From positions 1 through 46,872 of the forward strand of contig DSAB01000056.1 in NCBI GenBank assembly GCA_011388275.1: DNA of 46,872 nt, in the 5' to 3' direction. A program made the translations under genes and the position numbers. The notes under the pieces are model-generated. The model saw nothing but the letters and a program-made list of their open reading frames with translations. It was not told the origin of the DNA and did not search any database. Positions 1 through 46,872 of this stretch are shown piece by piece (within the stretch, counting starts at the first letter, position 1; each line of letters begins with the position of its first letter). The stretch is from a bacterium. Its GTDB lineage: Bacteria; Zhuqueibacterota; QNDG01; DSAB01.

Positions 1-75
1 ATTATGAGTCAAATAAAATCATTGTTTTATATGATTTTATTTGACTCTCAACAGTTCCGTGAATTATTCGGGTTA
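1..75. repeat. 75-bp end repeat, inverted copy at 46661-46735
   Basis: Bases 1-75 are identical to the reverse complement of 46661-46735. The repeat contains a perfect 16-bp palindrome (6-21 with 32-47, 10-nt loop) and then the motif GTGAATTATTCGGGTTA at 59-75. A related motif, ATGAATAAGTCGGGTTA, follows at 106-122. Similarity to the right copy stops right after 75, as expected for the boundary of a mobile or dispersed element. Position 1 lies inside the element, so the window probably begins at a repeat-induced assembly break. Confidence 0.85.
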
Positions 76-169
76 TCCCGACTTTCAATCCTATCTTTTC
101 TATTTATGAATAAGTCGGGTTAACATTCAAAATTAAAAATTTATCATTCTCTTTCCCGCCCCTCACTTT

Positions 170-250
170 GCGCTCTGCTTTTTTCCATCCATGCAATCAT
201 GCAGTCATGCATATTTTGTGTCTGTGGTCTGTGGTCCGTGGTCCGTCGTC
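170..250. repeat. degenerate short tandem repeats (7-nt and 8-nt units)
   Basis: The stretch 220-250 is GTCTGTG, GTCTGTG, GTCCGTG, GTCCGTC and GTC, an exact 7-nt period with point variation. Before it, 191-210 repeats ATGCAATC/ATGCAGTC with an 8-nt period, and 170-176 is GCGCTCT, a unit also used in the tract at 1310. No start codon with a ribosome site uses these frames. The rest of 76-266 holds no gene I can support. Confidence 0.75.
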
Positions 251-266
251 GCGGCCGCCAGGCCGC

Positions 267-298
267 AAAAAAAGCCCGACGGAACGTTCCGCCGGGCT
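267..298 (-). terminator. terminator of the tRNA-His/tRNA-Glu transcript
   Basis: Read on the minus strand, a GC-rich perfect-to-near-perfect hairpin (GCCCGGCGGAAC pairing with GTTCCGTCGGGC) is followed directly by seven T. It lies just 3' of tRNA-Glu, so it should end the two-tRNA transcript. Confidence 0.85.
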
Positions 299-303
299 GA
301 AAA

Positions 304-379
304 TGGCGTCCCCAAGGGGACTCGAACCCCTGTTGCAGGGATGAAAACCCTGAGTCCTGGGCCACTAGACGATGGGGAC
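304..379 (-). tRNA. tRNA-Glu (anticodon TTC)
   Basis: The reverse complement folds as a full 76-nt cloverleaf with encoded CCA. The acceptor stem is GTCCCCA pairing with TGGGGAC. The anticodon stem is CAGGG/CCCTG with loop TTTTCAT, giving anticodon TTC, and the T-arm is CAGGGGTTCGAACCCC. The order and bases closely follow bacterial tRNA-Glu. It is transcribed after tRNA-His with a 43-nt spacer. Confidence 0.95.
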
Positions 380-422
380 AAAAAATGTTTAAAAGAACCG
401 GTTCGAATCACTCAACACTTCA

Positions 423-500
423 TGGGGTGAGTAGAGGGACTCGAACCCTCGGCCTTCAGGGCCACAACCTGACGCTCTAACCGGCTGAGCTATACCCACC
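423..500 (-). tRNA. tRNA-His (anticodon GTG)
   Basis: The reverse complement starts GGTGGGTATAGCTC. It carries the extra G(-1) opposite C73 that marks tRNA-His, an anticodon stem TCAGG/CCTGA with loop TTGTGGC (anticodon GTG), a normal T-arm and an encoded CCA. It is the first gene of the two-tRNA unit and lies 12 nt from the -10 box at 513-518. Confidence 0.95.
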
Positions 501-512
501 ATAGAGGCGAAT

Positions 513-541
513 AATTTAACATATTCCCCCATCCAAATCAA
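513..541 (-). promoter_or_regulatory. housekeeping-type promoter of the tRNA operon
   Basis: On the minus strand, TTGATT (541-536), a 17-nt spacer and TAAATT (518-513) form a sigma70-like promoter. The -10 box ends 12 nt before tRNA-His. The same TTGATT-17-TAnnnT layout appears before lipA and before the DegV-fusion gene, which supports the assignment. Confidence 0.7.
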
Positions 542-562
542 GTGAAAAATGAAATATCATTG

Positions 563-590
563 AAAAACCCGGCCTGTTTACCAGACCGGG
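563..590 (-). terminator. terminator after the small membrane protein gene
   Basis: On the minus strand the hairpin CCCGGTCTG-gtaaa-CAGGCCGGG is followed by TTTTT. It lies about 60 nt past the stop codon at 648 and separates this gene from the tRNA promoter. Confidence 0.8.
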
Positions 591-647
591 CCCATCAGGT
601 TCCAAATATACCCGGAATGCCGGATATCTCCTCCCCCTTAATCCTAT

Positions 648-854
648 CTAATTGGTCAGCGAATGCACGTGCGGCCGGGGATCCTTGACCGGCTGATAAT
701 GTTTGCGTTTGATCTCGTCTTCCAGAAATCCAATTCGTTTACCCAGGATGGTGTTCTCGCTGCATAATTTGGTTCGGGCGCTGCAAGCGAGACCGGCCAT
801 TCCCAGCATGCCGAACATGCCTCCAACGACAAATGCGATAATATAACCCACCAT
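648..854 (-). CDS. small single-span membrane protein (DUF3789-like)
   Basis: This is a 68-residue protein. Residues 2-24 form one glycine-rich transmembrane helix (VGYIIAFVVGGMFGMLGMAG), followed by a short charged, probably cytoplasmic, helix (EDEIKRK) and a tail. The arrangement resembles the small DUF3789-type proteins, whose function is unknown. The ATG follows a GGGAGT ribosome site at suitable spacing, and a clear terminator lies downstream, so the gene is probably real despite its size. It sits alone between the tRNA unit and the repeat-rich region. The family link is from pattern memory only. Confidence 0.6.
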   Translation of the reverse strand: MVGYIIAFVVGGMFGMLGMAGLACSARTKLCSENTILGKRIGFLEDEIKRKHYQPVKDPRPHVHSLTN

Positions 855-1032
855 AATGACTCCCGATCAGCTTTTCAACACATTTCCCTTCCATAGGAGA
901 GGGATCTTCAGTGGGTTATCCAGCAAAAAGCATACCGGATAAAACAGGCTGGAAAACAGCCGGTGAAACCGGTTTTAACGGAACATTTTTTCACAGACAG
1001 GAAGGAATTGCCGGACCGAAAGGCCGTAACTC

Positions 1033-1380
1033 GTGATTCGTGATTCGAAATCCGAAATGCTTCCTTTGCCTCCGGCGGGCTACTTAATGCGGTCCTGCGG
1101 ACCGCGACCACGGACCACAGACCGCGGACCGCAAGCGGCCTTCGGCCGCGACGATGGACCATCGACCATCGACTATGGTCTATCGTCTATCGTCAGAACA
1201 TCGTCTACCGTCCATCGTCTATGGTCTAATAACAGGGCGTTCGCTCGGCTCGCGTTCACGAGACGGCCATTTTTCTGAGGCCGGGATAAAACAAACCGGT
1301 CTTTTTCTTGCGCTCTGCACTTCGCGCTTTGCGCCACGCGTCTTTTCAATCCGCAATCCGCGATCCGAAATCCGAAATGC
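1033..1380. repeat. family of degenerate 7-nt tandem repeats
   Basis: Several different heptamer tracts occur in one intergenic region. At 1033-1060: GTGATTC, GTGATTC, GAAATCC, GAAATGC. At 1106-1133: GACCACG, GACCACA, GACCGCG, GACCGCA. At 1150-1228: GACGATG, GACCATC, GACCATC, GACTATG, GTCTATC, GTCTATC and later GTCTACC, GTCCATC, GTCTATG. At 1310-1337: GCGCTCT, GCACTTC, GCGCTTT, GCGCCAC. At 1347-1380: CAATCCG, CAATCCG, CGATCCG, AAATCCG, AAATGC. All keep a 7-nt period while the unit changes. The whole stretch 855-1413 holds no supportable gene; open frames here only reflect repeats lacking stops. Confidence 0.85.
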
Positions 1381-1413
1381 TTTTCTACCGTCTTTATCCC
1401 TCACGTTTTTTAA

Positions 1414-1439
1414 AACTTTTTCCCTCCTCCGTCGTCTTA
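1414..1439 (+). promoter_or_regulatory. candidate ECF-type promoter of the first sigma operon
   Basis: AAC (1414-1416) in AAAACTT and GTCTTA (1434-1439) are separated by 17 nt, followed 32 nt later by the sigma ATG. An AAC -35 core and a CGTC/GTC -10 core are usual for ECF promoters. A similar pair precedes the second sigma gene at 4153-4179, which suggests autoregulation. This is inference from two sites only. Confidence 0.45.
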
Positions 1440-1471
1440 TAAGTAGACCAAAAAACAGACAAGGAAAAAAC

Positions 1472-2068
1472 ATGACCGACGGCGCCCTGGTGAAGCGGTA
1501 TTTAAATGGAGAAACACAGGCTTTCAACACCCTGGTCTGGCGGTATGAGAAACCTCTGTATAATTTCATCCTGAGAAACATGGGCAACGAAGACACGGCC
1601 AGAGATCTTTGCCAGACGGCGTTTATCCGCATGTTCAGACAGCTGAAGCGTCTGCGCGATCCTGAAAAGTTCGCGCCGTGGATGTATCGAATCGCCCTGA
1701 ACCTGTGCCGCGATGAATTCAAGAAGAAAAAGAACAAAAAATTTTTCTACCTGGACGAAAATCCCGGAGATCATTCGGCCAATACAATGACAAATATAGC
1801 CGACGAAAACACTCCTTCCCCCGAGGATCTCTGTCATCAGGAACAGATCACAGAGATACTCAAACGCTCCCTTTTGGGGCTGCCTGAAGAACAGAGAGTG
1901 GTGATTATCATGAAACAATATCAGGGATTGAAATTCACGGAGATCGCCGATATTCTGGAGACGCCCGTCAACACCGTCAAGTCCCGTCTTTACAGCGGCT
2001 TGCGGGGTCTCCGGCAGATACTGGAAGAATCCCGATTCAACAAGGAGGTTCTTTTCCATGAAATGTAA
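1472..2068 (+). CDS. ECF sigma factor (RpoE-like), cassette 1
   Basis: This is a 198-residue RNA polymerase sigma-70 family protein of the ECF group. Region 2 is at about 20-90, with ARDLCQTAFIRMF and a WMYRIALNLCRDEFKK stretch for -10 recognition and core binding. A variable linker is followed by region 4 at about 130-185: LPEEQRVVIIMKQYQGLKFTEIADIL and then TPVNTVKSRLYSGLRGL, the -35-binding helix-turn-helix. The frame is open back to 1154, but that stretch is heptamer repeat. The ATG at 1472 has an AAGGAAAA ribosome site and gives the normal family length. The last 11 nt overlap the anti-sigma gene, so the two are translationally coupled. Confidence 0.95.
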   Translation: MTDGALVKRYLNGETQAFNTLVWRYEKPLYNFILRNMGNEDTARDLCQTAFIRMFRQLKRLRDPEKFAPWMYRIALNLCRDEFKKKKNKKFFYLDENPGDHSANTMTNIADENTPSPEDLCHQEQITEILKRSLLGLPEEQRVVIIMKQYQGLKFTEIADILETPVNTVKSRLYSGLRGLRQILEESRFNKEVLFHEM

Positions 2069-2729
2069 CGAGATGCCTGAAATCCTCGTCACTTATCTTT
2101 ACGATGAGTCGACGCAGGAAGAAGCCAAAAAGGTCAGGGCTCATTTGAAAACATGCTCCCGGTGTCGAAAATCATTCGAAGAACTGAAACAGACGTCCGG
2201 TCTGCTGAGCCGCTGGGAAGACCAGTCACCCGGGATCAGCCTGGTATTCGTAAATGAGCCCTTCGCCCGATGGAAATCCTGGAAAGAACATTGGAATTCG
2301 ATCGGATGGACACGCCGCCTCTCACTGGCCCTGCCGGTCCTGGCGGTCTGCGTTTTGCTGGTTCTCAGCGCCCTGAATTTCCAGGCCCGGTTGGACAACG
2401 GCCGTTTTGAGATCGGTCTCAGCCTGTGGCCCCACCCCCAGGGCGTGTCCAGTGAGGATCTGCAATCTCTGCTGGTCGATTTCCGCCGGGAGACCCTGCA
2501 GCTGACATCCCAGCTTCTGGACGAAAGAGAATTCCGGCAGAATCAGGCCGTCACCAGCCAGCTGGTCCGTTTCGCCCAGGATATTGAACGCCAGCGCGTC
2601 CATGATCTGATGCTGGTCGGCCAAGGCCTGGAGGGCCTGCAGTTCAGCACGGAAAAAAGGCTGGATCAGACCAGTGAAGTGCTTCGCCGCATGATTCAGC
2701 TCGCCAACTTTAACCCGGACGGCCGCTGA
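2058..2729 (+). CDS. transmembrane zinc-finger anti-sigma factor, cassette 1
   Basis: This 223-residue protein begins with a ZAS-type zinc-binding domain (HLKTCSRC, the HxxxCxxC motif, at about residue 30) that should hold the upstream sigma factor. A single membrane helix follows at about 92-112 (LALPVLAVCVLLVLSALNF). The rest (about 130-223) is predicted outside the cytoplasm. It is rich in Q, L, E and R and looks like a coiled coil (RRETLQLTSQLLDEREF). The start overlaps the sigma gene by 11 nt and has an AAGGAGG ribosome site inside it. No CtsR/RseA-type protease site can be recognised by eye. Confidence 0.88.
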   Translation: MKCNEMPEILVTYLYDESTQEEAKKVRAHLKTCSRCRKSFEELKQTSGLLSRWEDQSPGISLVFVNEPFARWKSWKEHWNSIGWTRRLSLALPVLAVCVLLVLSALNFQARLDNGRFEIGLSLWPHPQGVSSEDLQSLLVDFRRETLQLTSQLLDEREFRQNQAVTSQLVRFAQDIERQRVHDLMLVGQGLEGLQFSTEKRLDQTSEVLRRMIQLANFNPDGR

Positions 2730-2768
2730 ATGCACACAGCGGCCCTGATCCATTATAAGGAGCAGACC

Positions 2769-4058
2769 ATGAAACGATTAACCACAATCAGCATGATCGG
2801 CCTTCTCGCCTTTTCCGCAGGCGCCCTGTCCCAGATCGCGGATAGGGACCGTTTCGAACGGGATTTGCGAATCATGGAAGGCATTCTCGACAAACTCGTT
2901 TCAGAGAATCGGCAGAATCTTCCCTTCAGCAAAGCCCGAGGATTCTATCTGGACAATTTCGGTGTCATTTTTCAGCTGGACCATTCTTCCGACATCCCCC
3001 GGTTCATAGTCCGGGTACCAAATCAGGATCTCCAGGTCTCCCTCGAAAAAATGAAAAAAGATCGGGAGGAGATGGAAAAACAGATTCAAAAACAGGTGTC
3101 CGCCGCCGAAGAAGTGCGCGAGAAAGTCATCGTGAAGACCCGTGAAAACCTGAGAAACTGGTTTGAATTTGAGAAAGCCGACACGCTCGACGATCAGGAA
3201 CGGGCCGAATTGCGTAAAAAAACCCTCGAAAACATGGAAGAAAACATCCGCGTGTTCTTCAGGAACTACGCCTCCTCCATCTCCCAGCTGAACGAGCAGG
3301 ACCGCATCGCGGTCATCGTCCGGCTGAAAGACTGGCATCCATTGATGAAATTCAACGCGTATTTATCCGGCGGAGCTTCCCGTGCCGACATCATGCGGTT
3401 CCGCAGGGGTCAAATCAGCGAACAGCAGTTCGATTCTCTGGTTGAATTTCATTTGATCGACGAAACATCGGACCTTTCCTCGGATATCGAAATCATGCGT
3501 GAAGTGCTTAAACGAGGTCTCGAATCCGGCTCCTACCGGGTGGCCAATCTTCAGAATGGCCTTTATCTGGACGGATTCGGCGTGGTTTATTCCATGGAGA
3601 TACCGTCTCTGTCATATGTCCGCGAGGGAAGCAGTCTCTTTTCCATTGTGATCGATAAAAACAGTTACGCCCTCAAATCCAGGGAAGAAAAAGAATACCA
3701 GGCCCAGACTGAAAAGAAAGAGAAAGAACGGGATTTCATGGATCAGATAGCTGCCAGGGAGAAACGCTCCAAAGAAGAACAGGAAAAAATGGAGCAGAGG
3801 AAAAAAGATTTCTTGAACAACCTGAAATCCGATCTCATCGAGCTGGCGGGTTCCTATGGACACACGTTGCGCCTCGAGCCGGACGAGTGGATGGTCATCA
3901 CAGCCCATATAAACGGACACACCTTTTGGCCGGGCGGCCGAAAAGCAGGCCCCACCCATATGACCCTGCAGTTCAAAAAGAAAGATCTGGACGCATTCCA
4001 TACCGGCGGCCTGACCGAAGAAGCTTTTCAAAAACGGGTTATTGTTCGTTCTTTCTGA
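2769..4058 (+). CDS. secreted coiled-coil protein with duplicated domain
   Basis: This is a 429-residue protein with a signal peptide (MKRLTTISMIGLLAFSAGALS). I do not recognise a named family. Two copies of one motif are visible: IMEGILDKL followed by ARGFYLDNFGVIFQL (about 33-70), and IMREVLKRGL followed by LQNGLYLDGFGVVYSM (about 235-275). Each copy is followed by a highly charged coiled coil (about 95-130 and 305-350). The ATG at 2769 has an AAGGAG site; an upstream in-frame ATG at 2730 lacks one. It is third in the sigma/anti-sigma unit and ends before a strong terminator, so it is probably the envelope-side target or sensor of this cassette. Confidence 0.8.
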   Translation: MKRLTTISMIGLLAFSAGALSQIADRDRFERDLRIMEGILDKLVSENRQNLPFSKARGFYLDNFGVIFQLDHSSDIPRFIVRVPNQDLQVSLEKMKKDREEMEKQIQKQVSAAEEVREKVIVKTRENLRNWFEFEKADTLDDQERAELRKKTLENMEENIRVFFRNYASSISQLNEQDRIAVIVRLKDWHPLMKFNAYLSGGASRADIMRFRRGQISEQQFDSLVEFHLIDETSDLSSDIEIMREVLKRGLESGSYRVANLQNGLYLDGFGVVYSMEIPSLSYVREGSSLFSIVIDKNSYALKSREEKEYQAQTEKKEKERDFMDQIAAREKRSKEEQEKMEQRKKDFLNNLKSDLIELAGSYGHTLRLEPDEWMVITAHINGHTFWPGGRKAGPTHMTLQFKKKDLDAFHTGGLTEEAFQKRVIVRSF

Positions 4059-4082
4059 TTCACCCTCCCTCCATCTTCACAC

Positions 4083-4118
4083 ACCCGGTCCAATCATAAA
4101 TGGACCGGGTTTTTTTAT
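4083..4118 (+). terminator. terminator of sigma cassette 1
   Basis: A perfect stem ACCCGGTCCA/TGGACCGGGT with an 8-nt loop is followed by T7. It lies 25 nt past the effector stop codon. Confidence 0.92.
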
Positions 4119-4152
4119 TGCTTGGATGGATTTTTTTTTCTATTTTGCGGCT

Positions 4153-4179
4153 AACCATTCTTATCCGATAAGTGTCTTA
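4153..4179 (+). promoter_or_regulatory. candidate ECF-type promoter of the second sigma operon
   Basis: AACC (4153-4156) and GTCTTA (4174-4179), 18 nt apart counted from AAC, mirror the pair before the first sigma gene. Transcription would start near 4186. That favours the ATG at 4199, which has its own ribosome site, over the ATG at 4184. Confidence 0.4.
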
Positions 4180-4198
4180 CTGAATGAAAAAGGGATGT

Positions 4199-4768
4199 AT
4201 GAGCGGAAACGACGTGAATGAACTCGTTCGAAGAGCCCAGGCGGGTGAAGCACAGGCTTTCGAAACCCTGATGCGGACTTATGACAGGCAGATACTGCAT
4301 CTGGCGTATCAAATGCTGGACAATACCATGGATGCCGAAGATGTCACTCAGGAAGTGTTTATGCGGGCTTACAGACGGCTGTCCGATTTCAGGTTTGAAA
4401 GCGAGTTCTTTACCTGGCTTTATAGAATCGCGGTCAACTGTGCCATCAGTGCCAGGCGCCGCCGCCTGAGGAACCGGCATGCCTCTATTGACCGCAGCGA
4501 TACAGCCGCCGATTCCTTCGAACGAAGATTGAAGGATTCCGGTCACGAACCGGACAAACAGATGATTCAACAGGAGATCCGCGAGACTGTGGAAAAGCAC
4601 CTGGACAAGCTGCCGATCATGCAGCGGGTCGTATTTTTCCTTCGGTTCATGGAAGATTTCAAAATCCGGGAGATCGCCGAAATTACGGGAAGTTCCGAAG
4701 GAGCCGTAAAAAACTCGCTTTTCCGCAGCACCCGAAAAATGCGGAAACATCTGGCGCATTTGATTTAA
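4199..4768 (+). CDS. ECF sigma factor (RpoE-like), cassette 2
   Basis: This is a 189-residue ECF sigma factor. Region 2 is at about 20-85 (AEDVTQEVFMRAYRRL, then FFTWLYRIAVNCAISARRRR). Region 4 is at about 125-185 (LPIMQRVVFFLRFMEDFKIREI, then GSSEGAVKNSLFRSTRKMRK). An upstream in-frame ATG at 4184 lacks a ribosome site; the one at 4199 follows AAAAAGGG. The protein differs clearly from the first sigma factor, so this is a second system, not a recent duplication. It is followed by its anti-sigma gene after 24 nt. Confidence 0.95.
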   Translation: MSGNDVNELVRRAQAGEAQAFETLMRTYDRQILHLAYQMLDNTMDAEDVTQEVFMRAYRRLSDFRFESEFFTWLYRIAVNCAISARRRRLRNRHASIDRSDTAADSFERRLKDSGHEPDKQMIQQEIRETVEKHLDKLPIMQRVVFFLRFMEDFKIREIAEITGSSEGAVKNSLFRSTRKMRKHLAHLI

Positions 4769-4792
4769 TCATAAGCAAGAAGGATGACTGTC

Positions 4793-5695
4793 ATGCGATC
4801 CAAACATCCGACACAGAAACAGATTATGTTATACGCCCTGAATGAAGCCGACCCGGGATGGGAAAAGCCCATGGAGCGGCACCTGAAACAATGCTCGCAA
4901 TGCCGGAATCTTCTGAAGCAGAACACCAAAATGGCTGAGCTCTGTTCCCTGTATAAAAAGGAGCTTCCCGCCGGCTCTCTGATCCGGGTGCGGAATCGCC
5001 TGAGTGCATCTCTGGTATCCACTGTTCAAACCGGGGACAAACCCGGCCGCGTCACAGGCGCGTGGTTTCTGCCGTATCCGGCGCTTCAGGCCGCCGCGGC
5101 CGTGGTTCTTCTCGCCCTGGGCGTTCTCATCGGCCGGTTCGGACTGCCGCCTTCCACTCCCTTGACCTCCCTGGATCCTTCTTCTCCTCCGGGCCTCGCA
5201 GCTCTTCTTGAGATCGTTCCGGCAGCGGACAACAATGAAGTCCGGATTCAGTATCAAACTCTGGTCAACCACCGGCTGGCCGGGGATGATACTCGAAAAG
5301 ATATTGTCCGTCTTCTCTGCTACGCACTGCTTCACGACAGCCGTGACCAGGTCCGCCTGACCGCGCTGGAGAGGCTGGAAAAATCCGTTAACCGCGAGAT
5401 GGTTCAGGAAGCCCTTGTCGGAGCCGTAAGAAAGGATATCAATCCGGGCGTTCGCTTGAAAGCCATCCGCCTGCTCAGGACACGGAAGACGGACGAATCG
5501 CTGAAATCCCTGTATCTGTACGCGCTTTTTCAGGATGGCAACAGCGGTGTGCGAATGGAAGCGCTGCACGCGCTGCTCGAACTGAATGATCCGGACATCC
5601 GGCCAATTCTTGAGAAAAAAGCCGCAGAGAATGAATACATCCATTCTCTGCTCATGCGTGAAAAAAACATCCCTTTTTCAACGAGTGATATATGA
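4793..5695 (+). CDS. zinc-finger anti-sigma factor with HEAT-like repeats, cassette 2
   Basis: This 300-residue protein starts with a ZAS/zf-HC2 domain (HLKQCSQC near residue 28). After a linker it has one membrane helix (about 98-118, AAAVVLLALGVLIGRFGL). The outer part, about 165-300, contains consecutive alpha-helical HEAT-like repeats (RDQVRLTALERLEK, NPGVRLKAIRLLRT, NSGVRMEALHALLEL, each followed by a second helix). HEAT repeats bind proteins, so this region may sense a partner outside the membrane. The start at 4793 is spaced correctly from AAGAAGG; the ATG at 4784 is too close to it. Confidence 0.88.
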   Translation: MRSKHPTQKQIMLYALNEADPGWEKPMERHLKQCSQCRNLLKQNTKMAELCSLYKKELPAGSLIRVRNRLSASLVSTVQTGDKPGRVTGAWFLPYPALQAAAAVVLLALGVLIGRFGLPPSTPLTSLDPSSPPGLAALLEIVPAADNNEVRIQYQTLVNHRLAGDDTRKDIVRLLCYALLHDSRDQVRLTALERLEKSVNREMVQEALVGAVRKDINPGVRLKAIRLLRTRKTDESLKSLYLYALFQDGNSGVRMEALHALLELNDPDIRPILEKKAAENEYIHSLLMREKNIPFSTSDI

Positions 5696-5726
5696 CTTTA
5701 GATTTTCAACCAACAGGGAGGACCCC

Positions 5727-6962
5727 ATGAAACGCTATCCGATTATCCTTTTTTTCTGTTTTCTCGGTTTGAGCATTCAGGCTCAGGACCTGCGCAAACA
5801 GGGAAGATACTGGGTTGGAACCATTAAGAAGACTTTTCAGGTCGAACCAGGCGGCACCCTTCACATGGATAAAGTGAGAGGAGACATCGTCATCGAAGGT
5901 TGGGAAGGTCGGGAAATCATCGTCCATGAAACAAAACGCATGGACATTTTCAGCGAGAAAGAAGCCCGGTCCGCCATGGAAGAAGCCGAGAAAGGATACC
6001 GGCTGGAAAACAACATCCTGTTCATCGGAGGCGACGGATTCGATCGCAGCTGGATTAAAAGCCGGTTCGAAATTCAAATTCCCCGTTCCTTTGAAGTGGA
6101 TGTCAATACTCGGGGCGGTTCCATCCAGATCACGCGAATAGACGGCACCGTAACAGCCTCCAGTGGCGGCGGCGAGCTGCAATTTATTGATATGGGCGGA
6201 AAAGTTGAAGCCAGAACAGGCGGCGGAAATATACGAGTTGAACAGGCCCGCGACCTGGTGAATGCCAAAACAGGCGGCGGGGATATTCAGGCAACCGATT
6301 GCGCCGGCAGTCTGAAAATCGTAACAGGAGGCGGAAAGATTTATCTGTTGAACACAGGAGAAGCCAGTGTCACCACCGGCGGCGGTGATGTGGACATCCG
6401 CGGTGCGGCCGGCAGCACTCAGGTGAAAACCGGCGGAGGCAACATCAGCATCACGGACGCAAAAGGCGATGTGACTGTCACCACCGGCGGCGGAGCCATC
6501 AATATCAAAAACATCGAAGGCGATTTCTCCGTGAAAACCGGCGGAGGAGCCATCATTGCCAGAACCATAGCCGGAGCTTTGCAGGTCCGCACCGGAGGAG
6601 GAAATATCAACCTGAAGGATATCCAGGGCAGCATCGATGTGGCCACAGGCGGCGGAAATGTGGACGCGGAAATCACGCTCACAGACTTCACCAGACCCCA
6701 TTCGGTGAAAATCGTGACAGGAGGCGGAGATATCGGTTTGTCCATTCCCGGCAGAATGCCTGCCACGATTTCCGCTGTAATCCGTTTTTACCGCCGGACC
6801 TGGGAAGATTACAAAATCACTTCGGATTTTCCCCTGAAACAGAATACATACGAAGAGGGACGCTATACAATCATCAAGGCGGAAGGAGAAATCAACGGAG
6901 GAGGCGAAACCGTTGATTTGAAAACGGGGGGCGGCAACATTCGAATCAAATCCCTGAAATAA
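5727..6962 (+). CDS. secreted DUF4097-type beta-helix protein
   Basis: This 411-residue protein has a signal peptide (MKRYPIILFFCFLGLSIQA). From about 146 to 310 a TGGG(N/D/A/K)(I/V) motif recurs at residues 146 (SGGG), 164, 182, 200, 217, 235, 253, 271, 289 and 307, with further copies at 331 and 400. The spacing is 18 residues, as expected for one beta-helix coil per repeat. Proteins of the DUF4097 adhesin-like family have this form and often sit beside ECF/anti-sigma genes. It is third in cassette 2, with GGGAGG 5 nt before the ATG. An envelope-associated role under control of this sigma factor is likely, but the exact function is unknown. Confidence 0.88.
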   Translation: MKRYPIILFFCFLGLSIQAQDLRKQGRYWVGTIKKTFQVEPGGTLHMDKVRGDIVIEGWEGREIIVHETKRMDIFSEKEARSAMEEAEKGYRLENNILFIGGDGFDRSWIKSRFEIQIPRSFEVDVNTRGGSIQITRIDGTVTASSGGGELQFIDMGGKVEARTGGGNIRVEQARDLVNAKTGGGDIQATDCAGSLKIVTGGGKIYLLNTGEASVTTGGGDVDIRGAAGSTQVKTGGGNISITDAKGDVTVTTGGGAINIKNIEGDFSVKTGGGAIIARTIAGALQVRTGGGNINLKDIQGSIDVATGGGNVDAEITLTDFTRPHSVKIVTGGGDIGLSIPGRMPATISAVIRFYRRTWEDYKITSDFPLKQNTYEEGRYTIIKAEGEINGGGETVDLKTGGGNIRIKSLK

Positions 6963-6980
6963 TCCTGTTTCAGATCTTCG

Positions 6981-7012
6981 AAAAAAGGCGGGTTCATTGA
7001 CCCGCCTTTTTT
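6981..7012. terminator. terminator after sigma cassette 2
   Basis: AAAAAAGGCGGGTTCATTGA is followed by CCCGCCTTTTTT. The GGCGGGT/ACCCGCC stem has A6 before and T6 after, so it can act in both directions. It lies 20 nt past the beta-helix gene. Confidence 0.9.
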
Positions 7013-7301
7013 GTTTCATCATGATACGTTTTTTCATGTTGATACAATTCATGCACAACGATTGGAAGAATGAAAGATTGGACAGGACACGGTATCCGGC
7101 TTGACAGCCCGCTGTCGAGGGATCTATTCGATCAGAAACCTGTTTTGTATGAAAAAGACTAATATACTGTTTTAACTATATTTATCGAACATAATAGGAG
7201 TCAATATTTTGTCTTTCCCTCGAAATAAAACATTAAATAAAATATTATTTGAAACCCGAACACTTATTACCGAGTTGTAACAATAGATGGCATGTTTTTT
7301 G

Positions 7302-7428
7302 TATAATATGAAATAAGAAAAGAGACTTTTTCGAGTCGATTCAGTGACTCAAAAAAAACAAAATCCCCCTAAGGCGCCCCCGACGGGAAACTGGCGATGA
7401 AAATCAATACCTGTCGGGGGTTTTTATT
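7302..7428 (+). ncRNA. candidate small RNA between cassette 2 and the OmpA gene
   Basis: A TATAAT box (7302-7307, weak -35) precedes about 115 nt that end in a very strong hairpin. Its 11-bp stem CCCCCGACGGG/CCTGTCGGGGG (7377-7387 with 7410-7420) is followed by T5ATT. A second small hairpin, GAGTC/GACTC, lies near 7334-7350. The following gene has its own promoter at 7480-7508, so this transcript would be free-standing. It matches no riboswitch class I can name. The remainder of 7013-7541 is AT-rich with no clear gene; a TTG-started 23-residue frame at 7209-7280 is not convincing. Confidence 0.35.
7377..7428 (+). terminator. strong hairpin terminator upstream of the OmpA gene
   Basis: The 11-bp GC-rich stem (one G-T pair) closes a 22-nt loop that itself contains GATGAAAATC, a possible 3-bp mini-hairpin with a GAAA loop. 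The run TTTTTATT follows. A second CCCCC run at 7365-7369 could compete with 7377-7381 for the GGGGG strand. Confidence 0.8.
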
Positions 7429-7479
7429 AATCGCCTGTTTAAACCCTATCTTTTGTTTAATCGATTACACGGTTACTAC

Positions 7480-7508
7480 TTGACAGAAATAGTTAAAAAT
7501 TGTATATT
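7480..7508 (+). promoter_or_regulatory. near-consensus promoter of the OmpA-family gene
   Basis: TTGACA (7480-7485), exactly 17 nt, and TATATT (7503-7508). The expected start near 7515 leaves a leader of about 27 nt with a GGAGGGGG ribosome site before the ATG at 7542. This is among the strongest promoters in the window, fitting an abundant outer-membrane protein. Confidence 0.85.
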
Positions 7509-7541
7509 TTTAAATACATAAAAAACCATGCGGAGGGGGAC

Positions 7542-8747
7542 ATGAATTCTCGATTTCGAATATTGATTCCCGCGTTGTTGGCAAGCCAAATGGCTTTCGC
7601 GAAATATCAGCAAGGCCAATTGACCATTGCGCCGTACTGCAGCGGTATCAAGCTCATAGGCGGATCAACAGACCGGTCCACAATTCAATACGCGGCCGGG
7701 CTGACCCTGCGTTATGCTTTCTCTCCGTTTCTTTCCGGAGAAATAAACGGCGGTATGGGGTGGGTGCGTCCGCGAACCAGCGATTCACATTTTCAAGTCG
7801 ATCCCCTTTACCCGTATCGAACTCTGCTTTATCCCTGGAGCGCCACCCTGCGTCTCCATCTTCTGCCCAGGCGCGGATTTGTCCCTTTCATTGGACTGGG
7901 CGCAGGTTTGACCTATTGGGATTTACGGGACATCTCCCAGGGAGATAAATTATCACCTTTTCCTCCTCCGGGGGAAACAGTGTATGGCTTGAAAAACAAT
8001 CTCACCATGCAGGCCTCTCTGGGTTTTACACTTTTTCTGTCCCGTCATTTGAATATGGAAATTTCCACTCGCTATTCACATCTCCTCGATCAAAAGATCG
8101 ACAATATAGGCCTTGATGACGCGAACAATGGAATAGCCGAAATAAGGCTGAACCTGGGCTATTCACTGGGTGTATCCGATGATAAGGACAAAGACATCAC
8201 CCATTATTACATGGATCCTCGTTATCAGACCGAAGAAAGCGAGCCTGTCAAAGAAAGATTTCCAGAGCTGGAGAAAACTGAACCCCCCGATACCACAGTC
8301 ATTCCTCCTGAAACCGAAAAAGAAACGGCAGTAACAGAGACCGTCAAAGAAGAAGTGCCTCCCCCTCGCGAGCCCTCTCCCGCCAGACCGGTCTTCGAAC
8401 CGGGAAGATCGCTGGTCCTTCCCGGCATCTCTTTCCAGTCCGGCAGTACGGTATTAACGGAAAATGCGAGACGCATACTGAATCTTGTTGTTGAATCAAT
8501 GCAGGACTATCCCGACATGCGGCTTGAAATACGCGGATTCACCGACAGCGTTGGCAGCGCCACATTAAACCTCAACCTTTCCCAGCGACGTGCCGAAGCC
8601 GTGCGAGACTACCTGGTGAGTCAGGGTATCGCTTTTGATCGCCTCGTAGCGGTCGGGTATGGAGAAGCGGAACCGGTCGCATCCAATGCCACACCCGAAG
8701 GCCGCGCCAGGAACCGACGGATCGAATTTATTCGGATTGAAGAGTAG
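7542..8747 (+). CDS. OmpA-family outer-membrane protein
   Basis: This is a 401-residue protein. The signal peptide (residues 1-20, ending in QMAFA) is followed by an N-terminal region (about 25-215) with alternating aromatic/hydrophobic strands typical of an 8-stranded beta-barrel. Next is a Pro/Glu-rich linker (about 235-285), then a C-terminal OmpA/MotB peptidoglycan-binding domain (about 290-400) with ISFQSGSTVLTENA, RGFTDSVGSATLNLNLSQRR and NRRIEF. The family anchors the outer membrane to peptidoglycan. The gene is single, with its own promoter and ribosome site, and is followed by a bidirectional terminator. The start at 7542 is chosen for the ribosome site and signal peptide. Confidence 0.93.
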   Translation: MNSRFRILIPALLASQMAFAKYQQGQLTIAPYCSGIKLIGGSTDRSTIQYAAGLTLRYAFSPFLSGEINGGMGWVRPRTSDSHFQVDPLYPYRTLLYPWSATLRLHLLPRRGFVPFIGLGAGLTYWDLRDISQGDKLSPFPPPGETVYGLKNNLTMQASLGFTLFLSRHLNMEISTRYSHLLDQKIDNIGLDDANNGIAEIRLNLGYSLGVSDDKDKDITHYYMDPRYQTEESEPVKERFPELEKTEPPDTTVIPPETEKETAVTETVKEEVPPPREPSPARPVFEPGRSLVLPGISFQSGSTVLTENARRILNLVVESMQDYPDMRLEIRGFTDSVGSATLNLNLSQRRAEAVRDYLVSQGIAFDRLVAVGYGEAEPVASNATPEGRARNRRIEFIRIEE

Positions 8748-8762
8748 GAATCGAAAGAAATA

Positions 8763-8831
8763 AAAACGTGAAGCGCCCGGTGTAAGATAAAACAAGAATC
8801 TTTTCTTTTTTATCTTATCATCTCACGTTTT
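8763..8831. terminator. nested inverted repeat between convergent genes
   Basis: AAAACGTGA (8763-8771) pairs with TCACGTTTT (8823-8831). Inside lies TAAGATAAAA pairing with TTTTATCTTA. The structure sits between the OmpA gene (plus) and the DUF2809 gene (minus), and overlaps the end of the latter, as expected for a shared bidirectional terminator. Confidence 0.65.
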
Positions 8832-9299
8832 GATTGAATTACGCCATTCGATTGTCTCTCTATGCTTTGCGTCACACAGTCTGTTCTTCTGCAGCCTCCT
8901 GATCCACCACCAGGCCAGAACACATCCGGCCGCATAATGGGGAAAATCCGGCCATGAAAAATGCGTGCCGATGAGCGCTCTCCCCACAAATGTGCTTCGG
9001 ATTGTTTGCAAGACAGGCGGATGCCACAATTGAAGAATCTCCAGAGCGCAGGTTACGAGGAATACCCACAAAGCCACGCGAAAAGCTGATATCCGGGGCC
9101 ATATCCACGAGACAACCGCGCTCCAGAATAGCACATAGACAACTCCGCCTGCGTGATGGTTCATCCAGCGGGTATAAGGTTCTGATGTCCATTTGGTGGC
9201 CAGACCCACAGGAATAAGGATGAGTATGACCAGGAACAACCGGCGCCGGTATGGTCCGGTCCAGTGGCGCTTTTCAAGGCATTCTTTACTTTTCTGCAT
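8823..9299 (-). CDS. DUF2809 integral membrane protein
   Basis: This 158-residue protein has about four membrane helices. The typical DUF2809 signature is visible: LIPVGLATK near the N-terminus, HHAGGVVYVLFW, CALEILQLWHPP at about 85-97, and FSWPDFPHYAAGCVLAWWW at about 113-131. The family is of unknown function. The ATG has a GAGG site 6 nt upstream. A plausible promoter, TTGAGT-17-TATCTT (9416-9388, minus), lies about 90 nt upstream. Confidence 0.8.
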   Translation of the reverse strand: MQKSKECLEKRHWTGPYRRRLFLVILILIPVGLATKWTSEPYTRWMNHHAGGVVYVLFWSAVVSWIWPRISAFRVALWVFLVTCALEILQLWHPPVLQTIRSTFVGRALIGTHFSWPDFPHYAAGCVLAWWWIRRLQKNRLCDAKHRETIEWRNSIKT

Positions 9300-9618
9300 G
9301 CAGGCCTCAAGAGCTCAACAGGGCATTACCGATGGATTCCATTATTCTCATGCCGTTATCCTCCCTGTTCAGGATTCGGTTTCTGATAAGATAGAACATT
9401 TGAGAAAAGAACTCAAGTGCTTTCATCGGCGCAGAGTACCGATGGATCTTTCAGAAATCCGGACAAAGGTTTTCTCTTGCGAAAAACCGCGATATTAATT
9501 ATCTTTACCAAAGGTCAGAATGAACCACTCCGTACGAAAAAACCTGTTCAGTATAATAAAACAAAATCCCGTGGCTTGACCAAGCCTGATCAAGCATAAA
9601 AGGAGGATCATTCAACCC
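9300..9618. other. intergenic region between divergent small genes
   Basis: I see no gene here that I can support. On the minus strand TTGAGT-17-TATCTT (9416-9388) may serve the DUF2809 gene. On the plus strand TTGCGA-17-TATCTT (9477-9505) and an isolated TATAAT (9552-9557) may serve the following gene. A short stem GGCTTgaccAAGCC lies near 9573-9586, then AAAGGAGG. Confidence 0.4.
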
Positions 9619-9942
9619 ATGGAACATACCTATAAGGAACTCAAGAAAAAAACACTGGCTGATCTGAAAAAGATCGCGGGCGAAATGGAGAACGAGGCGG
9701 TTCAGGGATACACCCAGATGAACAAGGATCATTTGCTGGAAGCGATCTGCATAGCCCTGAATATCGACATGCACGAGCATCATGAAGTGGTCGGAGTGGA
9801 CAAAGTCAGGATCAAGGGGCAAATCAAAAAACTGAAAAAAGAGCGGGACAAAGTACTCGAAACCAAAGATTCCAAAAAATTAAAAGAAATAAGGAAGAAA
9901 ATAAAGAGTCTGAAAAACGAACTGCGCCGCGCTGCCGTATAG
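9619..9942 (+). CDS. small Rho_N/SAP-like domain protein
   Basis: This is a 107-residue cytoplasmic protein. The N-terminal part (about 5-50: ELKKKTLADLKKIAGEM, then MNKDHLLEAICIAL) matches the helix-extended-loop-helix fold of the Rho N-terminal domain, a nucleic-acid-binding SAP-like motif. The C-terminal half is lysine-rich and helical (KKLKKERDKVLETKD, KIKSLKNELRR) and probably forms a coiled coil. It is not Rho itself, since no ATPase domain follows. The likely role is nucleic-acid binding, target unknown. AAAGGAGG lies 12 nt before the ATG, slightly far. Confidence 0.8.
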   Translation: MEHTYKELKKKTLADLKKIAGEMENEAVQGYTQMNKDHLLEAICIALNIDMHEHHEVVGVDKVRIKGQIKKLKKERDKVLETKDSKKLKEIRKKIKSLKNELRRAAV

Positions 9943-9991
9943 CATCAGGAGCACTGTATAAAAAGGGGCCGCATCCTCTGTAATGTTCCAT

Positions 9992-10333
9992 CTAGCATGT
10001 CAGGTGAAAAGCCCCCAGAACCGGGTCCTTGATCAGAACCAGGCGGTTGTATATTTTCACCGCTTTTTCCGTAGAAGCGGCGTGAACCGTCCAGCCCTCT
10101 TTCTCCAATCGTTCAAGCACTTCACTATCAATACGCATCATGCCGAACTTGCCGGTTCCAACAACCAGATCGCCCTTTGGGCTTTCGTGAACAGGTGACA
10201 GATCGGCCCACTGAAGCCGATGCCCCCTCTCCCGTATCCAGGGCGTATGCACACCTGACGGCGTCAGGATCAGATCTTTATCGTACAACCTTCCGTCTAC
10301 GACCATATTCCCAAATTGATACCGATCGATCAT
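9992..10333 (-). CDS. Mth938-like domain protein (DUF498/NDUFAF3 family)
   Basis: This is a 113-residue single-domain protein. The family signature can be read along it: YQFGNMVVDGRLYDKDLIL, the central DLVVGTGKFGMM loop, EVLERLEKEGW, and a C-terminal AFHLTC. Bacterial members have no firmly assigned biochemical role; the eukaryotic relative NDUFAF3 helps assemble respiratory complex I. The ATG overlaps the queH stop by 4 nt, so it is co-translated as the last gene of thiD-queH-Mth938. Confidence 0.85.
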   Translation of the reverse strand: MIDRYQFGNMVVDGRLYDKDLILTPSGVHTPWIRERGHRLQWADLSPVHESPKGDLVVGTGKFGMMRIDSEVLERLEKEGWTVHAASTEKAVKIYNRLVLIKDPVLGAFHLTC

Positions 10334-10887
10334 GTCTCTTTCCCGGCGTCACGTCGGCTGTACAGACAGCCGCAATAATTCTGACGGTACAGACCTTCTT
10401 CGCGGCTGATCGCACAGCTGATTTTAAAACCGTCCTTCTTCTTGAAATCCAGCGCAAGAAATTCCACTCCATATCGCCCGGCCAAATCCATGCCGATCGG
10501 ATGAATCAAAGACGCCTTCTTGTGAGGACTGATGGTCAGGGTTGTTGAAAACGCGTCCATTCCTTTGCGAGCCGCCGTAATCGCCGTCTGTTCCAGCCGC
10601 AACCTGTAACAGATCACACAGCGCTCGCCCCCTTCCGAATCCTGCTCGTGATTTTTAATCGCCCGATTCCAGCGATCAAAGTCCGCAGCATTCTGCAGAA
10701 GCGGGAATTTCCATTTTTCAGAGAGAGCGATCATCTCGTTCAGACGCGCCCGGTGCTCTTCTTCAGGCTGAATATTGGGATTGTAAAAAAAGACCATCAC
10801 GCGATACGATTCAGAAAGCATTCGAACAGGATGAGTCGTGCACGGCGCACAGCATCCATGAAGGAGAAGGGACGGTTTTCTGCTCAT
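10330..10887 (-). CDS. queH: epoxyqueuosine reductase QueH
   Basis: This 185-residue protein is of the QueH (DUF208) type, the non-orthologous replacement of QueG that reduces epoxyqueuosine to queuosine in tRNA. The cysteine motifs expected for its Fe-S/metal site are present: LHGCCAPCTTHP at the N-terminus, RCVICYRLRLE in the middle and NYCGCLYS near the end. The ATG at 10887 starts 6 nt after the thiD stop; a longer TTG start at 10911 would overlap thiD and is less likely. No other queuosine gene lies nearby. Confidence 0.92.
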   Translation of the reverse strand: MSRKPSLLLHGCCAPCTTHPVRMLSESYRVMVFFYNPNIQPEEEHRARLNEMIALSEKWKFPLLQNAADFDRWNRAIKNHEQDSEGGERCVICYRLRLEQTAITAARKGMDAFSTTLTISPHKKASLIHPIGMDLAGRYGVEFLALDFKKKDGFKISCAISREEGLYRQNYCGCLYSRRDAGKET

Positions 10888-10892
10888 TTGGA

Positions 10893-11678
10893 TTACTCTA
10901 CACGAACGCAATGATTCAACGGCCCATGACCCTTACCCAAAGGCAGCCCCTCCCGAATAGCGGCTGTAACATACCTCTTGGCGGCATGAACGGCCTCATT
11001 GAGCGGATTTCCCAGCAACAGGCAGGCCAGAACAGCCGCCGAATAGGTGCATCCTGTGCCGTGTGTGTTCGAAGTCTTGATTCGCGGCGCGGAAAACCGT
11101 GAGAACCGATCTCCATCGAACAGAATGTCCACCGCATCTTCGGTTAAATGTCCGCCCTTCACCAAAACCGCTCCGCATCCGAGACGATGAATTTCAAAGG
11201 CGGCCCGCTTCATGTCTTCAAAGTCCCGAATTTTGACTCCAGACAGGATTTCGGCTTCAGGAATATTGGGAGTGACCAGAGTGCTGAGAGGTATCAGGTC
11301 GGCTTTAATGGATTTGACACCCTGCTCCTCGATCAGCGCGTCGCCCCCGGTGCTGACCATGACCGGATCAACCACGACTATGGCGATGGCATTGTCGCGC
11401 AGTTTTCCGGCAACTTCCTGAATGATGGCCGTTGACCCCAGCATGCCTGTTTTCAGACCATCCACTCCGATATCCGTCATCACGGCTTCAAACTGGAGAC
11501 CCACCAGGCGGGGGGATATATATTCGATTCCGTGCACACGAACCGTGTTCTGGGCGGTCACCGCCGTAAGCACGCTCATTCCGTAAACCCGAAAAGCGGT
11601 GAAAGTCTTGAGATCCGCCTGGATTCCGGCACCTCCGCCGGAATCCGAACCCGCGATCGTCAAAGCTCTGAGTATCAT
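10893..11678 (-). CDS. thiD: hydroxymethylpyrimidine/phosphomethylpyrimidine kinase ThiD
   Basis: This 261-residue ribokinase-fold enzyme phosphorylates HMP and HMP-phosphate for thiamine synthesis. Visible family motifs are the substrate-binding [16 protein letters not shown] (about 9-24), [14 protein letters not shown] (about 104-117), [11 protein letters not shown] (about 136-146) and the catalytic/anion-hole GTGCTYSAA near 213-221. Length is normal for the family. No other thiamine gene and no TPP riboswitch is seen here, so it may work in salvage. It is followed closely by queH. Confidence 0.95.
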
Positions 11679-11699
11679 CGTATTGTTCCCAAAAGATAG

Positions 11700-11722
11700 A
11701 AGGCAGAGCGAGTCTCTGCCTT
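11700..11722 (-). terminator. hairpin between the ferredoxin gene and thiD
   Basis: AAGGCAGAG and CTCTGCCTT form a perfect 9-bp stem around a 5-nt loop. On the minus strand it is followed by CTATCTTTT, a weak T-tract. It may end or attenuate the ferredoxin transcript before thiD. Confidence 0.55.
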
Positions 11723-11759
11723 GTTCTTAAAACATTTTAGCAACCGTGAACCGGATGAG

Positions 11760-11930
11760 TCAGGCTTCAACAATCGCGTCAACCGGACAAACCTCCACAC
11801 AGGCACCGCAATCCGTACAGATTTCCGGATCGATGGTCGAAATCTCTTCACCTTCCGTAATGGCTTCCACAGGGCATTCGGCGATGCAGGCTCCGCAGTT
11901 GATGCATTCTTCGGTTATTTTATGAGCCAT
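11760..11930 (-). CDS. 2[4Fe-4S] ferredoxin
   Basis: This 56-residue bacterial-type ferredoxin has two CxxCxxCxxxCP clusters, [12 protein letters not shown] and [12 protein letters not shown]. It is a soluble low-potential electron carrier. A longer open frame exists upstream, but the ATG at 11930 has AAAGGAG 6-7 nt before it and gives the standard length. A good promoter lies at 11979-12007. Low-potential ferredoxin and formyl-THF ligase in one window would suit an anaerobic lifestyle, although the photolyase and ferritin-like genes imply exposure to light and oxygen. Confidence 0.96.
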
Positions 11931-11978
11931 CTGTTTCTCCTTTAGTGATAGAACCGGCATGTTGATCAAGATCGCGTT

Positions 11979-12007
11979 AATATAATAAACTGTGTTTTGA
12001 AAGTCAA
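11979..12007 (-). promoter_or_regulatory. promoter of the ferredoxin gene
   Basis: On the minus strand TTGACT (12007-12002), a 17-nt spacer and TATATT (11984-11979) form a near-consensus sigma70-like promoter, just after the stop codon of the PP-loop gene. The 5' leader would be about 42 nt. Confidence 0.8.
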
Positions 12008-12025
12008 CCGGTTTCACAGGCCGGA

Positions 12026-13045
12026 TCACACCCGCCAGGCTTCCAGTGTTTCCTCATCCAGCGGGCGAACGACGCGCACGCCCCTCCTCGCTCCCTCAAA
12101 TACGATGCGTCTTTCATCCCGTCGCGGCCCGCTGTATCGGGCTGTGATGGATGCCGCGCAGTCGATATCTTCATCCGACAACAAACCATCCGCCAGAACC
12201 AGAGGCCCCTTGTGGTCTTCCGGATGGAATTTCCAGTATCCTTCGAATGACTCCAGAATTCGATTCTCTTCTTCATGCCTGCCCACGACAACATGAATTC
12301 GTTCATGGGGCCAGAGGTGGCGTCCCACACGCATGAGCCGCAGAACCGGCACGGTCAATTGTTCCTTTCCGCGAATGCGCAGGAACATTTTCACACGACC
12401 CGCGTATTCAGGATCTGTCAAAATACAGCCGCCTGCCGGTGTGGAATACCCGTGTATGCCCATCTGCCTTGCCAGCCGTATCTGCTCTTTTCGGGAACGG
12501 CCGGCAATGCCCCGCAATTTCTCCCGGTCCACCCAGCCCTCTGTTTCCGGAATGGTCGGGGGCAGGCGCAGCGCGGAAAGAGGACGCAGAATCAGGCCGC
12601 GCAGTCCGGAAGCCTTGTCGATATGAAAAAGCACGGGTTTGGTCTGGGACATGGGACGCTGACCGACCACTTCGCCGGTGATCAGGAAACGCGCGCCCAT
12701 CGATTCCATCAGAGTTCCGGCATGCCTGATCATGAACAAATGGCAATCGATGCAGGGATTGACTCCGGATCCGTAACCATGGGGCGGATCCTTCAGTACA
12801 GGCAAAAACGCTTCCGAAATATCGATGAACCGGACGGGAATGGATTGAGAATCGAACAGAGCCCGCATCTTCTCCTGCCGTTCCCGATCCGCCTGAATGT
12901 CAAAACTAAACAGGTAGGTGACCCCCTGGACTTCAACGTCCTGATCCTTAATCAGTCTGGCTGCCAACAGACTGTCCAGTCCCGACGAGACCAGGGCCAG
13001 CGCTATGACTGGATGATTGTGTTTCCCCGGGCCGGCCACTTTCAC
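12026..13045 (-). CDS. PP-loop ATPase, tRNA-thiolation (MnmA/ThiI-like) protein
   Basis: This is a 339-residue protein. The N-terminal PP-loop ([14 protein letters not shown], about 18-31) matches the SGGxDS motif of adenylating tRNA-thiolation enzymes with SSGLDS. A conserved NPCIDCH at about 95-101 supplies a CxxC pair, and the middle contains a GGCILTDP stretch. Homologous proteins are annotated as tRNA 2-thiouridylase-like or ThiI-related, but the exact tRNA position is not established here. Translation starts at a GTG overlapping the upstream P-loop gene by 4 nt (GTGA), so the two are coupled. It is longer than a bare PP-loop domain, with an added C-terminal region of unknown role. Confidence 0.75.
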
Positions 13046-13959
13046 TCCGCGCTCTTGCCGACCGGGGTTTTTTGTTTGATAAGATCCTCATCGCTTTCCT
13101 GCAATTCCGAGACATGCAGGTCGAGTTTCTCGAAGTGAATGCCGCTGTATCGTTCGATATTGCCGATGATATACTGATGCAGACCGGCCATGACATCGGG
13201 CAGTTTCATCCCATAAGGAGCCGACACATTGACTTCCAGTTCATGGCCGTTTATCTTCGGTTCGATGCTGATCTTTCGAATACGCATGGAGGGTTCATAT
13301 TCCTGAATACAGTGCATCACCATCTGGCTCAGGGCATTCTCGGAGATGGAGAGCACCCCCTTCCGGCTGTAAGCGGGCTGGACCACGGTTTTCTCAACTA
13401 TTCTTTTTTTCCAGAAACTGTAGGGATGCCTCTTGACAAGAAAGCGAATCGTATCCAGAATCCGGTGAGCCGGATCTTCCCTGACCTCAATCACCGGAAC
13501 AGGAATCACATGCTTGCCCCTCATGCGCCGGCTGTCACGCGCGCTGGCGATCTCATCCCGGGTCGCGATATCCTGAATATAGATCACTTCATCCGGATAA
13601 GGAAGGCCCAGGCGCTCCACGACCCGGCCTATCATCTTTTCCGAAGTCCCCAGAACGAGAATGGACCGGAACTTCTCCCTGCTTAGAACATCATGCACCT
13701 CTCGTGCGTGATCGGGATCATCGAACACGGCTCTCTTGATCGCGGTTATTCGGTTCTTCTCCCGCTTGGCCGAACGTCCGGCAAGAATTCTTTGATCCCG
13801 GATCAACAGTCCGTCATCGATGATCAGATCGATACCGCGTTTTTCAGTCAGAAGCTTGGCCCGAAAGCTCTTTCCGGTTCCTGTCTCCCCGACCAGGGCA
13901 AACACCTTTACACGCCGGATTTTGCGACGAGGTTTGAAAAATTGTTTTATTCTCTTCAT
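13042..13959 (-). CDS. P-loop NTPase fused to an Asp23/Gls24-like domain
   Basis: This is a 305-residue protein. Residues 16-32 carry a Walker A motif (FALVGETGTGKSFRAK). About 45-190 form the rest of a small nucleotide-binding domain (IIDDGLLI, ILVLGTSEKMIGRVVERLGL). The C-terminal part (about 205-290) begins KGVLSISENALSQMV and reads like the Asp23/Gls24 (alkaline-shock/envelope-stress) fold. The combination suggests an ATP-dependent regulator or assembly factor. The gene overlaps the PP-loop gene by 4 nt. The Asp23 part is recognised by pattern only. Confidence 0.7.
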   Translation of the reverse strand: MKRIKQFFKPRRKIRRVKVFALVGETGTGKSFRAKLLTEKRGIDLIIDDGLLIRDQRILAGRSAKREKNRITAIKRAVFDDPDHAREVHDVLSREKFRSILVLGTSEKMIGRVVERLGLPYPDEVIYIQDIATRDEIASARDSRRMRGKHVIPVPVIEVREDPAHRILDTIRFLVKRHPYSFWKKRIVEKTVVQPAYSRKGVLSISENALSQMVMHCIQEYEPSMRIRKISIEPKINGHELEVNVSAPYGMKLPDVMAGLHQYIIGNIERYSGIHFEKLDLHVSELQESDEDLIKQKTPVGKSAE

Positions 13960-14005
13960 GAAGTCCTGTCTATTCGCGCATCTTGCATCAATACGTTTGT
14001 CTTAA

Positions 14006-16633
14006 TCACTTCTCCCCGTACAGACTCTCCCACCACTCCGGCTGATCCTTGAGCCAGCGGTCGAACCAGGCCAGAATGGTCTTGGTCCACTGAATCCGCT
14101 TGCCCTTCTGCATGATATGATGGTTCTGGCCTTCCACCTGAATCAATTCCACTTCTCGCCCCAGAAGCTTCAAGGCCGTGTACATCTGTATCGACTCTCC
14201 CGGCGGCACGTTTGTGTCCACAGCTCCATGGAGCAGAAGCAACGGTGTGTGAATCCTGTCCGCGTTGAAAAGAGGACTCTGATCCACGTACAGATCCCGC
14301 CGATTCCAGGGAAAACTGTTCGCCGAGGCAATGGCACTGTACAGGTATCCCCAATACCCTTCTCCCCAATAGCTGGACAGGGAGCTGATGCCCGCGTGAG
14401 AAACAGCGGTTCGAAAGGATTTGGTCTGTGTTATCAGATACATCGTCATGAATCCGCCGTAGCTGGCTCCCATGCATCCCACCCGTTTCGCATCCACAAA
14501 GGGATGCGCTTCCAGAAAACGGCGGGTCCCTTCGATGATATCGTCTGAAGTCAGCCTGCCCCAGTCATTGACATGCAGGGCGGAAAACTCCTGTCCGAAT
14601 CCGACCGCTCCGCTCGGCTGAAGCACATAGACCACATACCCCATGGCCGCGTAAAGCTCCTTGGGATACCGTCCGCCGAAATCACGGGTCACCGGCGTGG
14701 TTCCCCCGTAATAATACACGATACAGGGGTATTTCTTTCCGGGATCGAAATCGACCGGATAATACACATGCCCTTCGATCTCCACGCCCCGGTGATTGAT
14801 AAAGGTCCATTCCTCCACGCGGCCGAATTGAACCCTGCGGAAATTCTCTGCAGCCGGATCGGACAGAACCCGGAAACGGCGGCGCCTGAGATCCATGATA
14901 TAAGCCCTTCCGGGCTGATTGGGTCCGGAGCCTGTGTACACGACCGTACGTTCCTTTTCAGCCAGATCAAACCCTTCCAGAACATCAACTCCCGTCTCAA
15001 GTTTTACAAACTCTCTTTTACCGAGATCATAACGATACACGTGTACGAAAGAACCCTCCGTCACGCTGAGATACAGGCAGGGTTCAATACGGCTCCACAC
15101 GGCCTGATTCACCGAGGGGTCAAAATCACGGGTAATGGGATCGATCGAGTTTGTCTTGAGATCCACAATAAACGCCTGAGTGTCGTAGTCATTGGGAATC
15201 CTCTCCTCAGGCAGATTCCTTCCGATCCCGTTGAAGGATTCAGGACCTCCTGTAACCAGCAGTTTGTTTTCATCCGGCCCCCACTGCACCATCTTGATCC
15301 AGGGACTCGACCACAGGGTATCCGTTTTCATTGTGTTCAGGTTCAGCATAAAGAACTCGCTGTATACGTAGGGTCTTTCGGAATACTCCTGATGCTGACG
15401 CGAGAAAATCAGAAGGGAACCATCCGGACTGATGGAGTGAAGATAGGTGCTCATCTCTCCAGCGGTCAATCGCTGCCGTGTTCTGTCCTGAATGTTCAGA
15501 CGATACAGATAACTCTGATTCCTGAAACCCGGCCAGCGGTCGGGCATCCCCCGAAGCCGCTTCAGCCCTGTCTGATCTTCTTTGGGTTTTTCGGTTATGC
15601 TGTAGACGATGAAGGATCCGTCCGGCGACCATGCGTGACCGCCGAAATCTTCAACACTCTCAAGAAGGGGCATCGATGTTCCCATGTCCAGATCAACCAG
15701 CCAGAGAGTGCTTTTTTCATCATGAGTCGTATAGGTAAAACGGCGGCCCGAAGGAGCCCATTGGACGCCGGAAATCCGCATACCGCCTCGAAATGTCTGA
15801 ACCAGCCCGCCGTCACGCACCCGGCGAAGCTCCAGCCACGATTCTGACTTGTCCCCGAGTGAAAGACTTCGGGTGATGGAAGAAGCCGCCAGATCACCCT
15901 GGGGCGAGACAGAGACTCCTGTGATCTGAGGACTGTCCAGCAGACGGGAAAGAGTCATGTACTGTTCAGGCTTGATCGTGAGATTGGCATCCTCTTGTGT
16001 CCAGTCTTCCGGAAAACCGACCGAGACTCCCACATCCCAGCTCCCCGGGCAGGCGGGATCACGAAGAGCCTTGATCAGCACAAGATGCTTTCCGGTTTCC
16101 ATTTTCAGTGTGCGGGAGACCTGTCCTCTCTGAGGATTGCCGTCTCCCTCAAAGCTGTCTGAGGTGTTTTTAACGCCCTGCGAAGCGCCGTCTATGAAAA
16201 CCTCCAGGAGATGATGGGACTGAATAATCCACTCGATCTCACCGAAGCGATTCAGCTCCAGGTAAAAGGCCAGATAGGCCAAATCCGGGTTTTCACCGGA
16301 CTGGGCTGGCAGACGGATACCGAGAGTATCGGTTTGCACGGGCCGCCAGACGAGCCTGTTGCGGTTCCACGGAACGCCGCCGCCCTGTTCAGGAAGCCAA
16401 TGCCGGGTATCGAACTTTTCAAAGGCCAGGAGTTCTTTTAATCCCCAGACATTGCCCTGTACTCCCGGGTCTTCATGAAACGCGGGAAGCATCACGGGAA
16501 CAGGCCCGATTTGAAGCCAGGTCTGAACCCTTCGATTCGTCCTGGGCCGGTCACCCCCGGTACGGGCAAAACTTCCCATACAAAGGAAAAGAGCGAAAAA
16601 GCATGCGATTCCCAAAGACCGATTCGAGCGCAT
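14006..16633 (-). CDS. secreted S9 family prolyl oligopeptidase-like peptidase
   Basis: This is an 875-residue protein. A signal peptide (MRSNRSLGIACFFALFLCMG) is followed by a long N-terminal part with WD40/TolB-like beta-propeller blades (WSPDGSFIVYS, ISPDGSLLIFS). The C-terminal alpha/beta-hydrolase domain (about 630-870) has the catalytic triad of S9 peptidases: Ser in GCMGASYGGFM, Asp in LLHGAVDTNVPP and His in EGQNHHIM. It probably removes dipeptides or acyl-peptides in the periplasm. AAAGGAG lies 7 nt before the ATG. The gene follows the photolyase gene by only 11 nt. Confidence 0.93.
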   Translation of the reverse strand: MRSNRSLGIACFFALFLCMGSFARTGGDRPRTNRRVQTWLQIGPVPVMLPAFHEDPGVQGNVWGLKELLAFEKFDTRHWLPEQGGGVPWNRNRLVWRPVQTDTLGIRLPAQSGENPDLAYLAFYLELNRFGEIEWIIQSHHLLEVFIDGASQGVKNTSDSFEGDGNPQRGQVSRTLKMETGKHLVLIKALRDPACPGSWDVGVSVGFPEDWTQEDANLTIKPEQYMTLSRLLDSPQITGVSVSPQGDLAASSITRSLSLGDKSESWLELRRVRDGGLVQTFRGGMRISGVQWAPSGRRFTYTTHDEKSTLWLVDLDMGTSMPLLESVEDFGGHAWSPDGSFIVYSITEKPKEDQTGLKRLRGMPDRWPGFRNQSYLYRLNIQDRTRQRLTAGEMSTYLHSISPDGSLLIFSRQHQEYSERPYVYSEFFMLNLNTMKTDTLWSSPWIKMVQWGPDENKLLVTGGPESFNGIGRNLPEERIPNDYDTQAFIVDLKTNSIDPITRDFDPSVNQAVWSRIEPCLYLSVTEGSFVHVYRYDLGKREFVKLETGVDVLEGFDLAEKERTVVYTGSGPNQPGRAYIMDLRRRRFRVLSDPAAENFRRVQFGRVEEWTFINHRGVEIEGHVYYPVDFDPGKKYPCIVYYYGGTTPVTRDFGGRYPKELYAAMGYVVYVLQPSGAVGFGQEFSALHVNDWGRLTSDDIIEGTRRFLEAHPFVDAKRVGCMGASYGGFMTMYLITQTKSFRTAVSHAGISSLSSYWGEGYWGYLYSAIASANSFPWNRRDLYVDQSPLFNADRIHTPLLLLHGAVDTNVPPGESIQMYTALKLLGREVELIQVEGQNHHIMQKGKRIQWTKTILAWFDRWLKDQPEWWESLYGEK

Positions 16634-16644
16634 ATTGACTCCTT

Positions 16645-18015
16645 TCAGTGAGACATTCCAGCCGGATTCCGGATCATAGCCTCGATTTTCGAGACATATT
16701 CATCGACCCTGAATTTTCTTCGAAGACCGTTGGCATTCATGGAACGGACTTTGCCGAAAACCGGACGGGCGGGCCAGGCCCGGTCATGTTTGCCGAAACA
16801 CCAGGCAACGCCCGCGTAACCGTTGGGGTCCCGGCCGTCCAGCTCATATTTATTGTTCATCAGCAGGGCCCAATGATAGGCTTTTTCAATATTCGGACTC
16901 CACTCCAGTATCTTCTTGCCCCAGTACATCCTCATATAACCGTGCATTTTTCCGGTCAGGCGCATCTGTTTTTGGGCCGCGTTCCAGTACGGATCATCGG
17001 TCCTGGCTTCGTCGAGCTGCTCAAATGAATAGATGGGGTGAGGATCGAGCCGATGTTCGGCCAGGGTTTTTCTGGCCCAATCCGGCAGGCAGTCTACAGA
17101 ATCATACGCGGGCTGATAATGCACAAAGTTCACGCTCAGCTCACGACGTACAATCAATTCATCAAGAAATGCGTCCCGTCCCCGGGCGGGATGGTCCCAC
17201 ACTCTCAAGGCCACGGTGAGCGGTGAAATCTGTCCGAAATGCAGATAGGGACTCAGACCGGACTGACCCTCCAGAACCGGATCATTTCTCTCCTCGTCAT
17301 AGCGGTCCAGCCTTTCATCGATGAATCGATTCAGCCTTTTCAGTGCGCAGGAAGTTCCCCCGTGAAAAAAGGGCGATGGTTTGACGGATTGATCCACGGA
17401 TATTCGGCTCATGATCTCATCGGCGGACGCCGCTGATTCGCCTTTCAGATCCATGGAAAGAGAGGAGTTGCGAGGTGTGCGCGCCTCCAGAGGCTGCAGG
17501 AACGGAATCCAGCGGCGATGATGTCTGGGTCGCAATGTGCCCGCCGAATAATTCTCCTTGTCAGACACGGTCTCAACAGGCACGAGCACATCGCTCTCCA
17601 CCTGAAAAACCGGACACTTCACCTTTCGGGCCGCACAGGTCCTCCAAGCCCTTTGATGGCGCAGATACCCGCAGTCCATGACAAGACAGGCGGCGCGTCC
17701 GGCCAGTTTGACGACGCCTTTGTGAGGTTCTTCGATACGCATGACCAGCCGAATGCGTCTGATCGACAGGGCTTCGGCCGTTTCCGTCAGTCCCTCGGCC
17801 ATAAACCGGAAATGCCGGGCATTGGCCTCAGGATTCGATGGAGTGAGTCCGAAATAGACGACGACCGGCCGATTCATGGTATCGGCCAGGCGGATCGCGT
17901 ACTCCAGCGCATGATTGTCCAAAACACGCTGGGAAGACTGCATCCAGTACAGAACATAATCACCGGAGCCTTCCGGTATACTGTTCAGCCGCTTTATACG
18001 CTCAGGCTGAATCAT
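16645..18015 (-). CDS. phr: class II deoxyribodipyrimidine photolyase
   Basis: This 456-residue cyclobutane-dimer photolyase of class II repairs UV-induced pyrimidine dimers with FADH and light. The N-terminal WMQSSQRVLDNHALEYAI stretch and the C-terminal GYMRMYWGKKILEWS and PNGYAGVAWCFGKHDRAW stretches are hallmarks of class II enzymes, which differ from E. coli PhrB. Length is normal. The gene begins 5 nt after the ferritin-like gene ends. Its presence implies the organism meets sunlight. Confidence 0.95.
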   Translation of the reverse strand: MIQPERIKRLNSIPEGSGDYVLYWMQSSQRVLDNHALEYAIRLADTMNRPVVVYFGLTPSNPEANARHFRFMAEGLTETAEALSIRRIRLVMRIEEPHKGVVKLAGRAACLVMDCGYLRHQRAWRTCAARKVKCPVFQVESDVLVPVETVSDKENYSAGTLRPRHHRRWIPFLQPLEARTPRNSSLSMDLKGESAASADEIMSRISVDQSVKPSPFFHGGTSCALKRLNRFIDERLDRYDEERNDPVLEGQSGLSPYLHFGQISPLTVALRVWDHPARGRDAFLDELIVRRELSVNFVHYQPAYDSVDCLPDWARKTLAEHRLDPHPIYSFEQLDEARTDDPYWNAAQKQMRLTGKMHGYMRMYWGKKILEWSPNIEKAYHWALLMNNKYELDGRDPNGYAGVAWCFGKHDRAWPARPVFGKVRSMNANGLRRKFRVDEYVSKIEAMIRNPAGMSH

Positions 18016-18020
18016 ATTGT

Positions 18021-18506
18021 TCAGGATTTGGAGACCGTGTACTTTTTTCGCAATTTAAGCAGTGAAACCACATGCTGCCGTTCTTCATCCATCAATTTTT
18101 CAATGACGTCTTTGTTGGATTCCTGAACATACCTGGCCAGTTCCATAAAGAGCAGGATCGCGTCCTTTTCGAACCCAATGCCGTATTGAATGGCCTGCAC
18201 AGGATCCTTGACGTTTTTGGCGAACTCATCCCCGCTCACTTCCCGGTAAAGACGGTCGTCAACCAGCGCGTTGATATAATGCTGCATCTCTTCGGGATAG
18301 GATTCGGCGATCTGACGGGATTCGAGGGTAGACCGGATGCTCTCAAATTTCCTGATATGAGCGGCTTCCCAGTCTCTCAGCTTCTGAAACAAATCCCGCA
18401 ATTCTCCATCATCGAATTGGCGTGAAACCTGTTCGTAAAAATCACGCCGTGCTTTCTCCTTCTCGATACCGATGTCAACAACATCCACCAGTTTAAGTAC
18501 ACTCAT
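18021..18506 (-). CDS. ferritin-like (rubrerythrin-type) diiron protein
   Basis: This 161-residue four-helix protein contains helices with E/D-x-x-H-type ligands: EKEKARRDFYEQVS, WEAAHIRKFESI, IGFEKDAILLFMEL and MDEERQHVVSLLKL. These match the ferritin-like YciE/rubrerythrin group without the rubredoxin tail. Such proteins bind two irons and handle peroxide or oxygen stress. AAAGGAG precedes the ATG. The neighbours (photolyase, TspO) point to an oxidative/light-stress setting. Confidence 0.85.
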   Translation of the reverse strand: MSVLKLVDVVDIGIEKEKARRDFYEQVSRQFDDGELRDLFQKLRDWEAAHIRKFESIRSTLESRQIAESYPEEMQHYINALVDDRLYREVSGDEFAKNVKDPVQAIQYGIGFEKDAILLFMELARYVQESNKDVIEKLMDEERQHVVSLLKLRKKYTVSKS

Positions 18507-18584
18507 CTTTTCGCTCCTTTCAGTAACATCAAGAATGAACCGAAATCACAATACAGCAGGGCAAGCGGCGGCTGTTCAGGCCGC

Positions 18585-19055
18585 TCACGGATTCAGAAAA
18601 ACCATGGCGATGCAAATAGAATTCATATAGCCGATCCAGAGCCAGAGAGGCAGCAGAAGCCAAACTCTCGAAGAAAAAGGCTTGTGCAAACGAATCGCCA
18701 GGATGGTCAGCGCTATCCATTGAGAAAACAACAGAACCACAACCCTGTCGAGACTGGCCCTATAAAAATAGATCGGAGTGATCAGATGAAGAAGCCAGAA
18801 AATCCCCAGAATCCGAAAAGAGGTTCCCATATCCTTGGTTTGCGCATGCCGCCACATGCGATACAGAATTAAGGCCAGCATGATATACAAAAAAGTCCAT
18901 ATGGGTACATATAGCCAGGATGGGGGCATCCATGTAGGCCGATTTAAACCATCGAAAGCCGCATTGGAAGTAAAGACCCAGATGGTTCTCCAAAGAGCGG
19001 TCCCCGCGGCCGCTCCAATGCAAACCAGTAATTTGGATGCTTTGTCTTTGATCAA
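18585..19055 (-). CDS. tspO: TspO/MBR (tryptophan-rich sensory) protein
   Basis: This is a 156-residue integral membrane protein with five helices. The TspO signature is clear: LNRPTWMPPSWLYVPIWTFLYIM in helices 1-2 and the tryptophan-rich LFSQWIALTILAI and LLPLWLWIGYMNS segments. TspO binds tetrapyrroles and takes part in stress and porphyrin handling. I use a TTG start at 19055, preceded by AAAGGA, because it gives the usual family length. An ATG at 19136 would add 27 residues and overlap the upstream gene. Confidence 0.85.
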   Translation of the reverse strand: MIKDKASKLLVCIGAAAGTALWRTIWVFTSNAAFDGLNRPTWMPPSWLYVPIWTFLYIMLALILYRMWRHAQTKDMGTSFRILGIFWLLHLITPIYFYRASLDRVVVLLFSQWIALTILAIRLHKPFSSRVWLLLPLWLWIGYMNSICIAMVFLNP

Positions 19056-19114
19056 ATCGAGTGATCCTTTCTGATCCGGTATGAATTTTGAAGCCCTTCC
19101 AGGAAAATAATCGA

Positions 19115-19885
19115 TCAACCCTTTTTGGGAAACCATGGAACAAAAATCGGTGTCCGTCCGGCATATCGCCTGTAGGGTTCCATGTGTTGATACCGTTTCT
19201 CCAGCAATGGGACGCCGGAAACAAACCGCAAGAGAACTGTCATCAATACGGGACTGATCACAGCCGCCCATCCGCCCTGTACATTGACGGCCATCAGGAA
19301 AAGACCCCACCAGATCACCGCCTCACCGAAATAATTGGGATGCCTCGAATACCGCCACAATCCCCGGGTCATGATCGGATTGTCTTCACTCTTATAATAC
19401 CGGATGAATCGATGAAGCTGATGATCCGCAGCGATTTCCACGGTCAATCCCGCAGCGGCGATCAGAAAACCCGCGGCATCCAGCCATGTTGCCGGCGGGG
19501 TAGAGCGGTTGATCAGAATAATCGACATGCCGGCCAGAATCATCAAAATCCCCTGAAGCAGGAAAATATGCGTCAGGCTTCGCAAAGGGGCCTTGTCTCC
19601 CCAGCGTTCCCTCATCTTCCGATAGCGGAAATCTTCCGGCTTCCTCCGATTTCTTCGAACGATGTGAAACACCAGACGCGAACCCCAAACCATGACAAGC
19701 AGAGTAACGGCCGCCTGTCGCCATCCAATCGCCGGACTCATCAGAAGGTTGATCAGGGCCATGAGAATGAATCCTCCGCCCCAGGCGATATCCGCCACAC
19801 CATTGTTCCTTTGCTTCAACGCAACAAGATAAAATATTCCCATATAGATCAGAACACAAAGCGCGTTGACTCCCCAGGGAACCAT
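19115..19885 (-). CDS. DUF1295 membrane protein (steroid 5-alpha-reductase/ICMT-like)
   Basis: This is a 256-residue protein with about seven membrane helices. Hallmarks include GVADIAWGGGF near the N-terminus, WGSRLVFHIVRRN in the middle and GLWRYSRHPNYFGEAVIWWG in the C-terminal part, the motif shared with isoprenylcysteine methyltransferases and 5-alpha reductases. The exact substrate is unknown; in other bacteria DUF1295 genes sit beside photolyase and cyclopropane-fatty-acid genes in singlet-oxygen regulons. The ATG at 19885, preceded by GGGGAGA, is 2 nt after the upstream stop; the ATG at 19900 would overlap it. Confidence 0.88.
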   Translation of the reverse strand: MVPWGVNALCVLIYMGIFYLVALKQRNNGVADIAWGGGFILMALINLLMSPAIGWRQAAVTLLVMVWGSRLVFHIVRRNRRKPEDFRYRKMRERWGDKAPLRSLTHIFLLQGILMILAGMSIILINRSTPPATWLDAAGFLIAAAGLTVEIAADHQLHRFIRYYKSEDNPIMTRGLWRYSRHPNYFGEAVIWWGLFLMAVNVQGGWAAVISPVLMTVLLRFVSGVPLLEKRYQHMEPYRRYAGRTPIFVPWFPKKG

Positions 19886-19887
19886 GA

Positions 19888-21660
19888 TCAATCTCCCCAT
19901 TGGGCGGAAATACTGATCGCGCCGACACCGGCATGCGCACCGATCGTGGGTGAAATATCCATGACGTAATCCGCCTTGATTCCCAGACGTTTCTCGACCT
20001 GCTCCCTGAATGCCAGCGCGCCGCCTTCATTATGGGCGTGGCCCAGAGCCAGCCGTCGTATGGGTGTTTTTCGATGCTGTTTTTCCAACATATCGATGAT
20101 TTTTTTCCGGTTGGATTTCTCGCTGAAAGCCTTTCCGGTCAGATCCGATACACCGTCTTTAAGCGAAACAATGGGTTTCAGATTCAGAATTCGGGCCAGG
20201 ACTCCTTTCAGCGGACTGACACGCCCGCCGCGGACCAGGTATTTCAGAGTGGGCACACTGACAAGAATCTTTGACCGGGGCACGGCACTCCGAACGGCCA
20301 TAAGGGTCTCTTCATGGGTCAGCCCCTTTTCCAGGGCTTCAGCCGCGTGCAGAACGATCAGGCCCTGAGCGGTGGATAATTGTCTGGAATCGATGACCGT
20401 GATTCTTCGCCGGTTCACGCATTTTGCGGCCTTCCGGGCCGCGTCACAGGTTCCGCTGAGACCGGAAGAAATATGAATGGAAATGACCGATTCATAGTGT
20501 TCCAGCAGGAATCGATACATCCGTTTGAACGTCTGCACAGCAGGCTGAGATGTTTTCGGAAAATCGGATAACTCGTCCAGCATGGTATAAAACCGGTCCG
20601 CGCTCAGAGTCGATTTGTCCAGAAACTGATGAGATCCGAAACTCAGATGCACGGGAATCATGTGAATCTGATACCGGTCCATCAGGTGCTGAGGCAGATC
20701 ACAGGCCGAATCGGTGAGCAGAGCGACCGGAGACAGGCGTTTGAACCGGGCTTCGACCTGTCGTTTCATGTCATCGACTTTTTGATCCTGCAGGTTCCCC
20801 AAAGACCGCAGCCGATAAAACAACTCGGCGGGATCGTCGGTGTGAATATGCACTTTAATCTGTCTGGAAGAGCCCGCCACAATGAGCGAATCGCCAAAAG
20901 GATCCGCGATGCGGCGAATCTCCTCCGGATCCATGTTCTCGCCCTGCAGCACGGCCTCCGCGCAGTACCGGAGAGTCACGGCTTCATGCGGTTCGTGGAT
21001 CGTTTCTTCCAGAACCATTTCCTGTTCCACAGCCGTGTCGATTTGAGAAGGATTCTTAAAGAACTCCAGCAGCCCTTCGATAAAATGGACGAACCCCTGA
21101 GCCCCTGCGTCCACAACACCGGCTTCACGAAGGACCTTAAGCTTTTTTGGCGTCTCTTTCAGGGACATCCTGGCGGCATCGAGCGAATGCGAGAACAGGT
21201 CCGTGAAACTCTCGGTTTTCGAATGCATGGCCTCCAGTGCGTTGGACCAGGCTTTCATCACCGTAAGAATGGTTCCCTCAACCGGCTTGCTCAAAGCGCG
21301 GTAGGCTTGTTCGACCCCGTTTCGGGCCGCTTCGGCGAAATCATGGGTTAAAAGAACCTTCTTGTTTTTCATCGATTCGCTAAGACCGTGAATGAACTGG
21401 GCGAAAATGATTCCCGAATTTCCCCTGGAGCCGGAAAGAGCCGCCTCGGCCATGCTGCGGCTAACATCGGCGACCGAATCATTCTGAGGGGGCTTCTTGA
21501 CAATGGCGTGTATCGTGGAAACCAGATTCGTTCCGGTGTCTCCATCCGCCACGGGAAACACATTGATACGGTTCAGATGAGCCATATGGGCCATGACTCT
21601 TTTTCTGCCGTGATAAAAAGCGTAAAACAGTTTCTGACCATCGATATGGTCTTTTTTCAT
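19888..21660 (-). CDS. DhaL-DegV fusion (FakA-FakB-like fatty-acid kinase)
   Basis: This is a 590-residue protein. Residues about 5-190 are a DhaL/DAK2 kinase domain with the Mg-ATP site VFPVADGDTGTNL and GSRGNSGIIFAQF. About 200-305 resemble the middle part of FakA. About 310-590 are a DegV domain (LLTDSACDLP, KTSQPAVQTF, ISIHISSGLSGTCDAA), the fatty-acid-binding fold of FakB. In firmicutes FakA and FakB are separate and make acyl-phosphate; here both are in one chain. The ATG at 21660 has AAGGGAGA before it, and an excellent promoter lies at 21798-21826. It leads the DUF1295-TspO-ferritin-photolyase-S9 group. Confidence 0.9.
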   Translation of the reverse strand: MKKDHIDGQKLFYAFYHGRKRVMAHMAHLNRINVFPVADGDTGTNLVSTIHAIVKKPPQNDSVADVSRSMAEAALSGSRGNSGIIFAQFIHGLSESMKNKKVLLTHDFAEAARNGVEQAYRALSKPVEGTILTVMKAWSNALEAMHSKTESFTDLFSHSLDAARMSLKETPKKLKVLREAGVVDAGAQGFVHFIEGLLEFFKNPSQIDTAVEQEMVLEETIHEPHEAVTLRYCAEAVLQGENMDPEEIRRIADPFGDSLIVAGSSRQIKVHIHTDDPAELFYRLRSLGNLQDQKVDDMKRQVEARFKRLSPVALLTDSACDLPQHLMDRYQIHMIPVHLSFGSHQFLDKSTLSADRFYTMLDELSDFPKTSQPAVQTFKRMYRFLLEHYESVISIHISSGLSGTCDAARKAAKCVNRRRITVIDSRQLSTAQGLIVLHAAEALEKGLTHEETLMAVRSAVPRSKILVSVPTLKYLVRGGRVSPLKGVLARILNLKPIVSLKDGVSDLTGKAFSEKSNRKKIIDMLEKQHRKTPIRRLALGHAHNEGGALAFREQVEKRLGIKADYVMDISPTIGAHAGVGAISISAQWGD

Positions 21661-21797
21661 GGGAAATCTCCCTTTGTAAAGTTCCAAACCGGTCATTCAG
21701 GGGGTAAAAAATGGTTCTGATTATCGTTTTCTCCAGCCCGGCTGCTTCTCATTCTGAAATCGTTTGCTTATAAATCCCTCGAATAAAACATTCTTTT

Positions 21798-21826
21798 ATT
21801 ATACGATTTTCCGGCCATTCAATCAA
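21798..21826 (-). promoter_or_regulatory. strong promoter of the DegV-fusion operon
   Basis: On the minus strand TTGATT (21826-21821), a 17-nt spacer and TATAAT (21803-21798). The leader to the ATG at 21660 is about 130 nt; I see no obvious riboswitch in it. This probably drives the whole DegV-DUF1295-TspO-ferritin-photolyase run. Confidence 0.85.
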
Positions 21827-21875
21827 GTCCCATTTTCTTTTTTTCAAGGAAATGGAGAAATCCTCATGGAAATGC

Positions 21876-21912
21876 GAAACCGCCTGCAGAACATATCGAT
21901 GCAGGCGGTTTC
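21876..21912. terminator. strong hairpin after the tricorn protease gene
   Basis: GAAACCGCCTGCA (21876-21888) and TGCAGGCGGTTTC (21900-21912) form a perfect 13-bp stem with an 11-nt loop, directly past the tricorn stop at 21930. It has no T-run on the minus strand, so it may be a Rho-independent terminator of reduced strength or an mRNA 3'-end stabiliser. Confidence 0.7.
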
Positions 21913-21929
21913 ACGATTTGAAAGACAAT

Positions 21930-24900
21930 TTATTTTTTCGGCGGAGTCTTGTCCGGATAAGGTGGAACAGGCGGAAGCGATTTTTCCAGTGTGCGGAGCT
22001 CCTCCATGATCTCTTCGATGGCCCTGTGCAGCTGCTCATCGATTCCGGCATACTCCTTGACAGGATCATTGTCCACAAAAATATCCGGCTCCACGCCATA
22101 TCCCTCGATGATCCAGCCCTTACCCTCCGGATCGTAGGGAGCGAACTCCGGTTTTCTCAGGTCCGTGCCGTCCAGCAGGGGCAGCGGGCCCCGAATGCCG
22201 ACCACACCGCCCCAGGAACGCTTGCCGATGAGTTTTCCCATTTTGTAGTATTTGAAACGGTAAGGGAACAGGTCTCCGTCCGAGGCGGAAAACTCATCCA
22301 GCAGACAGACTTTGGGGCCCCATATCATCTCTCCGGGATCCGTCGCCGGCGCCGTATTGCGGGCCATATCCACCATGGCGATCTCGCGCCGCAGCCGCTC
22401 GATAATCATGGGAGACACATTGCCCCCGCCGTTTCCGCGCACATCGATGATCAGGGCTTTCTTGCGCAGCTGTGGATAGAAATATTTTACAAACTCATTG
22501 AGGCCCGCGGGAGACATATCGGGAATATGCAGGTATCCCACCTTTCCATTCGTCGCTTCCGCAACTTTGCGAATGTTGGTATGGACCCAATCCAGATAAT
22601 ACAGATTGGATTCATTGGAAACGGGGATCACAACCACTTCACGCGCCCCTTCCAAAACAGGCCGGCTGTTGATCTTGAGCACGGTCTGTCTGCCGGCTGT
22701 ATGGACCAGAGATTCATAAATATTGACTCTTTCCGCAACAGGAACGCCGTTGACTGCCAGAATGTAATCCCCTTCGGACACATCGACTCCCACTTCAATA
22801 AGCGGAGAGCGCAGGGATTCATCCCAGTTGCGTCCGGGCAGGATCCGAACGATTCGATAGGCTCCGGAAGGTTTATGACGCTCAAGCTCCGCGCCGAGAA
22901 GCCCGAGAGGAATCCGTTCAGGAGAAGGCATGTCCCCTCCGTTGACATAGGAATGTCCCACGCTCAGTTCGCCCAGCATCTCTCCAAGCACGTAGGTCAA
23001 ATCGGCGCCGTGGTTGACATGCGGAATCAGAGGACGGTACCGGTCTGCGGTCTTTTCCCAATCCAGGCCATGCATGTTGGGCGCGTAGAAAAATTCACGC
23101 ATCTGGCGCCAGACTTCCTCGAACACCTGGGCCCACTCCTCATGACGGTTCAGCTTTTTTTTCAGGCCAGAAAGGTCGAGGGGTTTTTCGATCTTCACGG
23201 GTGCCGAAGGCAGGGGAATAACGCCATATTTTCCCTGATGCGCGATCAGCATCTTCTTGCCGTCCGCAGACACTTCGAATCCGTTGACGGAACCCAGTTC
23301 GGTTTCCTTGCGGGCTTCCAGATCGTACATGAGCAGCACCGGATGCTCATCCGTCCTGCCGCGCCGGAGGTAGTAGAGTTTGTCTCCCGCGGAAGCCAGA
23401 CTGCCGTACGCCGCGGCCTTGATCGGCATATCGACAATTCGCTCCTCCAGCCCTTCCAGATCCACGGCAAGTTCCTTTTTATCTTCTTTCTTCCCGGCCT
23501 TGCCGCTGCCATCCTTCTGATTCTCTTCTTCAGAACCACCGATCTTGACCTCGTCATTCCTGGGGAGAAAAGGAGATTTCACGGATTTCGAAAGGGTCAG
23601 CAAATAGATCCTCGACATATCCTGATAAATATGATTCCACTCGGTCCAGCTGTATTCGGGATTGAAATCGCGGTTGGACACGAAGAACAGGTATTTTCCG
23701 TCCCGGCTGAACTCGGGCGAGGACGAAACATGCCACACATCCGTGACCGGAGTGGCCTTGCCTGTATCCAGTGAGTACAGATAGATGCGATTCGGTGTCT
23801 CCACTTCCGGCATGGTGAAAGCGATCCAGCGGCTGTCCGGCGACCAGGTGTACTGACGGATCTCAAAAGCCTTCGAATGTGCCACTTCCGTCATCTTTTT
23901 GGAATCGATATTCACCATGCGAAGCCTCTGACGGCGATCGGCCCAGAGCAGCTTCTTGCTGTCGGGCGACCAAACGGGCTGGTATTTGTAGGTTTCTCCT
24001 CCCCTGGTTAACTGTATCGGTTCTCCGATTCCGTCCTGAGGCATGATATATATCTCGTCTTCACCCGTCGCGTCGGATACAAACGCGATCCATCGTCCGT
24101 CCGGAGACCATTTGGCGCTGCGCTCATGAATGCCCGACGTATTTGACAAAATGCGCGTTCTGCCGTGTTCGGCCGGAACGGTATACAAATCCCCCCTTGC
24201 CACAAACAGGGCGCGAGCGCCGTCCGGAGCGATCTCAAACTGCTGGATGCGATCGTTGACATCGATCAGAACGGGACGCGCCGGAATTTGATCGTTCGCG
24301 ATCATCACCGGAACTTTTACCGCCTCTTCAGCAGCCAGATCGAAGCGGTAAATATATCCTCCGTACTCAAAAACAATGGCATCCACACCCAGCGAGGGGA
24401 ATTTGATATCGTATTCCGAAAAATCGGTCAGTTTTCGGACATTTCCGGAATTCAGATCGTGAACATACAGATTCATGCGCATATTGTTGTCACGGTCTGA
24501 GAGGAAATAGATTCGATCGCCGTGCCACATGGGAATGATATCCTGGGCCGGATGATCGGTAAGATTGGTCACGCTGCCGGCCTTGAAATCATAAATCCAG
24601 ATGTCATCGGCCATGCCGCCCCTGTACCGCTTCCAGGTCCGGAACTCACGAAAGATGCGGTTGTAGGCCATTTTGCCGCCGTCTGAAGAAAAGGAGCAGA
24701 ATCCGCCTCGCGGAACCGGGATCTGATCCGGAAGATCCCCCTGAAGTGAAACCGTATACAGCTGCCCGTTGAAATCGTTGTAGGACTTCATGCGTGAACG
24801 GAAGATGATTTCATCCGTACCCGGCTTCCAGCCCATGACGATGTTGTTGGGTCCCATGCGGTCGGAAATATTGTCACGCCCGAGCGTGGATGTGAACGTC

Positions 24901-25205
24901 AGACGGCGGGGAACACCTCCCCGGGCGGGCATGATGAAGACCTCTGTGTTTCCGTCATACTGGCCGGTGAAGGCCACCGTTCGACCGTCTGGTGAGAAGC
25001 GCGGGAAACACTCATATCCCGTGTGACTCGTAAGCCGCCGCGCGATGCCTCCCTTCGAATCGACCGTATACAGATCGCCGGCGTACCCGAAAACAATCTG
25101 ATCCTGATACACCGCCGGGAAACGAAGCAGTCGCGCTTCTTCCATGGCATAAAGAATTTGTACCGCCATCAAGCATAGACTCACCGCCAAAAACCGTTTC
25201 TTCAT
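21930..25205 (-). CDS. tricorn-like protease
   Basis: This is a 1091-residue protein with a signal peptide (MKKRFLAVSLCLMAVQILYA). Its N-terminal half carries many beta-propeller blades (FSPDGRTVAFTG, WSPDGRWIAFVS, WSPDSKKLLWA). A PDZ-like segment follows (about 790-845). The C-terminal S41 domain has GNGGGN, SASDGDLFPY with the nucleophile Ser, GKRSWGGVVGI and GVEPDIFVDNDP. The charge-relay His is in LSVGHSYVNGG. It should cut peptides produced by other proteases, in the periplasm because of the signal peptide. AGGAGG lies 6 nt before the ATG. It ends the peptidase/amidohydrolase gene group. Confidence 0.95.
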   Translation of the reverse strand: MKKRFLAVSLCLMAVQILYAMEEARLLRFPAVYQDQIVFGYAGDLYTVDSKGGIARRLTSHTGYECFPRFSPDGRTVAFTGQYDGNTEVFIMPARGGVPRRLTFTSTLGRDNISDRMGPNNIVMGWKPGTDEIIFRSRMKSYNDFNGQLYTVSLQGDLPDQIPVPRGGFCSFSSDGGKMAYNRIFREFRTWKRYRGGMADDIWIYDFKAGSVTNLTDHPAQDIIPMWHGDRIYFLSDRDNNMRMNLYVHDLNSGNVRKLTDFSEYDIKFPSLGVDAIVFEYGGYIYRFDLAAEEAVKVPVMIANDQIPARPVLIDVNDRIQQFEIAPDGARALFVARGDLYTVPAEHGRTRILSNTSGIHERSAKWSPDGRWIAFVSDATGEDEIYIMPQDGIGEPIQLTRGGETYKYQPVWSPDSKKLLWADRRQRLRMVNIDSKKMTEVAHSKAFEIRQYTWSPDSRWIAFTMPEVETPNRIYLYSLDTGKATPVTDVWHVSSSPEFSRDGKYLFFVSNRDFNPEYSWTEWNHIYQDMSRIYLLTLSKSVKSPFLPRNDEVKIGGSEEENQKDGSGKAGKKEDKKELAVDLEGLEERIVDMPIKAAAYGSLASAGDKLYYLRRGRTDEHPVLLMYDLEARKETELGSVNGFEVSADGKKMLIAHQGKYGVIPLPSAPVKIEKPLDLSGLKKKLNRHEEWAQVFEEVWRQMREFFYAPNMHGLDWEKTADRYRPLIPHVNHGADLTYVLGEMLGELSVGHSYVNGGDMPSPERIPLGLLGAELERHKPSGAYRIVRILPGRNWDESLRSPLIEVGVDVSEGDYILAVNGVPVAERVNIYESLVHTAGRQTVLKINSRPVLEGAREVVVIPVSNESNLYYLDWVHTNIRKVAEATNGKVGYLHIPDMSPAGLNEFVKYFYPQLRKKALIIDVRGNGGGNVSPMIIERLRREIAMVDMARNTAPATDPGEMIWGPKVCLLDEFSASDGDLFPYRFKYYKMGKLIGKRSWGGVVGIRGPLPLLDGTDLRKPEFAPYDPEGKGWIIEGYGVEPDIFVDNDPVKEYAGIDEQLHRAIEEIMEELRTLEKSLPPVPPYPDKTPPKK

Positions 25206-25285
25206 GGCTGCCTCCTGTCATTGATTCATTTGATTTTAATGCACAAGAATTTCCCGTGCCGGTCACCCGGCATCGATCTTGCCTG

Positions 25286-26569
25286 TCAATTCCGCTTTCT
25301 GAATTTCTCAAACAGTTCGGTATCCTTTGTCTCAAGAGAAACCCTGTTCCCTTTTATGAACAGATACCGTATCTGCGTCCGCATCTCAAGAATATCTCCA
25401 TCCGTTACCACCACATTGGCCAGTTTTCCGGGTTCCAGGCTGCCGATCCAGCGGTCAACCCCGAAAATCTGGGCGGGATACAGGGTGACGCCCTTTAACG
25501 CCTCGTCACGGTCCATGCCGAAAGCCGCGGCTGTTCCGGCCTGATAGGGCAAATTTCGGGCGTCCGCAGCGCTTCCGGTCAGAAAGGCCACTTTCACCCC
25601 GGCTTTGCTGAGAATCCCCGGATTGGCGTATATCGCGTCATAGGGATCCCGGGGTCCCACGGACCGGAAAAGAGACCCCACCAGAACAGGGATATTGTTC
25701 TCGCGAAGCAGATCCGCCACCTTCCAGCCTTCGACCACGCCCTGAAAAACAGCGCGTATGCCGGTCTCCCTGACGAATGCCACGGCATTCTCGATGTCTT
25801 TTGCCGTGTTCACACAGATAATTGCGAGCCGTTCACCCCGGACAAGCGGAATCAGCGCCTCGAGCATGACATCATGAAGAGGAGCTCTCAGGCCGGGATC
25901 TTTATAATGGGCCCCGATCGCATCGGCATAACGTCCGGCCTTGAGAAGCAGATCTTTCAGGCCTTGTATCTGTTCCTCGGTCCGCTTTTCCGTCGGTGTC
26001 TCCCCTCCGCGGCCGCGTCTCCGTGAGCCTGATGGCGAAGGCAAAGCGGGAAAGTTAATCCGCATCGCGATGGAGGGTTCCAGAACCATTTCATGAGCCG
26101 TCCACCCGTCCAGATTGATCAGGGCGCACTGACCGGACACCACGCCACCGTCCGGCGCAACCAGTGCCGTGGTGATCCCGTTCACCCGGGTAACGGGTAT
26201 ATGCACCGAATGGGGATTGATCGCCGCGATCGCCCGTATGTGGGGATTGTAAAGACCTGTTTCGGTCACGTCCACAGTGGCCTGAACGGCCCCTACTTCG
26301 GTCAGGCCCAGAGTCGAGAAAGCATCGATGAGGCCGGGATAGACCCATAACCCGTCTCCCTCAATAAGGGATGCATCGGCGGGGATGACGGCATCCGGTC
26401 CCAGTGATTCAATAAAATCTTCACGGACAATCAAATGACCTTTTTCAACGACCGGTCCGCTCACCGGAATCAGCCTGGCACTGCGAATCGCCCAGGTTTC
26501 ACCCGCAGCGGGAACAGCCAGCGTCAATAACAGGCCGATAATACCGTTGAAGATATGATTTTTTTTCAT
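25286..26569 (-). CDS. amidohydrolase-fold protein lacking metal ligands (no. 3)
   Basis: This is a 427-residue secreted protein (signal peptide MKKNHIFNGIIGLLLTLAVPA). It has the composite amidohydrolase fold: LIVREDFIESLG and GLWVYPGLIDA at the start, and GVDRWIGSLEPGKLANVVVTDG at the end. The metal-site residues are missing: DAFSTLG replaces the DxHxH motif, the later histidine positions read IICVN and FQGVVEGW, and the aspartate position reads LTGSA. It is therefore probably a non-catalytic paralogue. It closely resembles the gene at 27924-29627 and lies next to the intact gene at 26612-27931. GAGGATCC precedes the ATG. Confidence 0.88.
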   Translation of the reverse strand: MKKNHIFNGIIGLLLTLAVPAAGETWAIRSARLIPVSGPVVEKGHLIVREDFIESLGPDAVIPADASLIEGDGLWVYPGLIDAFSTLGLTEVGAVQATVDVTETGLYNPHIRAIAAINPHSVHIPVTRVNGITTALVAPDGGVVSGQCALINLDGWTAHEMVLEPSIAMRINFPALPSPSGSRRRGRGGETPTEKRTEEQIQGLKDLLLKAGRYADAIGAHYKDPGLRAPLHDVMLEALIPLVRGERLAIICVNTAKDIENAVAFVRETGIRAVFQGVVEGWKVADLLRENNIPVLVGSLFRSVGPRDPYDAIYANPGILSKAGVKVAFLTGSAADARNLPYQAGTAAAFGMDRDEALKGVTLYPAQIFGVDRWIGSLEPGKLANVVVTDGDILEMRTQIRYLFIKGNRVSLETKDTELFEKFRKRN

Positions 26570-26611
26570 GAGGATCCTCTTTGATTTCATGCGTTTTCCT
26601 GAATACTTGGC

Positions 26612-27931
26612 TCACTCACGGGATTCCAGCATTCCAGCCGCTGTAGCAACGTGATTTATGTCGAAATAGATCTCGCCCTCGATGAGCGTCATCTCCACTC
26701 TGGAATAGACACTCAGCGGATGCCCGTTGAAAATGGCCAGATCGGCATCCTTGCCCGGTTCAATACTGCCGACCCGGTCATCAATGCCGAGCATGATCGC
26801 CGGATTCAGCGTGATGGTCTTCAAGGCCTCGAGTTCGGACATGCCGCCGTATTTCATGGTTTTGGCCGCATCCATATACAGACGCCGAACCCGTTCTCCG
26901 CTGTCCGAGTTGATGGTGACCACCACGCCGTGAGCAGTCATGAGCGCGGCATTGTATGGAATGGCATCAAACGCCTCCATCTTGTAGGCCCAGGCATCCG
27001 AGAAAATGGACGCGATCGCGCCGTGTTCGGCCAGTTCCGCGGCGATTCGGTATCCTTCCAGACAGTGTTCGAAAGAGCCCACCTTGAATCCCAGTTCATC
27101 GCCCAGGCGCATCAGCATCAGCATCTCGTCGGCCCGGTAGGCATGACAGATAATGGTCAGTTTGCCACGCAGAATATCGGCCAGAGTCTCGAGCCTCAAA
27201 TCACGGCGGGGAGGCATCAGATTCTTTCGGTTCTCCCAGGGTCCCGGCTTGATCTTTCCGGCTTTCCTGGCTTCATACTCTTCCCAGCGACGCATGTAAT
27301 CCCGGGCCTCGGTAAAGGCGAGCCGTATGGTTGCCTCGATACCCATGCGTGAATTCGGAAAGGGATCCTCCGCGCGAAGTCCGCCGACCCGTTTGGGATT
27401 CTCACCGAGCGCGAATTTGATGCCCCATCGAACATTCTCGAGAAGAAGTTCCTCGGCCGGTTTTCCGAACTTGAGTTTGATGACCGCATTCCGGCCGCCG
27501 ATCACGTTGGCACTGCCGTGCAACGTGTTGACGACCGTTACGCCTCCGGCCAGGGCTCGCTGAATGGTAATATCATCCGGCCGAATGACCTCGTGAATGT
27601 TGATCTCGGGCGTGACCTGCCCCGTGGCCTCATTGATTCCTCCTTCCGAAGCCATATGAGAATGGGAATCGATGATGCCCGGCATCACGGAGAAGCCGCT
27701 CGCATCGATCACGCGTGCCGCGGCGGGAACTGAAACCGAATTGCCCACCTCCTGAATTTTCCCGTTATGAATCAGGATGCTGCCCCGATCAAGGGTCTCC
27801 CCGGTGATTGTGAATATCGTCGCGTTTTTGATGAGCAGAACCTCTCCGCTTCCCTCGACAAAGAGCCCGCCGTAAAGAGTCTGAAATCCCGTCACAAGCG
27901 TCAACCAGAATGTTGTCATTGTTTTACTCAT
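26612..27931 (-). CDS. secreted amidohydrolase with intact metal site (no. 2)
   Basis: This is a 439-residue amidohydrolase of the imidazolonepropionase-like group. It keeps all recognisable metal ligands: IIDSHSHMAS (HxH), IICHAYRADEM, SFEHCLEGY and the aspartate in TINSDSGERV. The C-terminal GSIEPGKDADLAIFNGHPL is typical. An N-terminal hydrophobic stretch (MTTFWLTLVTGFQTLYGG) may be a signal peptide. A dipeptidase or cyclic-amide hydrolase activity is possible; substrate unknown. The ATG overlaps the previous gene by 8 nt, with GGAGG inside it, so the two are co-translated. Confidence 0.92.
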   Translation of the reverse strand: MSKTMTTFWLTLVTGFQTLYGGLFVEGSGEVLLIKNATIFTITGETLDRGSILIHNGKIQEVGNSVSVPAAARVIDASGFSVMPGIIDSHSHMASEGGINEATGQVTPEINIHEVIRPDDITIQRALAGGVTVVNTLHGSANVIGGRNAVIKLKFGKPAEELLLENVRWGIKFALGENPKRVGGLRAEDPFPNSRMGIEATIRLAFTEARDYMRRWEEYEARKAGKIKPGPWENRKNLMPPRRDLRLETLADILRGKLTIICHAYRADEMLMLMRLGDELGFKVGSFEHCLEGYRIAAELAEHGAIASIFSDAWAYKMEAFDAIPYNAALMTAHGVVVTINSDSGERVRRLYMDAAKTMKYGGMSELEALKTITLNPAIMLGIDDRVGSIEPGKDADLAIFNGHPLSVYSRVEMTLIEGEIYFDINHVATAAGMLESRE

Positions 27932-29627
27932 GAATGCCTCCGAAAATAGCCGTTGATTCATTCCGGATATTGAATTCCATCCCGGGTTTTTCACCGCTCC
28001 AGCCGGCCTGTCCCATGGGCCCCATGTCCAGAGTGCCTTTCACGGTGTTTCCGGTGACCGTGCCCGTGAAATAGAGATCAACAGGCTGAGGCCCGAGGGG
28101 CAGTGACACCGTGAAATCAAGGGTATTTCCGCTGACAACCCCGTTTCGAATCTCGACTTCCCCCATGGGACTGACCATTCTTCCGGTCAATGTCTCTTCT
28201 TTCTGGGAGAGTATCAGAGTAAAGGGCTGTTCTCCATCCGGGGTCACCGCCTTGCAGTCCCAGCGCCCCGTGACGTCCACTTCGGCTTTGGCAGGCGTCT
28301 TTTTGGATTCCTCGATCCTGAATTTCTCCCCATCGATGAATACAAACCGCGGAAGCGCTTCCTTGTCATGCCACTCCCGGTTCATGATCACCAGATTGGC
28401 GATTTTCCCGGCCTCGATGCTGCCCAGCTGTTCCGCAACACCCAGGAGTTTGGCCGGGCGGATGGTCATGGATTCGAGAGCCGCGTTCGCGGGCAGGCCG
28501 TGCTCTACCGCCTTCCGAATATTTTTAAGAAAGTCGCTTCCGGAAGTCCCCCATGAACCGAATCCATGAAGTACACCCGCCTCATTCAGAGCCGCTCCGT
28601 TGGCATAGACATCCACCCAGGGTTTTTGCTCCTTCCTGATCGTGTCCTTGCGGGTTTCGGCTGTTTTTCCGGCTCCGCCGGGCAAAGGATCGGTTTCGAG
28701 AAGCCAGGCGTATCCGGTTACTTCCTCGGGTTTTGGATAATTCACGGTCATGATCGCGGGCAGATTCGCTTCCCGAAGGCGGTCGACGACCCGCCACCCC
28801 TCGTTGACTCCGCTGAGAATGGGCTGCAGATTGAATTCAGCCGCCAATTTCAGGGCCCGCTTGATTTCATTTTCCGTATTCACCTGAATGATCAGGGGCC
28901 GGATTCCGTCAAAAACCGGAAAGATCGCTTCCAGAGGCTCATTGACGGTCGGCCGCCGAATACCCCGTTTCTGCTGCTCATACTGGCGCAAAAGCCGCTG
29001 ATGGTGCAAAGCGTCCAGAAAAGTCTGCCGCTGAAAGGCGATGACAGCCATCAGAGTATTGGGATATTGTCCGGGCTGCCTGTCGTATCCCATATGCAGA
29101 CCCACCGGTGATTTCACGACCATGGAACGGGCATCGGCTCCGGCCAGATTGATCAGAGTGCTCTGGCCGATGAATACACCGCGCGGCGGAATGGTCAGCA
29201 CCGTGGTCACGCCCTGATTGCGCATTTTGTCGATACTCTGATGGTCCCGATCCAGCAGGCCGGCGGCCCTGATATGAGCGTCCGAAAGCGGGATTCGCAA
29301 GCTTCCGTTTCCTGCGGCCCCGGCACTTTCCGGCGCTTTCAGTCCGATGCTGCCGTGCGCGTCGATGAATCCCGGATAGACCCTTAACGTATCGGCTTCG
29401 ATAATCTCGTAACCCGCAGGAATGTTTATATTCGTCCCAACCGCCTGAATGATGCCGTCCTGAATCAGAACCACCCCGTCGACTTTGCCCCGGGTCACGG
29501 TGTGAATGTGCCGCGACCGGATCGCGTACCGATCCATGTCATCGCCATGGAGCATATTCATCAGGACGATGAGCCCTATTCCTGCCGCCTGGATGAACCA
29601 GCGGCCTGTCAGCCGAGTATTGATCAT
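27924..29627 (-). CDS. amidohydrolase-like protein with degenerate site and C-terminal domain (no. 1)
   Basis: This is a 567-residue secreted protein with an N-terminal hydrophobic segment (WFIQAAGIGLIVLMNML). The amidohydrolase fold is clear (VYPGFIDAHGSIG, GSIEAGKIANLVIMN), but the metal site is degenerate. DAHGS keeps one His of HxH, while the other positions read IIQVN, SGVNEGW and TSGSD. About 455-560 form an extra beta-rich, lipocalin-like domain (VTGRWDCKAVTPDGEQPF, GRMVSPMGEVEI). AAGGAGAGG precedes the ATG at 29627. It is a paralogue of the gene at 25286. Confidence 0.88.
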   Translation of the reverse strand: MINTRLTGRWFIQAAGIGLIVLMNMLHGDDMDRYAIRSRHIHTVTRGKVDGVVLIQDGIIQAVGTNINIPAGYEIIEADTLRVYPGFIDAHGSIGLKAPESAGAAGNGSLRIPLSDAHIRAAGLLDRDHQSIDKMRNQGVTTVLTIPPRGVFIGQSTLINLAGADARSMVVKSPVGLHMGYDRQPGQYPNTLMAVIAFQRQTFLDALHHQRLLRQYEQQKRGIRRPTVNEPLEAIFPVFDGIRPLIIQVNTENEIKRALKLAAEFNLQPILSGVNEGWRVVDRLREANLPAIMTVNYPKPEEVTGYAWLLETDPLPGGAGKTAETRKDTIRKEQKPWVDVYANGAALNEAGVLHGFGSWGTSGSDFLKNIRKAVEHGLPANAALESMTIRPAKLLGVAEQLGSIEAGKIANLVIMNREWHDKEALPRFVFIDGEKFRIEESKKTPAKAEVDVTGRWDCKAVTPDGEQPFTLILSQKEETLTGRMVSPMGEVEIRNGVVSGNTLDFTVSLPLGPQPVDLYFTGTVTGNTVKGTLDMGPMGQAGWSGEKPGMEFNIRNESTAIFGGIHE

Positions 29628-29718
29628 AACTCCTCTCCTTACTACATTGAAAATGGGTGTTTTTTCCAATCAGGTTGCTGTATTCCGAATCCAGGAAGCG
29701 GAAATGACGTGAACAATC

Positions 29719-31941
29719 CTAGCGCATCAGAATCCATTTGCGCACTTCAACCCGGGTACCGGATTCGAACCGGCATACATACACGCCGCTGGGCAGATGA
29801 TCGCCGCGGTACCGGACTCGATGCGTTCCGGCCGGCCGCAGCCCTTCATCCAGGAGGGCCACCCGCCGGCCCGTCATATCATACAGACCGATACGAACCC
29901 TGGCCGGCCGGCTCAAATAATAATCCATGCGGGTTTCGGCGTTGAAGGGATTGGGAACGTTCTGTTCCAGCCGGAACACCGGTTCCATACCCGTATTGTC
30001 CGCCTGCACACTCGTGATTCCGTTCCGGAACACGACATCCATGCTGTCTGTGCTGCTGTTTCCCCATTCATCGCGGGCTTCCACGTAGAACCGGTAGGGT
30101 CCGTCGGGATAATCAGCCGTGGCAAAGGCCCGGTCCTCCTCCTGAAGAGTCAGACAGGTGTCTCCGTCGTCATGAGTCAGAATATGATAATAGTTCCGGT
30201 TCAAAGACATCCACGAGCTCGCGCGCAGGTTGTCATCCTCCCTGTAGAGAATCCGGGCATAGGGAGTGTACCAGCTGCTCGCGTAGAAAGGATAGGCGTG
30301 ATTCAGCCGATGACCCGTAGTGCGCGGAAAGATGAGCGCGCGATCCGGCAGGCTGCGCACCCAGTAATACGTTTCATAGGCCGGCTGCTGCCAGGGTGAA
30401 TCGCCCACATAATCGTGCAGCTTGACGATCAGATCCACATCGCCCCAAAGGCTGTCCGGATCGAGATAGCTCCAGTTCATGTTGTTCGTAAACAGCATTT
30501 TTCGGCCCGGCCGCACACTCGAAAAGACCGGCGCCGTAAAATCCGAATCCGGAGCCATGACCAGAAGAGGATTGAAATTGATGCCCCATTCGCCGTCGTC
30601 ATACCGCCATATGAGACCGTGATCCCGAATATTGACAAAATGGATATGCCCCCAGTCCTGATACCACTGCACAATGTCCCCCAGATAATCGTAACGCGAC
30701 ACGGCGTCGCCCACATCCACCTGAATGCTCCCTTCGACGAGATGGGCGTAAAGCCACCCGTCGCTCACGCCAACGGTCTGTATCGGAGACACCGCCAGCC
30801 GCCAGTACTTCTCACCGCCCAGGGTCAGCACGCATTTGACGAATCCATCCTCCACCGCATAAGTGGGTTCGTTCTCCGGCACGATGAGATCCAGTCCCTG
30901 ATGCAGATAGGTGTACGTACCGGCCCCCATATGCTGTTCGTAGTAATTCCAGACCGTGGGCATTTGGTCGAAAGGCTGAAACATCCAGGGAAGCGCGTCT
31001 TCCTCTCCCTTTTTAAGACTTTTCCCGTCCGGCCGGCGAACCGAAGGCAGATCCCGCCTTGCCCCGTGAATCTGTTCCAGCAGAAAGCCGGACGAATCGA
31101 ACCGGTAGACGAATCCCTGAGAAACCGTCTCGGTTCGTTCGTGAACGCCCGCCTCCCAGCCGGATTCCGCGGCTCGAAGATCCCGAAAAGACAGGGGTTC
31201 GGACAGAGCCAATTCACCCTTTGTTTCGAAACTTTCCCCGTCGTAAATGGTAAAACCGTGTTTATCGATGACCCCGATCCGTTTTCCGTCTTTCGACCAG
31301 CGAACCCGCCGAATGAATTGCGAATCGAGCTTTATCGATCCGGTGAGGCGGCCGTTCCGGTACACGGACAGCGTGCTCTCTCTCGTGAGCACCACGGCGT
31401 CACCCCCGGCATCGAAATCGAAACGGTCGGCTTTGGGAAGAAGCAGCCTGGCTCCTGTTTCGGGATAGAGCACATGAAAACCGCTTCGGTCGCCCACACC
31501 GAAGCGGTTTCCCGAAACCGAAAAGCCGAACAGACAGGCGCCGTGAAAGGTATCCGATAAAAGAAGCCGGCCCCGGCGGTCCACGAAATGCAGGGTCAGC
31601 TCGCCCCGGTCATGCCTCGCGTGATCCATGAACACCATGACACCGCTGTTGGAGATCATGAGGTCCGAACCCGGTACGATTTTCATCGTACAGATCAGCC
31701 GGCCGTGTTCATAGAGGCGAAGATTCTCCAGAATCCGTATCTCATCGGTGACGGCGGTCACGTCGTATTGCGCTCCGTAGCGCTGATTGCCGGACCAGAC
31801 AGAATAGTCCGGATTCGAAGGCATGGACAGGAACACGCCGTTGAACGAAACCGCGCCTTCTCTTGCCTGGACCGGCTGATTTTTTACGAAGAGGATTAAA
31901 ACAATCAATCCCAAAACAGGTTTTCCAAGAAAACGCAACAT
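29719..31941 (-). CDS. secreted M23-type metallopeptidase-domain protein with type IX sorting domain
   Basis: This is a 740-residue protein with a signal peptide (MLRFLGKPVLGLIVLILFV). A beta-propeller-like N-terminal half is followed by an M23/LytM-like domain (about 330-460) with all four expected ligands: YLHQGLDLIV (H, D), WLYAHLVEG (H) and WGHIHFV (HxH). The C-terminus (about 660-740) has LEQNVPNPFNAETRM, LYDMTGRRVA and LPSGVYVCRFESG, the type A sorting domain of type IX secretion. It is probably exported to the cell surface. Substrate unknown: peptidoglycan or protein. Confidence 0.88.
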   Translation of the reverse strand: MLRFLGKPVLGLIVLILFVKNQPVQAREGAVSFNGVFLSMPSNPDYSVWSGNQRYGAQYDVTAVTDEIRILENLRLYEHGRLICTMKIVPGSDLMISNSGVMVFMDHARHDRGELTLHFVDRRGRLLLSDTFHGACLFGFSVSGNRFGVGDRSGFHVLYPETGARLLLPKADRFDFDAGGDAVVLTRESTLSVYRNGRLTGSIKLDSQFIRRVRWSKDGKRIGVIDKHGFTIYDGESFETKGELALSEPLSFRDLRAAESGWEAGVHERTETVSQGFVYRFDSSGFLLEQIHGARRDLPSVRRPDGKSLKKGEEDALPWMFQPFDQMPTVWNYYEQHMGAGTYTYLHQGLDLIVPENEPTYAVEDGFVKCVLTLGGEKYWRLAVSPIQTVGVSDGWLYAHLVEGSIQVDVGDAVSRYDYLGDIVQWYQDWGHIHFVNIRDHGLIWRYDDGEWGINFNPLLVMAPDSDFTAPVFSSVRPGRKMLFTNNMNWSYLDPDSLWGDVDLIVKLHDYVGDSPWQQPAYETYYWVRSLPDRALIFPRTTGHRLNHAYPFYASSWYTPYARILYREDDNLRASSWMSLNRNYYHILTHDDGDTCLTLQEEDRAFATADYPDGPYRFYVEARDEWGNSSTDSMDVVFRNGITSVQADNTGMEPVFRLEQNVPNPFNAETRMDYYLSRPARVRIGLYDMTGRRVALLDEGLRPAGTHRVRYRGDHLPSGVYVCRFESGTRVEVRKWILMR

Positions 31942-31990
31942 CGGGCCTCCCTTTGAACCCGGGCAATCCATTTCATCCGATCCGCTCGCC

Positions 31991-34135
31991 TTATCGCAGC
32001 AGAATCATTTTCCGGGTCAGAATCTGTGAAGGTGTCTGCATCCGCAAAAAATACAGCCCGCTGCTCACGGCCCGGCCCGAAACATCACGGCCGTCCCATC
32101 GCACTTCATGCCGTCCCGCTTCGCAAGGTCCCTGATACAGAACCGCGACACGCCGGCCGGACGTGTTGTAAACCGCCAGTGTGATGGAAGAAGGCGAGGA
32201 AATTTCAAAAAACACCCTTGTCCCGGCGTTGAACGGATTGGGATGATTCTGCGCGAGAGTGAAACGCAGGAGCAATTCGGACGGATCCTCTTTGACATGC
32301 GTGGTCTCAACCAGATCCATGGTGACGGGCACGGTAATGATGGATGAAGCCAGCGTATTGACCTTTATTCGAATGCGCCCCTCATAATGTCCCGCGGCCA
32401 TTCCATGGGTGTTCGCGATGACGGACAAATCCACATCTCCCAACGGGCCGATCCGCCCTACGGAGACCGGGGCCCTGAGCCAGCCGGCCGGCTTGCTGCC
32501 GTATCCCTTGACCCGCATACCCCCGGTTTCATCCGCGGAGTTCTCGAACAGTGTTGTCCCCCCGTCATAAACATGAATATCGTCCACCAGAAAGCCGATC
32601 AGTTCCGGATCGTCCAGTGTGCAGTAGCCCATATCGGAAGCGAAAGCGAAACGGATCACCGCCTGGGAACTCTTGAAGGATGAAAGATCGAAGTCCGCTT
32701 CGGTCCAGCCGTCCAGCCAGCCCACCCATCCGGGAATCCAGTTTCCCATGTTCCATCCCTCGGTCGCTTCGCCGAAAGACCACAGGCTCTCGGCGTTGTA
32801 TTCCGGGGCTGTGGGCCGAACGACCGAGAAATTGGATCCTCCGTCCGTGGAAACCCACACATTGCAGCCATCCCAACCGTCCCACCCCGGCGGTTCGCCG
32901 CCGGGCTCTTCCACCACATAATAGACCTGAAAGGAAAGCCGCGGAGAGGTCGTTGACGACAGATCGATAACCGGGGTATCCAGATACTGAAGCACGTGAT
33001 TCTGATATCCGCCGATGGCCGAATCGCCGCACCACCAGGACATGCCGTCATAGCTGTGCCGGTTTGAGGCATGCCAGTAGACCGGTACTTCATCATTGAA
33101 CAGCGTGTACTCCACGCCTCCGCTTCCCGTATTCTCCAGGTTCAGAGTCAGCGCGAGCGTATCTCCCGCATTGCCGGAGAATGCCAGTGATGACGGCGTC
33201 ACCCGCAGTGGATTGACGTTCAGAACCTCATCATAGATAAACGGCATATACTTTCCGATACCGCAATTTCCCCATTTGATGCGGAAATATCCGTTTTCGC
33301 CCCAGTACGGCCCCCAGCTGTTCTTGCAGGTCCAGGAGGAGTCCGCGTCGTTCCATCCCACGATGAGCACCGCGTGACCGGTCAGTCTCTGACCCCAGGC
33401 ATATTCATAAACCCCGCCCGAGTACCAGTAAAAATCCTCATAAACGATATAGGAGGCCGATACGGGATGATACATCAGCGCGTTCTTGATGTTCTCCACA
33501 GTGGGCTCCTGCAAGGTGATGTACCCCCAGCCTGCGATGCTCTCGGCGCGTGACTGCCAGTCCGCGCAGCTTTCCGAGCATAATTTGTCGTCTCTGCCCG
33601 CGTACGGAAAGCACGTTTCGTCCGGAATGCCGTAATAGACCGCGTAGTCCAGGGCGTCTTCGATATATCCCCCCTGCTCACAGTTTCCGGTTGCCACACA
33701 GCTGAGCACATGCTGTTCGGAAAGATCGATCTCCGTCAAAGGAGAATCATTGTAAATTTTCCACCAGCTTTCGATCTGGGCCGTGGCCGAAAATATCCAG
33801 CAGCTGCCGCAATTGCCCTGGTTTTTCACCGATGTCAGCCAGTCGCCGTCATGATTCCGCCAGTCGAACGAAGCGGGCAGCTCCGCGGCCGCGGGAGGCA
33901 GTTCGATTTTTCTTTCCAAAGCCTCCTGCGGGCTGCGCGGCCCCGGCCGGGTTCCGAGCAACGCCCGCTGACCGGCCGAATCGAGGCGGGTCACCCAGCT
34001 CTCGCCGGCCTGCCACGACGCATTCTGCCGCTTGATGGCCCGGCGCACGGATTCGATGTCGATCCGTTCCTGGGCCGCCAGGGGCAGAAGCATCACAAAA
34101 AACAGAATGGCGGTCAGTCTTTCTCGTTTACGCAT
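31991..34135 (-). CDS. secreted C1A papain-like cysteine peptidase with type IX sorting domain
   Basis: This is a 714-residue protein. A signal peptide (LTAILFFVMLLPLAA) is followed by a propeptide and a C1A catalytic domain (about 100-320): QGNCGSCWIFSA (catalytic Cys), LTGHAVLIVG (His) and CKNSWGPYWGENGYF (Asn). A long beta-rich region follows, then a C-terminal sorting domain with LAQNHPNPFNAGTRV and SSGLYFLRMQ. It is an extracellular or surface protease. The ATG at 34135 is 6 nt after GAGGAG; longer in-frame starts lack such a site. Confidence 0.95.
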   Translation of the reverse strand: MRKRERLTAILFFVMLLPLAAQERIDIESVRRAIKRQNASWQAGESWVTRLDSAGQRALLGTRPGPRSPQEALERKIELPPAAAELPASFDWRNHDGDWLTSVKNQGNCGSCWIFSATAQIESWWKIYNDSPLTEIDLSEQHVLSCVATGNCEQGGYIEDALDYAVYYGIPDETCFPYAGRDDKLCSESCADWQSRAESIAGWGYITLQEPTVENIKNALMYHPVSASYIVYEDFYWYSGGVYEYAWGQRLTGHAVLIVGWNDADSSWTCKNSWGPYWGENGYFRIKWGNCGIGKYMPFIYDEVLNVNPLRVTPSSLAFSGNAGDTLALTLNLENTGSGGVEYTLFNDEVPVYWHASNRHSYDGMSWWCGDSAIGGYQNHVLQYLDTPVIDLSSTTSPRLSFQVYYVVEEPGGEPPGWDGWDGCNVWVSTDGGSNFSVVRPTAPEYNAESLWSFGEATEGWNMGNWIPGWVGWLDGWTEADFDLSSFKSSQAVIRFAFASDMGYCTLDDPELIGFLVDDIHVYDGGTTLFENSADETGGMRVKGYGSKPAGWLRAPVSVGRIGPLGDVDLSVIANTHGMAAGHYEGRIRIKVNTLASSIITVPVTMDLVETTHVKEDPSELLLRFTLAQNHPNPFNAGTRVFFEISSPSSITLAVYNTSGRRVAVLYQGPCEAGRHEVRWDGRDVSGRAVSSGLYFLRMQTPSQILTRKMILLR

Positions 34136-34196
34136 TTTCATCTCCTCGGGTTTCTCCGATTGGTTCATCCGTATGGGCCCTCCAGAAAAATCGGGC

Positions 34197-34937
34197 TTAC
34201 TCTTTCTGAAGGCTGCCGGTTTCCTCCCGCTGCCTGCGGGCTTCGAAGAAAAAAAGAGCCGCCGCCACAGACACATTCAAAGAGTTGATCCGTCCCCGCA
34301 TGGGCACGGAGGCCAGAAAGTCGCAGTGTTCGCGGACCAGACGCCTCAGTCCTTCGCCTTCGCTTCCCAGTACGATCGCCGCAGGCCCCCTGAAATCCAT
34401 CTCCGCATAGGATCGGGGTGCATCTTCACAGGCGCCCACCACCCACAATCCCTCTTCTTTCAGGTATTCGAGACACCGCGTCAGATTGGTCACACGCGCG
34501 ACGGGCACATGCGCCGCCGCTCCGGCCGATGTCTTGAAAACCGCGGGTGTCAATGAAACGCCGCCTTGTTTGGGAATCACGACGCCATGCACACCGGCCG
34601 CGTCTGCGGAACGAAGAACCGCCCCGAAATTACGCGGATCCTGAACTCCGTCGAAAATGACCACAAGGGGAGGTTCGCCCAGTTTTTGGGCAGAATGAAG
34701 TATATTTTGAGGTGAACGGTATTCAGGAAGATCCACTTCCAGAGCGATATTTTGATGAGCGGCACTGCCCGTTAAAGCGGTCAGTCTGCCGCGGCTCATG
34801 CTCTGTACGGGCAAAGCGAGCTTTTTTGCCAGATTGACAAGGGATTCCGAAGCATCGGCTGTTAAAAGAGTCCGCGCCGGCAAACGGGCTTCCAGCCATT
34901 CCCGAACCGCGTTCTTTCCGTAAACAACGCCTTTCAT
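34197..34937 (-). CDS. rlmB: 23S rRNA 2'-O-methyltransferase RlmB (TrmH family)
   Basis: This 246-residue SPOUT methyltransferase is expected to methylate G2251 of 23S rRNA. The N-terminal L30e-like substrate-binding domain (GVVYGKNAVREWL) is followed by the trefoil-knot domain with the three SPOUT motifs: NFGAVLRSADAAGVHGVVIP, IVLGSEGEGLRRLV and IPMRGRINSLNVSVA in variant form. Length is normal. The ATG overlaps the flavin reductase gene by 4 nt. Confidence 0.94.
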   Translation of the reverse strand: MKGVVYGKNAVREWLEARLPARTLLTADASESLVNLAKKLALPVQSMSRGRLTALTGSAAHQNIALEVDLPEYRSPQNILHSAQKLGEPPLVVIFDGVQDPRNFGAVLRSADAAGVHGVVIPKQGGVSLTPAVFKTSAGAAAHVPVARVTNLTRCLEYLKEEGLWVVGACEDAPRSYAEMDFRGPAAIVLGSEGEGLRRLVREHCDFLASVPMRGRINSLNVSVAAALFFFEARRQREETGSLQKE

Positions 34938-35473
34938 GAAGATACCGAATCTGCGTCAAAACAGGAAACTCCCTGTACGGAGAGAATTTCACCGAAATAA
35001 ACGCGGTGATAATCGCCGCCGGGATAGTTGGATTCGATATCCGAATCCAGAAACTGTTCCGGTTCCAGGTCGTACCGGTAAATCTTGCGCGCGCCGATCA
35101 TCAGTTCGGCCTCCTCGAAACCCGGCGCCTCCACTCCGGGGCAGGCGGCGGCATGGAGTCCGGAACGCGCGATCTTGTCCTCATCACGGCCCGACACGCT
35201 GCCCAGCAGCTGCAGCGCCTCCCGAAAGGCTTCGGGAAACGCGCACAATGTGAAGGTATCATACTTTTCCATAAACGTGTAGGTATGCCGGCTGGGCCTC
35301 ACCACCACCTGAACAAAGGGGCGATGCCACATGGTGCCCAGGCTTCCCCAGGCCACGGTCATGGTGTTGAAATGCCCGCTCCGGAAATCACCGCTCGTTA
35401 AAAGCAGCCATTGATGATTCCATAAAAAATGCGGACGAACCAGCAATCGATCAACAGGGATGGAAACAATCAT
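34934..35473 (-). CDS. flavin reductase-like FMN-binding protein
   Basis: This 179-residue split-barrel protein of the flavin reductase (FlaRed/HpaC) group has WLLLTSGDFRSGHFNTMTVAWGSLG at the N-terminus, RPFVQVVVRPSRHTYTFME for FMN contacts and a C-terminal YHRVYFGEIL. It binds FMN; partner oxidoreductase unknown. AAGGAG precedes the ATG. It is followed by rlmB with a 4-nt overlap. Confidence 0.88.
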   Translation of the reverse strand: MIVSIPVDRLLVRPHFLWNHQWLLLTSGDFRSGHFNTMTVAWGSLGTMWHRPFVQVVVRPSRHTYTFMEKYDTFTLCAFPEAFREALQLLGSVSGRDEDKIARSGLHAAACPGVEAPGFEEAELMIGARKIYRYDLEPEQFLDSDIESNYPGGDYHRVYFGEILSVQGVSCFDADSVSS

Positions 35474-35492
35474 GAAAGATTCTCCTTGCCGG

Positions 35493-35894
35493 TCAGAACT
35501 GTCCAGACTGGATCATGACCAGAGTGCACGCCTTGACCGCCGGAATGCCCGCCGCCTCGAGACGCTTTTCCAGCTCGTCGAATTCGGTTCCCGGATTGAA
35601 TATCACGCGTGCGGGATTCAGGGCGACAATTTCATCGACCAGTGCCCGGCATCGAAGGGGACCGACATACAGCGTGAGTGTATGCACCGGTTCGTGAATA
35701 TCGGAAAGTCTCGAAACCGCCGTCAGGCCCTCGATGTCGGTTTCCCGGGGATTCACCGGAATGACACGAAATCCGGCCCGCTTCAGCATTCGAACGGCCA
35801 TATTGGCATAGCGATCCGGATTGGAACTGGCGCCCAGAACCGCCACGGGCATCGATCCGTTCATCGCTTTTCCGGTTTCTTCAGGCCGCTTCAT
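35493..35894 (-). CDS. CoA-binding (YccU-like) protein
   Basis: This 133-residue Rossmann-like CoA_binding_2 protein has VAVLGASSNPDRYANMAVRML and FRVIPVNPRE near the N-terminus, RVIFNPGTEFDELEKRLEAAG and a C-terminal CTLVMIQSGQF. These proteins bind CoA or act as small redox/regulatory domains; function unproven. Its ATG directly follows the TGA of the SpoIIE gene (TGAATG), with GAGGGG upstream, so it is translationally coupled. Confidence 0.9.
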   Translation of the reverse strand: MKRPEETGKAMNGSMPVAVLGASSNPDRYANMAVRMLKRAGFRVIPVNPRETDIEGLTAVSRLSDIHEPVHTLTLYVGPLRCRALVDEIVALNPARVIFNPGTEFDELEKRLEAAGIPAVKACTLVMIQSGQF

Positions 35895-38360
35895 TCAGCA
35901 TCCCCTCAGGAATATCATGGTCATATCGTCATTTTGCGGTGCGTCTTTGACAAAACTTCTTACATCGGCGATAATCGCCTCATAGAGCGCTTCAACCGGA
36001 AGATCATGATTTTTCAGAACGCACTGTTTCAGCCGCTCTTCACCGTATTCATTCTGATTCCGGTCCATGGCCTCCGTAAACCCGTCGGTATAAAAGACCA
36101 GCAGATCTTTACTGGACAGACGAATCGTCTCTTCCTTCACCGCATTCTCGAATTGAGGGCCTGAATCCAGGCCCAGTGCGATGCCTTCGGGTTCCAGCAG
36201 GCGAATATCCGATGTTTGATGGCGATAATACAAGATGGGATTGTGTCCGGCCCTGGAATAATTCAGGGTGCGCTGTTTCGAATCCAGAACCGCGTAGAAA
36301 AGACTCACGAACGCGTTGCGGTCGATCGTCCTGTAAAGGAGATTGTTGATTTTGATTAAAACGTTCCGCGGCGAGAGCTTGCCGTTCGCGTAGGACTGCA
36401 CAATCCCCTTGGTCAGTGTCATGTATATAGCGGCGGGAACGCCCTTGCCCGAGACATCTCCGATGACAATGCCGAGACGATGATTATCGAACTCGATGAA
36501 ATCGAAATAGTCTCCCCCCCCCTCTCTGGCCGGAAGACACATGCCCGCCACTTCGAATCCTTCGATCCGGGGCCGGGTTTTCGGCAGCAACCGCATCTGA
36601 ACCTGCCGCGCGATCTCCAGCTCTTTGGACATGCGCACTCTTTCCGTAATGCGCCGGATATGAGCCGGAATCGACGGCCCTGAATAAATAAATATCTCCC
36701 TTCGAATCAGTCCGCCGATGGCCAGAAACAGGGGAATGAGAAGAATAAACAGACCCAAAAGACCCGTTTTTAACAAATCGGGAGACCGGCTGTATAAAAA
36801 AGGCAGGCAGTGGAAGACGCCGACCAGAGTAAAGTTGGCAAAGATAACCGTCAACAAATCATATTTCCAGAACAGAAAACCGAAACAGAGACCGAGAATA
36901 AACATCATGGCCAGGTTCAACCCCATGGGGCTCAATGAAACGGCGAGTCCCCAGAAAGCCAGCGAATACACGGCAAAAGCGGCTGAAGTGAGAACCGCGG
37001 TCAGGAAATAAAACCGGATCCTTTGTCTGAGGTAAAGATTCCCGAAAAGCCGAAACACCAGTTCCGCCATGAGGCTGTTGGGAAGCGCGATGACAAACGG
37101 CAGAAGAAATGCTCCCTGAACGGGCAGCAGGGTGGAAAATCCGTCGACAATCAGCCGTCCGCTGAACACTTCGAGGCCGATCCAATACAAGACAGCCGTG
37201 ACTCCCAGGAGAAAAGCACCGGACGCGTATCCCTGAACCGCCGCCCGGGCGTAGGAAACGGTCATCCAGCGTCCGTTGAAGAGACCGTCCAGAGCGGTGA
37301 ATTTATCCGCGTACCGCTCCCGGCCCAGAGACTCTCCCACGCTCCAGGCCGCGAATCCGAACAGGGTCAGAACGGGACGAATGACCAGGAAAAAGAGACA
37401 AAATATAAAGAGACCGACGCCGATTTCACTCAATTCACCCAGTTGGGTTCCCTGGGTGTGGACGGAGAATTTCAGGACGGCCTGAACGACAAACGCGGAC
37501 CAAACAATCAGAAATATGAGACTCCCCCGGCGAACCTCCGCTTCGCCCTGATGGTATTTCTTCAGAAATACGATCAGGACGACCAGGCCGACGAGCAGGA
37601 AGAAAGAGAGGGAGACGACATAGACCATGAAAAAGGCCTGTCCATTCTCCTTTTTGATGGCCGTGGACGCCTCTTCCGGAGGCTGAAATTGTATATTGAC
37701 CAGGCCGATTTTATCGCCCCTGACCTGCACGGTCAATTCCACCTGTGATTCACTGTACGGAAGGTCTTTCCTCCACTGAAACAGATGATCGGTTCGATGC
37801 TGCAGAGTCTGTGACGAAAACAGATGCCGGGTGAAATCGTCGAGAGAAATATCATGCAGCGAAAGAAACCGGACCGCCTGATCCAGAGCCTCTTGCTGCT
37901 CCAGACGGGCCCTGTCGGGTCTGGGCCACTTGAAAACAGCGGGGTATTCGTGACGAAAACCGGCGAAACGCCCGAATCCTGAAATCGAGACCCAAAATCG
38001 CTCCTGAGGCGCATTCCGGGGCAGATTGCGGAAAAACAAAACGACCCACTGGAAATCGATACCGTGATGAACCTTGTATCTGGACATGGCCTCGGCTGTT
38101 TCATAGCCGTATTTTTTCTGAAGAAATGTAAAGGCTTCGGCATCATGAACGAAGTAAACAAGATGACGGAAGGATTCAACGTCATGTCCCTGCTCATCGA
38201 GAAATCGGCGCGCCAGTTCAACGGCCTGCCTTCTTCCAATCTGCAGGTTGGCCGCCCTGGAGGGATAAAACCGGTTCAGCATCAGCAGCAGGAGGGCCGT
38301 TCCCGCAACCGCGGGAAGGATCCAAAGGGCCGAATGCCGATTTGGCAGCTTTGCGCTCAT
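35895..38360 (-). CDS. membrane protein with SpoIIE/PP2C serine phosphatase domain
   Basis: This is an 821-residue protein. An N-terminal helix (10-30) is followed by an outside domain of about 200 residues with PepSY-like AVELARRFLDEQG, then 8-9 membrane helices (about 243-555). A segment there (LMAELVFRLFGN, about 431-441) resembles the EExxxR box of CPBP intramembrane proteases, with Ala in place of the first Glu. The C-terminal PP2C phosphatase (about 595-821) has GGGDYFDF, VIGDVSGKGVPAAIYM, VFYTDGFTEAMD and NDDMTMIFL, the metal-binding aspartates. It probably senses an envelope signal and dephosphorylates a cytoplasmic regulator, as in partner-switching systems. No such partner is encoded nearby. 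Confidence 0.85.
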   Translation of the reverse strand: MSAKLPNRHSALWILPAVAGTALLLLMLNRFYPSRAANLQIGRRQAVELARRFLDEQGHDVESFRHLVYFVHDAEAFTFLQKKYGYETAEAMSRYKVHHGIDFQWVVLFFRNLPRNAPQERFWVSISGFGRFAGFRHEYPAVFKWPRPDRARLEQQEALDQAVRFLSLHDISLDDFTRHLFSSQTLQHRTDHLFQWRKDLPYSESQVELTVQVRGDKIGLVNIQFQPPEEASTAIKKENGQAFFMVYVVSLSFFLLVGLVVLIVFLKKYHQGEAEVRRGSLIFLIVWSAFVVQAVLKFSVHTQGTQLGELSEIGVGLFIFCLFFLVIRPVLTLFGFAAWSVGESLGRERYADKFTALDGLFNGRWMTVSYARAAVQGYASGAFLLGVTAVLYWIGLEVFSGRLIVDGFSTLLPVQGAFLLPFVIALPNSLMAELVFRLFGNLYLRQRIRFYFLTAVLTSAAFAVYSLAFWGLAVSLSPMGLNLAMMFILGLCFGFLFWKYDLLTVIFANFTLVGVFHCLPFLYSRSPDLLKTGLLGLFILLIPLFLAIGGLIRREIFIYSGPSIPAHIRRITERVRMSKELEIARQVQMRLLPKTRPRIEGFEVAGMCLPAREGGGDYFDFIEFDNHRLGIVIGDVSGKGVPAAIYMTLTKGIVQSYANGKLSPRNVLIKINNLLYRTIDRNAFVSLFYAVLDSKQRTLNYSRAGHNPILYYRHQTSDIRLLEPEGIALGLDSGPQFENAVKEETIRLSSKDLLVFYTDGFTEAMDRNQNEYGEERLKQCVLKNHDLPVEALYEAIIADVRSFVKDAPQNDDMTMIFLRGC

Positions 38361-38382
38361 GGAATCACTGTCCGTTGTCCGA

Positions 38383-40077
38383 TTATGAAAGCCCGGTCAC
38401 ATCGCCTTTTTCGTCAATATCGATTCTCTGCCCCGCCGGTTCAGACGGTAGCCCCGGCATGGTGGTCATGGTGCCGAGCAGAGGGTAAAGAAATCCGGCT
38501 CCCACAGACGCACGAATCTCCCGCACATAAACGGTAAATCCTTCCGGACGTCCTTTGAGCTTGGGGTCATGGGAAAGGCTCAGATGCGTTTTTGCAACAC
38601 AAATCGGGAATTTATCCCAGCCGAGTTCCGTATACCTCTTCATCTGTTTCCGTGCCTTTGGGCTGTATTCCACATCTCTGGCCCCGTAAATGCGAAGAGC
38701 GATGGTTTCAACCTTCTTTTCGATGGGCCAGTGCAGTGAATAGAGGAATTTGAATCCGCACGGCTTGTCCACCGCTTCCGCGACAGCCCGAGCCAGCTCC
38801 TCTCCCCCTTTTCCGCCCTGAGCCCAGAGATGGCTTTCCACGGCGGCTTCCGCCCCCGCTTCCTCGGACTTACGCCGTATCACATCCAGTTCTTCTTCAT
38901 GGTCCTGATCAAACCGGTTGATCGCCACTACAACCGGGACTCCATGAATCCGCACATTCTCGATCTGTTTCATCAAATTCCCGCATCCCTCTTCCACGGA
39001 CCGGGGATCGGTTTCGAAAAGCTGAGGATCCAGCGGTTTGCCCGCCACCACCTTAAATCGGCCGCTGTGCATTTTCAGGGCGCGTACCGTGGCCACTAAA
39101 ACCGCGGCACAGGGCTTGACACGCATGTTGCGGCATTTGATATTGAAACACTTTTCCGCTCCGATATCCGCTCCGAAACCGCTTTCGGTCACGACATAAT
39201 CGGCCAGCTTGAGTCCGATGCGGTCAGCCAGAACCGAACTGTTGCCGTGAGCGATGTTGGCGAAAGGACCCGCGTGAACCAGCGCCGGCGTGTTTTCGAG
39301 AGTCTGAACCAGATTGGGTTTGATGGCGTCTTTCAGAAGAACCGCCATGGCGCCCGCGGCCTTGAGGTCTTCGGCGGTTACCGGTTTCTTGTCCCGTGTA
39401 AACGCCACCACGATCTTTCCGAGCCGCTTGCGTAAATCCTGCAATCCGGTAGTCAGACCGAGGATGGCCATGACTTCACTGGCCACGGTGATGTCCCACG
39501 ACGCCTCACGGGGAAAACCGCTGCTCTTTCCCCCGAGACCGATAACGGTCTGACGCAGAGAGCGGTCACTGATATCCACCACGCGGGGCCAGCTGATTGA
39601 AAACGGATCCATATTCAGCGGATTTCCATGATGGATGGAATTATCGATAAAAGCGGCCAGCAGGTTGTGAGCGGCCCCGACGGCATGAATATCTCCGGTG
39701 AAGTGGAGATTGAAATCTTCCATGGGTACGACCTGTGAATAGCCGCCTCCTGCGGCCCCTCCTTTGATCCCGAAAGTGGGGCCCATGGAAGGCTGACGTA
39801 TGGCGCAGAGGCTTTTTTTGCCTATACGGTTTAAAGACATGGAAAGCCCGATGGTCGTGACCGTCTTGCCCTCACCCAGGGGGGTCGGTGTGATGGCCGT
39901 CACATCCACATACCTGCCGTCCGGCTTGTCTTTCAAACGCTCCAGAATGGAGAGGTGTATCTTGGCCTTGTTTTTCCCGTACAGGTCCAGTTCGTCTTCC
40001 TGAATACCGAGTTCCGAAGCGACCTCGGTAATCGGTTTCAATTGAGAGGATTGGGCAATTTCAAGGTCGCTGATCAT
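38383..40077 (-). CDS. fhs: formate-tetrahydrofolate ligase
   Basis: This 564-residue enzyme joins formate to tetrahydrofolate with ATP, feeding one-carbon metabolism or the methyl branch of the Wood-Ljungdahl pathway. Clear family blocks include TPTPLGEGKTVTTIGL (P-loop), RQPSMGPTFGIKGGAAGGGYSQV, NLHFTGDIHAVGAAHNLLAA and NIAHGNSSVLADRI. Length is typical (about 557). GGGGG precedes the ATG. Other one-carbon genes (folD, acsE) are not in this window. Confidence 0.97.
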   Translation of the reverse strand: MISDLEIAQSSQLKPITEVASELGIQEDELDLYGKNKAKIHLSILERLKDKPDGRYVDVTAITPTPLGEGKTVTTIGLSMSLNRIGKKSLCAIRQPSMGPTFGIKGGAAGGGYSQVVPMEDFNLHFTGDIHAVGAAHNLLAAFIDNSIHHGNPLNMDPFSISWPRVVDISDRSLRQTVIGLGGKSSGFPREASWDITVASEVMAILGLTTGLQDLRKRLGKIVVAFTRDKKPVTAEDLKAAGAMAVLLKDAIKPNLVQTLENTPALVHAGPFANIAHGNSSVLADRIGLKLADYVVTESGFGADIGAEKCFNIKCRNMRVKPCAAVLVATVRALKMHSGRFKVVAGKPLDPQLFETDPRSVEEGCGNLMKQIENVRIHGVPVVVAINRFDQDHEEELDVIRRKSEEAGAEAAVESHLWAQGGKGGEELARAVAEAVDKPCGFKFLYSLHWPIEKKVETIALRIYGARDVEYSPKARKQMKRYTELGWDKFPICVAKTHLSLSHDPKLKGRPEGFTVYVREIRASVGAGFLYPLLGTMTTMPGLPSEPAGQRIDIDEKGDVTGLS

Positions 40078-40149
40078 ATAACCCCCGTATGATATTGAAT
40101 GAATCGGTCATCTCTTGCGTCGTAAACGCCCTCACAATTTCCTCTACGT

Positions 40150-40734
40150 CTAATTTTGATTGTCATCATCCCCTGCAATGCTTGCCGAGACAATGACCAC
40201 AACTTCGGTTGGGCTGTCTCCCCGGGGTCCACCTGTCTTGATTTTAGCGATTTTGTCCACGGTTTTTCGGCCTTCGATAACCTTCCCGAACACACAATAT
40301 CCAAACTCATCCTGTGTGTTACCCCGATGATCCAATGCCGGGTTATCCACAGTGTTGATGAAAAACTGGGATGTCGCGCTGTTGATCTCCGGAGTCCGTG
40401 CATAGGACAATGTGTATTTTTTATTCTTCAGTCCGTTAGCGGCCTCATTCACGATGGGATCCCGGGTTTCTTTCCTGTTTCCGGCCGAATCGAACCCTCC
40501 GCCCTGGATCACGAAATCGGGTACTATGCGATGAAAAATAACGCCGTCATAAAATCCATCCCGAACATACTGAAGGAAGTTTTCAACAGAGACAGGCGCC
40601 TTGTCAGGATAAAGTTCGATCAACATTTCGCCCATGGTTGTTGTCATCAAAACACGGGGATTCTCCTCGGCCGCAGACGTCAACACTCCCGCCAGTAAAA
40701 ACATCAGGATACAAGCACACAGATTCAGTTTCAT
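40150..40734 (-). CDS. secreted cyclophilin-type peptidyl-prolyl isomerase
   Basis: This 194-residue protein has a signal peptide (MKLNLCACILMFLLAGVLTSA, possible lipobox only as a variant). The cyclophilin domain has GEMLIELYPDKAPVSVENF, GVIFHRIVPDFVIQGG and NSATSQFFINTVDNPALDH with the active-site Arg and Phe. It assists folding of exported proteins. AAGGAG precedes the ATG at 40734. It is the second of two tandem cyclophilin genes and shares clear motifs with its neighbour. Confidence 0.94.
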   Translation of the reverse strand: MKLNLCACILMFLLAGVLTSAAEENPRVLMTTTMGEMLIELYPDKAPVSVENFLQYVRDGFYDGVIFHRIVPDFVIQGGGFDSAGNRKETRDPIVNEAANGLKNKKYTLSYARTPEINSATSQFFINTVDNPALDHRGNTQDEFGYCVFGKVIEGRKTVDKIAKIKTGGPRGDSPTEVVVIVSASIAGDDDNQN

Positions 40735-40764
40735 AATCAAACACTCCTTCCTCGTTAACGATTT

Positions 40765-41376
40765 TCACCATGTATCGAAAAGCACTTGCGCCTTTCGGAT
40801 CACTGCCGATTTCTCCGACAAGCCGCCGGTCCGATCGATATCCTCCTGAGCGGTTGCACCGATAAGATCGATTACATTCAACCCTTTGATCACTCTGCCG
40901 AATACAGTATGGCTGGTTCCCATGGGCTGCTCTTCCCGATAATCAAATTGATCATTATCCGATAAATTGATGAAAAACTGCGCTGTTTTACGTTCCATTA
41001 CGGGTGTCCAGGCAAAAGCAATGGTTCCTCTTTTATGCGACAGGCCGTTATCGGCTTCCTGCACCAGTTCCGTGTTGGTCGCTTTCCTTTTGAGATTCAC
41101 GGAGAATTCACCTCCCTGAATCAGCCATCCATCGATTACGCGGTGAAAAACGGTGTTGTTGTAAAAACCGGATTTCACGTACTCCATGAAATGGGACACG
41201 GCTATCGGCGCTTTTTCGGGAAACAGCTCGATATAGATGTCTCCGTGTGATGTATTCAGCACCACGATCGGACCCTTCGATCCCGATGGAATCTCCAAAG
41301 GGGGCGGTGTGTGGCACGCGCTCAGCCCGAGAACCGCCAGTATAAAAACCGTCGTAAATCGAACAGAGACCTCCAT
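40765..41376 (-). CDS. cyclophilin-type peptidyl-prolyl isomerase lipoprotein
   Basis: This is a 203-residue protein with a lipoprotein signal peptide (LAVLGLSAC lipobox, Cys near 21), so it is probably anchored to a membrane. The cyclophilin domain is marked by GDIYIELFPEKAPIAVSHF, NTVFHRVIDGWLIQGG, AQFFINLSDNDQFDY and TVFGRVIKGL. The ATG overlaps the HIT-gene stop by one base (GTGATGG), with GGAGGG before it. Together with the next gene it forms a tandem cyclophilin pair. Confidence 0.95.
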   Translation of the reverse strand: MEVSVRFTTVFILAVLGLSACHTPPPLEIPSGSKGPIVVLNTSHGDIYIELFPEKAPIAVSHFMEYVKSGFYNNTVFHRVIDGWLIQGGEFSVNLKRKATNTELVQEADNGLSHKRGTIAFAWTPVMERKTAQFFINLSDNDQFDYREEQPMGTSHTVFGRVIKGLNVIDLIGATAQEDIDRTGGLSEKSAVIRKAQVLFDTW

Positions 41377-41894
41377 CACCCTCCCTCCCTTTTCGGAACT
41401 GCCGGACCGTGTTTCATAACAGAATGCAACTGTTCCCAGGTTTCTTCCAGAGCTTCTGAAATGACTTTTGTATGACCGACGATGGGCATGAAGTTGGTAT
41501 CGCCTCCCCAGCGGGGGACAACATGAAAATGAAGATGTTCCTCTATTCCGGCTCCGGCCGTTCTTCCGATATTCATTCCGATATTGAACCCTTGTGGATG
41601 CATGACTTCACTGAGTGTTTTCTGCGAAAGATCGAGAAGGGCCATCAGTTCGAGTCGCGCCGGTTCAGACAGATCTTCAAGAGCCGCTGTATGCTGAAAA
41701 GGAACCACCATCAAATGGCCGTTATTATACGGATAACGATTCATGATGATATAAACATGCCGCCCTCTGTAAAGGATCAGATTCTTCCTGTCATCGGATT
41801 CAGAAGGCTTGGTGCAAAATATACAGCCCTCCTCTTTTCTCGTATTTTTAATATATTCGATCCGCCACGGAGCCCACAGGATGGCATCATCCAC
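41376..41894 (-). CDS. HIT family nucleotide hydrolase/transferase
   Basis: This 172-residue protein contains LWAPWRIEYI and GCIFC (metal-binding Cys pair) near the N-terminus, NGHLMVVPF, and the histidine triad HLHFHVVPRW (HxHxHxx) near 120-130. It belongs to the FHIT/AP4A-phosphorylase-like branch, acting on dinucleotides or AMP conjugates. I chose a GTG start at 41894 because it gives the usual N-terminus. The open frame continues upstream into the EF-G-like gene and is a shadow there. Confidence 0.9.
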   Translation of the reverse strand: MDDAILWAPWRIEYIKNTRKEEGCIFCTKPSESDDRKNLILYRGRHVYIIMNRYPYNNGHLMVVPFQHTAALEDLSEPARLELMALLDLSQKTLSEVMHPQGFNIGMNIGRTAGAGIEEHLHFHVVPRWGGDTNFMPIVGHTKVISEALEETWEQLHSVMKHGPAVPKREGG

Positions 41895-41916
41895 CCTGTC
41901 GTCCGGCCGGCATTTC

Positions 41917-44007
41917 CTATTTCTCCGCTTCACGCTCTTTCTCCGCTTTGGCTTCTTCAATGATCCGCGCCTCCAGTTCTCTGGGAACCGGCTCATAATG
42001 GGAAAAAGACCGGCTGTAAATACCGCGTCCGGAGGTAATGGATCGAAGGGTTGTCGCATACCGGTCCAGATCGGCCAGGGGAACCTGTGCCTTGATAATC
42101 TGGAAACGGCCCTGAGTGTCCATGCCCATGATTTTTCCCCGCCTGCTGGAAAGATCTCCCATAACGTCGCCCATGCAGGTCTCGGGAACTTTAACCTCTA
42201 CGTTGTAAATGGGTTCCAGCAGGATGGGCCTGGCCTTGAGAAAGCAACTTTTAAACACTTCTCTCCCGGCTGTCTGAAAAGCGATCTCCTTGGAATCCAC
42301 CGGATGCTCCTTGCCGTCATACACAATGGCTTTGACATCCACCACTTTATACCCGGCCAGGGGTCCCTCTACCAGAACGTGTTTGATTCCTTTCTCAATA
42401 GCGGGTATGAAGACTCCGGAAATGGATCCTCCCTTGACTTCATTTTCAAACGCGAAACCTTCTCCGCGGTCCATGGGTTCAATGCGCATCCAGACTTCCG
42501 CGAACTGTCCGGCACCGCCTGTCTGTTTTTTATGACGGTACTTGTCATCCGATTTGGCGGTAATGGTTTCCCGGTAGGGGACTTTGGGCCGTCTTTCGTC
42601 GACTTCGACACCGAACCGCTCTTTCAGTTTCTTGATGATCACTTTCAGATGCAGCTCACCCTGTCCCGAGATAATGGTCTGACGGAGTTCGGCATCATTC
42701 ACAATAGTAAAACTGGGGTCTTCATCATGCAGCACATGCAGTCCGTTGGATATTTTTTCTTCATCGCCCCGGCTCTTCGGACTGATCGCCACACTGATTA
42801 CCGGATCCGGAAATTGAATGGGCTTCCACACGATGGGATCGCGTTTGTCACACAAGGTATCGCCTGTGGATGTATGCTTCAGCTTGACCAGAGCGCCGAT
42901 ATCGCCGGCTTTCAATTGTCCAATCTCTTTCCGGTTTCTTCCATTGAGAAAATAGATCTGTCCAATCTTCTCGGTTTCCTGCTGCGTACTGTTCAAAACC
43001 TCGTTCCCGGACTGAATCGTCCCGGAATACATGCGAATCAGTGAAAGTTCTCCGACATGGGCTTCTGAAATCGTCTTGAAAACCAGCCCGCTCATCGGTT
43101 GGTCGGTTGACGCGGTTCTTTCCAGTTCCTCCTGAGATTTGAGTTTGTTGCCCTTCGGCACCGGTCGGTCGGAAGGGCCTGGCCCGTATTTACCGATGAA
43201 ATCGAGAAGCGTCTTGATACCCAGATTTCTGAAAGCGGCACCACCCAGGAGAGGTTTGATCACACCGGACGCGATTCCCTTATGCAGCCCCTGAACGAGC
43301 TGCTCATCCGTCAGTGTTCCGGCTTCAAAATAGGATTCCAGAAGGGTGTCATCGCTTTCGGCTGCGGCTTCAATCAGTTTGTCACGAGTCTCGACAGCCC
43401 TCGCCTTGAACTCTTCGGGTATCTCGACCGAAGTGACTTTGCCGTCGCTCTCCAGGGTAAGAAGTTTCATGGAAAGACAATCCACTATTTTATTAAATCC
43501 TTCCCCGGAATTAACCGGAAACTGAACGGCCACCACTCCGTTGCCGTATCGGTCACGAGCGGAATTCAGGGTCTTCTCGAAATCAGCGTGTTCATTATCC
43601 AGACGGTTGGCGAAAAAGAGAAGGGGGATCTTGTATTCATCGGCAAATTCGATGGCCATCTCGGTTCCCACTTCAATGCCTTCGATGCTGTTCAATACAA
43701 CAACCGCAAGGTCGGCTACTCTCAGACTGGCTTTGGTGTCACCGATGAAATCCGAATATCCGGGTGTATCCAGGATATTCATCTTCCATTCCTTCCATTC
43801 ACCCTGAAGCAGCGAAGTGCTGATCGAGATCTTTCGCTCGATCTCGTCCGGATGATAATCGGACTGAGTGGTTCCATCGTCTATGGTTCCCATTCGATTG
43901 ATCTCGCCCATATTAAAAACAAGCGCCTCCGCCAGTGTTGTCTTGCCGCATCCGCCGTGGCCTATAAGCACCATGTTTCGAATCTTGTCCACCATAAAAT
44001 CCTTCAC
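41917..44007 (-). CDS. elongation factor G-like GTPase
   Basis: This 696-residue five-domain translational GTPase has IGHGGCGKTTLAEAL (G1), DTPGYSDFIGD (G3, with Tyr where EF-G has His) and ANRLDNEHADF (G4, Arg in place of Lys of NKxD). The later domains carry GQGELHLKVIIKKLKERFG and a C-terminal LSSRRGKIMGMDTQGRFQIIKAQVPL. It resembles the EF-G2 paralogues, often secondary in function to true EF-G, rather than fusA itself. The GTG at 44007 has AAGGAGG 6 nt upstream; an ATG at 43995 is an alternative. Confidence 0.9.
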   Translation of the reverse strand: MKDFMVDKIRNMVLIGHGGCGKTTLAEALVFNMGEINRMGTIDDGTTQSDYHPDEIERKISISTSLLQGEWKEWKMNILDTPGYSDFIGDTKASLRVADLAVVVLNSIEGIEVGTEMAIEFADEYKIPLLFFANRLDNEHADFEKTLNSARDRYGNGVVAVQFPVNSGEGFNKIVDCLSMKLLTLESDGKVTSVEIPEEFKARAVETRDKLIEAAAESDDTLLESYFEAGTLTDEQLVQGLHKGIASGVIKPLLGGAAFRNLGIKTLLDFIGKYGPGPSDRPVPKGNKLKSQEELERTASTDQPMSGLVFKTISEAHVGELSLIRMYSGTIQSGNEVLNSTQQETEKIGQIYFLNGRNRKEIGQLKAGDIGALVKLKHTSTGDTLCDKRDPIVWKPIQFPDPVISVAISPKSRGDEEKISNGLHVLHDEDPSFTIVNDAELRQTIISGQGELHLKVIIKKLKERFGVEVDERRPKVPYRETITAKSDDKYRHKKQTGGAGQFAEVWMRIEPMDRGEGFAFENEVKGGSISGVFIPAIEKGIKHVLVEGPLAGYKVVDVKAIVYDGKEHPVDSKEIAFQTAGREVFKSCFLKARPILLEPIYNVEVKVPETCMGDVMGDLSSRRGKIMGMDTQGRFQIIKAQVPLADLDRYATTLRSITSGRGIYSRSFSHYEPVPRELEARIIEEAKAEKEREAEK

Positions 44008-44031
44008 AGGCGTCCTCCTTGAATTAGCAAT

Positions 44032-45564
44032 TTAGTGTTTTCTATATACATTCATCAACAGATTCTTCACCCTTTCACGCTGGATCCGGCCGTTGGGTCC
44101 CCGTGGCAGTGTTTCACAAAAATGAACTTTTTTCGGACATTTATACGCCGCGATTCGCTCCCTGGCGTATTCAATGATCTCTTTTTCCGTGATATCCTCT
44201 CCGTTCCTTGGGATCACGCAGGCATAAATTTCTTCACCATAAATCTTGTCCGGCAAACCAACGACCGCAACATCAGAAACTCCCGGATGACCGGCGATAA
44301 ATTTCTCCACCTCCCTCGGGTAAACACTGAATCCGCTCTTGATAATCACGGCCTTCTTGCGAACCACGACAGCGGCATAGCCGTCTTCATGAAGCAAAGC
44401 CAGATCACCGGTATGCAGCCAGCCGTCGCGAAGCGTTTTCTCCGTGGCGGCAGGACGGTTCAAATAGCCTTTCATCACATTCGGCCCTCTGACAAGGATC
44501 TCACCGATCTGTCCCGCCCTGATTTCCTCCCCGCTTTCATCCACAATTTTCAGATCGATTCCGGGCAGGGTAAGACCGATGGATCCGGCCTTGCGCTCGC
44601 GGTTGGTACTGTTCAGAGTGACCAGAGAGCAGGCTTCGGTCAATCCATACCCTTCGAGGACGGCTGTCTTGAATCGTGATTCAAAGAGCTCAAGAACCTC
44701 CTGTTTGAGTGAATCCCCTGAAGACAAACAAAGCCTGACCGACTGAAAAAACGTACTTTTCTCACCGCTGATTTCCAGAATTTCCTGAAACATCGCAGGC
44801 ACACCGATGAAACAGGTGCATCGTTCCTGCTCCAGAATTCGTATCCATCCGCCGGCATCAAAATACGGATGGAGCACCAATCGGGCCCCGACCTTGAGAA
44901 ATGTTCCCATAACCAGGGTTTGACCCAGCGCCTGGCTGAATGGAAGTATCGCCGGCACGGAATCATCGGGGCCGATTTTAAGAAAAGAAGCCAGAATTTC
45001 CACACTGCTTCGAATATTGCCATGGCTCAGTTCGGCTCCTTTGGCCGTACCCGTCGTCCCCGCCGTATACATGACAACCGCGGTCCAGTCGTCATCGACT
45101 TCCACGTTTTCGGCGGAAGGCTCGCTGGTCTCCATTAAATAATTGACACGTGTTTCATTGGGTCCGGCTCTTTCGCCCAAAACCAGCATGTGTTTGCAAT
45201 GTTCCAGGTCGCGCACGGCTTCCACCACTTTGTCCCGATATCCCTCCCAAAACAGAATGCCGCTGACTTCGGAATCTTCCAAAAGGATATGGATTTCCGG
45301 AGACATGCTCGCAACAGGAACCGGAACGAGAACAATGCCCAGCTTCAAACAGGCCAGAAAAGCCATGGGATAGTGCGGAATGTTCGGCAGCATCACAGCG
45401 ATCCGCTCACCCTTTTGCAATCCCAGACGCTGAAGCCCGGTAGCCAGACGGCCGGCCGCATCGATCAGCGTCGAGTAAGACACGTGGTTTTGATTAAAGG
45501 TCAGTGCTGTATGATCGGAATATTGCAAGCCGGATTCTTCGAAAACCTGATACAGATTACCCAC
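44032..45564 (-). CDS. ANL-superfamily (acyl-CoA ligase-like) protein
   Basis: This 510-residue AMP-binding enzyme has MYTAGTTGTAKGAELSH (P-loop), EGYGLTEACS, WLHTGDLALLHEDGY and VVVRKKAVIIKSGFSVYPREVE. The fold fits a long- or medium-chain acyl-CoA ligase. The invariant A10 lysine of the C-terminal core, normally PxxxxGK, is Arg (LPRGPNGRIQRE), confirmed at codon level (CGG). This makes adenylation weak or changed. The GTG start has AAAGGAG 7 nt upstream and overlaps lipA by 8 nt, so it is coupled to lipA. Confidence 0.9.
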   Translation of the reverse strand: MGNLYQVFEESGLQYSDHTALTFNQNHVSYSTLIDAAGRLATGLQRLGLQKGERIAVMLPNIPHYPMAFLACLKLGIVLVPVPVASMSPEIHILLEDSEVSGILFWEGYRDKVVEAVRDLEHCKHMLVLGERAGPNETRVNYLMETSEPSAENVEVDDDWTAVVMYTAGTTGTAKGAELSHGNIRSSVEILASFLKIGPDDSVPAILPFSQALGQTLVMGTFLKVGARLVLHPYFDAGGWIRILEQERCTCFIGVPAMFQEILEISGEKSTFFQSVRLCLSSGDSLKQEVLELFESRFKTAVLEGYGLTEACSLVTLNSTNRERKAGSIGLTLPGIDLKIVDESGEEIRAGQIGEILVRGPNVMKGYLNRPAATEKTLRDGWLHTGDLALLHEDGYAAVVVRKKAVIIKSGFSVYPREVEKFIAGHPGVSDVAVVGLPDKIYGEEIYACVIPRNGEDITEKEIIEYARERIAAYKCPKKVHFCETLPRGPNGRIQRERVKNLLMNVYRKH

Positions 45565-46462
45565 CGGATGTCTCCTTTATCCTTCCAATTATCTCATCGG
45601 CATTGTAGGAACTCCGCACAAAGGGACCGGCATGCACCCAGCGAATTCCCAGGGCCCTCGCCCTGGAGGCCGCTGTCTGGAAGGCTTCGGGATGAATATA
45701 CTCAACAACCGGAACGCTGGTTTGAGAAGGAGCCAGATACTGCCCCAGGGTCAACACATCACAGCCCGCATTCGCCAGATCACCAAATACTCGAACCAGC
45801 TCGTTGAGATTCTCTCCCAAACCAAGCATGAGTCCGGATTTGGAGATAATTCCGGGACGAATTTTTTTACTTCGGGCCAAAACCTGCAAAGAGCGCCGGT
45901 AGTCGGCCTCGGGACGTATTTGAGGATACAGACGCGGTATGGTTTCCAGATTATGATTCAGAATATCCACTCCGCTCTGCAGAACAATCTCCAATAATTC
46001 GCTGCGTCCTAGAAAATCGGGAATCAACACTTCCACCGAGGTTTCCGGGCATCGGTCTCGAACGGCCCGCACTGTCGCGGCGAACTGCCCTGCGCCGCCG
46101 TCTGTCAGATCATCCCGGGTGACTGAAGTGATCACCACATGTTTCAGCTTGAGTGACGCCGTTACTTCCGCGATATGTTCGGGTTCCTGAATGTCAACCG
46201 GTTCCGGAACTCCCTTGCTGATCCCGCAGAAACCGCAATGACGTGTACACACATTCCCCAGTATCATGAAGGTTGCTGTGGGTTTCGAAAAACATTCGGA
46301 AATATTGGGACACCCTGCCGACTGGCAGACGGTATGCAGATGTTTTTCCCTTAATATTTTCTTGAGCCGCAGCACCTGTTCCGTATCCCGCTTCTCCCGC
46401 CGCATCCACGTTGGAAGCCTGCGTGCCGGTGTGCCGCCGGCCTGTACGTCGATCCTTTCCAT
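45557..46462 (-). CDS. lipA: lipoyl synthase
   Basis: This 301-residue radical-SAM enzyme inserts two sulfurs into octanoyl domains. It has both cluster motifs: the auxiliary CQSAGCPNISEC (Cx4Cx5C) and the radical-SAM CTRHCGFC (Cx3Cx2C). The C-terminal serine motif is RSSYNAD. Length is normal. The ATG has no clear ribosome site; instead a promoter ends 8 nt before it, which suggests a leaderless mRNA. It heads the long minus-strand gene run. Confidence 0.97.
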   Translation of the reverse strand: MERIDVQAGGTPARRLPTWMRREKRDTEQVLRLKKILREKHLHTVCQSAGCPNISECFSKPTATFMILGNVCTRHCGFCGISKGVPEPVDIQEPEHIAEVTASLKLKHVVITSVTRDDLTDGGAGQFAATVRAVRDRCPETSVEVLIPDFLGRSELLEIVLQSGVDILNHNLETIPRLYPQIRPEADYRRSLQVLARSKKIRPGIISKSGLMLGLGENLNELVRVFGDLANAGCDVLTLGQYLAPSQTSVPVVEYIHPEAFQTAASRARALGIRWVHAGPFVRSSYNADEIIGRIKETSGG

Positions 46463-46663
46463 AAATAAATATATTAAGAAATTGTTTGATGATAATCAAG
46501 TGAAACAATAAAAAAGCCGAATTTTACGATTCGCCGGCCGAAAGGTAAAACACGTCATTCAACCTGAATGATTCACAGATCTTTGAGTGAAATAAGAAGT
46601 TTCGGGAATGACAGCCCCCGACTCGTCCTTCCCGCTGTCGGATTCATGAATAATCCAGGCTAA
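46463..46663. other. intergenic region before lipA and the right-end repeat
   Basis: Apart from the lipA promoter I see no gene. On the minus strand 46510-46535 contains GGCGAATCGTAAAATTCGGC followed by T6, a weak terminator-like hairpin that could stop read-through from the right. At 46646-46663 lies ATGAATAATCCAGGCTAA, related to the end motif GTGAATTATTCAGGCTAA at 46743-46760. Confidence 0.4.
46471..46499 (-). promoter_or_regulatory. promoter of lipA, predicted leaderless
   Basis: On the minus strand TTGATT (46499-46494), 17 nt, and TAATAT (46476-46471). Only 8 nt separate the -10 box from the ATG, so transcription should start at or within two bases of the start codon. Confidence 0.65.
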
Positions 46664-46756
46664 CCCGAATAATTCACGGAACTGTTGAGAGTCAAATAAA
46701 ATCATATAAAACAATGATTTTATTTGACTCATAATTCTATTTGTGAATTATTCAGG
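46664..46756. mobile_element. 93-bp hairpin element with terminal inverted repeats
   Basis: CCCGAATAATTCAC (46664-46677) and GTGAATTATTCAGG (46743-46756) match in 13 of 14 positions when inverted. Between them is a perfect 16-bp palindrome (46689-46704 with 46715-46730). The outer flanks both read CAGGCTAA. The inner 46661-46735 is the inverted copy of window bases 1-75. This looks like a MITE-like element or the 3' end of an insertion sequence. Confidence 0.6.
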
Positions 46757-46872
46757 CTAAATAAAAAAACGACGCTTTCGAAGTTTTTTATTGAGAGCCT
46801 CTCTTAATTTTTCAGCCGCCCGGGTTCCGCTCAGCATGATCTCTTCATGCTTGTGAAAATCCATCAGCTGGA
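46757..46872 (-). CDS. C-terminal end of an unidentified protein (possible transposase), partial
   Basis: The minus strand is open from the window edge to a TAG at 46757-46759. The last residues include MDFHKHEEIMLSGTRAAEKL and then a very basic tail ending RKRRFFI. I do not recognise a family. Its stop lies within the repeat-end motif, and a copy of the same repeat sits at the left window edge, so it may be the 3' end of an IS transposase. Only 38 residues are visible. Confidence 0.4.
   Translation of the reverse strand, partial: QLMDFHKHEEIMLSGTRAAEKLREALNKKLRKRRFFI

Follow-up and report, generated by a model that had tools for sequence, protein, structure and literature searches.

The described protein closest to the three tandem genes considered here, N, M and C, is TM0814 of Thermotoga maritima (PDB entry 3ooq), a structural-genomics target that all three match best in sequence and fold and that has the same five-ligand pattern as M; unlike the trio, it carries no apparent export signal, and its nearest relatives seen are single genes without partners. 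No paper on TM0814 was found in the open-access literature. Imidazolonepropionase (HutI) and the prolidase-like or arginine carboxypeptidase amidohydrolases (Cc2672, 3mtw; eah89906, 3n2c) belong to the same superfamily and share similar ligand spacing and amide-bond chemistry, but the trio scores far below their curated cut-offs (for M, 61 bits with the HutI profile NCBIfam TIGR01224, whose cut-off is 298), and to our knowledge the HutI, Cc2672-type and eah89906-type enzymes are homo-oligomers without pseudo-subunits. MetalloBSH of Bilophila wadsworthia is, like the trio, a large exported member of the amidohydrolase superfamily, of about 945 amino acids, with a PF07969 catalytic domain and an extra C-terminal domain (PMC13081902); no pseudoenzyme copies are described for it, and it was set aside as the same system because of the differing architecture described (PMC13081902). 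Finally, the aspartate transcarbamoylase (ATCase) of Pseudomonas aeruginosa requires for its activity an inactive pseudo-dihydroorotase (pDHO) subunit, and the pDHO domains are without zinc ligands (PMC7053772).

The window, that is, the whole stretch of 46,872 nucleotides analysed, carries three tandem amidohydrolase reading frames at the places given by the initial annotation (25286, 26612-27931 and 27924), and these are transcribed from the minus strand in the order N, M, C (ORFs 27924-29669, 26612-27994 and 25286-26590). The features of the trio are the following.

27924..29627, minus strand: N subunit (gene 3, first of the trio), a degenerate protein of amidohydrolase fold, predicted exported, with ligand columns H-S-Q-G-W
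27927..28280, minus strand: beta-strand domain of about 110 amino acids at the C-terminal end of N, predicted from the sequence and the secondary structure of a fused relative
27924..27931, minus strand: ATGAGTAA, overlap of the N stop and the M start, with GGAGG just upstream
26612..27931, minus strand: M subunit (gene 2), a predicted intact metal-dependent amidohydrolase, TM0814/3ooq-like, predicted exported
27656..27664, minus strand: M ligands HxH (DSHSH), from the alignment
27143..27145, minus strand: M ligand His (ICHAYR), from the alignment
27065..27067, minus strand: M ligand His (FEHCLEGY), from the alignment
26903..26905, minus strand: M ligand Asp (NSDSG), from the alignment
25286..26590, minus strand: C subunit (gene 1), a degenerate amidohydrolase, predicted exported, with ligand columns F-T-C-G-G and a probable start at 26569

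The best starts by Shine-Dalgarno sequence are the ATG at 29627 for N, the ATG at 27931 for M (GGAGG) and, for C, the ATG at 26569, which is likelier than that at 26590, and a purine-rich ribosome-binding site precedes each chosen start. Translational coupling of N and M is likely, because the stop of one and the start of the other overlap in ATGAGTAA with GGAGG just upstream. Amidohydro_1 is the Pfam match of each of the three proteins, and all have a hydrophobic N-terminal stretch that, read by eye, resembles export signals. The terminal beta domain of N found no match in the Pfam search; in fused relatives this domain sits between N and M, and in the model of one of them its strands occupy residues 467-564.

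Only the middle gene retains a metal site, as had been proposed from the motifs. The three proteins can be aligned over the whole barrel, since 3ooq is the best PDB match of each (E-values of 2e-32 for C, 1.6e-66 for M and 7e-24 for N), and the alignment of M spans its residues 53-443, the barrel from end to end. With 3ooq as the anchor of the alignment, M alone shows HHHHD in the five ligand columns, and those of N and C are degraded; the initial motif readings were correct, with the nuance that N keeps the first His, its sole remaining metal ligand. Metal ligands at shifted positions in genes 1 and 3 are excluded, as the full-length 3ooq alignments fix the positions, and the ligands of both proteins are absent at aligned, unshifted sites. 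Among the aligned homologue domains, the complete HHHHD was present in 64 of 64 complete sites of M, in none of the 39 patterns listed for N and in none of 55 for C; two domains caught by the M profile (L051_443 and L116_66) are degenerate pair partners and were tallied apart from M. In place of the second late His, 95% of N and 80% of C have Gly. N and C are almost certainly inactive.

The pairwise scores (147 bits for C-N, against 113 for M-C and 76 for M-N) agree with the earlier statement that the degenerate proteins resemble each other more than the intact one, and in the wider tree, which like the others was a quick tree without bootstrap, a branch with an SH-aLRT of 94 groups N and C of the trio apart from all M. 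When the ligand columns were removed, the clades had SH-aLRT values of 100 (N), 100 (trio-M), 96 (trio-C), 100 (duo-M) and 99 (duo-C), and by these comparisons N, M and C are best read as ancient paralogues. Across the 96 domains of the wider tree, the metal site switches between complete and incomplete four times, and all four changes are forced by strongly supported branches; the losses fall in the large N/C group, in the third gene of L123, in the second gene of L124/L125 and in the second gene of L126, which points to at least four separate losses beside an intact tandem copy in the wider family. Intact, half-decayed and fully split-role pairs all exist, since a tandem pair with both genes intact (L133) was seen along with the clusters that have a degenerate member.

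Several of these relatives differ from the trio in composition. L123 (4419-7819), in a small genome of 1.4 Mb, is a different amidohydrolase trio with two intact members and one degenerate, the product of an independent loss, and L124, L125 and L126 are TM0814-like pairs with one degenerate member and without an obvious export signal, the second copy of L126 being half decayed (HHCYD). A three-domain relative at L051 (6605-10381) has another order, an intact-degenerate fusion followed by a second degenerate gene, and an M14 carboxypeptidase adjoins it.

Homologues were searched for in 82 genomes from the phylum of the window and in 388 genomes of relatives, and the C and N profiles were run over the same 388. 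With the co-occurrence counted by hand and E-value cuts separating trio-type copies from more distant ones, trio-type M was found in 49 of the 388 genomes, accompanied by N in 46 and by C in 47 of them, so the trio is not confined to the window; by the profile searches, 48 genomes have trio-type C and 46 have N. In the three genomes lacking N (L034, L048 and L079) M lies at a contig end, and the two gaps in C correspond to a contig end (L075) and to a masked stretch (L122); in L129, C stands at a contig start and no M was found. The commonest layout is a single ORF of about 1000-1150 amino acids containing N and M, followed by a separate C of about 450 amino acids, the N-M fusion occurring in about 30 genomes, whereas N and M are separate in the window, in its nearest relatives L052 (a KSB1 MAG) and L075, and also in L085, L087 and L088. 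M and C are fused, with N separate, in L101, and all three form a single chain in L082 (1482 amino acids) and L100 (1417 amino acids). Both junctions are thus known split and fused, and the order is N, M, C throughout. The recurrence of the same three ligand states in dozens of genomes makes the pattern more than chance, and co-occurrence, order and fusions together indicate that, genetically, the active and the inactive chains are obligate partners.

Outside the trio, M-C pairs are found adjacent (L107, L108, L109, L111 and L121, the last from Qipengyuania citrea) or fused (L106 and L127), and TM0814-like singletons without a partner gene are also found (L112, L117 and L134-L139). In genome G276, C lies on another contig (L128, 2329-3609) than the N-M fusion and is still kept. 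On the Hymenobacter volaticus plasmid NZ_CP095062 (L120, 6311-10511) the trio is split into several frames and C is shortened, through either decay or sequence errors.

Purifying selection acts on N and C, with dN/dS values (NG86, seven close pairs) of 0.08-0.24 for N and 0.07-0.15 for C, and 0.03-0.13 for M. They also have conserved columns of their own: at a level of at least 90% of one residue, C has 63 columns, 30 of them different from the M consensus, and N has 43, 14 of them different; the conserved motifs include GGxDAW and RNLPYQA in C, and RQTFLDA and RGSGxEY in N. Low dN/dS and private conserved columns together argue that both are proteins with a job, and not relics.

The AlphaFold2 (AF2) model of a fused N-beta domain-M chain (L040, 31 sequences) reached a pLDDT of 85.2 and a pTM of 0.83, and since a whole-chain pTM near 0.5 is estimated for two halves without a predicted arrangement, the N and M halves appear firmly placed in the model, bearing in mind that pTM is a whole-chain number and that AF2 may arrange homologous domains after the pattern of known homodimers. 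In a Foldseek search, this model matched 3ooq with a TM-score of 0.89 over one barrel. For the fused M-C chain of L101 the pTM was 0.68 with a thin alignment of 13 sequences, five of them covering C, and the M-C packing in that model is suggestive only.

In our view, the three genes encode, with a probability of about 0.7, one exported amidohydrolase assembly composed of a catalytic M and two pseudoenzyme subunits, N and C. In such an assembly, M would be the metal-dependent catalyst, and N and C, descended from the same barrel and subsequently deprived of the metal site, would pack against M and build, stabilise or gate the cavity that holds its active site. The separate N, M and C chains of this organism would then associate, M would require N and C for its activity, and the reaction would be an amide hydrolysis, possibly of a peptide-like substrate, outside the cytoplasm. 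M probably needs the "dead" copies as partners, because the trio, often fused, recurs in dozens of bacterial families; the counter-evidence is that relatives of M exist alone, and since these TM0814-like singletons lack partner genes, members of the M family do not generally need a partner. The suggestion of the initial annotation that one catalyst and two pseudoenzymes may form a hetero-complex gains strong but indirect support from the conserved order, the fusions, the near-complete co-occurrence, the purifying selection and the N-M model.

The new conserved residues in the old pocket of C, namely GG at the second late His, then DAW/EGW, and RNLPYQA near the Asp position, together with the conserved RGSGxEY and RQTFLDA of N, would also fit a different role, in which both are exported binding proteins whose dead pocket holds the same ligand, for delivery or sensing, and which form no stable complex with M. 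This seems rather unlikely, given that the chains are covalently fused in various arrangements, even N, M and C together in a single protein, and that N packs confidently against M in the AF2 model. The strong purifying selection and the retained fold could likewise be those of enzymes with a metal-free or rebuilt active site; however, no alternative catalytic set is shared, and the ligand positions vary freely save for that of the second late His, where Gly is nearly invariant, which makes enzymatic N and C very unlikely.

The gene neighbourhood could be taken to place the trio in a single peptide-degrading system with the adjacent tricorn and two sorted peptidase-like proteins, as the gene that directly follows C on the same strand, starting about 80 bases away, is the tricorn, and some duo or trio loci have peptidases or peptide transporters close by (an M16 pair near L107; M14 near L051, L081, L101 and L119; SBP_bac_5 near L110 and L133; a POT transporter near L121). 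Nevertheless, the tricorn was absent from the relatives' trio loci examined, and clustering of neighbours across the trio loci revealed none that is conserved, so the association with tricorn, C1 and M23-type proteins was dismissed as a conserved feature, the functional link proposed initially was not sustained, and a joint system is scarcely probable. Neither was there peptidase enrichment near the trio, with two S9 and two M20 among 98 neighbours of trio loci, and a peptide-like substrate is for this reason only a weak lead from gene context. A defence role was dismissed, as PADLOC gave no match.

Other genes of the window, all on the minus strand, include a 602-amino-acid protein (19888-21696) with Dak2, a FakA-like middle domain and DegV, which resembles FakA and the fatty-acid-binding FakB in one chain; an S9 prolyl oligopeptidase (14006-16633); a C1 papain-like protease with a FlgD_ig/T9SS-type tail (31991-34276); and the "M23-type" protein (29719-31971), which has a T9SS sorting tail and HQGLD and HIHF motifs recalling M23 peptidases, without a Pfam M23 match.

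That N and C are decaying duplicates merely travelling with M, as the loss of their metal sites and the faster evolution of N than of M might suggest, can practically be dismissed, pseudogene decay being largely refuted by dN/dS well below 1 and intact open frames, along with invariant residues and upkeep in dozens of families.

Beyond the assembly of catalytic M with inactive N and C, a live enzyme with one or two dead paralogues could, tentatively, be a recurring enzyme design here, to which tandem duplicates gave rise on at least four occasions; its N-M-C form would be an exported machine of wide distribution, in which the dead barrels make up or gate a chamber that takes a large substrate; we regard this wider idea as possible but doubtful.

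No description of the trio, or of pseudoenzyme or tandem amidohydrolases of this kind, was found in the open-access literature, and the trio is apparently a widespread exported protein system undescribed so far. In most annotations its proteins carry just the label "amidohydrolase family protein", and automatic annotation would call all three active. One and the same family includes enzymes that stand alone, pairs of two intact members or of one intact and one dead, and trios of one intact and two dead members, with the metal site lost independently several times, which makes the group a natural setting for testing why enzymes retain dead copies. Among the known systems, the ATCase-pDHO complex offers the nearest parallel in function, as in both cases a subunit of amidohydrolase fold has lost its metal ligands (zinc ligands in pDHO) and is, or in the trio would be, required by its partner. 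The active partner in that complex is an unrelated transcarbamoylase, whereas in the trio it is a paralogue, with two pseudo-subunits and predicted export, and no transcarbamoylase partner gene of the ATCase-pDHO family is a conserved neighbour at the trio loci. The trio is therefore best regarded as analogous to the ATCase/pseudo-dihydroorotase complex, and not as a member of it, and would add a new, widespread variant to the known cases of enzymes that have pseudoenzyme subunits.
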